Assembly (NCBI RefSeq): GCF_005484945.1
Contig: NZ_CP034035.1
Location: forward strand, 2,294,001-2,358,000
Source: Brenneria rubrifaciens
GTDB taxonomy: Bacteria; Pseudomonadota; Gammaproteobacteria; Enterobacterales; Enterobacteriaceae
Length of the DNA stretch: 64,000 nt
Reading direction: 5' to 3'
A program made the position numbers and the translations under genes. Each line of letters begins with the position of its first letter. Position 1 is the first letter of the stretch. Below are positions 1 through 64,000 of the stretch, piece after piece. The notes beneath the pieces are model-generated. The model was given only the letters and a program-made list of their open reading frames with translations. It had not been told where the DNA came from and made no database searches.

Positions 1-150
1 GCGGATCTGGCTCGTAAGCTTAATCAGAAAGGGCCACAAATAGACCGCTTGTTGGATGTGAGTCATGCGTCAAAAGTTGAAACTCTAGAGCAGGCTTTAT
101 ATTTACTCGGCTATGAAGTATCCGTTTCTATTGCAAAAGTAGAATCTTAA
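1..150 (+). CDS. C-terminal fragment of a HicB-like antitoxin
   Basis: The window opens inside a reading frame that encodes 49 residues before a TAA at 148-150. It begins ADLARKLN and contains the segment KVETLEQALYLLGYEV. This looks like the C-terminal helix-turn-helix DNA-binding domain of HicB-type antitoxins, which repress their own toxin-antitoxin operon and neutralise a HicA RNase. The start and any toxin gene lie outside the window, so the pairing cannot be checked. A hairpin with a T-run follows at 335-369. A generic XRE-type DNA-binding tail is the alternative. Confidence 0.55.
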   Translation, partial: ADLARKLNQKGPQIDRLLDVSHASKVETLEQALYLLGYEVSVSIAKVES

Positions 151-334
151 TTTACCGGATATACGTAATAAAAACAGATTAGCCAGTTCAAGATAAATAG
201 ACAGACCATTATTTTCAGGCGCTACCCTATTCCCTATAGTAATTATTTTCATAACTATTGGGGACATCACTGCTCGATGTTTAGCACATGCTTTAGTATT
301 ATTTAAAATCGTTAAAAGCACCTTAACCGAATGG

Positions 335-369
335 AAAAACCGTATTCTCATTGCGTCTACGGTTTTTTC
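335..369 (+). terminator. Rho-independent terminator after the HicB-like gene
   Basis: The arms AAAAACCGTA and TACGGTTTTTT enclose a 13-base loop, and the right arm ends in a T-run. It lies about 185 bases after the HicB-like stop and 70 bases beyond the 3' end of the convergent rhodanese gene. The A/T arms make it plausible for both strands. I see no gene in 151-334. Confidence 0.6.
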
Positions 370-440
370 ATCAGTTAGACAGATTGATATAAAAAAACGA
401 TATCCAAATCTGGTGAAAATTCACTCAACACCGTCGCCCA

Positions 441-977
441 TCAGCTTGTAGTGGTGTTGTTCCACGGCATTTTCATCAGTAATTTAGCCATACCGCAATA
501 GCCACTGATACCTGCGAACATGAGTCCTGCGCCGACAAAGGCAGATAGCAGGAAAAAAGCGCTACTCACACCGAAACCCAGCAAAACACCACAAATAATT
601 AACGCACCCGCAGTAATTTGAACTTGTCTCATGATTTCTATCGGCTGCTTGCGGTTCACTTCGGTTGAAAGACCCGATTTTTTCCATGCATTCAGACCAC
701 CGTCTATGAGTACGGCCTGCGCAGGGGCAACGGATTCAGCCAGTAAATCCGCATTTTTACCTGAGCGCATACCGGAAAGGCAGTAGAAGATAACCGTTGA
801 TGCATCAGGTGCAGGCGATTGGTGTGGTTGAGTGGTTAATAACCCCAAAGGGTATAATCTTGCCTGGGCAATATGTTCACGTGCAAACTCTTCTGGCTGC
901 CGAATATCAATCAGAACAGCGCCTTCATCCAACATCTTCCGGGCATCTAAGGGCGGAACGTAGAGTGGGGTTGACAT
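441..977 (-). CDS. Rhodanese-like sulfurtransferase with C-terminal membrane domain
   Basis: The product has 178 residues. Residues 1-110 form a single rhodanese domain with the active-site loop CLSGMR. Cys66 would carry the persulfide. Residues 115-165 contain two hydrophobic segments of the DUF2892 type with a glycine-rich hairpin, so the protein should be membrane-anchored with the rhodanese in the cytoplasm. Proteins of this architecture move sulfane sulfur and are commonly controlled by persulfide-sensing ArsR repressors (BigR/YgaV type). The ATG at 977 follows the ribosome site GAGGTA. A strong palindrome lies 110-140 bases upstream, suggesting repression. No other sulfur gene is adjacent. 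Confidence 0.85.
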   Translation of the reverse strand: MSTPLYVPPLDARKMLDEGAVLIDIRQPEEFAREHIAQARLYPLGLLTTQPHQSPAPDASTVIFYCLSGMRSGKNADLLAESVAPAQAVLIDGGLNAWKKSGLSTEVNRKQPIEIMRQVQITAGALIICGVLLGFGVSSAFFLLSAFVGAGLMFAGISGYCGMAKLLMKMPWNNTTTS

Positions 978-1088
978 GGTAATGTACCTCGATTAACGAT
1001 TAAAGAGGGTTCATAAGCTGCAACATACAATACCTCGCATCCACAAACAAAGATAGCAAGTGTTAGGTAGCATGTTCAATCATGATTG

Positions 1089-1118
1089 ATATTAATTTAG
1101 ATCCACCTAAATTAATAT
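1089..1118. promoter_or_regulatory. Perfect palindrome between rhodanese and MATE genes
   Basis: ATATTAATTTAG (1089-1100) and its exact complement CTAAATTAATAT (1107-1118) flank a 6-base spacer. The site sits in the divergent region between the rhodanese gene (start 977) and the MATE gene (start 1196). Size and symmetry fit a dimeric winged-helix repressor operator. An ArsR/BigR-type sulfur sensor is a reasonable guess for the rhodanese gene, but no regulator gene is nearby. Confidence 0.6.
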
Positions 1119-1195
1119 TAATCACCCATTGTACTGGTGCGTTGACCAGATGACCGTCTCATCGTTTTGTTTTCTAATGAATTCAGCGGGGAAAA

Positions 1196-2614
1196 ATGGG
1201 ATACCACCAAGATCGTTTTATCAGCAGGCTCAAAGATACAGACTGGTATAAAAAACGGTTTTCAAACCGGGTACTATTCTGGCGTGAAATCGCGCCGCTT
1301 GCCTTCCCTATCTTCATTGAAGGGCTGTGCGTGGTTTTGATGGGGATATTCAGCACATTGCTGGTAAGCTGGCTGGGTAAAGAAGCAATGGCGGCCGTGG
1401 GTCTGGCAGATAATTTTAACTTGCTTATAATCGCCTTTTTTACTGCCGTGGCATTAGGTACGGCCGTCGTCGTGTCCTTCAGTCTGGGGCAACGAAACAG
1501 AAAACAGGCGCGCGCGGCCTCCCGGCAATCCATCTCTCTGCTCGTTCTCGTCTCCTTCCTGCTGGTTGTGCTGGTTCAATTTGCCGGCGAATGGCTTATA
1601 GATATGATGGCCGCACAAGCTGAAGAACGCGTCAAAAGTCTCGCGTTAACGTTTCTGCGCTGGACGGTATGGGGTTACCCTGCATTAGCCATCACGTTGG
1701 TAGGGTGCGGCGCCTTGCGCGGCGCGGGAAAGGCCAAAATACCGATGGTGATTAACATCGGTATGAACATTCTCAATCTTGCCATCAGTAGCCTGCTGAT
1801 CTACGGTTGTTTTTCCTGGGATGGTCTTGGGTTTATCGGCGCAGGTCTTGGGATGACGCTTTCCCGTTATATTGGCGCGCTGTGTGTCATCCTGACGCTG
1901 ATGCACGGTTTTAACGGTGCGTTGAGAATACCGTTTAAATCCTATTTCGCGCCTTTCACCGCCTCAATCTTGTATGAAGTGTTCAGCATTGGTATCCCCG
2001 CCAGCATTGAATCCGTTATGTTTAATGTCGGAAAGCTGATCACCCAGCGTTTTGTTGCAGGCATGGGAACCGAAGCCATTGCCGGGAACTTCATTGCCTT
2101 TTCAATCACGACGCTGATAAACCTTCCCGGCAACTCGCTGGGCGCCGCCGCAACCATTATTGTCGGTACGCGGTTAGGTAAAGGGCAAATCATGCAGTCT
2201 ATTCGGCAGTTGAATTATATCTTCTGGCTTTCCAATATCGGACTGTGCATCCTCGCGGTCTTGTCCATCCCCGGCGCGGGCTATTTGGCCTCGCTTTATA
2301 CCGATGAGCCAGAAGTGATTAGAGTGGTTCAACATCTCATATGGCTCAATGCGCTCTTTATGCCGGTCTGGGCAGCCTCCTGGGTTCTGCCTGCCGGGCT
2401 AAAAGGCGCAAAAGACGCCAGCTACACCATGTGGATCGCCATGGGCGGCATGTGGGGTTGTCGTGTTATCGCTGGCTATATACTCGGTGTCATGCTCGGT
2501 TTCGGCGTCATTGGCGTTTGGATGGGGATGTTTCTGGACTGGATCATTCGCGGCTTTTTTTACTACCGGCGCATGGAGAGCGGACGTTGGCTGTGGCGTT
2601 ACCGTTCTCAGTAA
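1196..2614 (+). CDS. MATE family multidrug/flavin efflux transporter (YeeO-like)
   Basis: This is a 472-residue polytopic inner-membrane protein with about 12 hydrophobic segments in two homologous halves, typical of the MATE superfamily (Na+ or H+ antiport of cationic drugs). The segments ALRGAGKAKIP and GLGFIGAGLGMTLSRYIGA resemble E. coli YeeO, for which FMN/FAD export is reported. The N-terminus carries a charged extension of about 30 residues before the first membrane segment. The ATG at 1196 follows GGGG. A bidirectional terminator separates it from convergent ompX. The substrate cannot be told from sequence. Confidence 0.85.
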   Translation: MGYHQDRFISRLKDTDWYKKRFSNRVLFWREIAPLAFPIFIEGLCVVLMGIFSTLLVSWLGKEAMAAVGLADNFNLLIIAFFTAVALGTAVVVSFSLGQRNRKQARAASRQSISLLVLVSFLLVVLVQFAGEWLIDMMAAQAEERVKSLALTFLRWTVWGYPALAITLVGCGALRGAGKAKIPMVINIGMNILNLAISSLLIYGCFSWDGLGFIGAGLGMTLSRYIGALCVILTLMHGFNGALRIPFKSYFAPFTASILYEVFSIGIPASIESVMFNVGKLITQRFVAGMGTEAIAGNFIAFSITTLINLPGNSLGAAATIIVGTRLGKGQIMQSIRQLNYIFWLSNIGLCILAVLSIPGAGYLASLYTDEPEVIRVVQHLIWLNALFMPVWAASWVLPAGLKGAKDASYTMWIAMGGMWGCRVIAGYILGVMLGFGVIGVWMGMFLDWIIRGFFYYRRMESGRWLWRYRSQ

Positions 2615-2654
2615 CCCCGCAGTTCTGAGCGTGAGGATGGACTTACACCGTAAA

Positions 2655-2680
2655 AAAATCCGCCTCAAGAGACGGATTTT
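2655..2680. terminator. Bidirectional terminator between the MATE gene and ompX
   Basis: The arms AAAATCCGCCTC and GAGACGGATTTT are complementary except at one position. A/T tracts on both sides serve both convergent genes. It is 41 bases after the MATE stop and 52 bases after the ompX stop. Confidence 0.75.
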
Positions 2681-2731
2681 ATAGACACATTCACACAACC
2701 AACATTACGGGTAAAAACGACACGCACTAAA

Positions 2732-3247
2732 TCAGAAGCGATAACCGACGCCAACAGCCCAGGTGCCGATATCAACACTGCGGATGCGACTTTGCTCGTA
2801 ACCCACATCCAGCGCGACGTCCTGGATCGGGTTGAACTGTAGGCCGGCGCCGTAGGTGAAGCCGTAGTCGTCATTGCTCTGATGGGAAGAGCCATCCGTA
2901 GCGTTGCCCGTGTATTTACCGTGGCCAAAACCAACCACGCCATAGATACTCGCCCAATCATTCAGACGAAAAGCAGGACCGGCGGTAAAGCCCATGTATC
3001 GGCCTTTGGTGTAAAGACCATCGTTAGTCTGGCTATCTTCCAGGTAGGTGAAAGAACCAATGACCCCCAGCGGATTATTATTTTGCTCGTAACGATATTT
3101 CAGGTTAAAACCTTTTGCTTTATTAACGACGCCTTGAGCGTCACCTTGAGCATAGCCTGCCGATACCGTACTTTGTCCTGCCAGTGCAGAACCTGTTCCA
3201 ACGGCTAATACACAAGCTAATGCTGAAAGACACGCAATTTTTTTCAT
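2732..3247 (-). CDS. ompX: Outer membrane protein OmpX
   Basis: The 171-residue precursor has a signal peptide of about 23 residues ending in SALA, followed by an eight-stranded beta-barrel that ends in the assembly signal VGYRF. Length and sequence match enterobacterial OmpX/Ail proteins, which act at the cell surface. The ATG at 3247 is chosen over an upstream in-frame ATG at 3283 because it starts the signal peptide and follows TGAGGCTG. A TATAAT on the minus strand (3267-3272) could be the -10 element. Divergent rhtA and nearby dps reproduce the E. coli order. Confidence 0.96.
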   Translation of the reverse strand: MKKIACLSALACVLAVGTGSALAGQSTVSAGYAQGDAQGVVNKAKGFNLKYRYEQNNNPLGVIGSFTYLEDSQTNDGLYTKGRYMGFTAGPAFRLNDWASIYGVVGFGHGKYTGNATDGSSHQSNDDYGFTYGAGLQFNPIQDVALDVGYEQSRIRSVDIGTWAVGVGYRF

Positions 3248-3638
3248 AGAGACAGCCTCAAATTTCATTATACGAAAGAACACCTAGCGTCATAAATATA
3301 ACAAAAAAATTTCAAACTGCCGCCGAGTAAATATATTTCAACCCCTAACCAGGTGTAAAAATTGCTTTCATAATGAAGCTATCATACTAATTATATTAGA
3401 TTTTCCTATATGACAATAAGATTAAAAATAAATTCCATACCGATATTAAAAACAGATAATTCTTAATTTATGGCACAGTTTTCAGACTAATTATTTCGCA
3501 CAAATATATACCGATTAAATATAACGTAAACAATAGTAAACAAAAGTAAGATTTAACCGAGTAAATCCTTTATGATTGATTAGTCTCATAATGATGCTTT
3601 TTCGTCATTATATTTTTGTTGCTATTAAGGCTTCAAGC
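3248..3638. other. AT-rich divergent promoter region, ompX/rhtA
   Basis: About 390 bases of very AT-rich DNA separate the start codons of ompX and rhtA, with no coding sequence. It holds the ompX -10-like TATAAT (3267-3272) and many A/T tracts that could bind nucleoid proteins such as H-NS or IHF. I cannot define individual operators. Confidence 0.5.
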
Positions 3639-4529
3639 ATGACCCTATCTTCTCCGCGTGTATCTATATTACTCTCCGTACTGCTGCTCATTGTCTCGAT
3701 GGTTTCTGTCCAGAGCGGTGCGGCACTAGCCAAGAGCCTGTTCCCGGTGATAGGCGCGCCAGGAATAACCGCATTGCGTCTGGGCATTGGCACGTTGATC
3801 CTTTGTGCCATTTTCAAACCCTGGCGGGTGCGTTTTAATAGTAACCGCCTACCGTTGATCGTTTATGGTTTGACGTTGGGAGGAATGAATTTTCTCTTCT
3901 ACCTTTCACTGCGTACCATTCCTCTCGGCATTGCCGTGGCGCTGGAATTTATTGGTCCGCTTACGGTCGCGATGTCACTGTCACGCAGGTTGATTGACTT
4001 TTTATGGGTTATTCTGACGATGCTGGGATTGTGGTTTCTATTACCACTGGGACGCGATACCGGCAATATCGAGATGACCGGCGTGCTTTGCGCGCTTGGT
4101 GCAGGCACATGCTGGGCGTTATATATACTTTATGGGAAAAAAGCAGGATTAAATCATGGGTCAGGCACGGTTGCCATCGGTTCACTTATTGCTGCGATAA
4201 TATTTTGTCCAATCGGGATTATCTATTCGGAACCCGCATTATTTTCTCTCTCAATATTACCACTGGGTATTGCCGTTGCCATTCTTTCCACCGCGCTCCC
4301 CTACTCTCTTGAAATGTTGGCATTAACCCGCCTGCCGGCCAGATCTTTTAGCACGCTCATGAGTATGGAGCCAGCGATGGCAGCCATTTCTGGTCTGCTA
4401 TTTCTCAATGAACATTTGTCTTTTATTCAGTGGATAGCGCTATTGTTTATTATTACCGCTTCCATCGGTACAACCATGACGATAAAAACAGCCACGCCAC
4501 TGAAAGATAAAAATAATCGTACCGCGTGA
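3639..4529 (+). CDS. rhtA: Threonine/homoserine exporter RhtA
   Basis: The product has 296 residues and ten predicted membrane segments from two EamA repeats, as in the DMT superfamily. Sequence and neighbourhood match E. coli RhtA (295 residues), an inner-membrane exporter of threonine and homoserine. The segments VQSGAALAKSLFPVIG and LEFIGPLTVA are characteristic. The ATG at 3639 follows AAGG and gives the family length. An in-frame start at 3576 would add an unsupported extension. Confidence 0.93.
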   Translation: MTLSSPRVSILLSVLLLIVSMVSVQSGAALAKSLFPVIGAPGITALRLGIGTLILCAIFKPWRVRFNSNRLPLIVYGLTLGGMNFLFYLSLRTIPLGIAVALEFIGPLTVAMSLSRRLIDFLWVILTMLGLWFLLPLGRDTGNIEMTGVLCALGAGTCWALYILYGKKAGLNHGSGTVAIGSLIAAIIFCPIGIIYSEPALFSLSILPLGIAVAILSTALPYSLEMLALTRLPARSFSTLMSMEPAMAAISGLLFLNEHLSFIQWIALLFIITASIGTTMTIKTATPLKDKNNRTA

Positions 4530-4920
4530 TCCCTCGCCTCTTCCGGGAAATGTTGCGGAAAAGCATCACTTTACCAACTGAATAGAATCATATGCCTGCA
4601 TTTCAGTAGACTTTTATTTTATCTGATATTAATTATGCTGTGTTTTTACAAAGTAATTGTTATTTTCGCCTTACGATGGGAATGAAAAGAGAAGGGCTAT
4701 CGTTTATAAAAGTATAGATAATTTCGATTACAACCCACGCCAATCCCACTCGGGTTGGCGACGCCTTGTGAGCGATGGCGACGGCTGTTAGAAAAACCAT
4801 AATTTATCTGTCAAAGCGATTCATTTGATAGGCAACTTTTTTCAATATTCTATTTGATTACTGTTATAATTGATCGGGTTATACAGCTAAATGATCAAAA
4901 TTAAACAAGAGGATTATATT
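4530..4920 (+). promoter_or_regulatory. rhtA-dps intergenic region with the dps promoter
   Basis: The 390-base region has no gene. An extended -10 element, TGTTATAAT (TATAAT at 4865-4870), lies about 50 bases before the dps ATG. The matching -35 is poor, which fits the known need for activators (OxyR/IHF or sigma S) at dps in E. coli. An inverted repeat CGCCAA...TTGGCG spans about 4738-4762. The stretch ATAG...CTAT just upstream is OxyR-like but its spacing is off, so I do not call a site. Confidence 0.55.
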
Positions 4921-5424
4921 ATGCGCACCGCTAAACTAGTAAAATCCGCATCTTCTGAACTTATCTTCACTCGCAACGATTTAGACGATAACGTAAAGTC
5001 CTCTACTATCAATCTGTTGAATCAGCTTGTCGTGGACTTTATCGATCTGTCGCTGATCACTAAACAAGCGCACTGGAATATGCGCGGCGCCAACTTCATC
5101 GCCGTACATGAGATGCTTGATGGATTCCGTACCGCAATCATCGATCATCAGGATACCCTGGCTGAACGTGTGGTTCAGCTCGGCGGCGTCGCGCTGGGTA
5201 CAGTACAAATCGTTAACGAACAGACTTCGCTGAAAAGCTATCCGACCGATATTCAACGCGTGCAGGACCATTTGAAAGCGCTGGCGGAACGCTATGCCAT
5301 CGTCGCCAACAGCGTTCGCAAGGCAATAGCCAAAGTGGAAGACGAAGATACCGCCGATATTCTGACCGCCGCATCACGCGATCTGGACAAATTTCTGTGG
5401 TTCATCGAATCCAATATTGAATGA
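4921..5424 (+). CDS. dps: DNA starvation/stationary phase protection protein Dps
   Basis: At 167 residues it has exactly the length of E. coli Dps. This ferritin-like protein forms a dodecamer, oxidises Fe(II) with hydrogen peroxide and packs DNA. Ferroxidase residues His51, His63, Asp78 and Glu82 are all present, shared across subunit interfaces. The basic N-terminus ([10 protein letters not shown]) fits DNA binding. The ATG at 4921 follows AGAGGA. Translation from an in-frame ATG at 4891 would add ten residues and ignore that site. A terminator follows the stop immediately. Confidence 0.97.
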
Positions 5425-5432
5425 CCGTTATC

Positions 5433-5461
5433 AGGGCTGCTCAGGCAGCCCTTTCGTTATC
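5433..5461 (+). terminator. dps terminator
   Basis: AGGGCTGC (5433-5440) pairs with GCAGCCCT (5445-5452) around loop TCAG, followed by a T-rich tail. It starts 8 bases after the dps stop. Confidence 0.85.
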
Positions 5462-5851
5462 TTATTTCCGACTCAAAAACATTTCTTCGTCCAGCGTCAC
5501 ATCGTGACTTTGATTACGATTTGACCTGATGCACCATTAACCTCACCATTTTATCTGTTAAAGCGCTCAAAAAATTAGCTTTTGTCCGCAATTATGCAAG
5601 ATAACGGCAATCAACGGTTGTTTCACCCGCATGAATTAGTTAATCATAACTGCGCGATGATGTTGAATAGAAAACATTCATTTTCAGCAACGCAATTAAA
5701 TAAAAACAGCCGGTTAAGTAAAACACTTTGTTACTAACTTAATGTTTTTTTACAGGCTTTTATATTTCGTGCGATTAATATTTTCGTACTATTCTTGACC
5801 ACGCCTGTGAAGCAAAAGGCTTCCACAATGGGTATAAATAGGAAAGAGTTG
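5462..5851 (+). other. Leader region of glnHPQ
   Basis: The 390-base region carries no gene. In E. coli glnH is driven by NtrC and sigma 54. Here TGCACC occurs once (near 5530), like half of an NtrC site, but the second half and a clear TGGCAC-N5-TTGC element are not visible. Control by nitrogen is therefore an inference from the family. Confidence 0.35.
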
Positions 5852-6601
5852 ATGAAATCACTACTTAAAGCTTCTTTGACTGCACTAACGCTAGCGATGA
5901 GCATTTCCAGCTACGCCGCAGAAAAAGAACTGATTGTCGCCACTGACACCGCCTTCGTTCCGTTCGAGTTTAAGCAGGGTGCTAAATATGTCGGTTTCGA
6001 CATCGATCTTTGGGATGCTATCGCCAAACAACTGAATCTGACCTACACCCTGAAACCTATGGATTTCGGCGGTATTATTCCTGCGCTGCAAACCCGCAAT
6101 GTGGATCTGGCTCTGGCAGGTATCACCATTACCGATGAGCGTAAAAAAGCCATCGACTTTTCTGACGGCTACTACAACAGTGGCCTGCTGGTCATGGTGA
6201 AAGCCAACAACAATGAGATCAAAAGCGTCCAAGATCTGACGGGAAAAGTTGTGGCGGTGAAAAGCGGCACGGGCTCCGTTGATTACGCCAAAGCCAATAT
6301 CAAGACTAAAGATCTGCGCCAGTTCCCGAACATTGACAATGCTTATATGGAATTAGGCACCAACCGTGCTGACGCCGTCCTGCACGATACGCCGAACATC
6401 CTCTACTTCATTAAAACTGCCGGTAACAGCCAGTTCAAAGTTGTCGGTGACTCCATTAAGGCACAGCAGTACGGTATCGCATTCCCGAAAAACAGCGATC
6501 TGCGCGAAAAAGTGAACGGCGCGCTCAACACGCTGCGAGAAAATGGGACTTATGCTGCGATCTACAAAAAATGGTTTGGCGTAGAACCGACATCTAAATA
6601 A
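5852..6601 (+). CDS. glnH: Glutamine ABC transporter, periplasmic binding protein
   Basis: The 249-residue precursor has a signal peptide of about 22 residues ending in SYAA. The mature protein is a type II periplasmic amino-acid-binding fold that is almost colinear with E. coli GlnH, including [12 protein letters not shown] and [19 protein letters not shown]. It binds L-glutamine and delivers it to GlnP. The ATG at 5852 is chosen because it begins the signal peptide and follows AGGAAAGAG. Upstream in-frame ATGs would bury the signal peptide. glnP and glnQ follow after a 212-base structured spacer. Confidence 0.97.
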
Positions 6602-6643
6602 TTCGTGCGGCAGGACAAAGCGTTAGCTTTTGAATAACGAAAA

Positions 6644-6754
6644 GCGTTGGCGCTTAACGGGCGAGGCGTTTTCACGCCCCTACTCACGCAGCGATGCAGG
6701 GAACCCTGGCGCTTACACCAGTAAGTGGCTGGGATAAGCGAGGAAAGCCAACGC
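6644..6754 (+). repeat. Structured intercistronic element between glnH and glnP
   Basis: The outer arms GCGTTGGC (6644-6651) and GCCAACGC (6747-6754) are exact complements enclosing about 95 bases. Inside are smaller hairpins, GGCG...CGCC near 6662-6678 and CAGGG/CCTG near 6698-6710. The 3' part resembles dispersed intergenic elements that I recall from Pectobacterium, Yersinia and Serratia genomes, but no second copy is evident in this window. In this position it could stabilise glnH mRNA or limit read-through into glnPQ. Confidence 0.5.
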
Positions 6755-6813
6755 GCATGCCACTCTAAGTATGACGAATATATGTCATTGCCGATTTAAT
6801 CTGGAGATATTCA

Positions 6814-7473
6814 ATGCAGTTTGACTGGAGCGCCATCTGGCCTTCTCTGCCCCTTCTGTTGGACGGGGCAAAAATGACGTTGCTGATCTCAGTGCTGGGT
6901 CTGCTTGGCGGTGTGGTTATCGGTGTGTTCGCGGGCTTTGCCCGCGCTTACGGCGGTTGGTTTTCCAGCCGCATCGCACTGATATTTATTGAACTCATCC
7001 GCGGCACGCCGATCGTGGTGCAAGTGATGTTCATCTACTTCGCGTTACCCATGATTCTGACCTCGGTGCGGATCGACCCGTTTGCCGCCGCAGTAGTGAC
7101 TATCATGATCAATTCAGGCGCCTACATCGCGGAAATTACCCGTGGCTCCGTGTTGTCTATCCATAACGGCTTCCGAGAAGCCGGGTTGGCGTTGGGTTTA
7201 TCTCGACGCGACACGCTCCGCTATGTTATCGCGCCGCTGGCACTGCGCCGTATGCTGCCGCCGCTGGGTAATCAGTGGATTATCAGCATCAAGGACACCT
7301 CATTATTTATTGTGATTGGCGTAGCGGAACTGACCCGCTCCGGTCAGGAAATCATTGCCGGTAATTTCCGCGCCCTGGAGATATGGAGCGCGGTAGCGGT
7401 AATTTATCTGTTCATCACGCTGGTACTCAGCTTCATCCTGCGTCGTCTGGAAAGAAGACTTAAAATTATATGA
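6814..7473 (+). CDS. glnP: Glutamine ABC transporter, permease
   Basis: The product is a 219-residue inner-membrane permease of the HisM/GlnP family with about five membrane segments. It has the EAA-type loop ([20 protein letters not shown], around residues 125-144) that docks the ATPase. The sequence matches E. coli GlnP. The ATG at 6814 follows GGAGAT. The stop overlaps the glnQ start by four bases (ATGA), so the two are translationally coupled. Confidence 0.97.
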
Positions 7474-8192
7474 TTGAATTTAAAAATGTTTCTAAACACT
7501 TCGGTCAGACGAAAGTGTTACACGATATCGATCTGAAAATTAACCCAGGTGAAGTTGTCGTGATTATCGGGCCTTCCGGCTCCGGTAAATCCACGTTGCT
7601 GCGCTGCATCAACAAGCTGGAAGAAATCACCAGCGGAGAGCTGGTGGTGGATGGGTTGAATGTTAACGACCCGCATGTTGATGAGCGATTGATTCGCCAG
7701 GAAGCCGGCATGGTGTTCCAACAGTTTTATCTGTTTCCGCATCTGACTGCGCTGGAAAATGTGGCGTTCGGCCCTATCCGGGTGCGCGGCGCCAGTAAAA
7801 AAGAAGCGGAGGCGCTGGCGAAAACACTGCTGACCAAAGTGGGTTTGTCCGAACGGGCGCACCACTATCCTTCCGAACTCTCCGGCGGACAACAGCAGCG
7901 CGTCGCGATTGCACGCGCACTGGCCGTTAAACCCAAGCTGATGCTGTTTGACGAGCCAACATCCGCACTCGACCCTGAACTGCGCCACGAAGTGCTGACG
8001 GTGATGAAAGATCTGGCCGAAGAAGGCATGACGATGGTCATTGTCACCCACGAAGTCGGTTTTGCCCACAAAGTCGCTTCACGCCTTATCTTTATTGATA
8101 AAGGCCGTATCGCGGAAGATGGCGATCCTGAAACGCTGATCACCAATCCACCCAGCGAACGCCTGCGCGAATTCCTGCAACACGTTTCCTGA
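7470..8192 (+). CDS. glnQ: Glutamine ABC transporter, ATP-binding protein
   Basis: The 240-residue product is a complete ABC ATPase: Walker A GPSGSGKS near residue 34, signature LSGGQQQR near 134, Walker B LMLFDEP near 154 and switch His near 190. It matches E. coli GlnQ in length and powers glutamine import through GlnP. The start overlaps the glnP stop by four bases. A strong hairpin ends the operon at 8201-8228. Confidence 0.97.
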
Positions 8193-8200
8193 GCCGGTTG

Positions 8201-8228
8201 GTTTAAGGGTGCATTCGCACCCTTAAAC
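8201..8228. terminator. Bidirectional terminator, glnQ/M3 peptidase
   Basis: GTTTAAGGGTGC (8201-8212) and GCACCCTTAAAC (8217-8228) form a perfect 12-base stem with loop ATTC. It lies between convergent genes, 9 bases after the glnQ stop and 8 bases beyond the 3' end of the peptidase gene. Confidence 0.8.
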
Positions 8229-8235
8229 TTACTCA

Positions 8236-10095
8236 TTACCGCGGATATTCCCGCTCAATAAACGCGGCAAAATCCTGACACATCTTCTCATCGCCTTTTT
8301 CATTATCCGCCAGAACCCGATCGCCATCGACAATCTGTATCCGCGCGGACAAATCAAAATCCGCCGCCGATTGAGGGCGTAATCGCGCCTGCGTCATGGT
8401 GGCCTGAGCGTGTTGCCAGGCTTCATCAACCGTCAGATTACAGGCGCGCGCCAGGTACCCGGGATTAAACCCTTCCCCGGTGAGACTGATTAAGGTGGCG
8501 TCATGGCTGACACTGTTTCCCGGCAGCCAGTAATGTTTTGCCAGATCGGGGCCAATGGCGGCGTTATCCGTCAGATAGCCATCTCGTTGCAGGAAATAGT
8601 GCCGGGTTTGCTCCACCGCCATCAGCGCCAGCAGGTATCCCTGATAGGAACAGGCCGACTCCATTGACAACAGATGCGGGATCGCCAGCGTGGGCCGCGG
8701 ACTTCCGCTGATGCCTAAAATACGCTGTTCAACATCGCGCGCCAGTTGCGTTATCGCCTGCGGCGTACGCTGCTCATCGTCCCACGAATAGAGTTCCCAC
8801 TCAAAGTAAGGCACCAGCAGAATATGCCGTTCATTGAATGCGCGCATCGGCTGCCGGGTATGAATATCCGCACGGATCAGGTCATCAGGGATGACGTCTC
8901 CCTGCGCGTTTTTGGCATAACGTTTTAGCCAGTCGGCGTCATGCAACAGGCTATCGCAAAACATGGATTGCGTTTCCGCGTAAGCCATGGATGTGGGCGG
9001 GAATTCCTGTGAGAAACAGGGCGCATTCTGACGAATGTTGGCAAAATGCGCCGCGTGTCCCCCTTCATGAAACAGCGTATTGATGCCGCCGGCGCCGCTG
9101 CCAACCTGATCCGGCTTCGCCAGACTGGTGAAATTAATGCGTGCCGGTATCCATTCACCCTGCTGAACAAAAGCGGGAACCGGCGCATGCATAAAACCGT
9201 TCTCGTATTTGCCCTTGCGCACCAGCAAATCAAGCTGCATTCGCGCCCCGTTAAAACCAATATGCAGACGCTTAAAACTGTTGACCCAGCGCGCCAGCGA
9301 AGCGGCAAACGGGAAATAGGGATCGAGCTGACGGGTGACATCCCCCGCGCTGGCGTAACGAATGTTCCACGGCTGCAACGCAGCCTGCCCTTTCAACGCC
9401 GCCAGTTCACGCAGACTTCGATCATTTGCGTCGCGGGTCTGCTCCTCAAAAGGATTGAGAATAGCGAAAAGCTGCTCCGGCGACATGCGCTCGGTTTTGT
9501 TGACCTTATAGTCGAAATAGTTACGGTAACCCATCTGGCGGGCGAAACGGTTACGCAGGTTTATCAGCTCAGGAAAACCGTTATGCAATAACCACTGCTC
9601 CAGATCGCGCAACGCTTGCTGGGAGCTCTGCCGGTAGGCTTCCGTATCATTCGTCGCCTGATTGGTCAGCAACTCGCCCAATGAGGCTGCAACCCGTTTA
9701 CCGTTGGCATCCAGATGCGTCATCTCATAGGCTTTGCGTTTCTCATACAGCGCGCTTTCCGCGGCGATAATGTCATCCATCAACCCTTGCGCCAGAGGGT
9801 CTTCGATGACGTTGCAGTCAAAAAACCGATACCACCCTTGCAGACCGTGCAGCAATGCCTGCTGATTATCGCTTGCAGGATGCGCTTCCAGCGCGGATAG
9901 ATGCTGGCGTAATTCCACTAAACGCCGCGGTTGAGCAATAAAACGTTTGTAAGCGCTTTCCGCCGTCGAAAACTGCGCGGACACTTCGTCATTGCCCGTG
10001 CCCATATAAAGCTGCCAGAACAGATCTTCTTTCGCCTGATGAACGGCAAGATAATCACGGTTCAGCGCATTAAAATACTCTTCAGTCTGTTGCAT
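8236..10095 (-). CDS. M3-like (oligoendopeptidase F type) zinc metallopeptidase
   Basis: The product has 619 residues, no signal peptide and no membrane segment, so it is predicted cytoplasmic. The gluzincin motif HEGGHAAH occurs near residue 343, with acidic residues downstream (for example SMAYAETQSMFCD near 367) able to supply the third zinc ligand. The mainly helical N-terminal half is typical of M3/M2-type peptidases that trim short peptides. ATG at 10095. It stands alone, convergent to glnQ and downstream of ybiB on the same strand with a 61-base gap. The exact subfamily is uncertain. Confidence 0.8.
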   Translation of the reverse strand: MQQTEEYFNALNRDYLAVHQAKEDLFWQLYMGTGNDEVSAQFSTAESAYKRFIAQPRRLVELRQHLSALEAHPASDNQQALLHGLQGWYRFFDCNVIEDPLAQGLMDDIIAAESALYEKRKAYEMTHLDANGKRVAASLGELLTNQATNDTEAYRQSSQQALRDLEQWLLHNGFPELINLRNRFARQMGYRNYFDYKVNKTERMSPEQLFAILNPFEEQTRDANDRSLRELAALKGQAALQPWNIRYASAGDVTRQLDPYFPFAASLARWVNSFKRLHIGFNGARMQLDLLVRKGKYENGFMHAPVPAFVQQGEWIPARINFTSLAKPDQVGSGAGGINTLFHEGGHAAHFANIRQNAPCFSQEFPPTSMAYAETQSMFCDSLLHDADWLKRYAKNAQGDVIPDDLIRADIHTRQPMRAFNERHILLVPYFEWELYSWDDEQRTPQAITQLARDVEQRILGISGSPRPTLAIPHLLSMESACSYQGYLLALMAVEQTRHYFLQRDGYLTDNAAIGPDLAKHYWLPGNSVSHDATLISLTGEGFNPGYLARACNLTVDEAWQHAQATMTQARLRPQSAADFDLSARIQIVDGDRVLADNEKGDEKMCQDFAAFIEREYPR

Positions 10096-10156
10096 GATAT
10101 TCCTTCTTTAAAGAGGAAAATAAGATCGATTGGCACAGTATGTGACGCTCAATCGC

Positions 10157-11125
10157 TTATCCCAAACGTTTTCTAATCGTCGCGACCGCCTGCTCCATTG
10201 TCGGCGCTTCGCCAGCCGCCACCAGACAGCAGGCTAGCTGCGAACGAATCGCGTGCGGTAAGGCAATTTCTCCCGCCAGACATTGCGCCGTCCAGCGTGC
10301 GGTGGTGGCTGCGTCCTTCGCCGTAGGCAGGCCGTCAGGCGCGACCAGGGTATCCTGCCGCAGTTGCAGCACCTGGGTTTTCTGTTGGTGAATAAAATGA
10401 ATTTCCGGGCAGCGCCGCGGGTTCGCGTACGCTTCGCCTTCCGTTCCGTGCATCAATAAGGCGCGGCCATGAATAGCTTTGAAAAAGGTCCCGACGCGGT
10501 CGATATATTCAGGGTGCGACACGCTGGCGATCCTCAATACATCGGCCTGTGCGAAAGGCGTCGCCACTTTCGCCAGGGTATGGCTGCTGTTACGCAGCCC
10601 CATGCGCCAGCGTAACTGCAATTGCCGGTCAATCTCAGGACAGAGCAGCGAAACCGGGATGAATACCGGTTGATCGTCATCAAGCCGCCGCTGCGCCTGC
10701 TCCACACTCTCCGCCCCCGCGACGCCAAGATGACGCAGTATTTCAGCGCTGGTCACGCGCGTCGGGTCTTCACTGACGCCATGAATCACCACCGGAAAGC
10801 CCAGTTTGGTCAGCGACAGCGCCAACAGCGGCGTCAGATTCGCCTGCTTTCTCGCTCCGTTATAACTGGGGATAACCACCGGCAGAGGGCGGTTGGCCGG
10901 CGGCTGAAGATGAAGAACCCGCTCGCTCATGGCCTGATAAAAGCCGAACATTTCTGTTTCGGACTCGCCTTTAATGCGAAAGGCGATCAGCAACCCCCCC
11001 AGTTCAAGCTCGGGGACTTCACCGCGCAGTATCCGGCAGTAAAGCGCATAGGCGGTGGCCAGATCCAGATCGCGGGCATGGTTTTTACCACGCCCGACCT
11101 CTTTAATAACCTTGGTGTAATCCAT
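10157..11125 (-). CDS. ybiB: YbiB, TrpD2-like nucleic-acid-binding protein
   Basis: The product has 322 residues and is colinear with E. coli YbiB, a dimer with the fold of anthranilate phosphoribosyltransferase (TrpD) that lacks the enzyme's activity and binds DNA/RNA non-specifically. The conserved segments KEVGRGKNHARDL and VIPSYNGARKQANLTPLLAL are present. The ATG at 11125 follows GGGAGGG. In E. coli it lies downstream of dinG in an SOS-linked pair. Here the same order holds, but a frameshifted small gene (11161-11390) intervenes. Confidence 0.93.
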   Translation of the reverse strand: MDYTKVIKEVGRGKNHARDLDLATAYALYCRILRGEVPELELGGLLIAFRIKGESETEMFGFYQAMSERVLHLQPPANRPLPVVIPSYNGARKQANLTPLLALSLTKLGFPVVIHGVSEDPTRVTSAEILRHLGVAGAESVEQAQRRLDDDQPVFIPVSLLCPEIDRQLQLRWRMGLRNSSHTLAKVATPFAQADVLRIASVSHPEYIDRVGTFFKAIHGRALLMHGTEGEAYANPRRCPEIHFIHQQKTQVLQLRQDTLVAPDGLPTAKDAATTARWTAQCLAGEIALPHAIRSQLACCLVAAGEAPTMEQAVATIRKRLG

Positions 11126-11160
11126 GCAGCCCTCCCGTTAACGGCAATGCCGTTGATGGC

Positions 11161-11390
11161 TTATACCCGCAACCACGACTGTCGCCAACCCTGTCTGGTC
11201 TCGGTCGGTTCCCGTCGGGCGTCATAGCGCGCTTGTTCCGCCAGCTTTGTGTAGCGTATTTCCTAGCGTTGCACTCACTTTCCGAACGACGATGACTTGA
11301 ACCGTCAACCAGCGACAACGTCGGCAAATGTCCCGCCCGGTTACGCTCGATGTAATAATCCTTATTGCGCTTTTTACTCTTGTTACTCAA
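11161..11390 (-). pseudogene. Frameshifted small gene between dinG and ybiB
   Basis: A TTG-started frame overlaps the dinG stop (TTGA) and encodes a basic N-terminus, MSNKSKKRNKDYYIERNRAG. The start frame stays open but reads on into ybiB. Near position 11244 the protein-like reading switches frame to EIRYTKLAEQARYDARREP and continues to WRQSWLRV and a TAA at 11161-11163. The 230-base span is one base short of 77 codons, so one deleted base explains both halves and implies an original 76-residue protein. A ribosome site (AGCGGGA) lies within the end of dinG. The family is not recognised. A sequencing error is possible. Confidence 0.5.
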
Positions 11391-13486
11391 GGCATTTCCC
11401 GCTCTTCGATCGGAAAAACCGGTAAAGCGGCAAGCAGTTGAGCGCCATAGCCTTTACTGACCAAACGACGATCGTAAATCACAATTTCGCCAAAGCACTC
11501 ATGGCTGCGGATTAAACGTCCCACTTGCTGTATCAGACTGAACGACGCGCTGGGTAAGCTTTGTACCACAAACGGATGACGTTTCAGGCTTTTGAGCCAT
11601 TCGCCTTCGGTCAAAATCACCGGGCTGTCGATAGGCGGAAAGGCGATTTTGTGAATATGAACCTGCGACAACAGTTCACCTTTCAGATCCAACCCCTCGG
11701 CAAATGACTGCAACCCAATCAGCACGCTGGACTCTCCCGCTTCAACGCGCTGTCGATGCAGTTCAACCAGTCGGTAACGCGGCTTGTCTCCCTGTACCAG
11801 CAGCATCAACCGTAAATCGGTCACCTGCGTCAAAAAAAGCTGCATGGCGCGCTGACTGGCGAACAGCATCAGCATACCGCGATGCGTCTCCTTCTTCAGT
11901 TCCGCTCTGAAAAAGGCGGCCATTTCCGCGACATGCTGTGCTTCGCTCGCCATCAACGGTTCATAACGCATTTTGGGGATCACCAGGCGCCCTTGTTCAC
12001 GGTGATTAAACGGCGAGTCCAGCGAAATAAACCGGTCGCCATCGCGCTCGCTCAGACCTGATAATTCCTGTATCCGGGCAAAACTGTTCAGTGAACGTAA
12101 GGTCGCCGAGGTGACGACCACGTGCGGCACCTTGCTCCACAGCAGTTTTTCCAATTGCTCGCTCACCCGGATACCAGCGCAGTGCAGATGCAAATGGAGC
12201 TGTTTGTCGCGAATATCACGGGTAAGCCATTTGGAAACCGGCGCATTAGAGGATTTTTCCATGGCCGCCAAACGCCACAGCTTGGTCAGCGACTCCAGGT
12301 AGCCAAGCGCCCGGCTCATTTTCAGCAGCGACTGATGCAGACGTACGGCATCATGCTTGGCGGTTTTCTCACTGAGATCGTTGAGCATGAACTCCGTCAG
12401 CGCGCGCAGCGTGTCGGTTAGCTTGAACAGCCGGACACAGATTTCACGCATCTCTTCCGGCATTTGCCCCATTGCAAAGCGATACCCGGCCTCGTGGCCG
12501 TCGCCCGGCAAGAATTGTCCGCAACATTGCGCGAACATCCGTACCTGCTCACGCAGTTCTTCGCAATGGCTGGTCAACCTTTCGCTGTGCGCCAATCGCG
12601 GCGGCGATTTTGGCGCAAACTGCGACATACACAGCCCGATCAACTGCACCAGTTGTTCTAACTGTACGGTGATCATCTCTGGCGTCACATCGCCCGACAT
12701 CTCCAGCGTATCGCGGGCGACATCGGGAATATGGTGCCCTTCATCCAGCACCAGCAGCAGATCTTTCGGATTGGGCAGAACCGATTCGCTTTCCATCGCC
12801 GCCATCACCAGCGCGTGGTTGGTCACCACGACGTCCGCCTGCTCAATCTCACGCCTGGCAACGAAAAATGGACACGCCCGGAAGTAATGACAGTGATGTG
12901 CGAGACAGTTCGCCTTATCGGTGCTCAGCTTGCGCCACAGGCTGTCGTTAATCGATTCCTGATAATGATCGCGTAATCCGTCCCAGGTGCCGCTTTGCAA
13001 CGCTTTCTCAACCCGTGAACACTGCGCCTGTTCCTCCCGGCTGGAAGGCGCCAGTTCGTCCCCCGGAAACAGCGTTAAATCGCCTTGCGCATCGACATCG
13101 GTCGCCAGCCTTGCCAGATTACGCGGACACACATAGCGCCCGCGGCCGAACGCCGCGGTATAGGTCAGTTCAGGGATAAATTTGCGCAATAAAGGCAGGT
13201 CTTTACTGAAAATCTGATCTTGCAACGCCACATTCGCGGTGCTGACCACCAGCGTTCTTTCCTCCGCGCGCCCGATCGCAATGCCGGGGATCAAATAGGA
13301 CAGCGTCTTCCCCACCCCGGTAGGCGCTTCAATCACCAGGTGGCGCGGATATTCTCCCGCCAGCGTCTTAGCGACTTCGGCGATCATCTGTCGCTGGGGA
13401 ATACGAGGAATAAAATCCGGGATCTGCTGTTGCAGGGCCTTATACCATTGACCAATCTGCAATTTTATTGCGGGGGACAGCGCCAT
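11387..13486 (-). CDS. dinG: ATP-dependent DNA helicase DinG
   Basis: This 699-residue XPD-like superfamily 2 helicase (5'-3') unwinds D-loops, R-loops and forks. Walker A APTGVGKT is near residue 53, the DEGHH box near 248, and the Fe-S domain has cysteines in RGRYVCPRNL and NCLAHHCHYFRACPFF. The C-terminus stops just after PVFPIEER, about 20 residues earlier than E. coli DinG, losing the basic tail. The ATG at 13486 (MALSPAIK) matches E. coli. No LexA box is visible in the 136 bases upstream, although the E. coli gene is SOS-induced. Confidence 0.96.
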   Translation of the reverse strand: MALSPAIKLQIGQWYKALQQQIPDFIPRIPQRQMIAEVAKTLAGEYPRHLVIEAPTGVGKTLSYLIPGIAIGRAEERTLVVSTANVALQDQIFSKDLPLLRKFIPELTYTAAFGRGRYVCPRNLARLATDVDAQGDLTLFPGDELAPSSREEQAQCSRVEKALQSGTWDGLRDHYQESINDSLWRKLSTDKANCLAHHCHYFRACPFFVARREIEQADVVVTNHALVMAAMESESVLPNPKDLLLVLDEGHHIPDVARDTLEMSGDVTPEMITVQLEQLVQLIGLCMSQFAPKSPPRLAHSERLTSHCEELREQVRMFAQCCGQFLPGDGHEAGYRFAMGQMPEEMREICVRLFKLTDTLRALTEFMLNDLSEKTAKHDAVRLHQSLLKMSRALGYLESLTKLWRLAAMEKSSNAPVSKWLTRDIRDKQLHLHLHCAGIRVSEQLEKLLWSKVPHVVVTSATLRSLNSFARIQELSGLSERDGDRFISLDSPFNHREQGRLVIPKMRYEPLMASEAQHVAEMAAFFRAELKKETHRGMLMLFASQRAMQLFLTQVTDLRLMLLVQGDKPRYRLVELHRQRVEAGESSVLIGLQSFAEGLDLKGELLSQVHIHKIAFPPIDSPVILTEGEWLKSLKRHPFVVQSLPSASFSLIQQVGRLIRSHECFGEIVIYDRRLVSKGYGAQLLAALPVFPIEEREMP

Positions 13487-13622
13487 GCATTCTCTGTGAT
13501 TATGGAATCTGGCGAACATTGTCCCACAGACCAACCAGCCCGTCAGCCGATATCACGCAACATGCCTTGTTTCAACTGCGGAAGGCTTTATAATTCGTGG
13601 CAAGCTACAAAAGGATAACCTG

Positions 13623-13730
13623 ATGAATTTAAGCAAACTGGGTGTGATCGGGCTGTTCGCTCTGTGCGCCATCGGCGGGATCGGCGGCGTAATGCTGGTG
13701 GGTTACATTGTTATTGTTCACGGCGGTTGA
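13623..13730 (+). CDS. 35-residue single-span membrane protein
   Basis: The ATG at 13623 follows AAGGATAA at good spacing and encodes MNLSKLGVIG followed by a glycine-rich hydrophobic span of about 25 residues ending VIVHGG, then TGA. This is a typical small inner-membrane protein. It is transcribed divergently from dinG (136 bases apart) and converges on idi. I do not recognise the family. Support comes from the ribosome site, the clean hydrophobic profile and the lack of any other explanation for the gap. Confidence 0.65.
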   Translation: MNLSKLGVIGLFALCAIGGIGGVMLVGYIVIVHGG

Positions 13731-13765
13731 CGACAACACCGCGCCATCAGCAACCGCATCGGCAT

Positions 13766-14311
13766 TTATCCGCGGCGGGCGAGTTCAACCTGAAATTGTT
13801 TCCAGTAGGCGGGAATGCGTGAAAATGTCAGCCTGAACCAGGCGGTAAAACGCTCCGGCGACGCATCCATACTGCGTCTAATCTGTTCCAGCGACAGATA
13901 CTCATAATCCGCCGCTTCTGCAGGATTAATCTGGGGAATATCATCCGTTATGCCAAAATGGACATGCCCCACCTCATGTTCAGTGAGGCCGTTATTCAGC
14001 GGCAACCGGTAAGTCAGCGTAAACATGGGCGTCAGCGGGCAGCGTATCCCCATTTCCTGATACAGCCGGCGATGCGCTGCCTGCAAAGTCTTTTCTCCCG
14101 GTGCGGGATGGCTGCAACAGGTATTACTCCACAACCCCCCGCTATGATATTTATCAACCGCCCGTTGCTGAAGCAGCAATTGCTGGCGGGAATTGAACAC
14201 ATAAACGGTGATGGCACGATGTAATAACCCCTTCTCGTGCGCTTCCTGCTTTTCCATCACGCCGGTTGGCTGATCGTTTTCATTAACCAGAATCACTTCC
14301 GTCAACGGCAT
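13766..14311 (-). CDS. idi: Isopentenyl-diphosphate delta-isomerase (type 1)
   Basis: The product is a 181-residue Nudix-fold enzyme that interconverts isopentenyl and dimethylallyl diphosphate for isoprenoid synthesis in the cytoplasm. Cys65/Cys66 in NTCCSHP and the glutamates in EHEVGHVH (about 111-118) match the catalytic and metal-binding residues of type 1 Idi. His31 and the Nudix-like helix (AAHRRLYQEMG) are present. The ATG at 14311 follows AGAAGGGAGAGC. An upstream in-frame start at 14389 would add 26 unconserved residues. Confidence 0.95.
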   Translation of the reverse strand: MPLTEVILVNENDQPTGVMEKQEAHEKGLLHRAITVYVFNSRQQLLLQQRAVDKYHSGGLWSNTCCSHPAPGEKTLQAAHRRLYQEMGIRCPLTPMFTLTYRLPLNNGLTEHEVGHVHFGITDDIPQINPAEAADYEYLSLEQIRRSMDASPERFTAWFRLTFSRIPAYWKQFQVELARRG

Positions 14312-14431
14312 ACCGCTCTCCCTTCTCTGTAAGGTTCCACACGGTATAACACACCCATGTTTGATAACAAACCCATCGCGTGCGATCAAAATAGATGGAG
14401 CGAGTCATCTACGACATTGTCACCGGTGTGG

Positions 14432-14451
14432 CCGCAGGTCTTGACCTGCGG
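14432..14451. repeat. Hairpin between idi and bglX
   Basis: CCGCAGGT and ACCTGCGG pair around loop CTTG, 15 bases beyond the 3' end of bglX. No T-run follows, so it may only protect the bglX mRNA 3' end. Confidence 0.4.
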
Positions 14452-14465
14452 TCGCTGGACGTTGA

Positions 14466-16772
14466 TTACAGCAGCGTGAAACGCTGGCTCTTCACACGTT
14501 GCGAATCCAAACCGATAAACACATCGAATGTACCCGGCTCAACCACCTGCTGCATGCGGGCATTGTAGAACTTCAGCGCCTCCTGATCGATGGGGAAACG
14601 AATCGTGCGGGACTCGCCCGGTTGCAGCATGACTTTCTGGAAGCCGCGCAGTTCTTTCACCGGACGGCTGACAGACGCCACCACATCATGCAGATATATC
14701 TGTACCACAGTTTCCCCTGCCCGATCGCCGGTATTTTTTACCGTTACGCTGGCCGTCAGCGAACCATCACGCTTCATGGTCTGGCTGGACAGACGCACAT
14801 CCGAAACGCTGAATGTGGTGTAGCTCAGGCCATACCCAAATGGATAGAGCGGTCCATTAGCCTCATCGTAATAGTGGGAGGTGTATTTGCCGGGGTTTTC
14901 CGGCGTATACGGTCGTCCTGAGGGTAAATGATTGTAATAGATCGGTATTTGACCGACAGAACGGGGGAAAGACATCGGCAGCTTGCCGGAAGGGTTATAG
15001 TCGCCGAACAGCACATCCGCAATCGCATTGCCCCCTTCGGTGCCGCTGAACCAGGTTTCCAGCAACGCATCCGCCTGTTGATTTTCACGCACCAGCGCCA
15101 GCGGACGGCCGTTCATCAATACCAGAACCAGCGGTTTGCCCGTGGCCTTCAGCGCCGCGATCAGATCACGCTGGCTTTGCGGCAGATCGATATTGGAACG
15201 GCTGGAGGCTTCATGCGCCATACCTGCCGCTTCCCCCACCACCGCCACCACGACATCGGCTTTTTTCGCCGTCTGAACCGCTTCGTCAATCATCACCTGG
15301 GGAGGGCGCTTATCCATCTGCACCGCCTCTTCGTATTGGTTCAGGAAATCGATAATTCCCTGATGGTTACTGACGTTGGCGCCTTTGGCATACAGAATGG
15401 CGGCCTTGTCGCCAACGGCATTCTTCATGCCCTGATAGACGGTGATGGTTTGTTTGGTCACGCCTGCCGCCGACCAACTGCCCATGGTGTCACGCTGGCT
15501 GTCGGCCAGCGGCCCGACGACGGCAATAACGCCCTGTTTTTTCAACGGCAGCGTTTGCAGCCGGTTTTTCAGCAACACCAGACTTTTTCGCGCCATCTCA
15601 CGGGCTTCCAGACGGTGTAAACGACTTTCCGCGTTGGTATCCGCCGGATCGGAACCCGCCGGTCCCAGGTGGCGGTAAGGATCGGCAAACAACCCCATGT
15701 CGTACTTCACATTCAGCACCTGACGGCAGGCCTCATCGATCTCCCGCTCCGTCACCGCGCCGCTTTTCACCAGCCCCGGCAGGTAGCGGATGAAATATTC
15801 ATCGCTCATGCTCATGCCGACGCCGGATTTCAACGCCAAGCGTGAAGCGTCGCGCGCGTCGGCCGCCACGCCGTGTTTGATCAGCTCCTTGATCGCGCCG
15901 TGATCAGTAATGGTGATCCCTTTAAATCGCCATTGATCGCGCAGGATATCTTTCAATAACCAGCTATTTGAGGTCGCCGGCGTACCGTTGATGGCGTTCA
16001 GCGCCACCATGACGCCGCCGCTGCCGGCATCAATCGCGGCTTTATACGGCGGCAGATACTCCTGAAACATGCGCTGCGGGCTCATATCCACCGTGTTGTA
16101 ATCTCGCCCCCCTTCCACCGCGCCGTATAGCGCATAATGTTTTACGCTGGTCATCAGTGAATGACGGGCGGTAACGTCATCCCCTTGAAACGCTTTGACC
16201 ATCACGCCCGCGATTTTGCTGGTCAGCCAGGTATCCTCGCCGAAACCTTCAGACACCCGCCCCCAGCGCGGATCGCGGGTAATATCCACCATCGGCGCCC
16301 AGGTCATATTCAGCCCGTCCTCCGTGGCTTCATACGCCGCCACGCGCGCGCTGCCGGCAATCGCCTCCATATCCCAACTGGAAGCCAGCCCCAGCGCGAT
16401 CGGGAAAATGGTGCGCTGACCATGCACCACGTCATAAGCGAAGAACAGGGGAATTTTCAGGCGGCTGAGTTGCATCACCTGATCCTGCATTGCGCGAATA
16501 TCATGACGCGTTACGGTATTAAAAATCGCGCCGACCTGACCGTTCCTGATCATCTCGCGAATCGCTTCTTTGGGGTTATCCGTCCCGACGCTGATTAACC
16601 GCAACTGACCGATTTTTTCATTCAGCGTCATTTTTTTCATTAAATCAGAGACAAAAGCGTCACGCTGTTGATGTGACGACGTAACCGATGCCGTTACAGA
16701 CGTCATTTCCTGCGCGAAAGCCGGGTTATACGCAAGTCCAATTGCGAAAATCAGAGAAGTAAGCCATTTCAT
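14466..16772 (-). CDS. bglX: Periplasmic beta-glucosidase BglX (GH3)
   Basis: The 768-residue precursor has a signal peptide of about 20 residues ending in AFA, followed by a GH3 TIM barrel, an alpha/beta sandwich and a C-terminal fibronectin III-like domain. The catalytic Asp lies in TITDHGAI and substrate-binding segments such as HYALYGAVEGGRDYN are conserved. It matches E. coli BglX (765 residues), which hydrolyses beta-glucosides in the periplasm. ATG at 16772. For a plant-associated host it could process cellobiose-type oligosaccharides, but that is inference. Confidence 0.95.
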   Translation of the reverse strand: MKWLTSLIFAIGLAYNPAFAQEMTSVTASVTSSHQQRDAFVSDLMKKMTLNEKIGQLRLISVGTDNPKEAIREMIRNGQVGAIFNTVTRHDIRAMQDQVMQLSRLKIPLFFAYDVVHGQRTIFPIALGLASSWDMEAIAGSARVAAYEATEDGLNMTWAPMVDITRDPRWGRVSEGFGEDTWLTSKIAGVMVKAFQGDDVTARHSLMTSVKHYALYGAVEGGRDYNTVDMSPQRMFQEYLPPYKAAIDAGSGGVMVALNAINGTPATSNSWLLKDILRDQWRFKGITITDHGAIKELIKHGVAADARDASRLALKSGVGMSMSDEYFIRYLPGLVKSGAVTEREIDEACRQVLNVKYDMGLFADPYRHLGPAGSDPADTNAESRLHRLEAREMARKSLVLLKNRLQTLPLKKQGVIAVVGPLADSQRDTMGSWSAAGVTKQTITVYQGMKNAVGDKAAILYAKGANVSNHQGIIDFLNQYEEAVQMDKRPPQVMIDEAVQTAKKADVVVAVVGEAAGMAHEASSRSNIDLPQSQRDLIAALKATGKPLVLVLMNGRPLALVRENQQADALLETWFSGTEGGNAIADVLFGDYNPSGKLPMSFPRSVGQIPIYYNHLPSGRPYTPENPGKYTSHYYDEANGPLYPFGYGLSYTTFSVSDVRLSSQTMKRDGSLTASVTVKNTGDRAGETVVQIYLHDVVASVSRPVKELRGFQKVMLQPGESRTIRFPIDQEALKFYNARMQQVVEPGTFDVFIGLDSQRVKSQRFTLL

Positions 16773-17064
16773 TCTTTATCCAAACCCAATCATTCCAGGC
16801 GCCAGGACGCGTCGCTGAGGCACAGGACAGGTTGAAAATAATGTCGGCAACTGCGCCATACTATCTGGCAGAGTGAAGGCCGCCGAACCCGGCATTCACC
16901 TACAACGCCAACGTACTTAACTACACAGCGCGTAATCATAGTTTATTTACATACGTTCCATTTAATAAAAACTGAAAGAATAATACGATTAATGCGCCCG
17001 CAACGTGCAAATTGCGGGGATATGCCGTCAACACGATGACTTCCATCCAAGGAGTTCAGACACC
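16773..17064. other. Divergent region bglX/GST
   Basis: The 292-base region holds no coding sequence that I can support. The part nearest the GST gene (16921-16990) is AT-rich and should contain its promoter. No operator stands out. Confidence 0.4.
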
Positions 17065-17751
17065 ATGTACCAACTTTATATCGCCAATAAAAATTACTCG
17101 TCCTGGTCGCTACGGCCATGGGTGCTGTTAAAGGCGCTGTCTATACCGTTTGAAGAGAAAAAAGTCGCGTTTGCGCCCGGCGCGACACAGGCGGCGTTCA
17201 AGGCTTTTTCACCGACCGGCAAAGTGCCTTGCCTGATTGACGGCGCTATCACCGTGTGGGATTCACTGGCCATATCCGAATACCTGGCCGAAATGCATCC
17301 GCAGGTCTGGCCTGCCGATCCCCACGCTCGCGCCTGGGCTCGCTGCGCCGCAGCGGAAATGCACTCTGGCTTTACCGCGCTGCGGAATAATTGCGCCATG
17401 AGCTGTGGCGTAACAGTCAAAATAAACGCGATCTCTCCTGCCCTGAGCAGCGAAATACAGCGGATTGATGCGCTGTGGCAGGAGGGGTTAACGCGATTTG
17501 GCGGCCCGTTTTTGGCCGGGAAAAGCTTCACGGCGGTGGATGCGTTTTTCTCCCCGGTGGTGTTTCGGATCAAAACGTATCAGTTGCCGGTATCACCAAC
17601 GACGACCGCCTACAGTGAACATCTGCTGTCACAGCCTGCCATGCAGATCTGGTTGAAGGACGCGCTGGCGGAAACCTGGCGTGAACCTTCGCACGAAGAA
17701 GATATCGCCAGCGCGGGAGAAATTATCGAAGACCTGCGGGCGAAAGCGTAA
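17065..17751 (+). CDS. Glutathione S-transferase family protein
   Basis: The product has 228 residues. The N-terminal thioredoxin-like domain (residues 1-80) begins YIANKNYSSWSLRPWVLL, with serines in the position of the catalytic residue, and has the glutathione-binding segment TGKVPCLID with the following DS. A helical C-terminal domain follows. This fits a bacterial GST that conjugates or reduces with glutathione. Substrate unknown. The ATG at 17065 follows AAGGAG. The longer frame from 17005 lacks a ribosome site. Confidence 0.85.
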   Translation: MYQLYIANKNYSSWSLRPWVLLKALSIPFEEKKVAFAPGATQAAFKAFSPTGKVPCLIDGAITVWDSLAISEYLAEMHPQVWPADPHARAWARCAAAEMHSGFTALRNNCAMSCGVTVKINAISPALSSEIQRIDALWQEGLTRFGGPFLAGKSFTAVDAFFSPVVFRIKTYQLPVSPTTTAYSEHLLSQPAMQIWLKDALAETWREPSHEEDIASAGEIIEDLRAKA

Positions 17752-17851
17752 AAGACCAAGTCCGCTTCAGCTTCGCCCCGTTTTAACTTAAATAGTTATT
17801 GAAAACAGTGCAGATAAGTTCAGTATAATTTCGTGCGCAAAAGCGGTCCGC

Positions 17852-18799
17852 TTACTCCGAATCCAAACTGGCCATACTTTGCGGCTGGCGTGACGACAGC
17901 GCTTTCTGTTTTTTATAGCTCAGCGCCACGGCGGGAACCGCCGTGATTTTGCCGCTTTCCAGCCAGTTACGCAGGCGATTGGCATCGGCAAAATGGGTGT
18001 ACTTGCCAAAGGCATCCAGCACAACCAATGCCACCGGGCGCTGATTGATAACGGTACGCATCACCAGGCAGTGTCCGGCCTGATTAGTGAAACCGGTTTT
18101 GGTTAATTCAATATCCCAGTCAGGCTTATAAACCAGATGATTGGTATTTCTGAACGGTAAACTGTACGCGGGGTGCGAAAAGGTCGCCGTTTTCTCACGC
18201 ATGGTGCTGAGCTGGCTGAGTAACGGATACTGCTTGCTGGCTATCAGCAGTTTGGTGAGATCGCGGGCGGTAGATACATTGTTGATCGACAGTCCGGTCG
18301 GTTCGACGTAACGCGTGTGCAGCATCCCCAGCGATCGGGCTTTGGCATTCATCGCATTGATAAAAGCCTGATAGCCGCCGGGATAATGATGCGCGAGGCT
18401 GGCGGCCGAACGGTTTTCCGAGGACATCAGCGCCAGCAGCAACATATCACGGCGGCTGATTTCACTGTTTAAGCGCACGCGCGAATAAACGCCCTGCATT
18501 TCTTTGGTGTGGCGGATATCAATGGTAATCGCCTCATCCAATGGCTGGTTCGCATCCAGCACGACCATTGCCGTCATCAGTTTGGTCACCGAGGCGATCG
18601 GCACCACCACGTCTGGATTGGTTGAATACAAGATGCGGTTATCACGCAGATCCACCACCATCGCACTACCGGACGCAATTTCCTGATGAGCGATCGCCGC
18701 GGATGGGGCGGAGTCTTTCACGATGACAGAAGATGCGGCCAGCGCATGCGTTGACAGCAACAGCAGGCCCAGTAAAGGAAGAGTCAATTTTTTGTTCAT
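17852..18799 (-). CDS. pbpG: D-alanyl-D-alanine endopeptidase PbpG (PBP7)
   Basis: The 315-residue precursor has a signal peptide of about 22 residues ending ALAAS. It is a low-molecular-weight penicillin-binding protein with SxxK at Ser70-Val-Thr-Lys73, SEN at 127-129 and KTG in LTKTGFTN near 235. E. coli PBP7 cuts D-Ala-mDAP cross-links in periplasmic peptidoglycan. Length and sequence match. ATG at 18799. It is a monocistronic gene convergent with the GST gene. Confidence 0.95.
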
Positions 18800-19502
18800 T
18801 ATTCAATAAATCAAATGGTAGTCTGTTAAATAAAAGGAGCGCGTGCGCCGCATTATAATTGACCGATCCCTGCTGCGCACCCTTCCGGCAAAATAGCTTT
18901 GTGACAAAGTTTAATGAGTCTTACCGTATTTTCCTGCTAAATAAAACGACGCATACGCTCAACGGCCGCCAACACTTCACCTTGTCATTCCGGTCGTTGG
19001 TCATGCAGATGTTGGCGTCATGACCCGGCACGAACGTGGTTTTCTGGTCGTGATCAAAATATCATTAGTCCCGTTCATTACCGAAATACCGTATTTCCCC
19101 GCCACGAGGATGTCCCAACTCAGGCTGAGACAGCGGCCGGTAAACTTGGCGCAGCAACCACGTTCAGGTGGTGCGTGCGCTGCGCTACCGTTTGCTGGAT
19201 AGCTGACGATGGCGGGATGAAGCTCTCTTTTTTACTGGCTGTGCCCTCCATTCACCCGTTTACCCTGACAGCACCAACAGCGACGGGGTAAACCAGCTCT
19301 CTGGATAGGTTAAAAAGTCCAGGGTGGCCGTTTTTTATTCCTTATAAAATCAAGCAGCCCACGCGGTTTCCACACAGCGTGATTGTGATGCAGTTTAGCA
19401 AAAAGAACAGAGCAACTTTGCGGAACGCTGCATATACTTAATTTATGATTAAGTATATTGAAAATGTGATGGTCTATGAGTTTGGGCGTTTGTGGACGAA
19501 GA
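18800..19502. other. Long non-coding stretch between pbpG and the barrel gene
   Basis: About 700 bases without a convincing gene. The part near 18960-19310 has higher GC and short open stretches in several frames that all end in stops, such as a minus-strand run reading GHDANICMTNDRNDKVKCW. It may be the remains of a lost gene, but nothing is recognisable. The last 100 bases before 19503 are AT-rich and likely hold the barrel promoter. Confidence 0.4.
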
Positions 19503-20411
19503 ATGGCGAGAAAATTACTTATTTTCAGTATGTTGGTTTTGTTATCCGCGCCTGCTGTTGCTGCTGAAAATAATGATGATGACGATGACGACATGAGAAG
19601 TTCTTATGCCAAACTTCTTGATTTATCCTCCGTTGATGACGTAAGTAGCTCTAAATTACGTGTGGATGATGGATTTAACTATTCGAAAATCGCGATCCCA
19701 TACACTACCGACTATTATCCACTCGCTACGGATAGCTCTGTGGCCTGGTTTATAAAAGCCGGTTTTTTGGAGGTGAAAGGCGATGCCATCCCTGTAGATG
19801 AAAGTCTGTTCACACCTCGCTGGCGCGCGTTTTCCATTGTTTCCGGGCCATCATTCAAATACCGGATTCAAGAACGGTTTAATTTGGTTGGCAAGCTTGG
19901 CGTCGGCTATTCACGGTTAATTGATAATTCGCTGTATTCAGGCGACAACGAGATCCATAACGCGTTAAAAGAGGCAAAATTATTAGATTGGGAAATCGAC
20001 GCGTACACTGTTTCTCCATCAATTGGCATTGAATATAAAAATATACTCAATTCAGGCAATGTGTTCGACCTAATGACCAATCTCTCATTCACGCATGTTT
20101 CAAGCTTTAATAATCACAACAACGGTCTTAAAATTTCTGATAATTCCGGCAGCTACTCTATCAAAACAGACTATACCTTTACTGATCTCTTTCATACGTT
20201 CAACCGGCGCATCAATTTTGTAGTGTCGAATAAGTTTGGCGGATTTAATGGTTCAGACTATCGCGATCTCGGATTTGGATTTGTCAATGAAACGCAAATG
20301 GCGATCGAGATCCCCACCGATCCGTTTTTGAAAGGAAATAAAATCCGCATGGGCATAGGTTATTTATTCAATGATTATGCGCAGGGTGTCTCTTTGGTTT
20401 TCAGCCTTTAA
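19503..20411 (+). CDS. Solitary autotransporter-like outer-membrane beta-barrel protein
   Basis: The product has 302 residues. The start MARKLLIFSM leads a signal peptide ending VAA. A run of six aspartates follows (NNDDDDDDMRSS), then about 260 residues of alternating amphipathic strands with aromatic girdles, ending in VSLVFSL with a C-terminal aromatic. This resembles the family of solitary outer-membrane autotransporter-like barrels that lack a passenger. An alternative ATG at 19476 would add nine residues before the signal peptide. Composition is more AT-rich than its neighbours, suggesting transfer. Function unknown. Confidence 0.65.
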   Translation: MARKLLIFSMLVLLSAPAVAAENNDDDDDDMRSSYAKLLDLSSVDDVSSSKLRVDDGFNYSKIAIPYTTDYYPLATDSSVAWFIKAGFLEVKGDAIPVDESLFTPRWRAFSIVSGPSFKYRIQERFNLVGKLGVGYSRLIDNSLYSGDNEIHNALKEAKLLDWEIDAYTVSPSIGIEYKNILNSGNVFDLMTNLSFTHVSSFNNHNNGLKISDNSGSYSIKTDYTFTDLFHTFNRRINFVVSNKFGGFNGSDYRDLGFGFVNETQMAIEIPTDPFLKGNKIRMGIGYLFNDYAQGVSLVFSL

Positions 20412-20568
20412 TCTGCCGCTAGGGGAAATAACCTGACGGTGACCGGACACCGTATTTAACAATGCGCACAGGCAAAGTAAAATGAAGGCGTCAGGAGAAC
20501 ATGCTGCGCGTCTCCCTATAAGGCAGTCACACCCTGCGCCCATTTTTGTTGCCATCAAACATGCTACA

Positions 20569-20919
20569 TCAGTTTTTCGCTTGTTCGAGCGCCTGCTTAA
20601 TCGCATTAATCACGCCGTCGCTCGACATTGTCGCGCCCGTCACCGCGTCCACGTCATTGATATCCTGCTTTTCAATCAGTTCTGGGACAACGTTATCCAC
20701 CACCCCCATCATCAGCGCTTCGGTGTCTTCGTGTTTCACCACCTCTGCATTGACTATTTGACCGTCTTTGATACTGACGCTGACCTCAATTTCCCCCTCT
20801 TTTCCCTGCCCCTTGCCGGTATAGGTGCCATCTTTATACGGCGCGGTAGCGCTGCTGTGCGCAGACAGCGAGAATGAAAGCGTCAAAGCGGTCAGCATGG
20901 CCGGAATCAATTTCTTCAT
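20569..20919 (-). CDS. Exported FMN-binding domain protein
   Basis: The 116-residue precursor has a signal peptide of about 24 residues (ends SAHSS) followed by one FMN_bind domain. The motif DAVTGATMSS matches the target of the flavin transferase ApbE, in which the second Thr of TGAT receives FMN covalently in the periplasm. It lies downstream of a periplasmic FAD reductase gene with a 136-base gap containing a hairpin. In related reductases this domain relays electrons to the FAD domain, so it is probably the redox partner here. The ATG at 20919 is preceded by GGGAA. Confidence 0.82.
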   Translation of the reverse strand: MKKLIPAMLTALTLSFSLSAHSSATAPYKDGTYTGKGQGKEGEIEVSVSIKDGQIVNAEVVKHEDTEALMMGVVDNVVPELIEKQDINDVDAVTGATMSSDGVINAIKQALEQAKN

Positions 20920-20976
20920 AATTTTCCCATAAAAATAACGTCGCTGGCCCTGTTGGCAGCGTTGATGATGATTGAC

Positions 20977-21011
20977 GGCGCCGCCGTGATCGACTGCCGC
21001 GCGGCGGCGCC
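20977..21011. repeat. GC-rich intercistronic hairpin in the reductase pair
   Basis: GGCGCCGCCG (20977-20986) and CGGCGGCGCC (21002-21011) are exact complements around a 15-base loop. It sits between the flavoprotein and FMN-protein genes, has no T-run, and may tune their relative expression. Confidence 0.5.
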
Positions 21012-21055
21012 CTGCAACTCGAAAGCGATTAAGCATAAAGAGGGATAAGCAAGGG

Positions 21056-22465
21056 TTATTGCCCCGCTTTGATCTCTTTGACCGCCTCAGCCGCACCGAT
21101 ACGGCCATAAGTCACAATATCCGCCAGCGAGTTGCCCCCCAACCGATTGGCGCCGTGGACGCCCCCTGCCGCTTCACCCGCGGCAAACAGGTTGGGAATA
21201 ACCTTGCCGTTCACATCCAGCACCTGCGCTTTGTCGTTGATCGCAATGCCGCCCATCGTGTGATGGATACCAGGTGTGATTTCAATGGCATAGTATTTAC
21301 CACTATCCAGCGCGAGCTTCATGCTGTCGCGACCAAATTCACTGTCTTTTTTCGCCTTAACCGCGGCACTGTAGGTGTTGATGGTCTGTGTCAGTTGGTT
21401 GCCATCCACGTCAATCGCTTTGGCCAGCGCGTCGGGCGTATCACCTTCCGCAACCAGCTTTTGCTTAAAGTAGGATTTCGTTGCCTGATTCTGATTCACC
21501 AGTTCATCGTTGAAAACCAGATAAGCATGTGCGCCCGGCTGTTTTAGAATACTTTGCGACACCACATCCCTGGTCAGCAGTTCGTTGACAAAACGCTTGC
21601 CGTTTTCATTGATCATGATCGCGCCATCACCGCGCACCGCTTCCGTAATCAGAATGCCTTTACCCGGTACGGTTGACGGGTGAATCTGAATGTACTCCAT
21701 ATCTACCAGTTTGGCTTTCAGCTTCGTCGCCATTTTGATGCCCTCGCCCAACGAGCCGGGCGCGTTGGTGGTTTTGAAGCCGACCAGTTTGGGATCATAC
21801 TGTTTGATCATGTCGAAATTGGCCCCAAAGCCGCCGCTGGTGATCATCACCTTTTTGGCGTCGATGGTGAATGCCTTACCGTCTTTCCCTTTGGCTATTA
21901 CCCCTGTCACTTGCCCTTTGTCATTTTGAAGGATATCGGTTGCCGACGTATTGGTTCGCAGATCGATATCCAGCGCCTTAACTTTTTTGATCAGCGCGGT
22001 GGCGATGAAGCTGCCGGCTGCCACACCGCCTGCCGGACGGTGAGTACGGTCGACGCGCGATCCGCCGGTCCGGGTCAGATCGGATAAATCCGCCCCATTT
22101 TCCTTCAGGAAAATCACGGAGTCTTTGGCGTGTTCAGTGAGCGTTTTCACCACCTCCGGGTTATTAATGTTCCGGCCGCCTTTCATGGTGTCCTCATAAA
22201 ACATTTCCGGGGAATCCGTGATACCTCGGGATTTTTGCAACTCGGTTCCCGCCGCGTTCAACCCGGCTTCCGCCCGGGCGGTATTCCCTCCGGCAAAAGG
22301 CATTTTTTCCAGCAAAATGACTTTTGCGCCTTGATTATGCGCTTCGATGGCGGCGGACATCCCCGCGCCACCCGCGCCAATAATCACTATATCCGTGGTT
22401 TCACCGTAAACAACAAAGGAAAAGGTCAATGCCAGTGCACTCAATATTAGAATGTTCTTCTTCAT
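21056..22465 (-). CDS. Periplasmic FAD-dependent fumarate reductase-like flavoprotein
   Basis: The 469-residue precursor has a signal peptide of about 21 residues, then the FAD-binding motif GAGGAGMSAAIEA. The fold matches soluble fumarate reductases/flavocytochromes c. Catalytic positions are present: Arg in TEAVRGDGA, His in IQIHPS and GIHHTMGG, and Arg in HGANRLGGNSL. No CxxCH haem motif occurs, unlike Shewanella Fcc3. The adjacent exported FMN protein probably supplies electrons. The substrate may be fumarate, urocanate, acrylate or a related enoate. Sequence alone does not decide it. Confidence 0.85.
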   Translation of the reverse strand: MKKNILILSALALTFSFVVYGETTDIVIIGAGGAGMSAAIEAHNQGAKVILLEKMPFAGGNTARAEAGLNAAGTELQKSRGITDSPEMFYEDTMKGGRNINNPEVVKTLTEHAKDSVIFLKENGADLSDLTRTGGSRVDRTHRPAGGVAAGSFIATALIKKVKALDIDLRTNTSATDILQNDKGQVTGVIAKGKDGKAFTIDAKKVMITSGGFGANFDMIKQYDPKLVGFKTTNAPGSLGEGIKMATKLKAKLVDMEYIQIHPSTVPGKGILITEAVRGDGAIMINENGKRFVNELLTRDVVSQSILKQPGAHAYLVFNDELVNQNQATKSYFKQKLVAEGDTPDALAKAIDVDGNQLTQTINTYSAAVKAKKDSEFGRDSMKLALDSGKYYAIEITPGIHHTMGGIAINDKAQVLDVNGKVIPNLFAAGEAAGGVHGANRLGGNSLADIVTYGRIGAAEAVKEIKAGQ

Positions 22466-22973
22466 ATTATATGAACCTATATTTTGTTATCTTTAATCAG
22501 GGATACAAATAATCGAAATGACCATCATCATTACCCATTTTTTACATTCAAAAGCTCGTTCATTTCAATGAAATCCCCAACGCCGAGGGTTATTAGCCGA
22601 ACCCGGTTTTATCCGGTACAAATTTAATCCAAACCGCAAAAAATTAATTTTTCCGTAACCACGAAGAAAACTATGCCGAGACAAATCCTACTCTAATTTC
22701 CCTACGAAAATTTTAACTCGATCATATAATTATAAATTTATCTTTTATCCATGTCACAAGGCGGGAAAATGGCGGCCGGTTAAAAAAGAACGGGGAAAAT
22801 TAAGACAAGAATCGGAGGAGTGTATTTCCTTAACATACATTCCTCCGTCAACTTAGGGCATCAACCCAACAGAGACTTACCCGTAGCACATCTATAATTC
22901 GCATTAATTCAACATCCAATCAACATAAAAAACACATCGCGGTCATACCAATTCATTTCGATATGACAACCAA
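22466..22973. other. Intergenic region upstream of the flavoprotein gene
   Basis: The 508-base AT-rich region has no coding sequence that I can support. It must contain the flavoprotein promoter and the 3' end of the cyaB transcript. A consensus FNR site (TTGAT-N4-ATCAA) is not visible, which is notable for a putative anaerobic reductase. Confidence 0.45.
22813..22847 (-). terminator. Hairpin downstream of cyaB
   Basis: CGGAGGAGTGTA (22813-22824) and TACATTCCTCCG (22836-22847) are complementary at 11 of 12 positions. It lies about 130 bases after the cyaB stop on the minus strand, followed there by a T-rich but interrupted tail. Probably the cyaB terminator. Confidence 0.45.
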
Positions 22974-23513
22974 TTAAAAACCCAGTAATTCCCGATAAGA
23001 GCGGTTTTCAATATTATCCATCGATAAACCAAGCCGCAATGCGCATTCGATACATTTATCCCGCAATGAAGCCAATTGCGTCTCATCATCCGTCATCACG
23101 GATATTTCGACAAAGTGACCGAGCGACTCGATAAAATCCAGGGTAATATGAAAAATATTCATAAAATAGACACTGCGCGTTTTATTGATTTGGTAAAGCG
23201 GTTTATACCCCAACGTATTCAGCATGCTATCCGCCTTCTCGAACAACTCGACATTGACGGCTTCACAGCGCCCCGCCTCCGGGCCTTTGACAATCCACAG
23301 CTTGATGCCTGACGGCTCCATGCCCCGCAGCAACATGCTGATGTTTTGCTGTTGTAAACGACATTGATCGTCATCGTAGTAAACATCATGCTCTTTATTT
23401 TCAAAAACGAATGCTTCAGGATGAAGGCTAAAAAGCGTTTCGCGGAAAACCACAATATCCTGGATACGGAATTTTAGCTCAACCTCATATTTCCCGGTGA
23501 AATGTTCAACCAT
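22974..23513 (-). CDS. cyaB: Class IV adenylate cyclase (CYTH domain)
   Basis: The product has 179 residues. The N-terminal ExExK signature reads EVELKF near residues 10-15, followed by the basic and acidic strands that line the CYTH tunnel (SMLLRGM, KLWIVKGP, TLDFIESLGHFVEI). The sequence is closely similar, including its ends (EHFTGKYEVELKF and SYRELLGF), to the structurally studied Yersinia pestis class IV adenylyl cyclase, which makes cAMP from ATP. ATG at 23513. It stands alone. Its cellular role is unclear because enterobacteria also use the class I enzyme CyaA. Confidence 0.88.
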   Translation of the reverse strand: MVEHFTGKYEVELKFRIQDIVVFRETLFSLHPEAFVFENKEHDVYYDDDQCRLQQQNISMLLRGMEPSGIKLWIVKGPEAGRCEAVNVELFEKADSMLNTLGYKPLYQINKTRSVYFMNIFHITLDFIESLGHFVEISVMTDDETQLASLRDKCIECALRLGLSMDNIENRSYRELLGF

Positions 23514-23818
23514 GTGCTTTCTCCTTACTTGACTGCCTGACAGTTCCCTTGAACGCCCACGCCTGATAACAACGCTTTATCAAGTCATTAAACGAGGGCG
23601 CTCTCCAAATTCACTACCCGATCTCATCCTCCCGGACAGAAAAACCGCCGAGACTTTTTATAGGTCATCGGCGGTTAATAGTAGCTAAGACGAGGGAAAT
23701 CGCTAGTTCTTCACGGCGGCGGCGAACAAAGCGTTATCGCCTATCGGGAGAGCAAGCAGTTTAATGATGACCGCATCGGGCGATATCCCCAGGGAACCCA
23801 CTCGGTAGCCAATGCGGG
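23514..23818. other. Region between cyaB and dusC
   Basis: The 305-base region contains a dusC terminator (23641-23676). Between it and dusC, a minus-strand frame reading RIGYRVGSLGISPDAVI and ending AAAVKN stays open for about 38 codons after the dusC stop. It has no ATG or ribosome site, so I do not call a gene. Confidence 0.35.
23641..23676 (-). terminator. dusC terminator
   Basis: AACCGCCGA (23643-23651) and TCGGCGGTT (23668-23676) form a 9-base stem. On the minus strand it is followed by TTTTTCTG. It lies 140 bases after the dusC stop. Confidence 0.7.
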
Positions 23819-24757
23819 CTAATGCACCACGGCGTCGATCGCCCGCGCGATATCGGCAGAGGTTTTCATCGCCCGAATATCACTGAACAGCGCGCCGGCC
23901 TCGGCATATTCTTTACGCAGATAGCCCAGCCACTGTTTGATACGCGCCACGTGGTACATTCCGGTATCGCCCTGCTTTTCCAGACGGACATATTTTCGCA
24001 GCAGTTCCATGATCGCCGGCCACGCCATGCGCGGTTCGTTGTACTTAATCACCCGGCTCAGGTTCGGCACGTTTAGCGCCCCCCGGCCAAGCATCACCGC
24101 ATCACAGCCGGTTACCGCCAGGCAATCCTGCGCGCTTTGCCAGTCCCAAATCTCCCCGTTGGCAATCACCGGAATGGTCAGGCGTTTGCGGATTTCACCA
24201 ATCGCCTCCCAGTCAATGCATTCAGCCTTATAGCCATCTTCTTTGGTACGCCCATGCACCGCCAACTCGCTCGCCCCAGCCTGCTGCACCGCATCCGCGA
24301 TCTCAAACCGGCGTTCGCTGGAATCCCAGCCCAAGCGCACTTTCACCGTTACCGGCAGATGGGCGGGCACCGCTTCCCGCATGGCTTTTGCGCCCTGATA
24401 AATTAGCTCGGGATCTTTGAGCAGCGTCGCCCCGCCTCCGCTGCCGTTCACCAGTTTTGAAGGACAGCCACAGTTCAGGTCGACGCCGTAGGAACCCAGA
24501 TCCACGGCACGCGCCGCATTCTCCGCCAGCCACGCCGGATACTGTCCCAGCAGTTGGACACGCACCCGCGTCCCCGATGGGGTACGGCTGGCATGCCGCA
24601 GTTCAGGGCAAAGGCGATAGAACGATTTAACCGGCAGGCGCTGATCCACCACCCGCAAGAATTCGGTGATGCACAAATCATAATCATTAACTTCGGTCAG
24701 CAATTCCCGCACTAACGCGTCGAGAACACCTTCCATCGGGGCAAGCAGAACACGCAT
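23819..24757 (-). CDS. dusC: tRNA-dihydrouridine(16) synthase DusC
   Basis: The product is a 312-residue FMN-dependent TIM-barrel enzyme that reduces U16 of tRNA to dihydrouridine. The family signature [10 protein letters not shown] with the catalytic Cys lies near residue 98, and LLAPMEGV at the N-terminus contacts FMN. It is nearly colinear with E. coli DusC. The ATG at 24757 ([10 protein letters not shown]) is chosen over an upstream TTG at 24775. It is divergent from queH, another tRNA-modification gene. Confidence 0.96.
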
Positions 24758-24973
24758 AACACTACTCAGCGACAAACACCATGGATAAAATCAACGCTAT
24801 ATAAAATACAGGCGGTCAATAAAAGCAGGCAATAGTACTGTTCAACGCAAGGATAGCGCAACGAGAAACATAACGCGTATGAATGTTAACCAGGTTGCCA
24901 CAGCGTGGCATATCGTCAATAATTCGTAACTGATTTGTTACCCCCCCCTATTTTTGGCGAAATACACAACATT

Positions 24974-25645
24974 ATGTCGAATATCAAAACCGCAGATTTT
25001 CACCGCCCCCGGCTTTCACTCCCTGACAACGCAGATAAACTGCTATTGCACTCCTGCTGCGCCCCCTGTTCAGGTGAAGTCATGGAAGCCATTACCGCAT
25101 CCGGCATTGATTACACCATTTTCTTTTATAATCCGAACATTCATCCACAGCGCGAATACCTGATTCGTAAAGAAGAAAACATTCGCTTCGCCGAAAAAAA
25201 CAACGTGCCGTTCATCGACGCCGATTACGATACGGACAATTGGTTTGAAAGGGCGAAAGGCATGGAGTGGGAACCGGAACGCGGTATTCGCTGCACCATG
25301 TGTTTCGAGATGCGATTTGAACGCACAGCGTTGTACGCCGCGGAAAACGGCTTCAGCGTCATATCCAGTTCGCTGGGCATTTCACGCTGGAAAAACATGC
25401 AGCAGATTAACGACTGCGGGCACAACGCGGCAAAAAAATATCCGGGCGTCGCCTACTGGGATTATAACTGGCGCAAAGGGGGGGGATCGGCGCGGATGAT
25501 AGAAATCAGCAAGCGTGAACATTTCTATCAGCAAGAGTATTGCGGCTGTATCTATTCACTGCGCGACAGCAATAAACACCGAAAATCTCAAGGGCGGGAT
25601 ATTATCCGCATCGGCAAACTGTATTACGGCGATGAGGCCAAATAA
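24974..25645 (+). CDS. queH: Epoxyqueuosine reductase QueH
   Basis: The product has 223 residues of the former DUF208 family. QueH performs the last step of queuosine synthesis, reducing epoxyqueuosine in tRNA, as a non-orthologous replacement of QueG. The expected cysteines are present: Cys28, Cys29 and Cys32 (SCCAPC), Cys107 and Cys110 (CTMC) and a C-terminal YCGC, which hold an Fe-S cluster and a metal. The ATG at 24974 lacks a strong ribosome site. A TTG at 24935 is in frame but less likely. Confidence 0.92.
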
Positions 25646-25698
25646 GCTGACAGTCCGCTGGGTAAGATATTACCCTGCCAATGTATTGGGTAGTGTTG

Positions 25699-26031
25699 TT
25701 AGGTCAAATCGACGGTTGGCGCAGCCGGGCCATTCTTTTTCACCGACTCAATGCCATTATCGCGCGACCGAGCGGAACGATAGGTTTCGCTATGACCAAT
25801 CACCTGATGATTGGCCGCTTTCAGTGTGAAGTAGAACAAACCGTCTTTTGCGGTTAAACGCGTATACCGGCTATCGTGCGGTGAATTTTCTTTTACCGAC
25901 GCAACCCCGTTTTTCGCACTACTTTTGCTGGTATAGCCTTCACTAACAAGAATAGGTTCACCATTTCCCGCCTTAAGGCGGAAATAAAATTCGCCGTTTT
26001 TCCCATTGAAGATTTCGTACTTTCCACTCAT
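25699..26031 (-). CDS. yegP: YegP family protein (DUF1508)
   Basis: The 110-residue protein is made of two tandem DUF1508 repeats (FYFRLKAGNGEPIL... and FYFTLKAANHQVIG...), the same length as E. coli YegP. Each repeat is a short beta-beta-beta-alpha unit. The function is unknown. ATG at 26031. Convergent with queH across a 53-base gap. Confidence 0.9.
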   Translation of the reverse strand: MSGKYEIFNGKNGEFYFRLKAGNGEPILVSEGYTSKSSAKNGVASVKENSPHDSRYTRLTAKDGLFYFTLKAANHQVIGHSETYRSARSRDNGIESVKKNGPAAPTVDLT

Positions 26032-26160
26032 TTTTCACCCCCAACGATCATAAAAATCATTAATTTTCCAGGCATCACCTGAAGGCAGGTTCAAATAAGT
26101 GTTGGTAGAGGATAACAATCTGTCAACCCGGAAAGTCAATCGCTTGCCGCCGGCGCACTC

Positions 26161-27036
26161 TCAACGCGAAGCCGTCTTTCGCAATGTGGATGGCGTGATG
26201 CCGCGCTCGCTTTTGAACCGATGGCTGAGGTGGCTGGCGGAGCTGAATCCACAGGCCAGCGCAATCGCGGTGATCGACAGGGTGCAGTGGCGCAGCATGT
26301 CTTCGGCGCGCGCCAGCCGCCGTTTCAGCACATACTGGTGCGGCGCCATACCCTCGCTTTGCCGGAACATGCGGGCAAAGTGAAACTCGCTCAAACCGGC
26401 TTCCATCGCCAGATCCGCCAGCGTCAGCGCTTCGCCGATGCGACTTTCGATCATCTCTTTTACTCTTCGCCGCACCGCCGGGGCCAGACCGCCGCGCACG
26501 TCCGGCAGCGACCATTGCAGTTGGGTGTACTCGCGCAGGGTGTGGATCATCAGCAGCGTCGCCGCGCTGGACAGCACCAGTTGGTTAGCCGGATCGGACC
26601 AGCGATTGTTCAGTAAAAACTGCCGGTAAAGGGTGGTGATTTGCGCATCGTCGCAGAAAATCCGCTCTTCGGTACGAATCGATGCGGGACTGCGATCCCA
26701 GGTTTGTTCAGCCAGACGACGCAGGTGGTTATCATCACAGTAGAGGTGCACAAAAGAGAGATCGCCGCGAATATCCCAGGTTGATACGCTCTCTTTCGGC
26801 ATCAGGCAGAAACGATCCGGTCCGCCGCCGTTGCGCCAACCATCCGGCGTTTTATGGTAGCTCTCATAGCCGTCGGCAATATACAGGCTAAGGGTATGGT
26901 GATCGCTATTTTCCACAGTCACACGGTCGTGGCGATTGAACCATGAAGCCAACCGCACGCCAGACGCCAGTTCAACGGTATCACGCAATTGAGCTTTATG
27001 ATGTTGCAGTGTATCGAACACTTTATACCGGTGCAT
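26161..27036 (-). CDS. AraC/XylS family transcriptional regulator
   Basis: The product has 291 residues. Residues 1-180 form a variable, probably cupin-like effector domain. Residues 190-290 carry the two helix-turn-helix motifs of AraC regulators (LTLADLAMEAGLSEFHFARM and ITAIALACGFSSASHLSHRF). The gene is divergent from an EamA-type exporter 113 bases away, so it most likely controls that transporter and itself. The ligand is unknown. ATG at 27036. Confidence 0.87.
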   Translation of the reverse strand: MHRYKVFDTLQHHKAQLRDTVELASGVRLASWFNRHDRVTVENSDHHTLSLYIADGYESYHKTPDGWRNGGGPDRFCLMPKESVSTWDIRGDLSFVHLYCDDNHLRRLAEQTWDRSPASIRTEERIFCDDAQITTLYRQFLLNNRWSDPANQLVLSSAATLLMIHTLREYTQLQWSLPDVRGGLAPAVRRRVKEMIESRIGEALTLADLAMEAGLSEFHFARMFRQSEGMAPHQYVLKRRLARAEDMLRHCTLSITAIALACGFSSASHLSHRFKSERGITPSTLRKTASR

Positions 27037-27149
27037 TAACGTCTCCTTCCAATAAACCGCAAGATTATGCTATTGAGCGCAACTCGCTGAAAGCCAACAT
27101 CGGGGCAAAAATATCATACTGCCGGACAGGATAATCACGAGAGTCTGCT

Positions 27150-28049
27150 ATGAATATTTTACTCTATCTTTCCGTGGTGCTGATTTGGGGCACCACCTGG
27201 ATCGCCATCAGTCTGCAACAGGGCACGGTTGCCGTGGAAGTGTCTATTTTTTGGCGTTTCCTGTTCGCTTCCGCCATTTTGCTGGCGTTCCTGGCGCTCA
27301 CCCGCCGCCTTCGTCCCCTATCCACACGGGCGCACCTGCTGTGCATGATCCAGGGATTGTGTGTTTTCGGCATCAACTTTCTCTGTTTTTACCATGCTAT
27401 CGCCTGGATTTCGAGCGGCCTGGAATCCGTCATTTTTTCCATGGCGGTGCTGTTCAATGCCTTCAACAGCCGGCTATTCTTCGGTCAGCGTCTGACGCGC
27501 AATGTCGTTATCGCGGCGCCGCTTGGATTCATCGGTATTGTGGCGCTGTTTTGGCATGACCTGATGAGTCTGGAGACCCACCCGTATTTTCTGTGGGGTG
27601 TGGGGCTGAGCTTGCTGGGTACTTACTGTTTCTCGCTTGGCAATATGATCAGCACCCGACACCAGCGGCAGGGACGCGACGTGATGACCACCAACGGTTG
27701 GGGAATGTTCTACGGCGCGTTGTGGATGGGTTTATTCAGTCTGTTTCAGGGCTATGATTTTACGCTGGCGTTGACGGCGCGTTACCTGGGCTCGCTGTTC
27801 TATCTGGCGGTATTTGGCTCGGTGATTGCTTTCGGCGCCTATTTCATCTTGGTGGGACGTATCGGGGCGAGTCAGGCGGCCTACGCAACCCTGCTGTTTC
27901 CGCTGATTGCGCTATCCATTTCCACCCTGTTTGAGGACTACCGCTGGCAGGCAAACGCCATCTTTGGTTTGCTGATGATCCTGGTGGGCAACGCCGTGAT
28001 GTTCTACCGTCCGCGCCGTCAGGCGGCACAGACCGCGCAGGCGAAATAA
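27150..28049 (+). CDS. EamA family (DMT superfamily) transporter
   Basis: The 299-residue inner-membrane protein has ten hydrophobic segments arranged as two EamA repeats. It opens with SVVLIWGTTWIAI, typical of the family, and ends in a short basic cytoplasmic tail. Such proteins usually export metabolites or amino acids. The ATG at 27150 follows GAGAG. The divergent AraC-type gene is its likely regulator. A terminator follows the stop at 28074-28100. Confidence 0.87.
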   Translation: MNILLYLSVVLIWGTTWIAISLQQGTVAVEVSIFWRFLFASAILLAFLALTRRLRPLSTRAHLLCMIQGLCVFGINFLCFYHAIAWISSGLESVIFSMAVLFNAFNSRLFFGQRLTRNVVIAAPLGFIGIVALFWHDLMSLETHPYFLWGVGLSLLGTYCFSLGNMISTRHQRQGRDVMTTNGWGMFYGALWMGLFSLFQGYDFTLALTARYLGSLFYLAVFGSVIAFGAYFILVGRIGASQAAYATLLFPLIALSISTLFEDYRWQANAIFGLLMILVGNAVMFYRPRRQAAQTAQAK

Positions 28050-28073
28050 TCGGTAAGGCAAGATAAATGAAAA

Positions 28074-28100
28074 AAAGGAGCCGAACTTAACGGCTCCTTT
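28074..28100. terminator. Bidirectional terminator, EamA gene/rhlE
   Basis: AAAGGAGCCG and CGGCTCCTTT form a perfect 10-base stem around AACTTAA, with A and T tracts on either side. It lies between the convergent genes, 25 bases after the EamA stop. Confidence 0.85.
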
Positions 28101-28109
28101 AAACTAAGA

Positions 28110-29477
28110 TTAGCGCGCAGCGGGCTTGCCGCGGTTTTTGGGACGCGGCGAACGGCGTTGACCGTCGTTGGCGCTCCACGGACCTTCGCCATTGCCTGCC
28201 GGTTTATGCGGCTGACGAGCGCCGTCGGCGGGTTTGCGATCGCCGTTCCCTCGGTCGGATTGCGCGCGTGGCGCACCGGAACGGCCGCCGCCGCGATTGC
28301 CCTGACGACCATTAACGATCGGCTCGGCTTTAACCGACGGGTCAGGCTCATAGCCCGGCACCGCAATGCGCGGAATTTCACGCTTCAGCAGACGTTCGAT
28401 GTCACGCAGCAGTTTATGCTCGTCCACACACACCAGCGACAGGGCTTCGCCGGTCGCTTCCGCCCGACCGGTGCGGCCGATGCGATGAACGTAGTCTTCC
28501 GGCACGTTCGGCAGCTCATAGTTGACCACATGCGGCAGTTGATCGATATCCAGACCGCGAGCGGCGATATCTGTCGCCACCAATACGCGAATGCCGCCAT
28601 CTTTAAAATTCGCCAACGCTCGGGTACGCGCTCCCTGACTTTTATTGCCGTGGATCGCCGCCGCGGTGATGCCGTCTTTTTCCAGCAGTTCGGCCAGGTG
28701 GTTGGCGCCGTGTTTGGTTCGGGTAAATACCAGCACCTGCTGCCAGTTATTCTCGCCAATCAACTGAGACAACAGTTCGCGCTTACGGCGCTTATCCACA
28801 AAATGTACATGCTGCGTAACCAGTTCCGACGGGGTGTTGCGGCGCACCACTTCAACCGAGGCCGGATTGGTCAGTAGTTTGTTCGCCAGCGTTTTAATCT
28901 CATCGGAAAAGGTCGCCGAGAACAACAGGTTCTGACGTTTCGCCGGCAGCTTGGCCAGAACCCGGCGGATATCGTGAATGAAGCCCATATCGAGCATGCG
29001 ATCCGCTTCATCCAGCACCAGAATTTCAACCTGAGACAGATCAACCGCGTTCTGATGCTCCAGATCAAGCAGACGGCCCGGCGTCGCCACCAGAATATCC
29101 ACACCGCCGCGCAACTTTATCATCTGCGGATTAATGCTGACGCCGCCAAACACCACCAGCGAACGTAACCGCAGGTATTTGCTGTAGGCACGCACGTTTT
29201 CATCAATCTGTGCGGCCAGCTCACGGGTTGGGGTCAGGATCAACGCCCGTACCGGACGGCGGCCTTTCGTCTGCGGCTCGCGGCTGCTCAGCAATTGCAA
29301 CAAAGGCAACGTGAAGCCGGCCGTTTTGCCGGTGCCGGTTTGCGCGCTGGCCATCAGGTCACGGCCGTCCAGCACCACAGGAATCGCCTGACGTTGTACA
29401 GGCGTAGGCTCACGGTAGCCCTGTTCTTCAACAGCGCGCAAGATGTCGGCGCTCAGGCCGAGAGAATCAAATGACAT
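28110..29477 (-). CDS. rhlE: ATP-dependent RNA helicase RhlE
   Basis: The product is a 455-residue DEAD-box helicase: Q motif near residue 22, Walker A AQTGTGKT near 46, [13 protein letters not shown] near 152, SAT near 185 and HRIGRTGR near 330. A basic, glycine- and arginine-rich tail (for example GNRGGGRSG) follows from about 390. E. coli RhlE (454 residues) remodels RNA and influences ribosome assembly. The ATG at 29477 (MSFDSLGL) matches E. coli. It is divergent from the truncated cecR, and the shared region holds a perfect inverted repeat. Confidence 0.96.
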
Positions 29478-29766
29478 AATAGAAAACAACTCCAGATCCG
29501 CCCTGACCGGATAACAACCGGTGTAGTTTTCAGGGGGATGATAAGACGTGTTTGCCGGGTCACCAATAACGCAATAATAATGACATAAGCAATAGCCACG
29601 ATGAACGAGCACAACTACGGTGCGTAACTGCCGACGATTGTAGCAGAGATTCTGAACGTTAAGAGATTTTTATCTATGCATCACCAGATTTATTATTTCA
29701 ATCGCCAGGACGTCTGAAGACTTTATTTGTGATCAACATCGATAAAAACCCTCAAAATTCGCCTAA

Positions 29767-29790
29767 TATTAATCAACTAATTGATTAATA
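29767..29790. promoter_or_regulatory. Inverted repeat, candidate CecR operator
   Basis: TATTAATCAA (29767-29776) and TTGATTAATA (29781-29790) are exact complements separated by CTAA. It lies 16 bases before the truncated cecR start and 290 bases upstream of rhlE. In E. coli CecR controls rhlE and its own operon, so this is the likely operator. The rest of 29478-29805 shows no gene. Confidence 0.65.
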
Positions 29791-29805
29791 AAGTTAAATA
29801 GACCT

Positions 29806-30216
29806 ATGACTTTAAAACCCGCGTTTTCCAGCCGCTGCAATCAAACCCGGCGGCAACTCGTCAGTGCCGCGTTGGACGTTTTTGGCGAATACGTCCCGCA
29901 AGCGGCAACGACGCATGAAATCGCCAATCGCGCCGGGCAAAACATCGCCGCTATTGCCTATCACTTCCAGTCGAAGAAAGGGCTTTATCTGGCGGTCGCC
30001 AACTGGATTGCGGACGACATCCATCAGACTTATCGCCCGCTAAGGACTCAGGCCGCGCCGTCACCGGCAGCGCGGTTTATGCCATTTAATGCGGCGCAAT
30101 ATTGCGTGAATGAGGAGCAAAACAAAGACGCGGAATCCGCGCCTTTGAAAAGGAATACCGAAAGAAAACTTAGCGTCGGTTGCCGAAAATACGCAACAGC
30201 ATCAGGAACAGGTTGA
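29806..30216 (+). pseudogene. cecR: Truncated TetR-family regulator CecR (YbiH)
   Basis: The first 75 residues match the DNA-binding part of E. coli CecR closely (AGQNIAAIAYHFQSKKGLYLA, NWIADDI). After PLRTQAAPSPAARF, around position 30075, similarity stops. The frame runs through the ybhL terminator and ends at 30216 inside the 3' end of ybhL on the opposite strand. E. coli CecR has more than 220 residues with a C-terminal ligand/dimerisation domain that is wholly missing here. In E. coli, ybhGFSR and several ybh genes lie between cecR and ybhL. Here cecR abuts ybhL, so a deletion removed the block and cut cecR. Confidence 0.8.
30121..30146 (-). terminator. ybhL terminator
   Basis: On the minus strand AAAGGCGCGG pairs with CCGCGTCTTT (one G-U pair) around a 3-base loop, then GTTTTG. 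It lies 23 bases after the ybhL stop and within the read-through part of truncated cecR. Confidence 0.7.
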
Positions 30217-30880
30217 TGAAGTCCAGGTAGAGCGTCAGCGCGCCGACGATCGAGTATTTGCGAAAATTATCCTTGTCATCCACGGACAATTCTTCACCGA
30301 TGCGTTTCAGTTTCTGCGTGTCATAGGCGGTTAATCCCACAAATACCACCACGCCGATATAGGTCACCGCCCACATCAGCGCCTCGCTTTTCAGCCACAG
30401 GTTCACCAACGAGGCCAGCACAATGCCGATTAGCGCCATGAACAGCATACTGCCCCAACCGCTCAGATCGCGTTTGGTGGTGTAACCATACAGGCTCATC
30501 GCACCGAACATCCCGGCGGTAATCACAAAGGTACTGGCGATGGATGCCCCGGAATACATGATGAAAATGCTTGAAATCGTCAGCCCGGTCAACGCGGAGT
30601 AGAGCATAAACAGGCTGGTTGCCACCCCGCCGCTCAATCGCTGCACCATACCGGAAATCACAAACACCAGCCCCAGTTGGGCAATAATCAGACCAAAGAA
30701 CGTGATCTGACTGGAGAAAATAAAATTCAGCACCGCCGGAGTATGAGCGGTATACCAGGAAACGAACGCCGTCAGCAGCAACCCGCAGGTCATCCAACCA
30801 TAGACTTGCGCCATATAAGCCTGAAGGCCGGACTGTGCGCGTTCAACTAGAGAATCACTCGAGCGTGGATACCTATCCAT
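30170..30880 (-). CDS. ybhL: Bax inhibitor-1 family membrane protein YbhL
   Basis: The 236-residue inner-membrane protein has seven hydrophobic segments and matches E. coli YbhL (BI-1/YccA family). Characteristic segments include VGLTAYDTQKLK near residue 185 and a final LDFINLFLMLLRIFG. Members act as ion leak channels or protease modulators. The role of YbhL is not firmly known. ATG at 30880. moaE ends 96 bases upstream on the same strand, as in E. coli. Confidence 0.93.
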   Translation of the reverse strand: MDRYPRSSDSLVERAQSGLQAYMAQVYGWMTCGLLLTAFVSWYTAHTPAVLNFIFSSQITFFGLIIAQLGLVFVISGMVQRLSGGVATSLFMLYSALTGLTISSIFIMYSGASIASTFVITAGMFGAMSLYGYTTKRDLSGWGSMLFMALIGIVLASLVNLWLKSEALMWAVTYIGVVVFVGLTAYDTQKLKRIGEELSVDDKDNFRKYSIVGALTLYLDFINLFLMLLRIFGNRR

Positions 30881-30976
30881 GACCTTACCTTTGCATTGAG
30901 TTGTTACGTAAGAGACATCTACGTCTCACCTGTTTTTATGGTAACACATAAATGTCAGTTCAGCCGAAACCGCCCG

Positions 30977-31429
30977 CTACCAGCGCGCCGCCGCTTGTTT
31001 GTCGCTATCGCGGGAGTCAACCCAGCGCTCACCCTGAGGCGTTGCTTCACGTTTCCAGAACGGCGCGCGGGTTTTCAGATAATCCATAATAAACTGCGCG
31101 GCGTCAAACGCGGCGCTGCGGTGAGCGGCGCTGACGCCGACAAATACAATTTCATCGCCCGGATAGAGGGCGCCGACCCGATGGATAACGCTAACGCGGG
31201 GAAGATCCCAGCGCGCGCGGGCCAGTTCAACAATCTCCGCCAGCGCTTTTTCCGTCATGCCGGGGTAGTGCTCCAGCGTCAACGCGCTGACGTTGACCGC
31301 CAGGTTGTGGTTACGCACTCTACCGGTAAAGGTGACGACCGCGCCGTCTTCATCGCACTGCGCCAGCCATTGATACTCATCACCGACGTTAAAAGGTTCT
31401 TCGCCGATGCGAATCCGGGTTTGCGCCAT
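30977..31429 (-). CDS. moaE: Molybdopterin synthase catalytic subunit MoaE
   Basis: The 150-residue product has the same length as E. coli MoaE. It pairs with MoaD to convert cyclic pyranopterin monophosphate to molybdopterin. Conserved active-site segments are GAVVTFTGRVRNHN, HRVG and the C-terminal MDYLKTRAPFWKRE, which carries the catalytic Lys. Start 31429 (MAQTR) matches E. coli. An in-frame ATG at 31435 overlaps the moaD stop. Last gene of the moaABCDE operon. Confidence 0.96.
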   Translation of the reverse strand: MAQTRIRIGEEPFNVGDEYQWLAQCDEDGAVVTFTGRVRNHNLAVNVSALTLEHYPGMTEKALAEIVELARARWDLPRVSVIHRVGALYPGDEIVFVGVSAAHRSAAFDAAQFIMDYLKTRAPFWKREATPQGERWVDSRDSDKQAAARW

Positions 31430-31431
31430 TT

Positions 31432-31677
31432 TCATCCTCCGGTTACTGGTGGAAAAAAGGCCACTTCGTCGCCGTCCTGTAGCGGATGCTGCATCTCCAC
31501 CAGCGATTGATTCACCGCCGCCAGCAGCCTGCCGGAAGAGAGCGCCAGCGCCCAGCGCGCGCCTCGTTGACAAAGTCCCTGCCGCAATGCGTCGACCGTG
31601 GCATAGTCGGCGGGCAAGGTAAGGCTATCCGTTTCGGTCAACTCCCTCACCTGAGCAAAAAACAGCACGTTAATCAT
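31432..31677 (-). CDS. moaD: Molybdopterin synthase sulfur carrier subunit MoaD
   Basis: The 81-residue ubiquitin-like protein ends FFPPVTGG. The terminal Gly-Gly is adenylated by MoeB (54215-54967 here) and then converted to a thiocarboxylate that provides sulfur to MoaE. Its ATG at 31677 overlaps the moaC stop by four bases. Length equals E. coli MoaD. Confidence 0.96.
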
Positions 31678-32156
31678 GATGCCTCCGCCCGGAAATCGCC
31701 GGATTTTCCACCGCTTTTCGCCAACAGGCGCACCGGACCAATCACCATATCTTTCTGTACGGCTTTGCACATGTCATAAATCGTCAGCGCCGCTACCGAT
31801 GCCGCCGTCAGCGCTTCCATCTCCACGCCGGTTTTACCGGTGAGGCGGCACAGCGATTCGATGCGCACACGACCATGTTCAGGCTGTGCTTCAAGCTCTA
31901 CCGCTACTTTACTCAACAGCAAAGGGTGGCAAAGCGGGATCAACTCCCAGGTACGCTTCGCCGCCTGAATACCGGCAATACGCGCGGTGGCGAACACGTC
32001 GCCTTTGTGGTGGCTGCCATCGATAATCATCGTCAGCGTCTGCGGGGACATTTCGACAAAGGCTTCCGCGCGCGCTTCACGCACGGTCTCCGCTTTGGCG
32101 GAGACATCCACCATAGAGGCTTCACCGGCAGCGTTAATATGAGTCAGTTGTGACAT
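31674..32156 (-). CDS. moaC: Cyclic pyranopterin monophosphate synthase MoaC
   Basis: The 160-residue product matches E. coli MoaC. It converts the MoaA product into cyclic pyranopterin monophosphate. [19 protein letters not shown] and LCHPLLL are family signatures, and the catalytic Lys lies in MCKAVQKDM near residue 130. ATG at 32156, 8 bases after the moaB stop. Confidence 0.96.
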
Positions 32157-32164
32157 ATATAAGG

Positions 32165-32677
32165 TTACTTTTTCAGGTGGGGATAAAAATTACAGGGCTT
32201 GTGGCGCGCATCCAACTGTGTCTGAATAATGCGTTCCCAAGCGGAGCGGCAGGCGCGGGTCGAGCCCGGCATCGCAAAAATGACCGTCTGATTGGCCACC
32301 CCCGCCGTCGCCCGCGACTGTATTGTGGCGGTGCCGATATCTTCGTAGGACACCATACGAAACAATTCGCCAAACCCCTCGATTTCACGATCGAACAACA
32401 CACGGATCGCTTCCGGCACTCGATCGCCCTCGGTGAACCCGGTTCCGCCATTAATCAGAATGACCTGCACATCGTCACTGGCGATCCAGTGCGAAACCTG
32501 CGCTCTGATCTGATACAGATTCTCTTTGACGATACTGCCGGCAATAATCCGGTGTCCGGCGGACTGCGCGGCCTCACGCAGATAGTCGCCAGACGTATCA
32601 TCGGCCGCCGTACGTCGCGCGGACACCGTGAGCACTGCAATATTGAGAGGAATAAATTCGCTGCTGACTTTGCTCAT
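32165..32677 (-). CDS. moaB: Molybdopterin biosynthesis protein MoaB
   Basis: The 170-residue product equals E. coli MoaB in length. It has the MoCF/MogA fold with [11 protein letters not shown] near residue 85. Related proteins adenylylate molybdopterin, but E. coli MoaB is dispensable and its exact role is unclear. The ATG at 32677 (MSKVSSEF) follows CAGGAG. An upstream in-frame start would overlap moaA. Confidence 0.95.
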
Positions 32678-32711
32678 ACCAAACTCCTGACGAAGAGACG
32701 TTAAGGGGGGC

Positions 32712-33698
32712 TTAGCCGCCAATAAACGACAGATTCTGCGTAATGCCGCTGTTGCCCTGATGCAGAAAGTGGGTCTGTTTTTTGGCGGATAAACCACCGG
32801 AAATACGCATTTTCAGTGCTTCCCGTTGCCGATCGTCCGCCATCAGGTCACGCAACGGAATACCTTGCTCTCCAAACAGGCAAAGATGCAGATTACCGAC
32901 GGCAGAGACACGCAGACGATTACAACTCAGGCAGAAATCCTTCGCGTAAGGCATGATCAGCCCAATCTCACCCAGATAGTCCGCATGCCGGAACACCAGC
33001 GCCGGCCCGTCGCTGCGACCGCGCGCCTGGTGTTCCCAGCCCTGTAGCAACAGACGTTTGCGGATCGCCTCGCCGGAAACATGATGCTTCTGGAACAACG
33101 CACCGCCTTCACCGGTTTCCATCAGTTCAATGAAACGCAACTGAATCGGACGCGCTTTGATCCAGTCCAGGAAGGTTTGCAGACTCGCATCATTGACATT
33201 GCGCATCAGTACGGTATTCACCTTCACCCTGGCAAAACCGCACGCAAAGGCCGCATCAATGCCGTCCATCACCTGACGGAATTTATCCTGCCCGGTAATG
33301 GCGTGAAACTGGCGGGCATCGAGGCTGTCCACGCTGACGTTCAGCGCCGTCAGCCCCGCCTCACGCCACGTGGCGACGTCGCGCGCCAGACGATAGCCGT
33401 TGGTGGTCACCGCCAGTGTACGGATCGCCGGGTTTTCACGGATCGCCGCGATGATGTCGACAAAATCCCGGCGCAGAGACGGCTCTCCCCCGGTAAGGCG
33501 GACTTTCTCCGTTCCCAGCTCCGCAAACGCACGGCTGACGCGGCGGATTTCATCGAGGGATAAAAAATGACGGGGAGTGTTGCCATTCGGCTTATAGCCA
33601 TCCGGCAAACAGTAGGTGCAACGAAAATTGCAGACGTCGGTGATCGACAGACGCAAATAGTAGAACTTGCGCGCAAACGCATCAGTCAGTTGACTCAC
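32712..33698 (-). CDS. moaA: GTP 3',8-cyclase MoaA
   Basis: The 328-residue radical SAM enzyme carries out the first step of molybdenum cofactor synthesis. CNFRCTYC near residue 24 holds the SAM-binding Fe-S cluster, [10 protein letters not shown] near 260 and a further Cys hold the second cluster, and the protein ends in Gly-Gly, which is needed for activity. The GTG at 33698 (reading [11 protein letters not shown]) follows GGAAAGG and gives the E. coli length (329). An ATG at 33734 lies within the riboswitch and is unlikely. Confidence 0.96.
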
Positions 33699-33714
33699 TA
33701 TAAACACCTTTCCA

Positions 33715-33845
33715 AATACGGGAGATGCAGGCATTTCTACCTCGCACCCTGGTGACCATTACGGCCACGGCCGGGGCGCCTTATCATGCGTTGTCGATGC
33801 ATCACTTAGGCGCCAGGGCTAGGAGTTTGGTTCCCGGCGGCACAA
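33715..33845 (-). promoter_or_regulatory. Moco riboswitch upstream of moaA
   Basis: The moaA leader contains the conserved blocks of the Moco RNA motif on the minus strand: ACTCCTAGCC (33816-33825), GGCGCCTAAGTGA just after it, and GAGGTAGAAATGCCT near 33730-33744. Several complementary arms are evident (for example GGCGCC with GGCGCC further on). In E. coli this aptamer senses molybdenum cofactor and lowers moaA expression. It lies directly upstream of the GTG start, so control is probably at translation. Confidence 0.8.
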
Positions 33846-34139
33846 CGGCGAACACGCCAGATCGTGCGGAACGGAAACCGTGATTTTCACGGCTCAGTCT
33901 ACCGCCAACCCGAGCCGACAGTCACTTAAAAAGTCGATATATAAATAAATATATAACGAATTTTCAATATGTTATATTGGATAAGCTTACTTTAAAATCA
34001 ACAGAATAAATTGTTCCAGGTCACACCAGAGAGAGGATTTTTCGCCTTTTTGACAAAAATCGGCTACCTTACCGACAGCGGGGCACTTTCCCCTTCCATC
34101 GTCATATTTATTCAGCTATTTCAGTTATTAAGGATTACT
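33846..34139. other. Promoter region for moaA and ybhK
   Basis: About 290 bases between the riboswitch and ybhK with no gene. The stretch 33930-34000 is very AT-rich (several TATA-like runs) and probably carries divergent promoters. A separate operator is not recognisable. Confidence 0.4.
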
Positions 34140-35048
34140 ATGCGCAATCGCACGTTGGCCGACCTCGACCGGGTTGTCGCCCTTGGCGGCGGACACGGAC
34201 TGGGCCGGGTCATGTCTTCCCTTCCTTTTCTGGGATCGCGGCTAACGGGCATTGTCACGACAACGGACAACGGCGGGTCAACCGGCCGAATCCGTCGCTC
34301 GGAAGGCGGTATCGCCTGGGGCGACACCCGCAATTGCCTGAATCAGTTGATTACCGCCCCCAGCCTCGCGTCCGCCATGTTTGAATACCGTTTTAACGGC
34401 AGCGGAGAACTGGCGGGACATAATCTGGGCAATCTGATGTTAAAAGCGCTCGATCATCTGAGCGTCCGTCCGCTCGAAGCCATCAATTTGGTACGTAATC
34501 TGCTCAAGGTTGACGCCTATCTGATCCCCATGTCCGAGCAGCCCGTTGATTTACGGGCGACCGATGAACAGGGAAATCCGGTTTACGGCGAAGTCGCCAT
34601 CGATCAGCTATCGGCCTTACCGCAGGCGTTGACGCTGTTTCCCCCGGTGCAGGCGACGCAGGAAGCCCTGACCGCCATTGCGCAAGCCGATCTGATTTTA
34701 ATCGGCCCCGGCAGCTTTCTGACCAGCCTGATGCCGCCGCTGCTGCTCGCCGATCTCACGCGCGCACTGTGCCAAACACAGGCTGCGAAGGTGTATATCG
34801 ACAATTTAGGCGAGGAACAAAGTCTGCCGGCGACCCGTCTGTCACTGGGCGAAAAGCTGGGACTGATGGAGGAAAAGATTGGGCGACGGGTTATTGACGC
34901 CGTCATCGTCGGCCCGAAAGCGGACGTCAGCCAGCTATGCGATCGCACGGTCGTACAGCAAGCGCTGGCCGCGGCAGACGTCCCCCATCACCATGACCGC
35001 CAGATGCTTTGTCAGGCGCTGGAAACGGTGTTGCAAAGACTGGGGTAA
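34140..35048 (+). CDS. ybhK: YvcK/CofD-like protein YbhK (gluconeogenesis factor family)
   Basis: The 302-residue product has the same length as E. coli YbhK. The nucleotide-binding loop [14 protein letters not shown] and the segment [12 protein letters not shown] near residue 45 define the YvcK/CofD superfamily. B. subtilis YvcK binds UDP-sugars and affects peptidoglycan precursors. The E. coli protein is uncharacterised. The ATG at 34140 follows AAGGA. Convergent with uvrB. Confidence 0.92.
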
Positions 35049-35193
35049 TTCAATCCCGCAGCCAGGACGTAGGAGTCGCGGGCAAATCCGACGGCCGTCG
35101 ATCCTGGCCGAAATCTGCCATAAACAACACATCCACACCGGGTCGCGTAAAATTCATGCTGATTTCCCAAAACGTTTCGGTTAACAGCATTCG

Positions 35194-37206
35194 TCAGGAC
35201 GCGGCGATAAACTGCGCCCGCAGCGCCTGCACTTCGTCACGCAGGCTGGCCGCTTCTTCAAATTCCAGATTCTGCGCATGCGTCATCATTTTGCTTTCCA
35301 GCTCGCGGATTTTCTGTTCCAGCGCTTTCGGCGTCAGTAACGCATAGTGAGCTGACGGCTCGGCGGCTTTCTTGCCGCGTCCCTTGCCTCTGGCGCTGCT
35401 TGGCTGACCAATTTGCAGAATGTCGGCAATTTTCTTGTTCAACCCTTGCGGCACAATGCCGTGTTCCAAATTGTAGGCTTGCTGTTTTTCCCGGCGACGT
35501 TCCGTTTCGCTAATGGCGCGCGCCATTGACGGCGTGATCTTATCGCCGTAAAGAATCGCCTTGCCGTTCAGGTTACGCGCCGCACGGCCGATGGTCTGAA
35601 TCAGCGAACGCTCCGAGCGCAGAAAGCCTTCTTTGTCGGCGTCCAGAATCGCCACCAGCGACACTTCCGGCATGTCCAGCCCTTCCCTTAGCAGGTTGAT
35701 CCCCACCAGTACATCAAATTCGCCAAGCCGCAAATCGCGAATGATTTCCACACGTTCGACGGTGTCGATATCCGAGTGCAGATAACGCACGCGTTCGCCG
35801 TGCTCTTCCAGATATTCCGTTAAATCTTCCGCCATGCGTTTGGTCAGCGTAGTCACCAGCACACGCTCATTCACTACGGCGCGCAGGCGTATTTCGGACA
35901 GCAAATCGTCCACCTGCGTAGCGACCGGCCTGACCTCCAGCACCGGGTCCAGCAGCCCCGTCGGACGCACCACCTGATCGATCACTTCGCCGCCTGATTT
36001 CTCCAGTTCGTAGTTGCCCGGCGTCGCAGAAACGTAGATGGTCTGCGGCGCCAGCGCTTCAAATTCCTCGAACTTCATCGGACGGTTGTCCAGCGCGGAA
36101 GGCAGGCGGAAACCGTACTCCACCAGCGTTTCCTTGCGCGCCCGGTCGCCGCGGTACATCCCGCCTATCTGCGGAATGGTCACGTGAGATTCATCCACCA
36201 CCAGCAATCCATCGGCGGGCAGGTAATCGAACAGCGTGGGCGGCGGTTCGCCTGGACCGCGCCCGGACAGGAAACGGGAGTAGTTCTCGATCCCGGAGCA
36301 ATAGCCCAGCTCATTCATCATTTCCAGGTCAAACTGCGTTCGCTGACTGATCCGCTGCTCTTCCAACAGCTTGTCGTTCGCCAACAGTACTTTACGGCGT
36401 TCGGCCAGTTCAGTTTTGATATCTTCCATCGCCTGCAAAATACGCTCGCGCGGCGTCACATAGTGCGTTTTGGGATAGATGGTATAGCGGGGCATCGTCT
36501 GGATAACTTGTCCGGTTAGCGGATCGAACAACGACAGCCGCTCGACCTCTTCATCGAACAACTCGACACGCAGCGCCACATCATCCGATTCGGCGGGAAA
36601 GATATCAATCACTTCGCCGCGCACGCGAAAGGTGCCACGCTGAAACACCTGATCGTTACGGGTGTATTGCAACTCCGCCAGCCGCCGTAAAATGGCGCGC
36701 TGATCAATCAGCATCCCCTGCGTCAGATGCAGCATCATTTTCAGATAGAGGTCGGGATCGCCCAAACCGTAAATCGCGGAAACCGAGGCCACCACCACCA
36801 CGTCTCTGCGTTCCAACAGCGCTTTGGTGGCCGAAAGACGCATCTGCTCAATATGTTCGTTCACCGATGCGTCTTTCTCGATAAAGGTATCGGAACTCGG
36901 AACATAGGCTTCCGGCTGGTAGTAATCATAGTAGGAGACGAAATATTCCACCGCGTTATCGGGGAAAAACGCCTTCATCTCGCCATAAAGCTGTGCGGCC
37001 AGCGTCTTGTTCGGCGCCAGCACCATGGTCGGACGGTTTAAATCCGCGATCACATTGGCAATGGTGAATGTTTTCCCGGAACCGGTCACGCCCAGCAGGG
37101 TCTGATGCGCCAACCCATCCTCCAGCCCTTCCTCTAAACGACGAATGGCCTCTGGCTGGTCGCCTGCCGGTTTAAATTCGGACTTCAGCTTAAAGACTTT
37201 ACTCAT
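35194..37206 (-). CDS. uvrB: Excinuclease ABC subunit UvrB
   Basis: The 670-residue product is the damage-verifying helicase-like subunit of nucleotide excision repair. Walker A GVTGSGKT near residue 39, the damage-probing beta-hairpin [17 protein letters not shown] near 92, helicase motifs DESHV, SATPG and QTIGRAARN, and a C-terminal UVR domain (about 630-665) that contacts UvrC are all present. The ATG at 37206 (MSKVFKL) matches E. coli. A LexA box lies 115 bases upstream. Confidence 0.97.
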
Positions 37207-37320
37207 GGTTGAACACGCTACTCGTGAATGGACGGTTAATGACGAACGAAGGGAACGAAACAGCGTTCCGTGACACATAGCTATTATGGTAAACAATTGC
37301 GGATTTTACTTCCGTCATGA

Positions 37321-37340
37321 TACTGGATATAAAAACAGCA
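37321..37340. promoter_or_regulatory. LexA (SOS) box of uvrB
   Basis: TACTGGATATAAAAACAGCA reads on the minus strand as TGCTGTTTTTATATCCAGTA, a CTG-N10-CAG LexA site. E. coli uvrB has an SOS box at the corresponding position, so damage induction of uvrB is expected. Confidence 0.85.
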
Positions 37341-37583
37341 TCAAGGAAATTATTTACGGGTAGTTCGATTAATCAGCAAATTTATTCGCTAGCACAATAG
37401 TTGATAATCTACCAGTAGAAGCAGCATTATTTATCCCCAGCCCTGGGATTTTTTAACGAAAATAAACCATCGACGCGGTTAATTTATGCAACGGCCCGTT
37501 TATCGTAATCAAGGCGCTTGATTTTGAATAACGTAATGATTTAAAGAAGATTAATAAAAAAGCAGAGAATAACGTCAACCGGT

Positions 37584-37620
37584 CGCCAACCCGCGTCAGC
37601 TCTCGGTTGGCGCGATTTTT
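37584..37620 (+). terminator. Orphan intrinsic terminator, possible end of a small RNA
   Basis: CGCCAACC (37584-37591) and GGTTGGCG (37605-37612) form an 8-base stem followed by CGATTTTTC on the plus strand. No plus-strand gene lies upstream for more than 2.5 kb, so it may end a small RNA initiating within 37350-37560. No promoter is certain. Confidence 0.5.
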
Positions 37621-37638
37621 CTATCCCTAATACACACA

Positions 37639-37663
37639 GTTATCCACAGAAATGGTGGATAAC
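37639..37663. promoter_or_regulatory. Inverted DnaA-box pair
   Basis: GTTATCCAC (37639-37647) and GTGGATAAC (37655-37663) are exact complements with 7 bases between. The first, with its flanking base, contains the consensus DnaA box TTATCCACA and the second TTATCCACC. A DnaA box has been described upstream of E. coli uvrB, which supports a regulatory reading. Confidence 0.55.
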
Positions 37664-37924
37664 TCCCACAACACCGCACCCGCATTGAGTTGCTGAAATA
37701 CTACCGTCATCTTATATCACGATGGATAAAAATTTTTTTAACGATGTTTGTGCAATTTATTTTATAAGTATTAAACTGAAAAACAGTTAAAACAGAAACC
37801 GTGATGCAGGCGCGGCGCTAAACGCAGCAAGGGTTAAGCGGAAATTTCAAGCGTTTTTTTCTATTGACAGAACGAAATGAGTCCCACCACGGAAACGCTT
37901 CGCATCTCGCCCGAATACAAACCA

Positions 37925-38602
37925 TCAGTCCAGTCGTGTCAGATTAATAAATTGCCCCAGATCTTGAAGCTTCAGCGGAGCCAGATGCGGAATTTCGCCC
38001 AGCATCGGGGCGGAGAGGCGCTGCTGTAAGCTGGTCAAATATTCCCGATGGCGTTTTCCCGGCGGTGCGATGTTGTTGGCGATCCAGCCGCTCAGTTTTA
38101 ATCCCGATTGCGCAATTGCATTAGCCGTCAGTAGCGCGTGGTTAATGCAGCCCAATTTGATCCCCACCACCAGAATGACGGGTAACTGCTCCAGCCAAAC
38201 CCAATCGGCAAATGTCTCCCGCGCCGACAGCGGGGTAAACCAGCCGCCCGCCCCTTCCACCAGCACCCAGTCCGCCTGCGTTACCAGTCGCCGCAAACCG
38301 TCGGACAGCGCAGCCAACTTAATCGGCCGCCGCTCCCCGGCACTGACAATATGCGGCGACGTCGGCTCGACGAAGGCCATCGGATTGACCACCTGATAAT
38401 CAAGCGGCACGCTGCTGTTCGCCTGAAGCGCCAGCGCGTCGCCGTTGCGAACGCCATCCGGGGTGATATCGCAACCGGACGCTACCGGCTTATACCCTGC
38501 CGTGCGGTATCCGGCACGATTCGCGGCTTGCAACAACGCGCAACTGGCAATAGTCTTGCCGACTTCCGTATCCGTTCCCGTAACGAACCAGCGTTTAGTC
38601 AT
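37925..38602 (-). CDS. bioD: Dethiobiotin synthetase BioD
   Basis: The 225-residue product closes the ureido ring of dethiobiotin from DAPA, CO2 and ATP. The P-loop FVTGTDTEVGKT lies at residues 6-17 and VEGAGGWFTPL near 113 is a second signature. Its ATG at 38602 overlaps the end of bioC by 8 bases. Last gene of bioBFCD. Confidence 0.96.
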   Translation of the reverse strand: MTKRWFVTGTDTEVGKTIASCALLQAANRAGYRTAGYKPVASGCDITPDGVRNGDALALQANSSVPLDYQVVNPMAFVEPTSPHIVSAGERRPIKLAALSDGLRRLVTQADWVLVEGAGGWFTPLSARETFADWVWLEQLPVILVVGIKLGCINHALLTANAIAQSGLKLSGWIANNIAPPGKRHREYLTSLQQRLSAPMLGEIPHLAPLKLQDLGQFINLTRLD

Positions 38603-39359
38603 GATAAATCACGCCGTAAATCAATTGATAGCTGAGCGGATACCCCTCTGGGCGCTGCGGATAAACCGCCGACAGCCGGTTAAGACGGGAACGGCTCAAT
38701 AATCCCGGCGTGCGCCCCTGATGCAACCAGGTCGCCCCGATCCCCTTCAACGATTTCATCAACGTCAGCACATCGGGAAAATGACAGGTAACACACTCCT
38801 GACGGAGCTGATGACGATAAGGGCGACAGGCCGCTTGAATCGTCGCCACAGAAAGAAAAGGGTTAACCCGTCGGGTGCCGTCCAACCGCATCCAGGCATG
38901 GGCAAGTTCTTCCAGCGACCCCTCCGCCAGGGTAGAAAAAGCGACGATCCCCCCCGAACGCGTGACCCGATACAACTCAGCCAGCGCACGGGGTAAATCG
39001 TCACACCACTGCACCGCCAGATTGCAGTAGCTGATATCCACGCAGCGATCTTCCAGGGGCAGATGCTCAATATCGCCCTGCACGTAACGTTCCGCCACCC
39101 GCTGCTCGCTGGCGTGGGCCAACATAGCCGGAGAGAGATCCAGTGCAATTACCCTTTTTCCCTGTTGCTGCCAGTAGCGGCTGAAATAACCGGTTCCGCA
39201 GCCGGCATCCAGAAGCTGTTGCCCATCGTGCGGCGGCATCAGGTTAAGCAATCGCTCTCCGCTGGCGCGCTGCAATTCGGCAAACCGATCGTAGCTGGCG
39301 GCCGCGCGGCCAAACGACTGCGCAATGGCCTGCTTGTGACGTGCATCAATAAGCATCAT
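38595..39359 (-). CDS. bioC: Malonyl-ACP O-methyltransferase BioC
   Basis: The 254-residue SAM-dependent methyltransferase masks malonyl-ACP so that it can prime pimelate synthesis for biotin. Motif [14 protein letters not shown] lies near residue 49, followed by [11 protein letters not shown] and YCNLAVQWC. Its start overlaps the bioF stop by 14 bases. Two consecutive ATGs (39359 and 39356) make the exact start uncertain by one residue. Confidence 0.95.
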
Positions 39360-40494
39360 GCAGCCCCGCCAGCAGTCGTTCGATATCCTCCGGCTGATGA
39401 GCCGCCGTCAGTGTAATGCGCAAACGCGCACCGCCGGGGGGCACCGTGGGAGGACGTATCGCGCTCACCCACAGCCCCTGCTCGCGCAGCGTGTTCATCA
39501 AGGACAGCGCTCGTTTATTCTCCCCCACCACCAGCGGTTGGATAGCGCTCAGGGAATCCATCAGTTGAAAAGCCGACGCGGATAAACCGGCGCGGAATTG
39601 GGCGATATTGCGTTGCAGTGCATCCCGCCGTTGCTGCTCATCGCGGATACAATGTAATGCGGCACTCAGCGCGCAAGCCTGTGGCGCGGGCATGGCAGTG
39701 CTGTAAATGAGATGCCGGGCGAACTGCAAGAAGTATTCCGCCAGCGGTTCATCACACAACACCGCAGCGCCGCTAATGCCGAAAGCCTTACCGAATGTCA
39801 CAATCAGCAGTTCCGGTTTTACGCCCTGTCGCCAGCCGCTTCCGCGCCCTTCTTCCCCCAACACGCCAATACCGTGGGCATCATCCACCATCAGCAACGC
39901 GCCGTGCGCTTTCGATTGCGCGTGTATTTGCGCCAACGGCGCCATATCACCGTCCATGCTGAACACGCCTTCGGTCACCACCAGCGTTTGCCCGTCCACC
40001 GGCTTTTCCAGCAGTTTTTGCAGGCTATCCACTTGATTATGCCGGAAGCGCCGCAACGTCGCCGGGGAATGCGCCGCCGCTTCCAGCAGGGAAGCATGGC
40101 TGAACTTGTCGGCCAGAATGCGATCGCCCGCCTGCGTCAAGGCCGCGACAACCGCCTGATTAGCCGCGTAACCGGAAATAAACAGCAGCGCGCGCGGGTA
40201 TCCCAACCAGTCGGCCAACCGGGTTTCCAGTGCGGCATGCGCATCGGTATAGCCCGTCACATGCCCGGAACCGCCGCTGCCGACGCCGTATTGCGCCGCC
40301 CCCTGCTGCCAGGCCCGGATGATCTTGGGGTGATGACTTAACCCCAGATAGTCATTACTGGAAAAATTGAGATAACAGCGATCGCCCTGCATCATCCAGC
40401 GCCCGCTGCCGCCCTGATTGCTCTGCCGCTGACGATACGCCTCATCCCGCCGCCGCTGCGCCAGCGCCTGTTCAATACGCGTTTGCCAGCTCAT
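39346..40494 (-). CDS. bioF: 8-amino-7-oxononanoate synthase BioF
   Basis: This 382-residue PLP enzyme condenses pimeloyl-ACP with L-alanine. The PLP lysine lies in [10 protein letters not shown] near residue 236. [12 protein letters not shown] and SGYAANQAV are family signatures. ATG at 40494, 51 bases after the bioB stop. Confidence 0.96.
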
Positions 40495-40545
40495 CCCGCG
40501 TTGCTCCGCATTATCCTGCCCCTGGGTAGCGATAACTGATCGACG

Positions 40546-41583
40546 TTATACAGCGGCATTATAAAACTGCTCGCTGTCGCTATGGATCAATTGATCCGTC
40601 AGCCGCTGCTGCTGCTGGTTATCGCCATATTCGACGTCGGTCTGCTGCGGATTCAGCCCCAGCTTACGAAACAGTGCCAGATCCTTGTCTTCTTTGGGGT
40701 TCGGCGTGGTCAGAAGTTTGCAACCGTAGAAAATGGCGTTGGCGCCCGCCATAAAACACATGGCTTGCGTCTGTTCGCTCATCTGCTCGCGTCCGGCGGA
40801 CAACCGAACATAGGAAGACGGCATCATAATACGGGCGACGGCAATGGTGCGGATAAAATCAAACGGGTCGACATCATCATTATCGGCCAGCGGCGTGCCC
40901 TTTACTTTGACCAGCATATTGATGGGAACGCTTTCCGGCGGTGTCGGCAGGTTGGCCAGTTGTACCAGCAATCCGGCCCGGTCGCGCACGGTTTCCCCCA
41001 GGCCGACAATCCCGCCGGAACAGACTTTGATCCCCGCCTGGCGAACCTTATCCAACGTATCAAGACGCTCCTGATAGCTACGCGTGGTGACGATACTGCC
41101 GTAGAATTCTGGTGAGGTGTCCAGATTATGGTTATAAAAATCCAGCCCGGCGGAGGCCAGACGCTCCGCCTGATGGTTATTCAACGTACCGAGCGTCATG
41201 CAGGTTTCCATCCCCAGTTCTTTTACGCCTTGTACCATCTGCTCCAGATAGGGCATGTCGCGCTCATGGGGATTTTTCCAGGCCGCGCCCATGCAAAAAC
41301 GGGTCGAGCCGGCCGCTTTTGCCTGACGCGCCGACGCCAGCACCTGCTCCACCTGCATTAGTCGTTCGGTTTCAATTCCGGTACGGTAGCGGGAACTTTG
41401 CGGACAATATTTACAGTCTTCCGGGCAAGCGCCGGTTTTAATGGATAGCAGGGTACTAACCTGCACCTGACGCGGATCGAAGTGCCGACGATGCACTTGC
41501 TGGGCCTCAAACATCAGTTCCAGAAACGGTGTGTTGAAGAGCTTTTGCGCTTGCTCAAGCGTCCAGTTAATACGGTCAGCCAT
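40546..41583 (-). CDS. bioB: Biotin synthase BioB
   Basis: The 345-residue radical SAM enzyme inserts sulfur into dethiobiotin. CPEDCKYC near residue 53 binds the SAM cluster. Further cysteines and the Arg in YVRLSAGRE fit the sacrificial 2Fe-2S cluster. The ATG at 41583 follows TTGGAGAT. First gene of bioBFCD, transcribed from the operator region shared with bioA. Confidence 0.97.
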
Positions 41584-41636
41584 CTCGGCATCTCCAAAAT
41601 AAAAAACGTTTCGTCAGTTTAAATTAACCCGATATA

Positions 41637-41670
41637 CTGTCAACCAAATGGAACTCAATTTGGTTGACAG
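41637..41670. promoter_or_regulatory. Biotin operator (BirA-type) between bioB and bioA
   Basis: CTGTCAACCAAAT (41637-41649) and ATTTGGTTGACAG (41658-41670) are exact complements around 8 bases, close in form to the E. coli bio operator (TTGTAAACC...GGTTTACAA). On the minus strand the right arm supplies TTGACA as a bioB -35 with TAAACT 16 bases on. On the plus strand TATACT (41633-41638) can serve bioA. BirA-biotinyl-AMP would shut off both. Confidence 0.9.
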
Positions 41671-41679
41671 CGTACCATG

Positions 41680-42975
41680 ATGACCCCGGAAGACTTAGCC
41701 TTTGACCAGCGCCATATCTGGCATCCTTACACGTCAATGACGCAGCCGCTCCCCTGTTATCCGGTGGTATCGGCCAATGGCGCCGAACTGCAACTGAATG
41801 ACGGACGTAGACTGATCGACGGCATGTCCTCCTGGTGGGCGGCGATCCACGGCTACAATCATCCGGCGATCAATCAGGCGGTGCAGGATCAACTGTCGCA
41901 AATGTCACATGTGATGTTCGGGGGCATTACCCATCCCCCGGCCGTCGCGCTGTGCCGCCGGTTGGTGGATATCACCCCGGCCGGACTGGAGTGCGTGTTT
42001 CTGGCCGACTCAGGTTCCGTCGCGGTTGAAGTGGCCATGAAGATGGCGGTGCAATACTGGCAGGCGCGTGGCGAAGCGCGCCGGCGTTTACTTACCCTGC
42101 GCCGCGGCTATCACGGCGATACCCTGGGCGCGATGTCGGTGTGCGACCCGCAAAACGCCATGCACAGTCTGTATCAAGGCTATCTCCCCCAGCATCTGTT
42201 TGTGGACGCGCCGCAATGCGGCTTTGACGCCGATTGGCTGGAGACAGACATTGCGCCACTGCGTACCGCGCTGGACGAACAGTCTCACACGATTGCCGCC
42301 GTCATTCTGGAGCCGATCGTTCAGGGCGCAGGCGGTATGCGTTTTTATCATCCGGCTTATCTGCGGCAGGTGCGTGAACTGTGCGACCAGCACGGCGTGT
42401 TACTGATCGCGGACGAAATTGCCACCGGATTTGGCCGTACCGGTAAACTGTTCGCCTGTGAACACGCGGCGATCGCCCCGGATATATTGTGTCTGGGGAA
42501 AGCGCTGACCGGCGGCTATATGACGTTATCCGCCACGCTGACCACCCGCGCGGTAGCTGAAACCATCAGCAACGGCGCGGCAGGCTGTTTCATGCACGGC
42601 CCGACGTTCATGGCCAACCCGCTGGCCTGTGCCGCCGCCAACGCCAGCCTATCGTTGTTGGCGGAAAATCGCTGGCAACCGCAGGTAAAAGCGATTGAAC
42701 AACAACTGCGCCAAGGTCTTATGCCGCTTACCGGGTCCGGGCAGGTCGCCGACGTTCGGGTGCTGGGCGCGATCGGCGTGGTGGAAACCCGCCGCCCGGT
42801 GAATATGGCGCGACTGCAACACTTTTTTGTCGAACGCGGCGTATGGATTCGCCCATTCGGCAAGCTGATTTACCTGATGCCGCCGTTTATCATCCAATCC
42901 TCGCAGTTGTATCGGCTCACATCGGCAATTGGCGAAGCGCTTGCGGACGCCAGCCTGTTTAACAATGAGTCCTGA
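41680..42975 (+). CDS. bioA: Adenosylmethionine-8-amino-7-oxononanoate aminotransferase BioA
   Basis: The 431-residue class III PLP aminotransferase uses SAM as amino donor to make [31 protein letters not shown] and the PLP Lys in [11 protein letters not shown] (near residue 273) are diagnostic. Two ATGs (41677 and 41680) are possible. The second gives [10 protein letters not shown], matching E. coli. Divergent from bioBFCD. Confidence 0.96.
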
Positions 42976-43085
42976 ATCACACCATAAGATTGCAACTCAA
43001 ACATCTTGCTCGGAAAACTTGTGAGCTGTGGCACGCTAATTCCATAAGCGCTATGATGATGACCTCGGTTAATCAGGAATTTCCT

Positions 43086-43493
43086 ATGCGTAATACGTTC
43101 ACACTATGCTGGCAGTATTTACGCGCTTTCGCATTGATTTACCTCTGTCTGCTGGCAGGCAATGCGATATCCGCGTTACTTCCGTTGACGATTCCCGGCA
43201 GCATCATAGGGATGCTGATTCTGTTCTCACTTCTCGCCTCGCAGATCCTGCCCGCCCAGTGGGTGAAACCCGCCTGCCGCCTGTTAATCCGTTATATGGC
43301 GCTGCTGTTCGTGCCGATTGGCGTGGGCGTCATGAACTATTATGACTTGCTCAGTCAACAGTTCGGCCCGATTGTCGTCTCCTGTGTGATCAGTACGCTG
43401 GTGGTGATGATCACCGTCGGCTTCAGCACACAACTCATGCAACGTAAACAGATCATCGGAAACAATCGTCTGCAAGGTAAGGAAAAAGAATAA
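43086..43493 (+). CDS. yohJ: CidA/LrgA family membrane protein YohJ
   Basis: The 135-residue inner-membrane protein has four hydrophobic segments. [13 protein letters not shown] and [15 protein letters not shown] are family signatures shared with E. coli YohJ. CidA/LrgA proteins are holin-like and pair with CidB/LrgB partners, affecting murein hydrolase activity or small-molecule export. The ATG at 43086 follows CAGGAA. Its stop overlaps the yohK start (TAATG). Confidence 0.93.
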
Positions 43494-44191
43494 TGCTGGC
43501 CTCTTTATGGTGGTCGTTGCCGCTCACTTTGTGCGTTTTTTTTGCCGCCCGTAAGCTGGCGATATGGACCAAAATACCGTTGCTGAATCCGTTGCTGATT
43601 TCAATGGTCATTATTATCCCGCTGCTGCTGCTACTGCATATTCCTTACGATCGCTATTTCAAAGGAAGTGAAGTGCTCAATGACCTACTGCAACCCGCCG
43701 TCGTCGCATTGGCTTTTCCTTTATACGAACAGCTTCACCAGATCCGCGCCCGCTGGAAATCGATTATCAGCGCCTGTTTTATCGGCAGCGTGACCGCGAT
43801 CGTTTCCGGTACGCTGATCGCTCTGTGGATGGGCGCATCGCCTGAGATTGCCGCTTCCGTGTTGCCCAAGTCCGTTACGACACCCATTGCCATGGCGGTG
43901 GCCGACGCTATCGGCGGCATTCCGGCTATCAGCGCCGTCTGCGTGATTTTTGTCGGTATTCTGGGCGCTGTGTTAGGGCACAGCCTCTTTGATCGCCTCG
44001 GTATCAAAACCAAAGCCGCGCGCGGTTTATCAATGGGAACCGCTTCACATGCTCTGGGCACGGCACGTAGTGTGGAAGTGGATTTTCAGGAAGGAGCATT
44101 CAGTTCACTGGCGCTGGTCATTTGTGGAATTATCACCTCGCTGATTGCGCCCTTTATATTTCCCGTCCTGTTACATTTATTTGGGAAATAA
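43493..44191 (+). CDS. yohK: CidB/LrgB family membrane protein YohK
   Basis: The 232-residue polytopic protein matches E. coli YohK, including LNDLLQPAVVALAFPLYEQ, LPKSVTTPIAMAV and MGTASHALGTAR. It is the LrgB-type partner of YohJ and is translationally coupled to it. In E. coli this pair with cdd is linked to pyruvate or nucleoside metabolism. Here cdd follows 142 bases downstream. Confidence 0.93.
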   Translation: MLASLWWSLPLTLCVFFAARKLAIWTKIPLLNPLLISMVIIIPLLLLLHIPYDRYFKGSEVLNDLLQPAVVALAFPLYEQLHQIRARWKSIISACFIGSVTAIVSGTLIALWMGASPEIAASVLPKSVTTPIAMAVADAIGGIPAISAVCVIFVGILGAVLGHSLFDRLGIKTKAARGLSMGTASHALGTARSVEVDFQEGAFSSLALVICGIITSLIAPFIFPVLLHLFGK

Positions 44192-44333
44192 CGTGAACAA
44201 GAAATTTTTTGAAATATATCGCGTATTTAATATTTAATTTTCATTAATTTCACATATGAAGAGATAATAGTCACAATTTATTGCTACTTTGATCGCTGAC
44301 ATGATTTATTGACTGGTAAAAGAGTACGCCGAC

Positions 44334-45224
44334 ATGCATCCACGTTTTGAAACCGCCTTTCAACAATTACCCGCCAGCCTGCAATTCCCCCTGGCGACGA
44401 TCCTGCACCGCCCGGATTTTTCCGCCATGCTGACTGCCGATGAAGTGGAAAGTTTGTGCCGCGCCAGCCGGTTGGATCGTGATACGCTGGCGTTTGCTTT
44501 GCTCCCACTAGCCGCCGCCTGCGCCCAGGCGATGATATCCCATTTTCAGGTTGGCGCGATCGCACAAGGCATAAGCGGTAATCTCTATTTCGGCGCTAAC
44601 ATGGAGTTTGCTCACGGTCAGCTTCAGCAAACGGTGCACGCCGAACAAAGCGCCATCGCCCACGCCTGGTTACGTAATGAAAGAGGGTTGAACTCCATTA
44701 CGGTGAATCACACGCCTTGCGGCCACTGCCGGCAATTCATGAATGAATTGAACTGCGCGGCTTCACTGCGTATCCAACTCCCTGGACGCCAGCCCGCCCT
44801 GCTCAGCCACTATTTGCCAGACGCCTTCGGCCCGGGCGATTTACAAATCGAGACATTATTGCTGGATGATGTGAATCACGGCTTTGTGCTGGAGAAGGCG
44901 GACGGGCTTACGCTGCACGCACTGGAAGCCGCCAACCTCAGCCACGCGCCATACAGTCATGCCATCAGCGGTATCGCTCTGGAAACGGTGAACGGCCGTC
45001 TCTATACTGGTCGTTATGCGGAAAACGCCGCGTTCAATCCCAGCCTGCCGCCTCTGCAAGCTGCGCTGAATCTGATGAACCTCGCCGGCGAAGCGCAAAC
45101 CGCCATCCGCCGGGCGGTGATTGTCGAATGCCGCAACGCCGCGATTGTCCAGGGGACGATATCGCAAATCATGCTGGCTGAATTTGGGTGCACGGACGTT
45201 GCCCTGCATTTCATTGACAAATAA
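44334..45224 (+). CDS. cdd: Cytidine deaminase
   Basis: The 296-residue enterobacterial-type enzyme has two cytidine deaminase domains, of which only the first is catalytic. Zinc and catalytic residues His102, Glu104 (VHAEQ), Cys129 and Cys132 (PCGHC) match E. coli numbering. It deaminates cytidine and deoxycytidine to uridine forms in salvage. The ATG at 44334 has a weak ribosome site but matches the E. coli N-terminus (MHPRF). Confidence 0.96.
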
Positions 45225-45400
45225 TGGCAACAATTTTGTGAAGTGAATCGATTCATTCTATTTTAATGCCCAGATTCAAGTTATCTGTAACTATTTAAAT
45301 TAACAATTCCTGTACATAATTTCTGGGTAATTTAAGATCCGTTCAGCTTTTGCTAATATCATATCAATTCGTTTCTGTTACCCGAAGAGTAAAAAAAGTC

Positions 45401-47098
45401 ATGGAATTAGAATACGAAAGTAAACGACCTCTCTACATCCCTTACGCTGGTCCAATATTACTTGAATTTCCGTTGCTGAATAAAGGCAGTGCTTTTACTG
45501 AAGAAGAGCGCACTGACTTTAATCTGCACGGTTTGCTGCCAGAAGCCGTTGAGACGATTGAAGAACAGGCCGAACGCGCCTGGCGTCAATACCAGGAATT
45601 CAAGAACGATATTGAGAAGCATGTCTATTTACGCAATATCCAGGATACTAACGAAACGCTGTTCTATCGCCTGCTGGACGCTCATCTGAGCGAAATGATG
45701 CCAATCATCTATACGCCGACCGTGGGCGAAGCCTGTGAGCACTTCTCCGATATTTATCGCCGGGCCCGCGGCCTGTTTATCTCCTACCCGAACCGCGCGC
45801 ATATCGACGATATGCTCCAAAACGCCACCAAGCAGAATGTAAAAGTCATCGTTGTGACCGACGGAGAACGTATTCTGGGTCTGGGCGATCAGGGCATCGG
45901 TGGTATGGGGATTCCTATCGGTAAACTCTCGCTGTATACCGCGTGTGGCGGCATCAGCCCGGCTTACACCCTGCCGGTTGTTCTGGATGTGGGCACCAAC
46001 AACCCGCAGCGCCTGAACGATCCGCTGTACATGGGCTGGCGTCATCCGCGTATTACCGATGACGAATACTATGCGTTCGTCGACGAATTCATTCAGGCCG
46101 TCAAACGCCGCTGGCCGAACGTCCTGTTGCAGTTTGAAGACTTCGCACAGAAAAATGCGACCCCGCTGCTAAACCGCTACCGTGATGAACTCTGTAGCTT
46201 CAACGACGACATTCAGGGCACGGCCGCCGTCGCACTGGGTAGCCTGATTGCCGCCAGCCGCGCCGCGGGCAGCCAGTTGCGCGATCAGACAGTGGTCTTC
46301 CTGGGCGCCGGCTCCGCCGGTTGCGGTATCGCCGAGCAAATCGTTGCCCAGATGAAATCCGAAGGTCTGAGCGAAGACGAAGCGCGCGCCCGCGTCTTCA
46401 TGGTTGATCGTTTCGGCCTGCTGACGGATAAATTACCGAACCTGCTCGACTTCCAGAGCAAGCTAGTGCAGAAAAGCGATCTGTTGACCTCCTGGGACGT
46501 GACCAGCGATGCCATCTCCCTGCTGGAAGTGGTTCGCAACGCCAAACCGACCATCATGATCGGGGTTTCCGGCCAGCCGGGTCTGTTTACGGAAGAAATT
46601 ATCCGTGAAATGCACAAACACTGCGCCCGCCCAATCGTTATGCCGCTGTCCAACCCGACCTCCCGTGTGGAAGCCCGCCCGGAAGACATTATTCGTTGGA
46701 CCGACGGCACCGCGCTGGTCGCGACAGGCAGCCCGTTCAGCCCGGTCACCTATCAGGACAAGGTTTACCCGATTGCCCAGTGCAACAACTCCTTTATCTT
46801 CCCAGGCATTGGATTGGGCGTACTGGCCTCCGGGGCGAAACGCATTACCGACGGCATGCTGATGGCAGCCAGCCGCGCATTGGCCGACTGTTCACCGATG
46901 GCCAACAACGGTGACGGCGCGTTACTGCCGGATCTCGAGGATATTCAGGAAGTATCCAAGCGTATCGCGCTGGAAGTGGGTAAAGCGGCACAGTTGCAAG
47001 GTGTCGCGGTCGTGACGTCAGGCGACGCACTGGAAAAGGCGATTGCGCACAATTTCTGGCAGCCGCAGTACCGTAACTACAAACGAACTTCTTTCTAA
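45401..47098 (+). CDS. maeA: NAD-dependent malic enzyme MaeA (SfcA)
   Basis: The 565-residue product has the same length as E. coli MaeA. It oxidatively decarboxylates malate to pyruvate. YTPTVGEAC holds the catalytic Tyr, [18 protein letters not shown] the catalytic Lys region, [11 protein letters not shown] the metal ligands and [11 protein letters not shown] the NAD site. The ATG at 45401 (MELEYESK) follows AGAG. An upstream in-frame start at 45350 is unsupported. A strong terminator follows. Confidence 0.97.
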
Positions 47099-47114
47099 TT
47101 AATAGTCTGTAGTA

Positions 47115-47148
47115 AAAAAGCGCGGCCCGATTTTAGGCCGCGCTTTTT
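47115..47148. terminator. Bidirectional terminator, maeA/gsiD
   Basis: AAAAAGCGCGGCC and GGCCGCGCTTTTT form a perfect 13-base stem around an 8-base loop, 16 bases after maeA and 5 bases beyond the gsiD 3' end. Confidence 0.92.
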
Positions 47149-47152
47149 GCAT

Positions 47153-48058
47153 CTAGCCTTTCAGCTTCGGATCAAGCGCATCACGCAAGCCATCCCCCAG
47201 CAGATTAAACGCCAGCACCGTCAGGAAAATCGCCAAGCTGGGAAAAATCGCCACGTGGGGTGCAATCACCATATCGGAACGCGCTTCATTGAGCATCGCC
47301 CCCCATTCCGGCGTTGGCGGCTGAGCGCCCAGCCCTAGAAACGACAAACTGGCCGCAGTGATAATCGACATGCCGATGCGCATGGAGAAATACACCACAA
47401 TCGACGACACCGTGCCGGGAAGAATATGCCGGAAGACAATCGTCCAGTCGGACGCCCCGATACTGCGCGCCGATTCAATGTAAGTCTGGTGTTTCAGTAC
47501 CAGCGTATTGCCTCTGACCAATCGGGCAAACGCCGGGATACTGAAAATCGCTACCGCGAAAATCACATTCGCCATCCCGCTGCCCATAATCGCCACCACT
47601 GCAATCGCCAGCAAAATACCGGGAAAAGCGAACAATACATCGCAAATGCGCATGATTGCCCGATCCCACCAGCCTTCATAGTAACCCGCCAATAACCCGA
47701 GTGACGTACCGATCAGCATCCCGATCAGGACGGAAAAAATGCCCGCCGCCAGCGAAATTCGTGCACCCAGCAAAATTCGGCTGAAAATATCACGCCCCAG
47801 CGAATCCACCCCCAGCCAGTGCGTCGCGGACGGCCCTTCATTCAGCCGATCGTAATCAAAGTAGTTTTCGGCGTCATAGGGGATCAGATAAGGCGCCAGT
47901 AGTGCAACAAGGATCAGCAAAGCTACGAACAGACCCGCCAGCAAAGCCACATGCTGGCAACGGAAGCGTCGCCAGAATTCATGCCACGGAGTACGAATTT
48001 GATTCTCCCCGATTGTCGGCAGAGTGGATAACACCGCGTTACGCCGCCAGTTTTTCAT
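47153..48058 (-). CDS. gsiD: Glutathione ABC transporter permease GsiD
   Basis: The 301-residue DppC-type permease has an N-terminal cytoplasmic tail, six membrane segments and the ATPase-docking loop EAA-like [19 protein letters not shown] near 195. It matches E. coli GsiD and forms the translocation pore with GsiC. Start 48058, 9 bases after the gsiC stop. Confidence 0.94.
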
Positions 48059-48067
48059 TCCCTTTCC

Positions 48068-48988
48068 TCATTGATAACGAATCGACGGGTTAATTGCGGC
48101 ATACAGCATATCGACCAACAAATTGATCAGGATAAACTCCAATGAAAACAGCAACACCTCCGCCTGAATGATCGGATAGTCGCGCATCTCCACCGCATCC
48201 ACCAACAACCGCCCCAGTCCCGGCCAGTTAAATACTTTCTCGACCACAATCGAACCGCCCAGCAGAAAGCCGAATTGCAGGCCCATCATGGTCACGACCG
48301 GAATCAACGCATTTCGCAAACCGTGCTTAATCACCACCATCAATTCAGGCACTCCTTTTGCCCGCGCCGTACGCATATAGTCTTCCCGCATCACCTCGAC
48401 GAAAGACGCGCGGGTGAAGCGGGCCATGATCGCCGACACCGCCGCCCCCAGCGTGATGGAAGGCAAAATATAGTGCAGCCAGGTGTCCGCGCCGACGGTG
48501 GGTAACCAGCCCAGCTCAACGGAAAACACCTGCATCAGCAGCATGCCAAGCGCAAAGGCGGGAAACGATATCCCGGATACCGCCAGCGTCATGCCGATTC
48601 TGTCCGGCCAGCCATTGCGCCACACCGCCGATATCACACCGATCGCCATGCCAAAAATCACCGCCCAGACCATACTGCTGACGGTCAGCCAGAACGTCGG
48701 CATAAAGCGCGTGGCAATCTCTTCCACCACCGGCCTTTTGGATACCATCGAGTGACCAAAATCGCCTTGCAGACTACGCGTGAAGAAGCGCCAGAATTGT
48801 TCCGGCAGCGGCTTATCCAACCCCAAATCCTGGCGGACCAGTTCAACCACCGTCGCATCCGCTTCCCGTCCGGCCGCCAGGCGTGCCGGATCGCCCGGTA
48901 GAAGGTGGACGAACAGAAATACCAGCACCATGACGATCAACATCGTGGGAATCAGACCCAATAGTCGTTTAATAAAATAATTCAGCAT
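48068..48988 (-). CDS. gsiC: Glutathione ABC transporter permease GsiC
   Basis: The 306-residue DppB-type permease has the same length as E. coli GsiC, with the N-terminal [14 protein letters not shown], the segment [11 protein letters not shown] and docking loop TARAKGVPE. The ATG at 48988 starts this conserved N-terminus. The longer frame from 49066 would run through the intercistronic hairpin. Confidence 0.95.
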
Positions 48989-49028
48989 GGATTGGTTTCT
49001 ACCCCTATCCCCCATCAATACTAAAGAA

Positions 49029-49052
49029 CAGGGAGACCGCACGGTCTCCCTG
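49029..49052 (-). terminator. Intercistronic attenuating hairpin, gsiB/gsiC
   Basis: CAGGGAGACC and GGTCTCCCTG form a perfect 10-base stem with loop GCAC, 21 bases after gsiB, followed on the minus strand by TTCTTTAG. Likely a partial terminator or 3' stabiliser that keeps binding protein in excess of permease. Confidence 0.6.
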
Positions 49053-49072
49053 ATTACGCGAATCAAACCGGC

Positions 49073-50617
49073 TTAATTTTTCAGATCGGCATCGTCAAAG
49101 TTAAACGCGGTATCGGGCATCACATAGAAACCGGTCAATTTTTTGCTGTTGGCCGAAACCAGCTTTTCCGTTGCCAGGAAAACCCACGGCGCATCGGCCC
49201 AGATTTTATCCTGTGCGTCTTTGTACAGTTTCTGTTTTTCCGCCCGATCGGTGGTTTTCAGCGCGTTCGTCAAATCCGCATCAACCTGTGGATTGCTGTA
49301 AAAAGCCGTGTTGAACAGCGCAGGCGGCCAGGACGAGGTGGCGAACAGCGGAGACAAGGCCCAGTCCGCTTCTCCGGTTGACGCGGACCAGCCGGTGTAG
49401 AACATGCGCACCCCGGTCTCCTTCACGCCTTTGCCTTCAACTTCCGCCGCACGCTGGCCAGCATCCATTGCAGTGACTTCCACCTTAATGCCTACCTGCG
49501 CCAGCTGTTGCTGGGTAAACTGCAACACTTTCTGTGCCGTGCTGTGGTTATGCGATGACCACAGCGTGGTGGTGAAACCATTCGGATACCCCGCCTCTTT
49601 CAATAGCTCGCGGGCTTTCGCCGGATCATAGGGCCAGGGCTGATACTTCACCGCATAATCAATGCTGGGCGGCAACGGCCCTTCCGCGGGTGTGGCATAG
49701 CCGGAGAAGGCCACTTTGATCAGCGCGTCTTTGTTGATGGCGTAGTTAATGGCCTGACGCACCTTGAGATTATCAAACGGCTTCTGCGTCACATTAAGGC
49801 TGATATAACGGTGCAGAATCGAAGGGGATGACACCAGCGCCAACTGGTCATTCTTTTCCAGCACTTTGGCCTGCTCAAACGGAATCGGATAGGCAAAGTG
49901 CGCTTCGCCGGTTTGCAGCAGCGCGGCGCGGGTGTTGTTATCTACGACCGGGCGCCAGGTGATGCTATCGAGCTTCGGCAGGCCCGCTTTCCAATAACCG
50001 GTAAACTTCTCGGCTTTGACGTAATCCGTCTGGTTCCAGGTGACAAAGCGGTATGGTCCGGTTCCCACCGGGTGGAAGCCGATCTGTTTACCATACTGTT
50101 TTAAGGCCGCCGGCGAGATCATCACGGCCGCCGGATGCGCCAGATTATTTATAAATGCCGAGAAGGGCGACTTCAGCGTGATTTTCACCGTCTGCGCGTC
50201 AATCACTTCAGTCTTGTCAATCATCTTGAACAAGTTGTAGCGTTTCAGTCGGTTTTCCGAGTTGCTGGCGCGATCCAGATTGACTTTGACCGCTTCAGCG
50301 TTGAAATCCGTACCATCATGAAACTTCACGCCCGGATGCAGTTTGACGGTATAAACCAGCCCATCGGGGCTGGTTTTATAGCTCTCAGCCAGCACATTGA
50401 CCAGTTTCATATCCTTGTCAAAACCAAACAATCCCTGATAGAACGACTTAGCGACAGTCTGTGACAACGAGTCGTTGGCATCGTAAGGATCGAGACTGGT
50501 AAAGTTGGAAGCCACCGCGATCACCGCATCTTTCGCCGCCCAGACGGGCGCCGTCGCCATTGTCGCCGCAACACCCGCGGCGACTAACCAGTTACGCTTT
50601 AAAATTATCATATTCAT
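49073..50617 (-). CDS. gsiB: Glutathione-binding periplasmic protein GsiB
   Basis: The 514-residue precursor has a signal peptide of about 27 residues ending PVWAA, then a DppA/OppA-type cluster C binding protein. It is closely colinear with E. coli GsiB ([35 protein letters not shown]). It captures glutathione for import. The ATG at 50617 follows AAGGAG. A second ATG lies two codons on. Confidence 0.95.
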
Positions 50618-50644
50618 TGTGTTACCTTCTCCTTGTCAGTCCCG

Positions 50645-52546
50645 TCAGTAAGCGCCGGCAATCGGGTGATGCGCGACAAAATGTCGTTCACCAACCTGAA
50701 CCAGAGGCGCAGTGATAGGTTCATCGCCTATTGCCCGAATCGGGCTCGGTATTTCATCAACCAGTAAAACACGTTCACGATGACGTCGCGCAGGATCGGC
50801 AATCGGCACCGCCGCCATCAGCTTGCGGGTATAAGGATGGCGGGGATTCTCGAACACCGCGCTGCGCGGGCCGATTTCCACAATCTGTCCCATGTACATC
50901 ACGGCAACTCGATGGCTAATCCGTTCCACCACCGCCATATCATGCGAAATGAATAAAAAAGCGATGCCGAATTCGCGCTGTAGATCCAGCATCAAATTGA
51001 TAATTTGCGCCTGAATGGAAACATCCAACGCGGAAACCGCTTCATCCGCAATCACCACTTTGGGATTCAGGGCCAACGCTCTGGCGATGCAGATACGCTG
51101 ACGCTGTCCGCCGGAAAACTCATGCGGATAACGGCGGGCATGCTCGGGTTGCAACCCGACCCGCGCCAGTAGCCATTCAACGCGCCGTTCAGCCGCCTGC
51201 CGGTTCCCAACCCCGTGAATCAACAGTGGTTCCATAATGGAAAACCCGACGGTCAGACGCGGATCAAGCGAAGCGTAGGGGTCCTGAAAAATAAACTGGA
51301 TGTCCCGGCGCAAATGCTGTAGCACCGAACCGTGCAGTCGATCAATCTGCCGACCGTCAAAAACAATCGTTCCGTTCTGGCTTTCCACCAGTTTCAGCAA
51401 GGTGCGGCCGGTAGTGGACTTGCCGCATCCCGACTCGCCGACCAACGACAGCGTTTCGCCCGGATAGAGATCAAAGCTCACGTTTTCGACGGCGTGCACC
51501 TGACGCGTCACCCGGTTAAACACGCCGCTGCGCACCGGAAACCGCGTGACCAGATTCTTCACCTGGAGAATGGGCGTGGCCTTCGCGGGAATGGTATCCT
51601 GCGGCGAACTATCGGCGATCTGCTGTGTTTCCTGATTCAGCAGCGGGAATTTTGCCGGAAACGCATGACCTCGCATCGATCCCAGGGTCGGCACCGCCGC
51701 AAGCAGCGCTTGCGTGTATGCATGCGACGGCGCATTGAAAATCTGATTAACGCTTCCGGCCTCCACGCTTTCTCCGCGACACATCACCATCACCCGGTCA
51801 GCAACTTCGGCTACTACGCCCATGTCGTGGGTGATGAAGATGACAGCCATGTTCATTTCACGTTGCAATACACGTATAAGTTGCAAAATTTGTGCCTGAA
51901 TGGTGACATCCAGCGCCGTGGTCGGCTCGTCGGCAATCAGCAGCGACGGTTTGCAGGAAAGCGCTATGGCAATCATTACCCGTTGACGCATCCCGCCGGA
52001 AAGCTGATGGGGATAACGGTTCAGTACGTTACGCGCTTCAGGAATCCGTACCAAATCCAGCATGTGCAAGGCTTCACGCCGCGCGGCACGACGTTCCATC
52101 CCCTGATGCAAACGAATGGATTCGGCAATCTGCTCACCGACCGGAAAGACCGGATTCAGCGAGGTCATCGGTTCCTGAAAGATCATGCCGAGATCGGCGC
52201 CGCGCAATTTACGCATTAGCCCCTGACGGGTTAGCCGCAAATCCAGCACCAGCCCGTTACGTTGGCGAAACAGCATATCCCCCTGCTGAATCACCCCACC
52301 TGCCTGCTCAATCAATCGCATCAACGCCAGTGACGTCACCGACTTCCCCGATCCGGACTCGCCGACAATAGCCAACGTCTCCCCTCGATCCACCGAAAAG
52401 GTTAAATCGCGTACCGCATCCGTTCGCTGCCCCTGCTGCTCAAAATAAACGCTCAGATTGCGAACTGCCAATATCCGTTGGTCAGGCAGGGAAAGATTGG
52501 GTGAAGAGATAAGCGGCGATACAGAACGGTACCGTGTTAAAGCCAT
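50645..52546 (-). CDS. gsiA: Glutathione ABC transporter ATP-binding protein GsiA
   Basis: The 633-residue protein contains two fused ABC ATPase domains, with Walker A GESGSGKS near residue 59 and GESGCGKS near 372 and signatures LSGGMRQR and FSGGQRQR. This matches E. coli GsiA (623 residues). ATG at 52546, first gene of gsiABCD. In E. coli iaaA lies just upstream in the same operon. Here it is absent. Confidence 0.95.
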
Positions 52547-52976
52547 TAACTGTGAATCTCCATATTTACAGGGAGCCGCGCTTACGGCTGTTCCATCAGG
52601 AACGAATGATTAACGTATTCAGACTGTGGCGCGAATTGTTTATCGCAGTCATCCCTTTACCGGCGGTGGCCCAAAGCCACGTCGCCACCACACTCGCTTT
52701 TTGACTATATTTAGCGCGAGGTATGTTGTAAAGCGGAAATTTGATCAAGGCTTTGATAAAAATTCTTTTATAACATTAAGTTAATAAAAGCAAAAAAACA
52801 ATCTATCGGCGCCTGCGCTTAATGAACGTCCATTTAGCATCATCGCCTGACGCACAAACACCCGATTCCTTGACTCGCCGACATTCTCCGTAAAGGCGTT
52901 CTCTGACATAATATTGGCATACGATCCTTATTTTCGCCCGCAGACTTTCCCCCGCGAAACCAATCATGGAGTGCAA
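52547..52976. other. Divergent region gsiA/moeA
   Basis: The 430-base region has no coding sequence that I can support. E. coli carries iaaA here, and no remnant is recognisable. 52740-52800 is AT-rich and probably contains promoters for both directions. Confidence 0.45.
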
Positions 52977-54212
52977 ATGGAAAGCGTTACCTTAGGCTTA
53001 TTAACTCTCGAACAGGCGTTGGAAAAAATGTTTTCACAGGTATCAGCGATACCGGAAACGGAAAATGTTCCTCTGCATGACGCCGCCGGCCGGATTAGCG
53101 CCAGCGCGATAACCTCCCCCATCAACGTCCCCTCTTTTGCTAATTCCGCTATGGACGGTTATGCCATTCGCGGTGCGGACCTCGCAGCCCCGACGCCGCT
53201 GCCGGTAGCGGGCAAATCCTTAGCAGGGACGCCGTTCAATGGCGAATGGCCTGTCGGCACCTGTATTCGCATCATGACCGGCGCACCGATCCCTGAGGGC
53301 GCTGACGCCGTTATCATGCAGGAACAGGCGGAAGTCAGCGACGCAGGCGTGCGTTTTACCCATGACGTCAAACCCGGACAGAATGTCCGTCTGCCCGGCG
53401 AAGATATCCGCGCAGGCGCGACCGTCCTGCCCGCCGGGAGAAAACTGAGCGTCGCGGAATTGCCGCTGCTGGCTTCGTTGGGGATCGTCCGGGTTAACGT
53501 ATACCGCCGTTTGAAAGTGGCCATCTTTTCCACCGGCGATGAGCTTCAGCCTGTCGGCGCCCCCCTTCAGGCCGGACAGATTTATGACACCAACCGCTTC
53601 GCCGTGCGCCTGATGCTGGAACAGTTCGGCTGCGAGATCAACGATCTGGGCATTATTGCTGATGACCCGGTCGCGCTGCGCGACGCCTTTGAGCGCGCGG
53701 GCCACAGCGCCGATTTGGTTATCAGCAGCGGCGGCGTTTCCGTGGGCGAAGCGGATTACACTAGGCAGATACTGAAAGAGTCAGGCGATATCCATTTCTG
53801 GAAGCTGGCGATCAAACCCGGCAAGCCGTTCGCCTTCGGCAAGTTAAAGCAGGCCTGGTTCTGCGGCCTGCCTGGGAATCCGGTTTCCGCGGTTCTTACT
53901 TTTTACCAGTTGGTTCAGCCGCTGCTGGCCCGTTTAGGCGGGCACACGGCGTGGCATTTGCCAGCCCGTATCCGGGTAAAAACCACCCGCGCCCTGAAAA
54001 AGACGCCCGGTCGCACTGATTTTCAGCGCGGCGTCTTCAGCCGTAACGCGCAGGGCGATTTGGAGGTCAGCACGACCGGACATCAGGGCTCGCATGTCTT
54101 CAGTTCCTTTAGCCTCGCGAACTGCTTTATCGTGCTGGAGGCCGAACGAGGCCCTGTCAGCGCCGGTGAATGGGTCGAAATAGAACCGTTCAATTCTCTC
54201 CTGGGATATTAA
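52977..54212 (+). CDS. moeA: Molybdopterin molybdotransferase MoeA
   Basis: The 411-residue product has the same length as E. coli MoeA. It inserts molybdate into adenylylated molybdopterin. Signatures include [11 protein letters not shown] near residue 58, [16 protein letters not shown] and [12 protein letters not shown]. The ATG at 52977 follows GGAG. moeB starts 2 bases after its stop, so they form an operon serving the moa genes 20 kb away. Confidence 0.96.
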
Positions 54213-54214
54213 AA

Positions 54215-54967
54215 ATGCTGCCTGAACTCAGTGATGCCGAGACGCTGCGTTACAATCGTCAGATTGTGCTGCGCGGTTTTGACTTTGACGGACAGGAGAA
54301 GCTGAAAGCCGCCCGCTTGCTGATTGTCGGGCTTGGCGGGCTGGGCTGTACGGCGTCGCAATATTTGGCGGCGGCGGGTGTTGGCCATCTGACGCTGCTG
54401 GATTTTGATACCGTTTCACTGTCCAACCTGCAACGCCAGATATTACACCGCGACCAACGTATCGGCATGGCGAAAGTCGAATCGGCGCAGATCGCACTGG
54501 CTGAAATCAACCCGCATCTGTCGCTGGATGCGGTCAACGCCAGTCTGAATGATGAAGCGCTGGGCGCGCTGATGGAAAAGCACGATGCCGTGCTGGACTG
54601 CACCGATAATGTGGCTATCCGCGACAGGTTGAATCAGTTGGGTTTTCAGCTTAAAAGACCCCTGATTTCCGGCGCGGCGATTCGCATGGAAGGACAGATC
54701 AGCGTGTTTACCTATCGCCCTGAGGAGCCTTGTTACCGCTGCCTTAGCCGATTTTTTGGCGACAACGCGCCGACCTGCGCGGAAGCGGGCGTGATGGCGC
54801 CGCTGGTGGGGACTATCGGCAGTCTGCAAGCGATGGAAGCGATCAAGCTGCTAACCGGTTATGGTCGCGTCGCCACGGGCCGTTTACTGCTATTCGATGC
54901 CATGACGCTGCAATTCCGCGAAACCAAGCTGCCGAAAAATCCGGACTGTGAGGTATGCGGCAGATGA
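54215..54967 (+). CDS. moeB: Molybdopterin-synthase adenylyltransferase MoeB
   Basis: The 250-residue E1-like enzyme adenylates the Gly-Gly end of MoaD. It has the nucleotide motif GLGGLGCTAS near residue 38, RQILHRD near 73 and zinc Cys pairs CYRC and CEVC. ATG at 54215, directly after moeA. It ends three residues after the second Cys pair, as in E. coli. Confidence 0.96.
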   Translation: MLPELSDAETLRYNRQIVLRGFDFDGQEKLKAARLLIVGLGGLGCTASQYLAAAGVGHLTLLDFDTVSLSNLQRQILHRDQRIGMAKVESAQIALAEINPHLSLDAVNASLNDEALGALMEKHDAVLDCTDNVAIRDRLNQLGFQLKRPLISGAAIRMEGQISVFTYRPEEPCYRCLSRFFGDNAPTCAEAGVMAPLVGTIGSLQAMEAIKLLTGYGRVATGRLLLFDAMTLQFRETKLPKNPDCEVCGR

Positions 54968-55095
54968 CCAGACATAGCGATTTCCAACGATGCCGATAGA
55001 CAGGGTGACGCTCTGCCGCGTCCGCTATCTTGTTATGATCCTGGCTCTATTTATGATGTAATATTCATTTGCTTCTTAAGCGGGCCAGACTCACT

Positions 55096-55491
55096 ATGAA
55101 CCAGCTTCTTTCCATCGACGAAAGAATCCAGAACTCGGTAACCAAAGTCGCCAAAGTTGTTTTTCCTACCAATATCAATCATCACTCCACCCTGTTCGGC
55201 GGCACGGCGTTGTCGTGGATGGACGAGATCTCTTTCATCACTGCGACCCGTTTTTGCCATAAACCGCTGGTGACGGTTTCCACAGAAAAGATTAACTTTA
55301 ATACACCGATTCCTTCCGGCACGATTATCGAACTTATCGGGCAGGTCAGTCGGGTCGGCAGAACCAGCCTCACCGTTGACGTCAGTGTTTTTCTGGAACA
55401 GATGTATACGGATGGCCGGACCAAAGTGATCTCCGGGCAGTTCAATTTTGTCGCCGTGAATGACGAAGGCCGCCCGATTCCATTATTTTAA
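55096..55491 (+). CDS. Hotdog-fold acyl-CoA thioesterase (YciA-like)
   Basis: The 131-residue hotdog-domain protein of the acyl-CoA hydrolase type has NHHSTLFGGTALSWMDE near residue 28, where the Asn/His and Asp/Glu form the active site. Members hydrolyse short to medium acyl-CoA in the cytoplasm. ATG at 55096. The ribosome site is weak. A TTG at 55069 is in frame. Possibly co-transcribed with moeAB (128-base gap). Confidence 0.85.
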   Translation: MNQLLSIDERIQNSVTKVAKVVFPTNINHHSTLFGGTALSWMDEISFITATRFCHKPLVTVSTEKINFNTPIPSGTIIELIGQVSRVGRTSLTVDVSVFLEQMYTDGRTKVISGQFNFVAVNDEGRPIPLF

Positions 55492-55627
55492 ATGGCTGTA
55501 TTGATTGGGTGGTGTTATAGAAAAATAGTGTTATGGCGAAATAGTGTTTGAAACAACACGTCTTACTACGCCATAGATATCCGTATCACAGTGTAGAGAT
55601 AAGCAACCATGTAGAGGGGACCAGATC

Positions 55628-56227
55628 ATGAGTAATGCTTTTTTGCAAGCTATCAAAGCCCGCCGCAGCATCTATGCCATCGGGAATAAATTACCCATCT
55701 CCGAGGATGCGGTAACCGCGCTGATTACCGAAGCCGTAAAGCAAAGCCCTTCATCCTTTAACTCACAAAGCTCCCGCGTAGTGATCCTGTTCGGTGAACA
55801 GCACGAAAAACTCTGGGATATCGTTAAACAACAGTTAAAGCAAATCGTGCCCGCAGATGCCTTTGCCTCCACAGAACAAAAGCTGGCGTCATTCGCCGCG
55901 GGCGCAGGCACCGTACTGTTCTTTGAAGACACGAAAGTCATTGAAGATCTACAACAGAAGTTTGCCCTTTATGCGGATAACTTCCCTATCTGGTCTGAGC
56001 ACTCCACCGGCATTGCCCAGTTCGCCGTGTGGTCCACACTGGCGCAGGAAAAGATTGGCGCCTCGCTCCAGCACTACAATCCGCTGATTGATGACGATGT
56101 GAAAAAACAATGGCGGCTACCGGCCAGTTGGCAACTGCGCGCCGAGTTGCCTTTTGGCGCTATCGAACAACCCGCAGGTGAAAAAACCTATATCGCGGAT
56201 GAAGAACGCTTTCGTATCTTTAAGTAA
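55628..56227 (+). CDS. Nitroreductase family protein
   Basis: The product has 199 residues. The N-terminus AIKARRSIYAIG and SPSSFNSQSSRVVIL are typical of the FMN-binding nitroreductase subgroup related to HBN1/YdgI-like enzymes, which use NAD(P)H to reduce nitro compounds or quinones. The ATG at 55628 follows AGAGGGG. A terminator follows at 56248-56287. The natural substrate is unknown. Confidence 0.88.
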   Translation: MSNAFLQAIKARRSIYAIGNKLPISEDAVTALITEAVKQSPSSFNSQSSRVVILFGEQHEKLWDIVKQQLKQIVPADAFASTEQKLASFAAGAGTVLFFEDTKVIEDLQQKFALYADNFPIWSEHSTGIAQFAVWSTLAQEKIGASLQHYNPLIDDDVKKQWRLPASWQLRAELPFGAIEQPAGEKTYIADEERFRIFK

Positions 56228-56247
56228 CTTTCGATACAAACGTTAAT

Positions 56248-56287
56248 AAAAAAAGGGACAACGCATTCATGCGGTCGTCCCTTTTTT
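56248..56287. terminator. Terminator after the nitroreductase gene
   Basis: AAAAAAGGGAC and GTCCCTTTTTT pair around a loop that holds a smaller GCAT/ATGC hairpin. Poly-A and poly-T flanks allow function for convergent yegS also. Confidence 0.85.
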
Positions 56288-56354
56288 AATACCGGCATTT
56301 ACCCTTTTCGTCACGATTGAAACGGATTATTGCATCCCAATAACGCGGTGCTCA

Positions 56355-57263
56355 TTAATTCGGTTTCGGGGCGAACACCCGAATCGCTTTTTCCCGAATA
56401 TTGAACACCGCTGGAGTTTTACCAATTAACTCGCCATCCGCATTAATATCATGGGGTTTTGACGTATGCAGCGATAAATGTTTGCCGGAAAAAGAGCGGA
56501 CATTGCGCCAGCGGCCATGCGTTCCCCGACGAATAAAAGGAATAAGCGCAATCATCTCCCACCAGTGAGACACTTCAAGGCTATAGATATCGAGGCGGCC
56601 ATCATCCGGCGCGGCGTTATGCTGTATCGCCATCCCACCGCCGTAAAAGCGTCCATTCCCGACGGAAACTTGCACCGTGCGAACGCGTTCCTTCACGCCA
56701 TCGTGTTCGATTTCTGCCCGAAACGGACGGCTTTGTTTCAGCAATTTAAACGCAGCCAGCGCATAACCTAATGTCCCCCAACGCTTTTTGGACTCAGCCG
56801 ACAGGTTGCGCGCCAATGCCGCGGAGAAACCGATGCTGGAAACATTAAAGAACAGATGTCCATTCACATCACCCAGGTCGATAGTGCGTAAATGACCCTC
56901 GGCAATGATCTCCACCGCCTGCCTGATATCCTTTGGAATACCCAGCGTACGGGCAAAATCATTTGCCGTTCCCAGCGGGAGAACACCGAGCGCCAGTCCC
57001 GTCTCCACCAGCCCCGGCGCCGCCGCATTCAGCGTGCCATCTCCCCCGCCAATAATCACGAAATCAATTTGCCTGGCATAACAGCGAATAATGTCGCTAC
57101 AGGTTCCCGTCTCTTTTTCATCCGGTTCGATAATATTGATATTCCTAGCCTGTAATAGTTGTTTCACAACGTGCGCGGATGATTCGCCATTACGTGCTTT
57201 TTTATTTATAAATAGCAGCGCCGTTGGGCATGCTTTCCTATTCTCTGAATCGTAGTTCGCCAT
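56355..57263 (-). CDS. yegS: YegS-like lipid kinase
   Basis: The 302-residue diacylglycerol kinase-type catalytic domain has GGGDGTLNAAAPGL near residue 73 and LGVLPLGTANDFARTLG near 93 and matches the YegS/DgkB family, which phosphorylates lipids at the membrane face (phosphatidylglycerol for E. coli YegS). ATG at 57263. The C-terminus ends in a beta-sandwich with VNI-type DGELIG motif. Divergent from the GGDEF gene. The symbol is by similarity. Confidence 0.85.
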   Translation of the reverse strand: MANYDSENRKACPTALLFINKKARNGESSAHVVKQLLQARNINIIEPDEKETGTCSDIIRCYARQIDFVIIGGGDGTLNAAAPGLVETGLALGVLPLGTANDFARTLGIPKDIRQAVEIIAEGHLRTIDLGDVNGHLFFNVSSIGFSAALARNLSAESKKRWGTLGYALAAFKLLKQSRPFRAEIEHDGVKERVRTVQVSVGNGRFYGGGMAIQHNAAPDDGRLDIYSLEVSHWWEMIALIPFIRRGTHGRWRNVRSFSGKHLSLHTSKPHDINADGELIGKTPAVFNIREKAIRVFAPKPN

Positions 57264-57504
57264 CGTTTATCAACTTAATCCGTTCAGAACAATCGAATTG
57301 AATCTAAGCATAGACACAATAAACTTCACAAGGCGGCTTTAACAAGCCCACAATTAAATACAAAAAATTACATTAAAAAAATTCCCCCGGTCTGCTTTCG
57401 TTGGCCTTTCTTTGTGCATCACTGCATTGATGTTTTTTAGGGCGGCTGCTTAACTTCAATAAGACATGCAACGGTATCCGTTAAGTGCAGGATAGACTTT
57501 ACCT

Positions 57505-59013
57505 ATGTTAACATTTGGTTCCAACATTGAGGATGATATCTTGCAAATTGGATTGATGATAAACTCACGCTGGTTGAATAAGCCCCGGGCAATCGTCCTG
57601 TTTACCGCTATGCTCTTCACCGCTTTTCTAATTATTAGCTGGACAAGCTATGAAGTCGCCATAGAATCGCTGGAAGAAGAAATAAAAGAAAACACCCTGC
57701 CCTTGACCAGCGACAATGTTTACTCCGAGATCCAGCAAGACCTGCTGAAACCCATTTTTATCTCCTCACTGATGGCGCATGACACATTTTTACGCGACTG
57801 GGTTATCAATAACGAAACCGATCCACAGGCGATGATCCGTTATTTGAAAGAAATCGATGATCGCTTCAACACCATATCCACCTTTTTCATTTCGGATCAA
57901 ACAAAACATTATTACGATCCGCAACGTATCCTGAAAACCGTTTCTGAGCAATCTCCCGACGATCGGTGGTACTTTCAGGCCAGGACGTTATCGGATGAAA
58001 TGCCCTATGCCATTGATATTTTAGTCGATCCTGAAAATCGCACTCGTATGGATATTTTCATCAGCCACCGGGTGATGGACTACCGCGGTAATTTCATCGG
58101 CGTCACGGGCGTGGGTATTCCCGTTGAACGGGTAAAACTCTTGATTGAAAAATACGAGCAGCGCTATAACCGCAACATCTATTTTATTGATAAAACCGGC
58201 AACGTGGCATTACACGGAAACACCTACGACCGCCCTTTGAAAATTCAGGAACAACCCGGACTGTCCCCGCTGGCTACCGCTATTTTGACGGTCCCCGGCG
58301 GGGCATACGAGTATCAGTTAAACGGCAAACAGATTTTCCTTAACACGCGCTTTCTGCCTGAGTTTGGTTGGTATCTGATGGTAGAGCAAAGCAATCATCC
58401 CAGCGAGAAGCGGCTCTTCAACACGCTGATGAAAAATCTCGGCGTCAGTATTAGCGTTAGCCTGCTGTTCTTATTTGTGTTGTGGCTGACCATCGGCGGC
58501 TACCAACGCCGTTTGGAGCAGATGGCAACCACCGATAAATTGACCGGCCTTATGAATCGGCAAGCTTTTGACTATTATTTCACACAATTATTGTCCAAAC
58601 GTATTGCTCAACAGCGCCCCATCGCCCTTGTGCTGCTTGATCTCGACCACTTCAAACAGATAAACGACCACTATGGTCATGGCGTCGGCGATGAGGTTCT
58701 GGCACAGATTGCCAGCTTGCTACAGCAAACCGTCAGATACAGCGATCAAGCCTGCCGCTGGGGAGGAGAAGAGTTCGTGGTGTTGCTGGATGATTGTAAT
58801 CTCGATAACGCAGTGCTGCGAGCCGACACGCTGCGCAAGACGATTGAATCGGCGCAAATCAGATCCGTAGACGACACCGTTCAGGTCACCATCAGTTGTG
58901 GCGTCGCGGAATATCAAAAGAGTGAAACATTGGACATGTTGATTAACCGTGCGGATATTGCGCTTTATCAGGCGAAACAGCAGGGCCGCAATCGGGTCGT
59001 CAAATCCGAATAG
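57505..59013 (+). CDS. Membrane-bound diguanylate cyclase with periplasmic sensor
   Basis: The product has 502 residues. One membrane segment near residues 28-47, a periplasmic dCache-like region of about 250 residues (VDPENRTRMDIFISHRV), a second segment near 315-333 and a C-terminal GGDEF domain follow. The active site is GGEEF, and RYSD at the right distance upstream is an RxxD inhibitory site, so it should make c-di-GMP with product inhibition. Start uncertain: ATG 57505, TTG 57541 (preceded by GAGG) or ATG 57556. The sensed ligand is unknown. Confidence 0.88.
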   Translation: MLTFGSNIEDDILQIGLMINSRWLNKPRAIVLFTAMLFTAFLIISWTSYEVAIESLEEEIKENTLPLTSDNVYSEIQQDLLKPIFISSLMAHDTFLRDWVINNETDPQAMIRYLKEIDDRFNTISTFFISDQTKHYYDPQRILKTVSEQSPDDRWYFQARTLSDEMPYAIDILVDPENRTRMDIFISHRVMDYRGNFIGVTGVGIPVERVKLLIEKYEQRYNRNIYFIDKTGNVALHGNTYDRPLKIQEQPGLSPLATAILTVPGGAYEYQLNGKQIFLNTRFLPEFGWYLMVEQSNHPSEKRLFNTLMKNLGVSISVSLLFLFVLWLTIGGYQRRLEQMATTDKLTGLMNRQAFDYYFTQLLSKRIAQQRPIALVLLDLDHFKQINDHYGHGVGDEVLAQIASLLQQTVRYSDQACRWGGEEFVVLLDDCNLDNAVLRADTLRKTIESAQIRSVDDTVQVTISCGVAEYQKSETLDMLINRADIALYQAKQQGRNRVVKSE

Positions 59014-59074
59014 GGGTTAAACACGGACAAATGGCCGACTTATCTCGCCTTCGAGGATTTCATCGCCGCCTGAC

Positions 59075-59416
59075 TCATTCCCTATTCCGTTTGCCATAGG
59101 CATATTGCACTTCAGAAATACGCAATTCATAGTGTTTGTACCACTCGGCAATACCAAATTCCTGCGCAATACGATGCTCTGCGTGGTTTTTCCAGCGTTT
59201 GATGGCTTCAAGCGAATCCCAGTAAGAAACGGTTATGCTAAACCCCTGACTATCGCGCGCGCTTTCCGCCCCCAGATAACCGGGTTGCTGCATAGCCAAT
59301 TCCACCATCCGGATCGACATGGCATCATATCCATTATCACCCTCTGTGCGCTGAGATGAAAAAATAACCGCAAATTAAGGCGGTTTTGGCAAACAAGAAA
59401 ATGGGGTATTCGACAT
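59075..59416 (-). pseudogene. Antibiotic biosynthesis monooxygenase-like gene with in-frame stop
   Basis: From ATG 59416 the frame reads MSNTPFSCLPKPP, then TAA at 59375-59377, then continues FAVIFSSQRTEGDNGYDAM, QQPGYLGAESARDSQGFSITVSYW and on to KRNRE. The part before and after the stop together make a normal 113-residue ABM-domain (dimeric alpha-beta barrel) protein in which the stop replaces a residue, probably Tyr. One base change explains it. Restart at the in-frame ATG 59320 would lose the first beta strand. Related proteins act as small heme-degrading or quinol monooxygenases. Confidence 0.75.
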
Positions 59417-59642
59417 GAACAGCCTCTGAATGTGGAGGTGAATAAAAGCGCGCTGACTTTATCTGCTTCAGATATATCCAAAACAGAATATTTTTTTAAT
59501 ACATTGGATTAACGGACGCAATACAAAGGTGGGATTGTGTATTTAAAGTAACGGGCATCGCCGCCGGCGACACCCGCTAGTCATTATTCCAGGTGTAAGA
59601 CATCCGATGCGGCGCGCCTCTTCGCCCAGTATGCGGATATCA

Positions 59643-59810
59643 CTAAATGCTGTCCGTTTTGGTCTGAACCCAGAAGGCGTGGATCAGTCCGGGGAAATAC
59701 CCCAATAGAGTGAGAAGAATATTCAGGATAAATGCGCCCCCCACCCCCTTCCCCAGCAACACACCCAAAGGGGGTAAAAGAATGGTAAATACGACTCGCC
59801 AAAAACCCAT
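59643..59810 (-). CDS. yqaE: YqaE/Pmp3 family small membrane protein
   Basis: The 55-residue protein with two hydrophobic segments is closely similar to E. coli YqaE (ILLPPLGVLLGKG, NILLTLLGYFPGLIHAFW). Pmp3-family proteins affect membrane potential and stress tolerance. The ATG at 59810 follows CGGAGA. An upstream in-frame start is not needed. Confidence 0.92.
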   Translation of the reverse strand: MGFWRVVFTILLPPLGVLLGKGVGGAFILNILLTLLGYFPGLIHAFWVQTKTDSI

Positions 59811-59989
59811 ATCAATCTCCGTAACGTGATGAGGACTTATGACATTAGTACAGGCGATATGATTTGTCAGCATCAAAGGGGGAGATCGGCGATATACGTC
59901 AGGAAGAGATAAACGAAAAACCGTTTTACAGATGATTTTCTCACCGGGATTTTTATCACAGAATGGAATGACGATAACTGCTTGAATAG

Positions 59990-60079
59990 TGGCGGAGAGA
60001 GAGGGATTTGAACCCTCGAAGGGATTGCTCCCTTAACGGTTTTCGAGACCGTCCCGTTCAGCCGCTCCGGCATCTCTCC
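59990..60079 (-). tRNA. serU: tRNA-Ser (anticodon CGA)
   Basis: The 90-base class II tRNA reads on the minus strand from GGAGAGATGCCGGAGCGGC, with anticodon loop CTCGAAA (CGA, decodes UCG), a long variable arm (GGGAGCAATCCC) and TTCAAAT in the T loop. The acceptor stem pairs GGAGAGA with TCTCTCC, and the 3' CCA is encoded. The position next to mtfA and tRNA-Asn matches E. coli serU. Confidence 0.97.
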
Positions 60080-60173
60080 GTTTAAGCGGTTGCTATGATG
60101 CCCGCTTTTGCGGCATTTTAACAGCATTAGCCCTCGCCTTTAAATTCAAGTGATGACTTAGCGAGCAACAGCG

Positions 60174-60971
60174 ATGATTAAGTGGCCGTGGAAAACGAAT
60201 ATATCTCAAACGGAAACGCTTGAACGCTGGCAGGCGGCAATATCCATCCCTCTGCTGGCCCCGTTAAACGCTGCCGAACGGCAGTGTCTGACATCCATTG
60301 CCGATCAGTTCCTTAAGCTAAAGCGTCTGATACCGCTGCAAGGGCTGGCATTAACGGAAATCATGCAGCAACGCATTGCATTACTGTTTTCCCTGCCTGT
60401 GCTGGAGCTGGGTATTGAGTGTCTTGATGGTTTCCATGAAGTCCTGGTTTATCCCGGTCCGTTCATTGTTGATGATGAATGGCAAGATGATATCGGGCTG
60501 GTACACACAGGTAAAATCGTTCAGTCGGGACAGAGCTGGGATCAGGGGCCGATAATCCTTAACTGGCAGGAGGTGCAGGATTCGTTCGACCTGTCTGGTT
60601 TCAACCTCGTCATTCACGAAGTCGCCCATAAGCTGGATATCCGAGGCGGTGGCGCTGCTACGGGTGTCCCACCGATTGCCTTGCGTGACGTCGCCGCCTG
60701 GGAGCAACATTTACATGCCGCGATGGATACATTACAGGAAGAAATTGATTTAGTGGGCGAGGATGCCGCCAGCATGGATCCCTATGCCGCTCAAGATCCC
60801 GTCGAGTGTTTCGCAGTCCTTTCCGAGTATTTCTTTAGCGCCCCGGAACTCTTGTCTGATCGATTCCCGGCGCTGTATCACTGTTTTCAGGGTTTCTACC
60901 GTCAAGATCCGCTGAGCCGTCTCAAAACCTGGCAAAACAGTACTCACTACAATCCACCAATTATCTACTGA
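60174..60971 (+). CDS. mtfA: DgsA anti-repressor MtfA
   Basis: The 265-residue product has the same length as E. coli MtfA (YeeI), which sequesters the glucose repressor Mlc (DgsA) and has zinc-dependent aminopeptidase activity. The HExxH motif is His148-Glu149-Val-Ala-His152 with a downstream Glu in [13 protein letters not shown] as third ligand. ATG at 60174. Flanked by tRNA-Ser and tRNA-Asn as in E. coli. Confidence 0.95.
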
Positions 60972-61079
60972 CCGGAATAAAGACAGAATTGTACACAGCC
61001 TAAACAGTCAGATGATAACGCCGATTTTGCCGTTGACAGCATAGCGGGTGCCGGATATTATGCGCCCCGTTCACACGAT

Positions 61080-61155
61080 TCCTCTGTAGTTCAGTCGGTA
61101 GAACGGCGGACTGTTAATCCGTATGTCACTGGTTCGAGTCCAGTCAGAGGAGCCA
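61080..61155 (+). tRNA. asnT: tRNA-Asn (anticodon GTT)
   Basis: The 76-base tRNA has acceptor arm TCCTCTG/CAGAGGA, anticodon loop CTGTTAA (GTT), T loop TTCGAGT and encoded GCCA end. It is identical in form to E. coli tRNA-Asn. Its 3' end is a known attachment site for integrative elements, and an integrase gene begins 162 bases downstream. Confidence 0.98.
61138..61155 (+). other. Presumed left attachment site (attL) in the tRNA-Asn 3' end
   Basis: P4-type integrases recombine in tRNA 3' ends. The sequence from the T arm to CCA (GTCCAGTCAGAGGAGCCA) is the expected core. A second copy would mark the right end, which is beyond the window, so this is inferred from integrase position only. Confidence 0.5.
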
Positions 61156-61278
61156 TTTTCCTGTTTTCATGCATCCTTGCGAATCCCTATTTGTACATTG
61201 ATTCAACAGGTTAGCGTGAAAATCCTTCCCGATGCGTTTCTAGTTTTCCCTCCGCATCGGGAAAAAATGGTGGTCAGA

Positions 61279-61318
61279 TTTGGGGTCAAGTTGGTTCGAT
61301 GACGGAGTGACCCCCAAA
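61279..61318 (+). promoter_or_regulatory. Inverted repeat overlapping the integrase start
   Basis: TTTGGGGTCA (61279-61288) and TGACCCCCAAA (61308-61318) are complementary apart from one extra C. The right arm ends at the integrase ATG. It could be an integrase arm site or an autoregulatory operator, or hide the start codon in an mRNA hairpin. Confidence 0.45.
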
Positions 61319-62580
61319 TGTCTCTTAACGACTCAAAAATCCGCAACTTAAAATCATCCGCTAAACCCTTCAAAGTTTCCGATTCTCACGGCCTGTACCT
61401 TTTAATCAATCCAGGCGGTTCACGTCTCTGGTATCTCAAATATCGTATCGACGGCAAAGAGTCCCGCCTCAGTTTAGGCGCTTATCCTAATGTATCGCTG
61501 ACCGACGCCCGGCAACAACGCGATGGCATCCGCAAGATGCTGGCGCAGAATATCAACCCGGCGCAACAGCGTGCCGCTGAGCAGGCGGCGCGTTCACCGG
61601 TTAAGCATTTCAAGACCGTGGCGCTGGGCTGGCATAAAAGCAATAAAACATGGTCGGAGAACCATGCCGCCCGCCTGCTTGCCAGCCTGAACAATCACGT
61701 TTTCCCGGCGATGGGTCATCAGCCGATAACGGAACTCAAAACCCGGCACTTCACCGTCCTGCTGAAAGGTATCGAAGAAAAAGGCCTGCTGGAGGTGGCG
61801 TCCCGTACCCGACAGCACCTGTGCAATATTATGCGTTACGCAGTTCAACAAGGATGGGTGGAAAATAATCCGGCGCTGAATCTGGTCGGCGTAACGGCTC
61901 CGCCGGTCAGGCGCCATTATCCGGCCCTGCCGCTGGAGTGTCTGCCGGAATTGCTGGAACGCATTGAAGGCTATCGGCAAGGCCGGGAGTTAACCCGGCT
62001 GGCGGTACTGCTCACCCTGCACCTGTTTATCCGTTCCAGCGAACTGCGTTTCGCAAGGTGGAGTGAAATTGATTTCAAAAACAGAATCTGGACCATTCCC
62101 GCTACCCGCGACGCTATTGCCGGCGTCCGCTACTCCGGGCGTGGCGCGAAAATGCGTACGCCGCATATCGTGCCGCTGTCCAGGCAAGCCATCGATATAC
62201 TGAAGCAGATTCAAGCGATTTCAGGCCATCTGGAACTGGTGTTTCCCGGCGACCATAACCCGTATAAACCCATGTGCGAAAACACAGTCAACAAAGCATT
62301 GCGACTAATGGGCTATGACACCAAAAAGGATGTCTGCGGTCACGGATTCCGCGCAATGGCGTGTAGCGCATTAATGGAGTCAGAGCGTTGGTCGCAAGAT
62401 GCTGTCGAACGCCAGATGAGCCACCAGGAGCGCAACAGCGTGCGGGCGGCCTATATCCACAAAGCCGCACATCTTGAAGTCCGCAAAGCGATGATGCAGT
62501 GGTGGTCGGATTTTATTGAAATAAACAGTGAAGGCTTTGTTCCACCGTACGTATATGCAAAACAATATAAAATTGCCTGA
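61318..62580 (+). CDS. int: P4-type tyrosine integrase
   Basis: The 420-residue product has an N-terminal DUF4102-like arm-binding domain (SKIRNLKSSAKPFKVSD and LSLGAYPNVSLTDAR), a central core-binding domain and a C-terminal catalytic domain with Arg239 (IRSSELR), His342-Gly-Phe-Arg345, His369 and the nucleophile Tyr379 (AAYIHKA). All catalytic residues are intact. It reads away from tRNA-Asn, the standard arrangement for islands inserted at asn tRNA genes. The ATG at 61318 lacks a clear ribosome site. Confidence 0.93.
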   Translation: MSLNDSKIRNLKSSAKPFKVSDSHGLYLLINPGGSRLWYLKYRIDGKESRLSLGAYPNVSLTDARQQRDGIRKMLAQNINPAQQRAAEQAARSPVKHFKTVALGWHKSNKTWSENHAARLLASLNNHVFPAMGHQPITELKTRHFTVLLKGIEEKGLLEVASRTRQHLCNIMRYAVQQGWVENNPALNLVGVTAPPVRRHYPALPLECLPELLERIEGYRQGRELTRLAVLLTLHLFIRSSELRFARWSEIDFKNRIWTIPATRDAIAGVRYSGRGAKMRTPHIVPLSRQAIDILKQIQAISGHLELVFPGDHNPYKPMCENTVNKALRLMGYDTKKDVCGHGFRAMACSALMESERWSQDAVERQMSHQERNSVRAAYIHKAAHLEVRKAMMQWWSDFIEINSEGFVPPYVYAKQYKIA

Positions 62581-62991
62581 CTCTAATCCCATGTTAGTGC
62601 CTGGGGACCTACCCCGGGCTTCCAGATATCTCATCGCCACCTCCATAACGCTCCCCTTACATCCCATTCTCAACACGCAAGACAACAGTTTTTCTGGCGG
62701 TATTCTGCAAACCCAACAATCGGTCAACATCATTCTCAGGGTGTTTCAGTAGAGCTGAAGAGCCGTTAAACAGCACTATTAGGGGAAAACACATATCTAA
62801 AAAATATTTCCATAAGTCACAAAAAACACATAGATTATTGATTTTTTGATGTTTTTTATTTTCATTTTGTGTCGTGCATAATAAAAATTTCTTTTAAAAG
62901 AAATATATTTCTAAATGTTGACTTTAAGCACATGAGTGGTTAATTATTAATCAATAAGCTAATAAATCCTTCAAACTTGCAGGGGGTTGAA
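62581..62991 (+). other. AT-rich region between int and the oxygenase gene
   Basis: The 411-base region has no gene. The last 230 bases are strongly AT-rich and hold overlapping palindromes (62887-62912) and a promoter-like TTGACT-N17-TAATTA (62918-62946). This is typical of H-NS-bound acquired DNA. Confidence 0.5.
62887..62946 (+). promoter_or_regulatory. Candidate operator and promoter of the oxygenase gene
   Basis: An 18-base palindrome with core TTTCTTTTAAAAGAAA (62887-62904) overlaps a 14-base palindrome AGAAATATATTTCT (62899-62912). Immediately downstream TTGACT (62918-62923) and TAATTA (62941-62946) are 17 bases apart. About 46 bases then lead to the ATG at 62992. Confidence 0.5.
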
Positions 62992-64000
62992 ATGGCAATT
63001 TTGATGAGTCAATGTGAAGATGGAAATGTATTCAGCTTTATAGTCAAAGGGTTACCTGTTACTGGCATACAACATTTTTTTACTGAATCAGCAGCACAAA
63101 TCCGTACTCAACTACTTGACCGTGGAGCCGTCATCATCCGTGGTGTGGAAGAAAGCCGGGATCCAGATGTTTTTGAACGAATCATGGCATCTTTAGGCTT
63201 CCCTACCAGGGATTATATCGGGGGTTCTTCCCCACGCTCGTCAGTTAAGGGCAAAGTAATGGAAGCTACTCGGACACCTCCTTCATGGTCAATTATCCTT
63301 CACCAGGAAATGACCTATGTAAAACACCCACCCGAAATTATTGCTTTTTCCTGCGTCGAACCTGCCCGTAAAGGCGGCTTCTCAACTATTGGTGATATGC
63401 GCCGAATTAAACATTTGGTCGACCCCACCACATTACAATTACTGACGGAACGGGGTCTAAAACTACGCAGGACATTACCCGGCGAAAAACGGGTTCATTT
63501 AAAACCCGGTATTAAAAAAAGCTGGCAGGAGGCACTTTCAGCAATAACGAAAGAAGAAGCTGAATTTGTTTGTCGCTCTCGAGGCTGGGACTTTGAGTGG
63601 TGGAATGATGATTTAATTCTCTGGCAGGATTGTATTTCCCCAATGCGGCAACACCCCCTCAAAAGCGAGCTCATCTGGTGCAACCAGGCTCATTTCTGGG
63701 GTGCTGCAGCAATGATCGAATGGGCCCGGATTGATTCCAGATATGATGATGAAAATGAATTAACAAAGGCTACACAGACGAATCCCGAACTTCTGGAATC
63801 TATGTGTTTTGGGGATGGGGACCCTCTTCCAGAAGAGCTAACGCTCAATTTATTTAATCTGGTCCAGGGGGTTGAGCAGGAGGTGAGCCTGCACAGCGGG
63901 GATATATTACTTCTGGATAATTTACAGTTTGCGCACGGCAGGCGTGCATTCTCCGGAAAAAGAGAAATTAACGTAATCATTGCCGACTGGGGTGAGAATT
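62992..64000 (+). CDS. SyrP/clavaminate-synthase-like Fe(II)/2-oxoglutarate oxygenase, 3' end missing
   Basis: At least 336 residues, running off the window. The fold is TauD/TfdA. The facial triad is His104-x-Glu106 (LHQEMTY) and His315 in DNLQFAHGRRAF, with Arg324 in SGKR likely to bind 2-oxoglutarate. HxE instead of HxD and the HGR tail are typical of the subgroup that includes SyrP, AsnO, AmbC/AmbD and clavaminate synthase, enzymes that hydroxylate amino acids in non-ribosomal peptide and antimetabolite pathways. The ATG at 62992 follows GGGGG. AT-rich codon use differs from the core genes, fitting an acquired island. Confidence 0.82.
   Translation, partial: MAILMSQCEDGNVFSFIVKGLPVTGIQHFFTESAAQIRTQLLDRGAVIIRGVEESRDPDVFERIMASLGFPTRDYIGGSSPRSSVKGKVMEATRTPPSWSIILHQEMTYVKHPPEIIAFSCVEPARKGGFSTIGDMRRIKHLVDPTTLQLLTERGLKLRRTLPGEKRVHLKPGIKKSWQEALSAITKEEAEFVCRSRGWDFEWWNDDLILWQDCISPMRQHPLKSELIWCNQAHFWGAAAMIEWARIDSRYDDENELTKATQTNPELLESMCFGDGDPLPEELTLNLFNLVQGVEQEVSLHSGDILLLDNLQFAHGRRAFSGKREINVIIADWGEN

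What the first reader, a model, noticed from the sequence alone, without database searches (positions are those of the whole stretch)
61080..64000. Left end of a tRNA-Asn genomic island that appears to carry a natural-product cluster
An intact P4-type integrase starts 162 bases after tRNA-Asn. The next gene is a SyrP/AmbC-like Fe(II)/2-oxoglutarate oxygenase with AT-rich composition. In known systems (syringomycin, AMB, CDA-type peptides) such oxygenases tailor amino acids within biosynthetic clusters. A cluster placed directly at the integrase end of the island, headed by a tailoring enzyme, could encode an unknown toxin or antimetabolite.
Basis: partly seen in the sequence, partly recalled or inferred. 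Interest (0 to 1): 0.7.

Follow-up and report, generated by a model that had tools for sequence, protein, structure and literature searches.

The report
Mobile beta-phenylalanine dipeptide gene cluster
The finding is the left end of an 86-kb tRNA-Asn island of the integrative-conjugative type whose first genes form an eight-gene cluster, shared with Pantoea and Pseudomonas, that likely converts phenylalanine into an unusual amino acid and is predicted to export it as a small peptide antimetabolite; in this genome one of the eight genes is interrupted by an insertion sequence.

Summary
tRNA-Asn is followed after 162 bases by an intact P4-type integrase and a TauD-type oxygenase. In the 4.03-Mb genome the oxygenase is gene 1 of eight co-directional genes: oxygenase, phenylalanine aminomutase (TIGR04475, above cut-off), HisC-like aminotransferase, AlaX-like tRNA-editing protein, a conserved unknown, D-lactate-dehydrogenase-like flavoenzyme, ATP-grasp ligase (predicted fold closest to an L-amino acid ligase) and MFS transporter. 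IS21 splits the flavoenzyme gene here. The five loci found in a genome-collection scan (Candidatus Pantoea gossypiicola, four Pseudomonas) keep the eight genes in order with that gene uninterrupted; the Pantoea one is also at tRNA-Asn with integrase and VirB genes. None of eight other genomes of the genus has the aminomutase. A degenerate second tRNA-Asn end lies 85.6 kb downstream, beyond a VirB module and a giant NRPS: an ICEKp-like element with another cargo. Likely pathway (inferred): Phe, beta-Phe, 2-hydroxy, 2-keto, 2,3-diamino-3-phenylpropanoate, ligated into an exported dipeptide, with the AlaX-like protein as self-protection. Nine literature searches showed no description. The chemistry is untested.

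The parts
61080..61155 (+). tRNA-Asn (gtt), the integration site; its last 17 bases (61139-61155) served as the repeat searched for
   Evidence: ARAGORN; exact copies of those 17 bases in three other stretches examined, two at tRNA-Asn genes (L014, L016) and one at an integrase start without a tRNA gene (L015); degenerate copy at genome 2440713
61318..62580 (+). P4-type tyrosine integrase, 420 aa, intact
   Evidence: PF13356, PF22022, PF00589; three copies 97-99% identical over 627-1463 bases of tRNA-end plus integrase elsewhere in the genome, one of them partial
62992..64000 (+). Cluster gene 1: TauD/TfdA-family Fe(II)/2-oxoglutarate oxygenase; stop codon at genome 2358000-2358002. The remaining cluster genes lie outside the window: aminomutase 2358029-2359612, HisC-like aminotransferase 2359612-2360685, AlaX-like 2360754-2361479, conserved protein 2361521-2362546, flavoenzyme pieces 2362590-2363531 and 2365623-2366075 as open frames around IS21 (2363504-2365628), ATP-grasp 2366122-2367354, MFS 2367351-2368538 (all + strand; window base x = genome 2294000 + x)
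   Evidence: PF02668; H104, E106 and H315, candidate iron ligands by recalled analogy, invariant in the 19 aligned (own plus 18 of the 34 hits); coordinates of the rest:

Best explanation
An integrative element of the ICEKp architecture at tRNA-Asn carries, directly behind its integrase, an eight-gene cluster that likely makes a phenylalanine-derived, dipeptide-type antimetabolite. Shown by sequence: the gene set, its order, its conservation in six genomes, the VirB conjugation module, and the IS21 interruption in this genome. Inferred mechanism: (1) the aminomutase moves the amino group of L-Phe to give beta-phenylalanine; (2) the TauD-type oxygenase hydroxylates C2 (phenylisoserine-like); (3) the D-2-hydroxyacid-dehydrogenase-like flavoenzyme oxidises that alcohol to the 2-keto acid; (4) the HisC-like aminotransferase aminates C2, giving 2,3-diamino-3-phenylpropanoate; (5) the ATP-grasp ligase couples it to a second amino acid; (6) the MFS protein exports the peptide, which competitors would take up and cleave, as with bacilysin; (7) the AlaX-like protein hydrolyses tRNA mischarged with the toxic amino acid in the producer. 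In this genome step 3 is likely lost through the IS21 insertion unless another enzyme stands in.
Confidence: 0.5

Rival explanations
1. The cluster makes a free non-proteinogenic amino acid (beta-Phe or phenylisoserine type), and the ATP-grasp enzyme makes another amide, or a carboxylated or phosphorylated intermediate, rather than a dipeptide.
For: ATP-grasp neighbours by fold include PurT, PurK, GAR synthetase and biotin carboxylase; the Pfam ATP-grasp_4 match is marginal, 27.7 against 27.
Against: The top fold match by both methods is an L-amino acid ligase, and BacD and RizA are in both lists; an MFS gene overlaps the ligase gene, as ligase and exporter are paired in bacilysin (recalled).
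Confidence: 0.22
2. The cluster supplies a tailored beta-amino acid to the giant NRPS on the same island, as SyrP- or AdmH-type enzymes supply NRPS lines.
For: An NRPS of two ORFs (8596 and 5934 aa) with at least 13 adenylation stretches lies on the same element; TauD and aminomutase enzymes feed NRPS lines in syringomycin and andrimid (recalled).
Against: The NRPS differs in GC (60.7% against 40-48%) and lies beyond the conjugation module; the P. gossypiicola element keeps the cluster, but the largest ORF listed in the 39.9 kb read behind it is 915 aa; the four Pseudomonas loci list no NRPS-sized ORF in about 1.6 kb downstream or 10 kb upstream. NRPS genes elsewhere in those genomes were not searched for.
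Confidence: 0.1
3. The genes are catabolic: uptake and breakdown of Phe or beta-Phe for nitrogen or carbon.
For: Aminotransferase and hydroxyacid dehydrogenase are common in catabolism; an amino-acid permease gene flanks the cluster in Pseudomonas (L022 by Pfam; similar ORFs in L020, L021 and L023 by eye); beta-Phe degradation by transamination is described in Paraburkholderia (PMC6150868, abstract in search listing only).
Against: An ATP-consuming ligase and an AlaX-like editing protein have no obvious catabolic role; the distribution is sporadic and in two hosts on an element at tRNA-Asn. Whether the MFS protein exports or imports was not tested.
Confidence: 0.1
4. In this genome the cluster is a non-producing remnant: IS21 in the flavoenzyme gene ends the pathway and may block expression of ligase and exporter.
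For: IS21 at 2363504-2365628 with a five-base target duplication, 99.8-99.9% identical to two other copies in the genome, hence recent.
Against: The other seven genes are open at lengths close to the Pantoea set, so decay is at most beginning; another dehydrogenase or readthrough expression cannot be excluded. It is compatible with the main explanation for the other hosts.
Confidence: 0.5

Closest known systems
ICEKp family (yersiniabactin ICE of Klebsiella; PMC6202445, passages read)
   Same: P4-like integrase at the left end next to tRNA-Asn, biosynthetic cargo next to it, then excisionase-like gene, VirB-type T4SS and coupling protein, then variable right-end cargo, bounded by repeats of the tRNA-Asn end; ICEKp10 likewise carries a large cluster (colibactin, about 51 kb) in the right cargo
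   Different: The eight-gene aminomutase cluster stands in the place of the 29-kb yersiniabactin locus; the right repeat is one base short; mobility untested
Andrimid cluster, AdmH
   Same: Phenylalanine aminomutase of the same NCBIfam equivalog; AdmH is the closest solved relative
   Different: None of the eight genes has a PKS or NRPS domain in Pfam; ATP-grasp, AlaX-like, HisC-like and flavoenzyme genes instead
Bacilysin pathway (BacD ligase, BacE MFS, BacF aminotransferase; recalled)
   Same: ATP-grasp ligase with an L-amino-acid-ligase fold, MFS transporter, aminotransferase in one run of genes
   Different: Has a Phe aminomutase; no prephenate decarboxylase recognised; no sequence match of the ligase to BacD in the PDB search
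PNP-3 and the other Pantoea antibiotic clusters (PMC11350110, abstract and passages; PMC7744662, passages)
   Same: Small low-GC antibiotic clusters in Pantoea; PNP-3 also has eight genes and MFS transporters (title in a reference list of PMC9570785)
   Different: PNP-3 is reported only in Pantoea, 8487 bp, in one strain within a predicted phosphonate/NRPS region; this cluster is also in Pseudomonas. The PNP-3 sequence itself was not compared

Membership tests
ICEKp-type integrative conjugative element | P4-like integrase directly at a tRNA-Asn gene | tested here: met
ICEKp-type integrative conjugative element | VirB-type T4SS with coupling protein | tested here: met
   VirB3/VirB4, T2SSE (VirB11-like) and T4CP Pfam matches; AlpA-type excisionase candidate; relaxase and oriT not tested
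[quoted passage not shown]
   Left repeat intact; the right copy at 2440713 lacks one base (and differs in the outermost base of my 17-mer) but sits in a 258-bp 82% match to the tRNA/integrase junction
ICEKp sensu stricto | yersiniabactin locus next to the integrase | tested here: not met
   The aminomutase cluster occupies that place
Phenylalanine aminomutase, D-beta-Phe forming (TIGR04475) | Score above the curated cut-off; MIO-forming triad present | tested here: met
   860.4 against 800; T-S-G at residues 155-157
Phenylalanine aminomutase, D-beta-Phe forming (TIGR04475) | Conversion of L-Phe to beta-Phe | not testable with these tools
   needs enzyme assay
L-amino acid ligases (ATP-grasp) | Fold of L-amino acid ligases | tested here: met
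L-amino acid ligases (ATP-grasp) | Sequence similarity to BacD, RizA or 3vot | tested here: inconclusive
   no PDB sequence hit at E 0.001
Bacilysin cluster | BacA-type prephenate decarboxylase | tested here: inconclusive
   none recognised: seven genes match other families, the fifth matches no Pfam or NCBIfam model; the rest of the genome was not searched
AlaX tRNA-editing proteins | HxxxH and CxxxH zinc-site residues | tested here: met
   H117, H121, C205, H209 invariant in the 29 aligned
AlaX tRNA-editing proteins | Score above the AlaXM equivalog cut-off | tested here: not met
   110.6 against 300; hence AlaX-like only
SyrP/AmbC-type oxygenases | TauD/clavaminate-synthase fold with HxE...H residues | tested here: met

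The most novel reading that the evidence does not exclude
An undescribed class of dipeptide antimetabolite built on 2,3-diamino-3-phenylpropanoate, made without any NRPS by a portable eight-gene set that includes its own tRNA-proofreading self-immunity (AlaX-like), and spread as swappable cargo of ICEKp-like elements among Pantoea, Rosenbergiella, Klebsiella and this genus.
Probability: 0.3. Interest if true: 0.75.

Novelty: new variant of a known kind. Interest (0 to 1): 0.56.

Why it matters
It would add an NRPS-free route from phenylalanine to a peptide antimetabolite, with an editing protein as a possible self-immunity gene that can serve as a search handle, and it shows an ICEKp-like element carrying a biosynthetic cargo other than yersiniabactin next to the integrase. 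Relatives of cluster proteins are labelled Klebsiella in public data, so the product could matter for competition among gut and plant bacteria. Uninterrupted copies of the cluster in Pseudomonas make it testable.

Full report
What was given. The finding claims that the last 3 kb of the window are the left end of a tRNA-Asn island that begins with an integrase and a tailoring oxygenase. The window is bases 2294001-2358000 of a single 4,028,093-base contig, so it could be extended.

Observation. tRNA-Asn(gtt) lies at 61080-61155. An intact 420-aa integrase with arm, central and catalytic domains starts 162 bases later. The next gene, from 62992, is a TauD/TfdA oxygenase whose stop codon ends two bases beyond the window. 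GC is 45.9% against 52.4% for the window.

Conservation. A scan of one genome per species (84,980 species, as the tool states) with the oxygenase alignment gave 26 pattern matches, of which five encode relatives: Candidatus Pantoea gossypiicola and Pseudomonas koreensis, parakoreensis, botevensis and viridiflava. In 5 of 5, all eight genes lie in the same order, 50-85% identical protein by protein (tblastn), and the flavoenzyme gene is one uninterrupted ORF (451-460 aa). The ninth ORF (318 aa) was matched in Pantoea only, 1 of 5. No tRNA gene was found in the four Pseudomonas loci. Protein searches add Rosenbergiella nectarea (ligase 98%, AlaX-like 91%), Klebsiella (63-73%) and more Pseudomonas; the gene neighbourhoods of these were not seen. 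By whole-genome search the aminomutase is in 1 of 9 genomes of the genus at E 1e-100, the ligase in 1 of 394 sampled from the order and 2 of 369 sampled from the class at E 1e-40, the second only 38% identical, and the oxygenase in 2 of 246 sampled from the family at E 1e-20, the second only 28% identical. In each count one is the window's own genome; these are samples and did not hit the known Pantoea and Pseudomonas carriers.

The element. Behind the cluster come an AlpA-type protein, VirB3/VirB4, VirB11-like and coupling proteins, a YopJ-family acetyltransferase gene, and an NRPS of two ORFs (8596 and 5934 aa) with 13 adenylation and 13 condensation stretches over the four pieces scanned and two thioesterase stretches. 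At 2440713 a 258-bp stretch matches the tRNA-Asn/integrase junction at 82%, with one base missing in the repeat: 85.6 kb from the left repeat. In one relative of the genus (G218) sequence matching the far side (2446493 on, a peroxidase gene) stands 2.4 kb behind tRNA-Asn, with what I read as a broken integrase remnant between, against 91 kb here. All eight relatives keep the tRNA-Asn at this place. Integrase-like sequence follows it in three of the eight by blast (L056, L059, L060), and a tRNA-end/integrase-start match lies about 4.5 kb away in a fourth (L062), so the site is used repeatedly. In P. gossypiicola the cluster also follows tRNA-Asn and an integrase, and matching conjugation DNA (72-83%) continues on the same contig, with another tRNA/integrase-type match some 14 kb further on. 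The window's genome holds a second element at another tRNA-Asn whose conjugation module is 95-99% identical over 18.5 kb, but whose cargo differs. This is the layout described for ICEKp: P4-like int, cluster, xis/virB/mob, right cargo, 17-bp repeats at tRNA-Asn (PMC6202445, passages).

The interruption. IS21 occupies 2363504-2365628 inside the flavoenzyme gene, flanked by a five-base duplication, and is 99.8-99.9% identical to two other copies in the genome, so the insertion looks recent. The remaining seven genes are open at near-Pantoea lengths. Uninterrupted copies exist in the five relatives. Whether this strain makes the product is open.

Mechanism. The gene families suggest a chemically consistent route, all inferred: beta-Phe by the aminomutase, C2 hydroxylation by the oxygenase, oxidation by the hydroxyacid dehydrogenase, amination by the aminotransferase, giving 2,3-diamino-3-phenylpropanoate; ligation by the ATP-grasp enzyme; export by MFS; AlaX-like deacylation of mischarged tRNA as self-protection. 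It would work like bacilysin (ligase, exporter and aminotransferase; recalled), but is not filed as a bacilysin cluster. Rivals are a free amino acid product, supply of the NRPS, or catabolism.

Literature. Ten searches of the open-access library were made; nine bear on the cluster and none of the titles and abstracts listed describes it; one search concerned the organism only. The Pantoea survey of 12 known clusters (abstract and passages) does not contain the words aminomutase, ATP-grasp, ammonia-lyase, aminotransferase or dioxygenase in its main text, nor does PMC7744662. Most subscription papers are missing from the library, and the PNP-3 report itself was not read.

Verdict. A real biosynthetic cluster with a gene combination that my searches found described nowhere, on a known kind of mobile element, with one gene interrupted in this genome; chemistry, activity and mobility are predictions.

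Noticed in passing
genome 2394502-2438074 (outside the window; L067-L070): Two NRPS ORFs of 8596 and 5934 aa, GC 60.7%, at least 13 adenylation and 13 condensation stretches and two thioesterase stretches, followed by an ABC transporter (2438264-2439931): possibly a large lipopeptide-type product on the same element.
   Followed up: partly
genome 2390955-2392043, minus strand: YopJ-family serine/threonine acetyltransferase (PF03421, E 1.5e-78), possibly an injected effector, in the right part of the element.
   Followed up: no
genome about 1275653-1360679, minus strand: Second element at another tRNA-Asn: two further integrase copies (1359172-1360440, 1295561-1296829), conjugation module 95-99% identical to that of the window's element, three ORFs with radical-SAM-like cysteine motifs by eye only (1309044-1312001).
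   Followed up: partly
L066 (Pantoea stewartii DC283 plasmid pDSJ10), 11134-15325: A possible distant cousin set: short TauD-type gene, ATP-grasp gene (30% identical), two MFS-annotated genes, an aminoacyl-tRNA-ligase-related gene and a racemase gene.
   Followed up: no
genome 2361521-2362546: Cluster gene 5 encodes a 341-aa protein, 66-78% identical in the five relatives, with no Pfam or NCBIfam match.
   Followed up: partly
genome 2363504-2365628, 2388410-2390534, 2530291-2532415: Three nearly identical IS21 copies (99.8-99.9%), one inside the cluster and one beside the YopJ-family gene: recent transposition in this genome; a fourth, 94% identical, at 1313496-1315645.
   Followed up: partly
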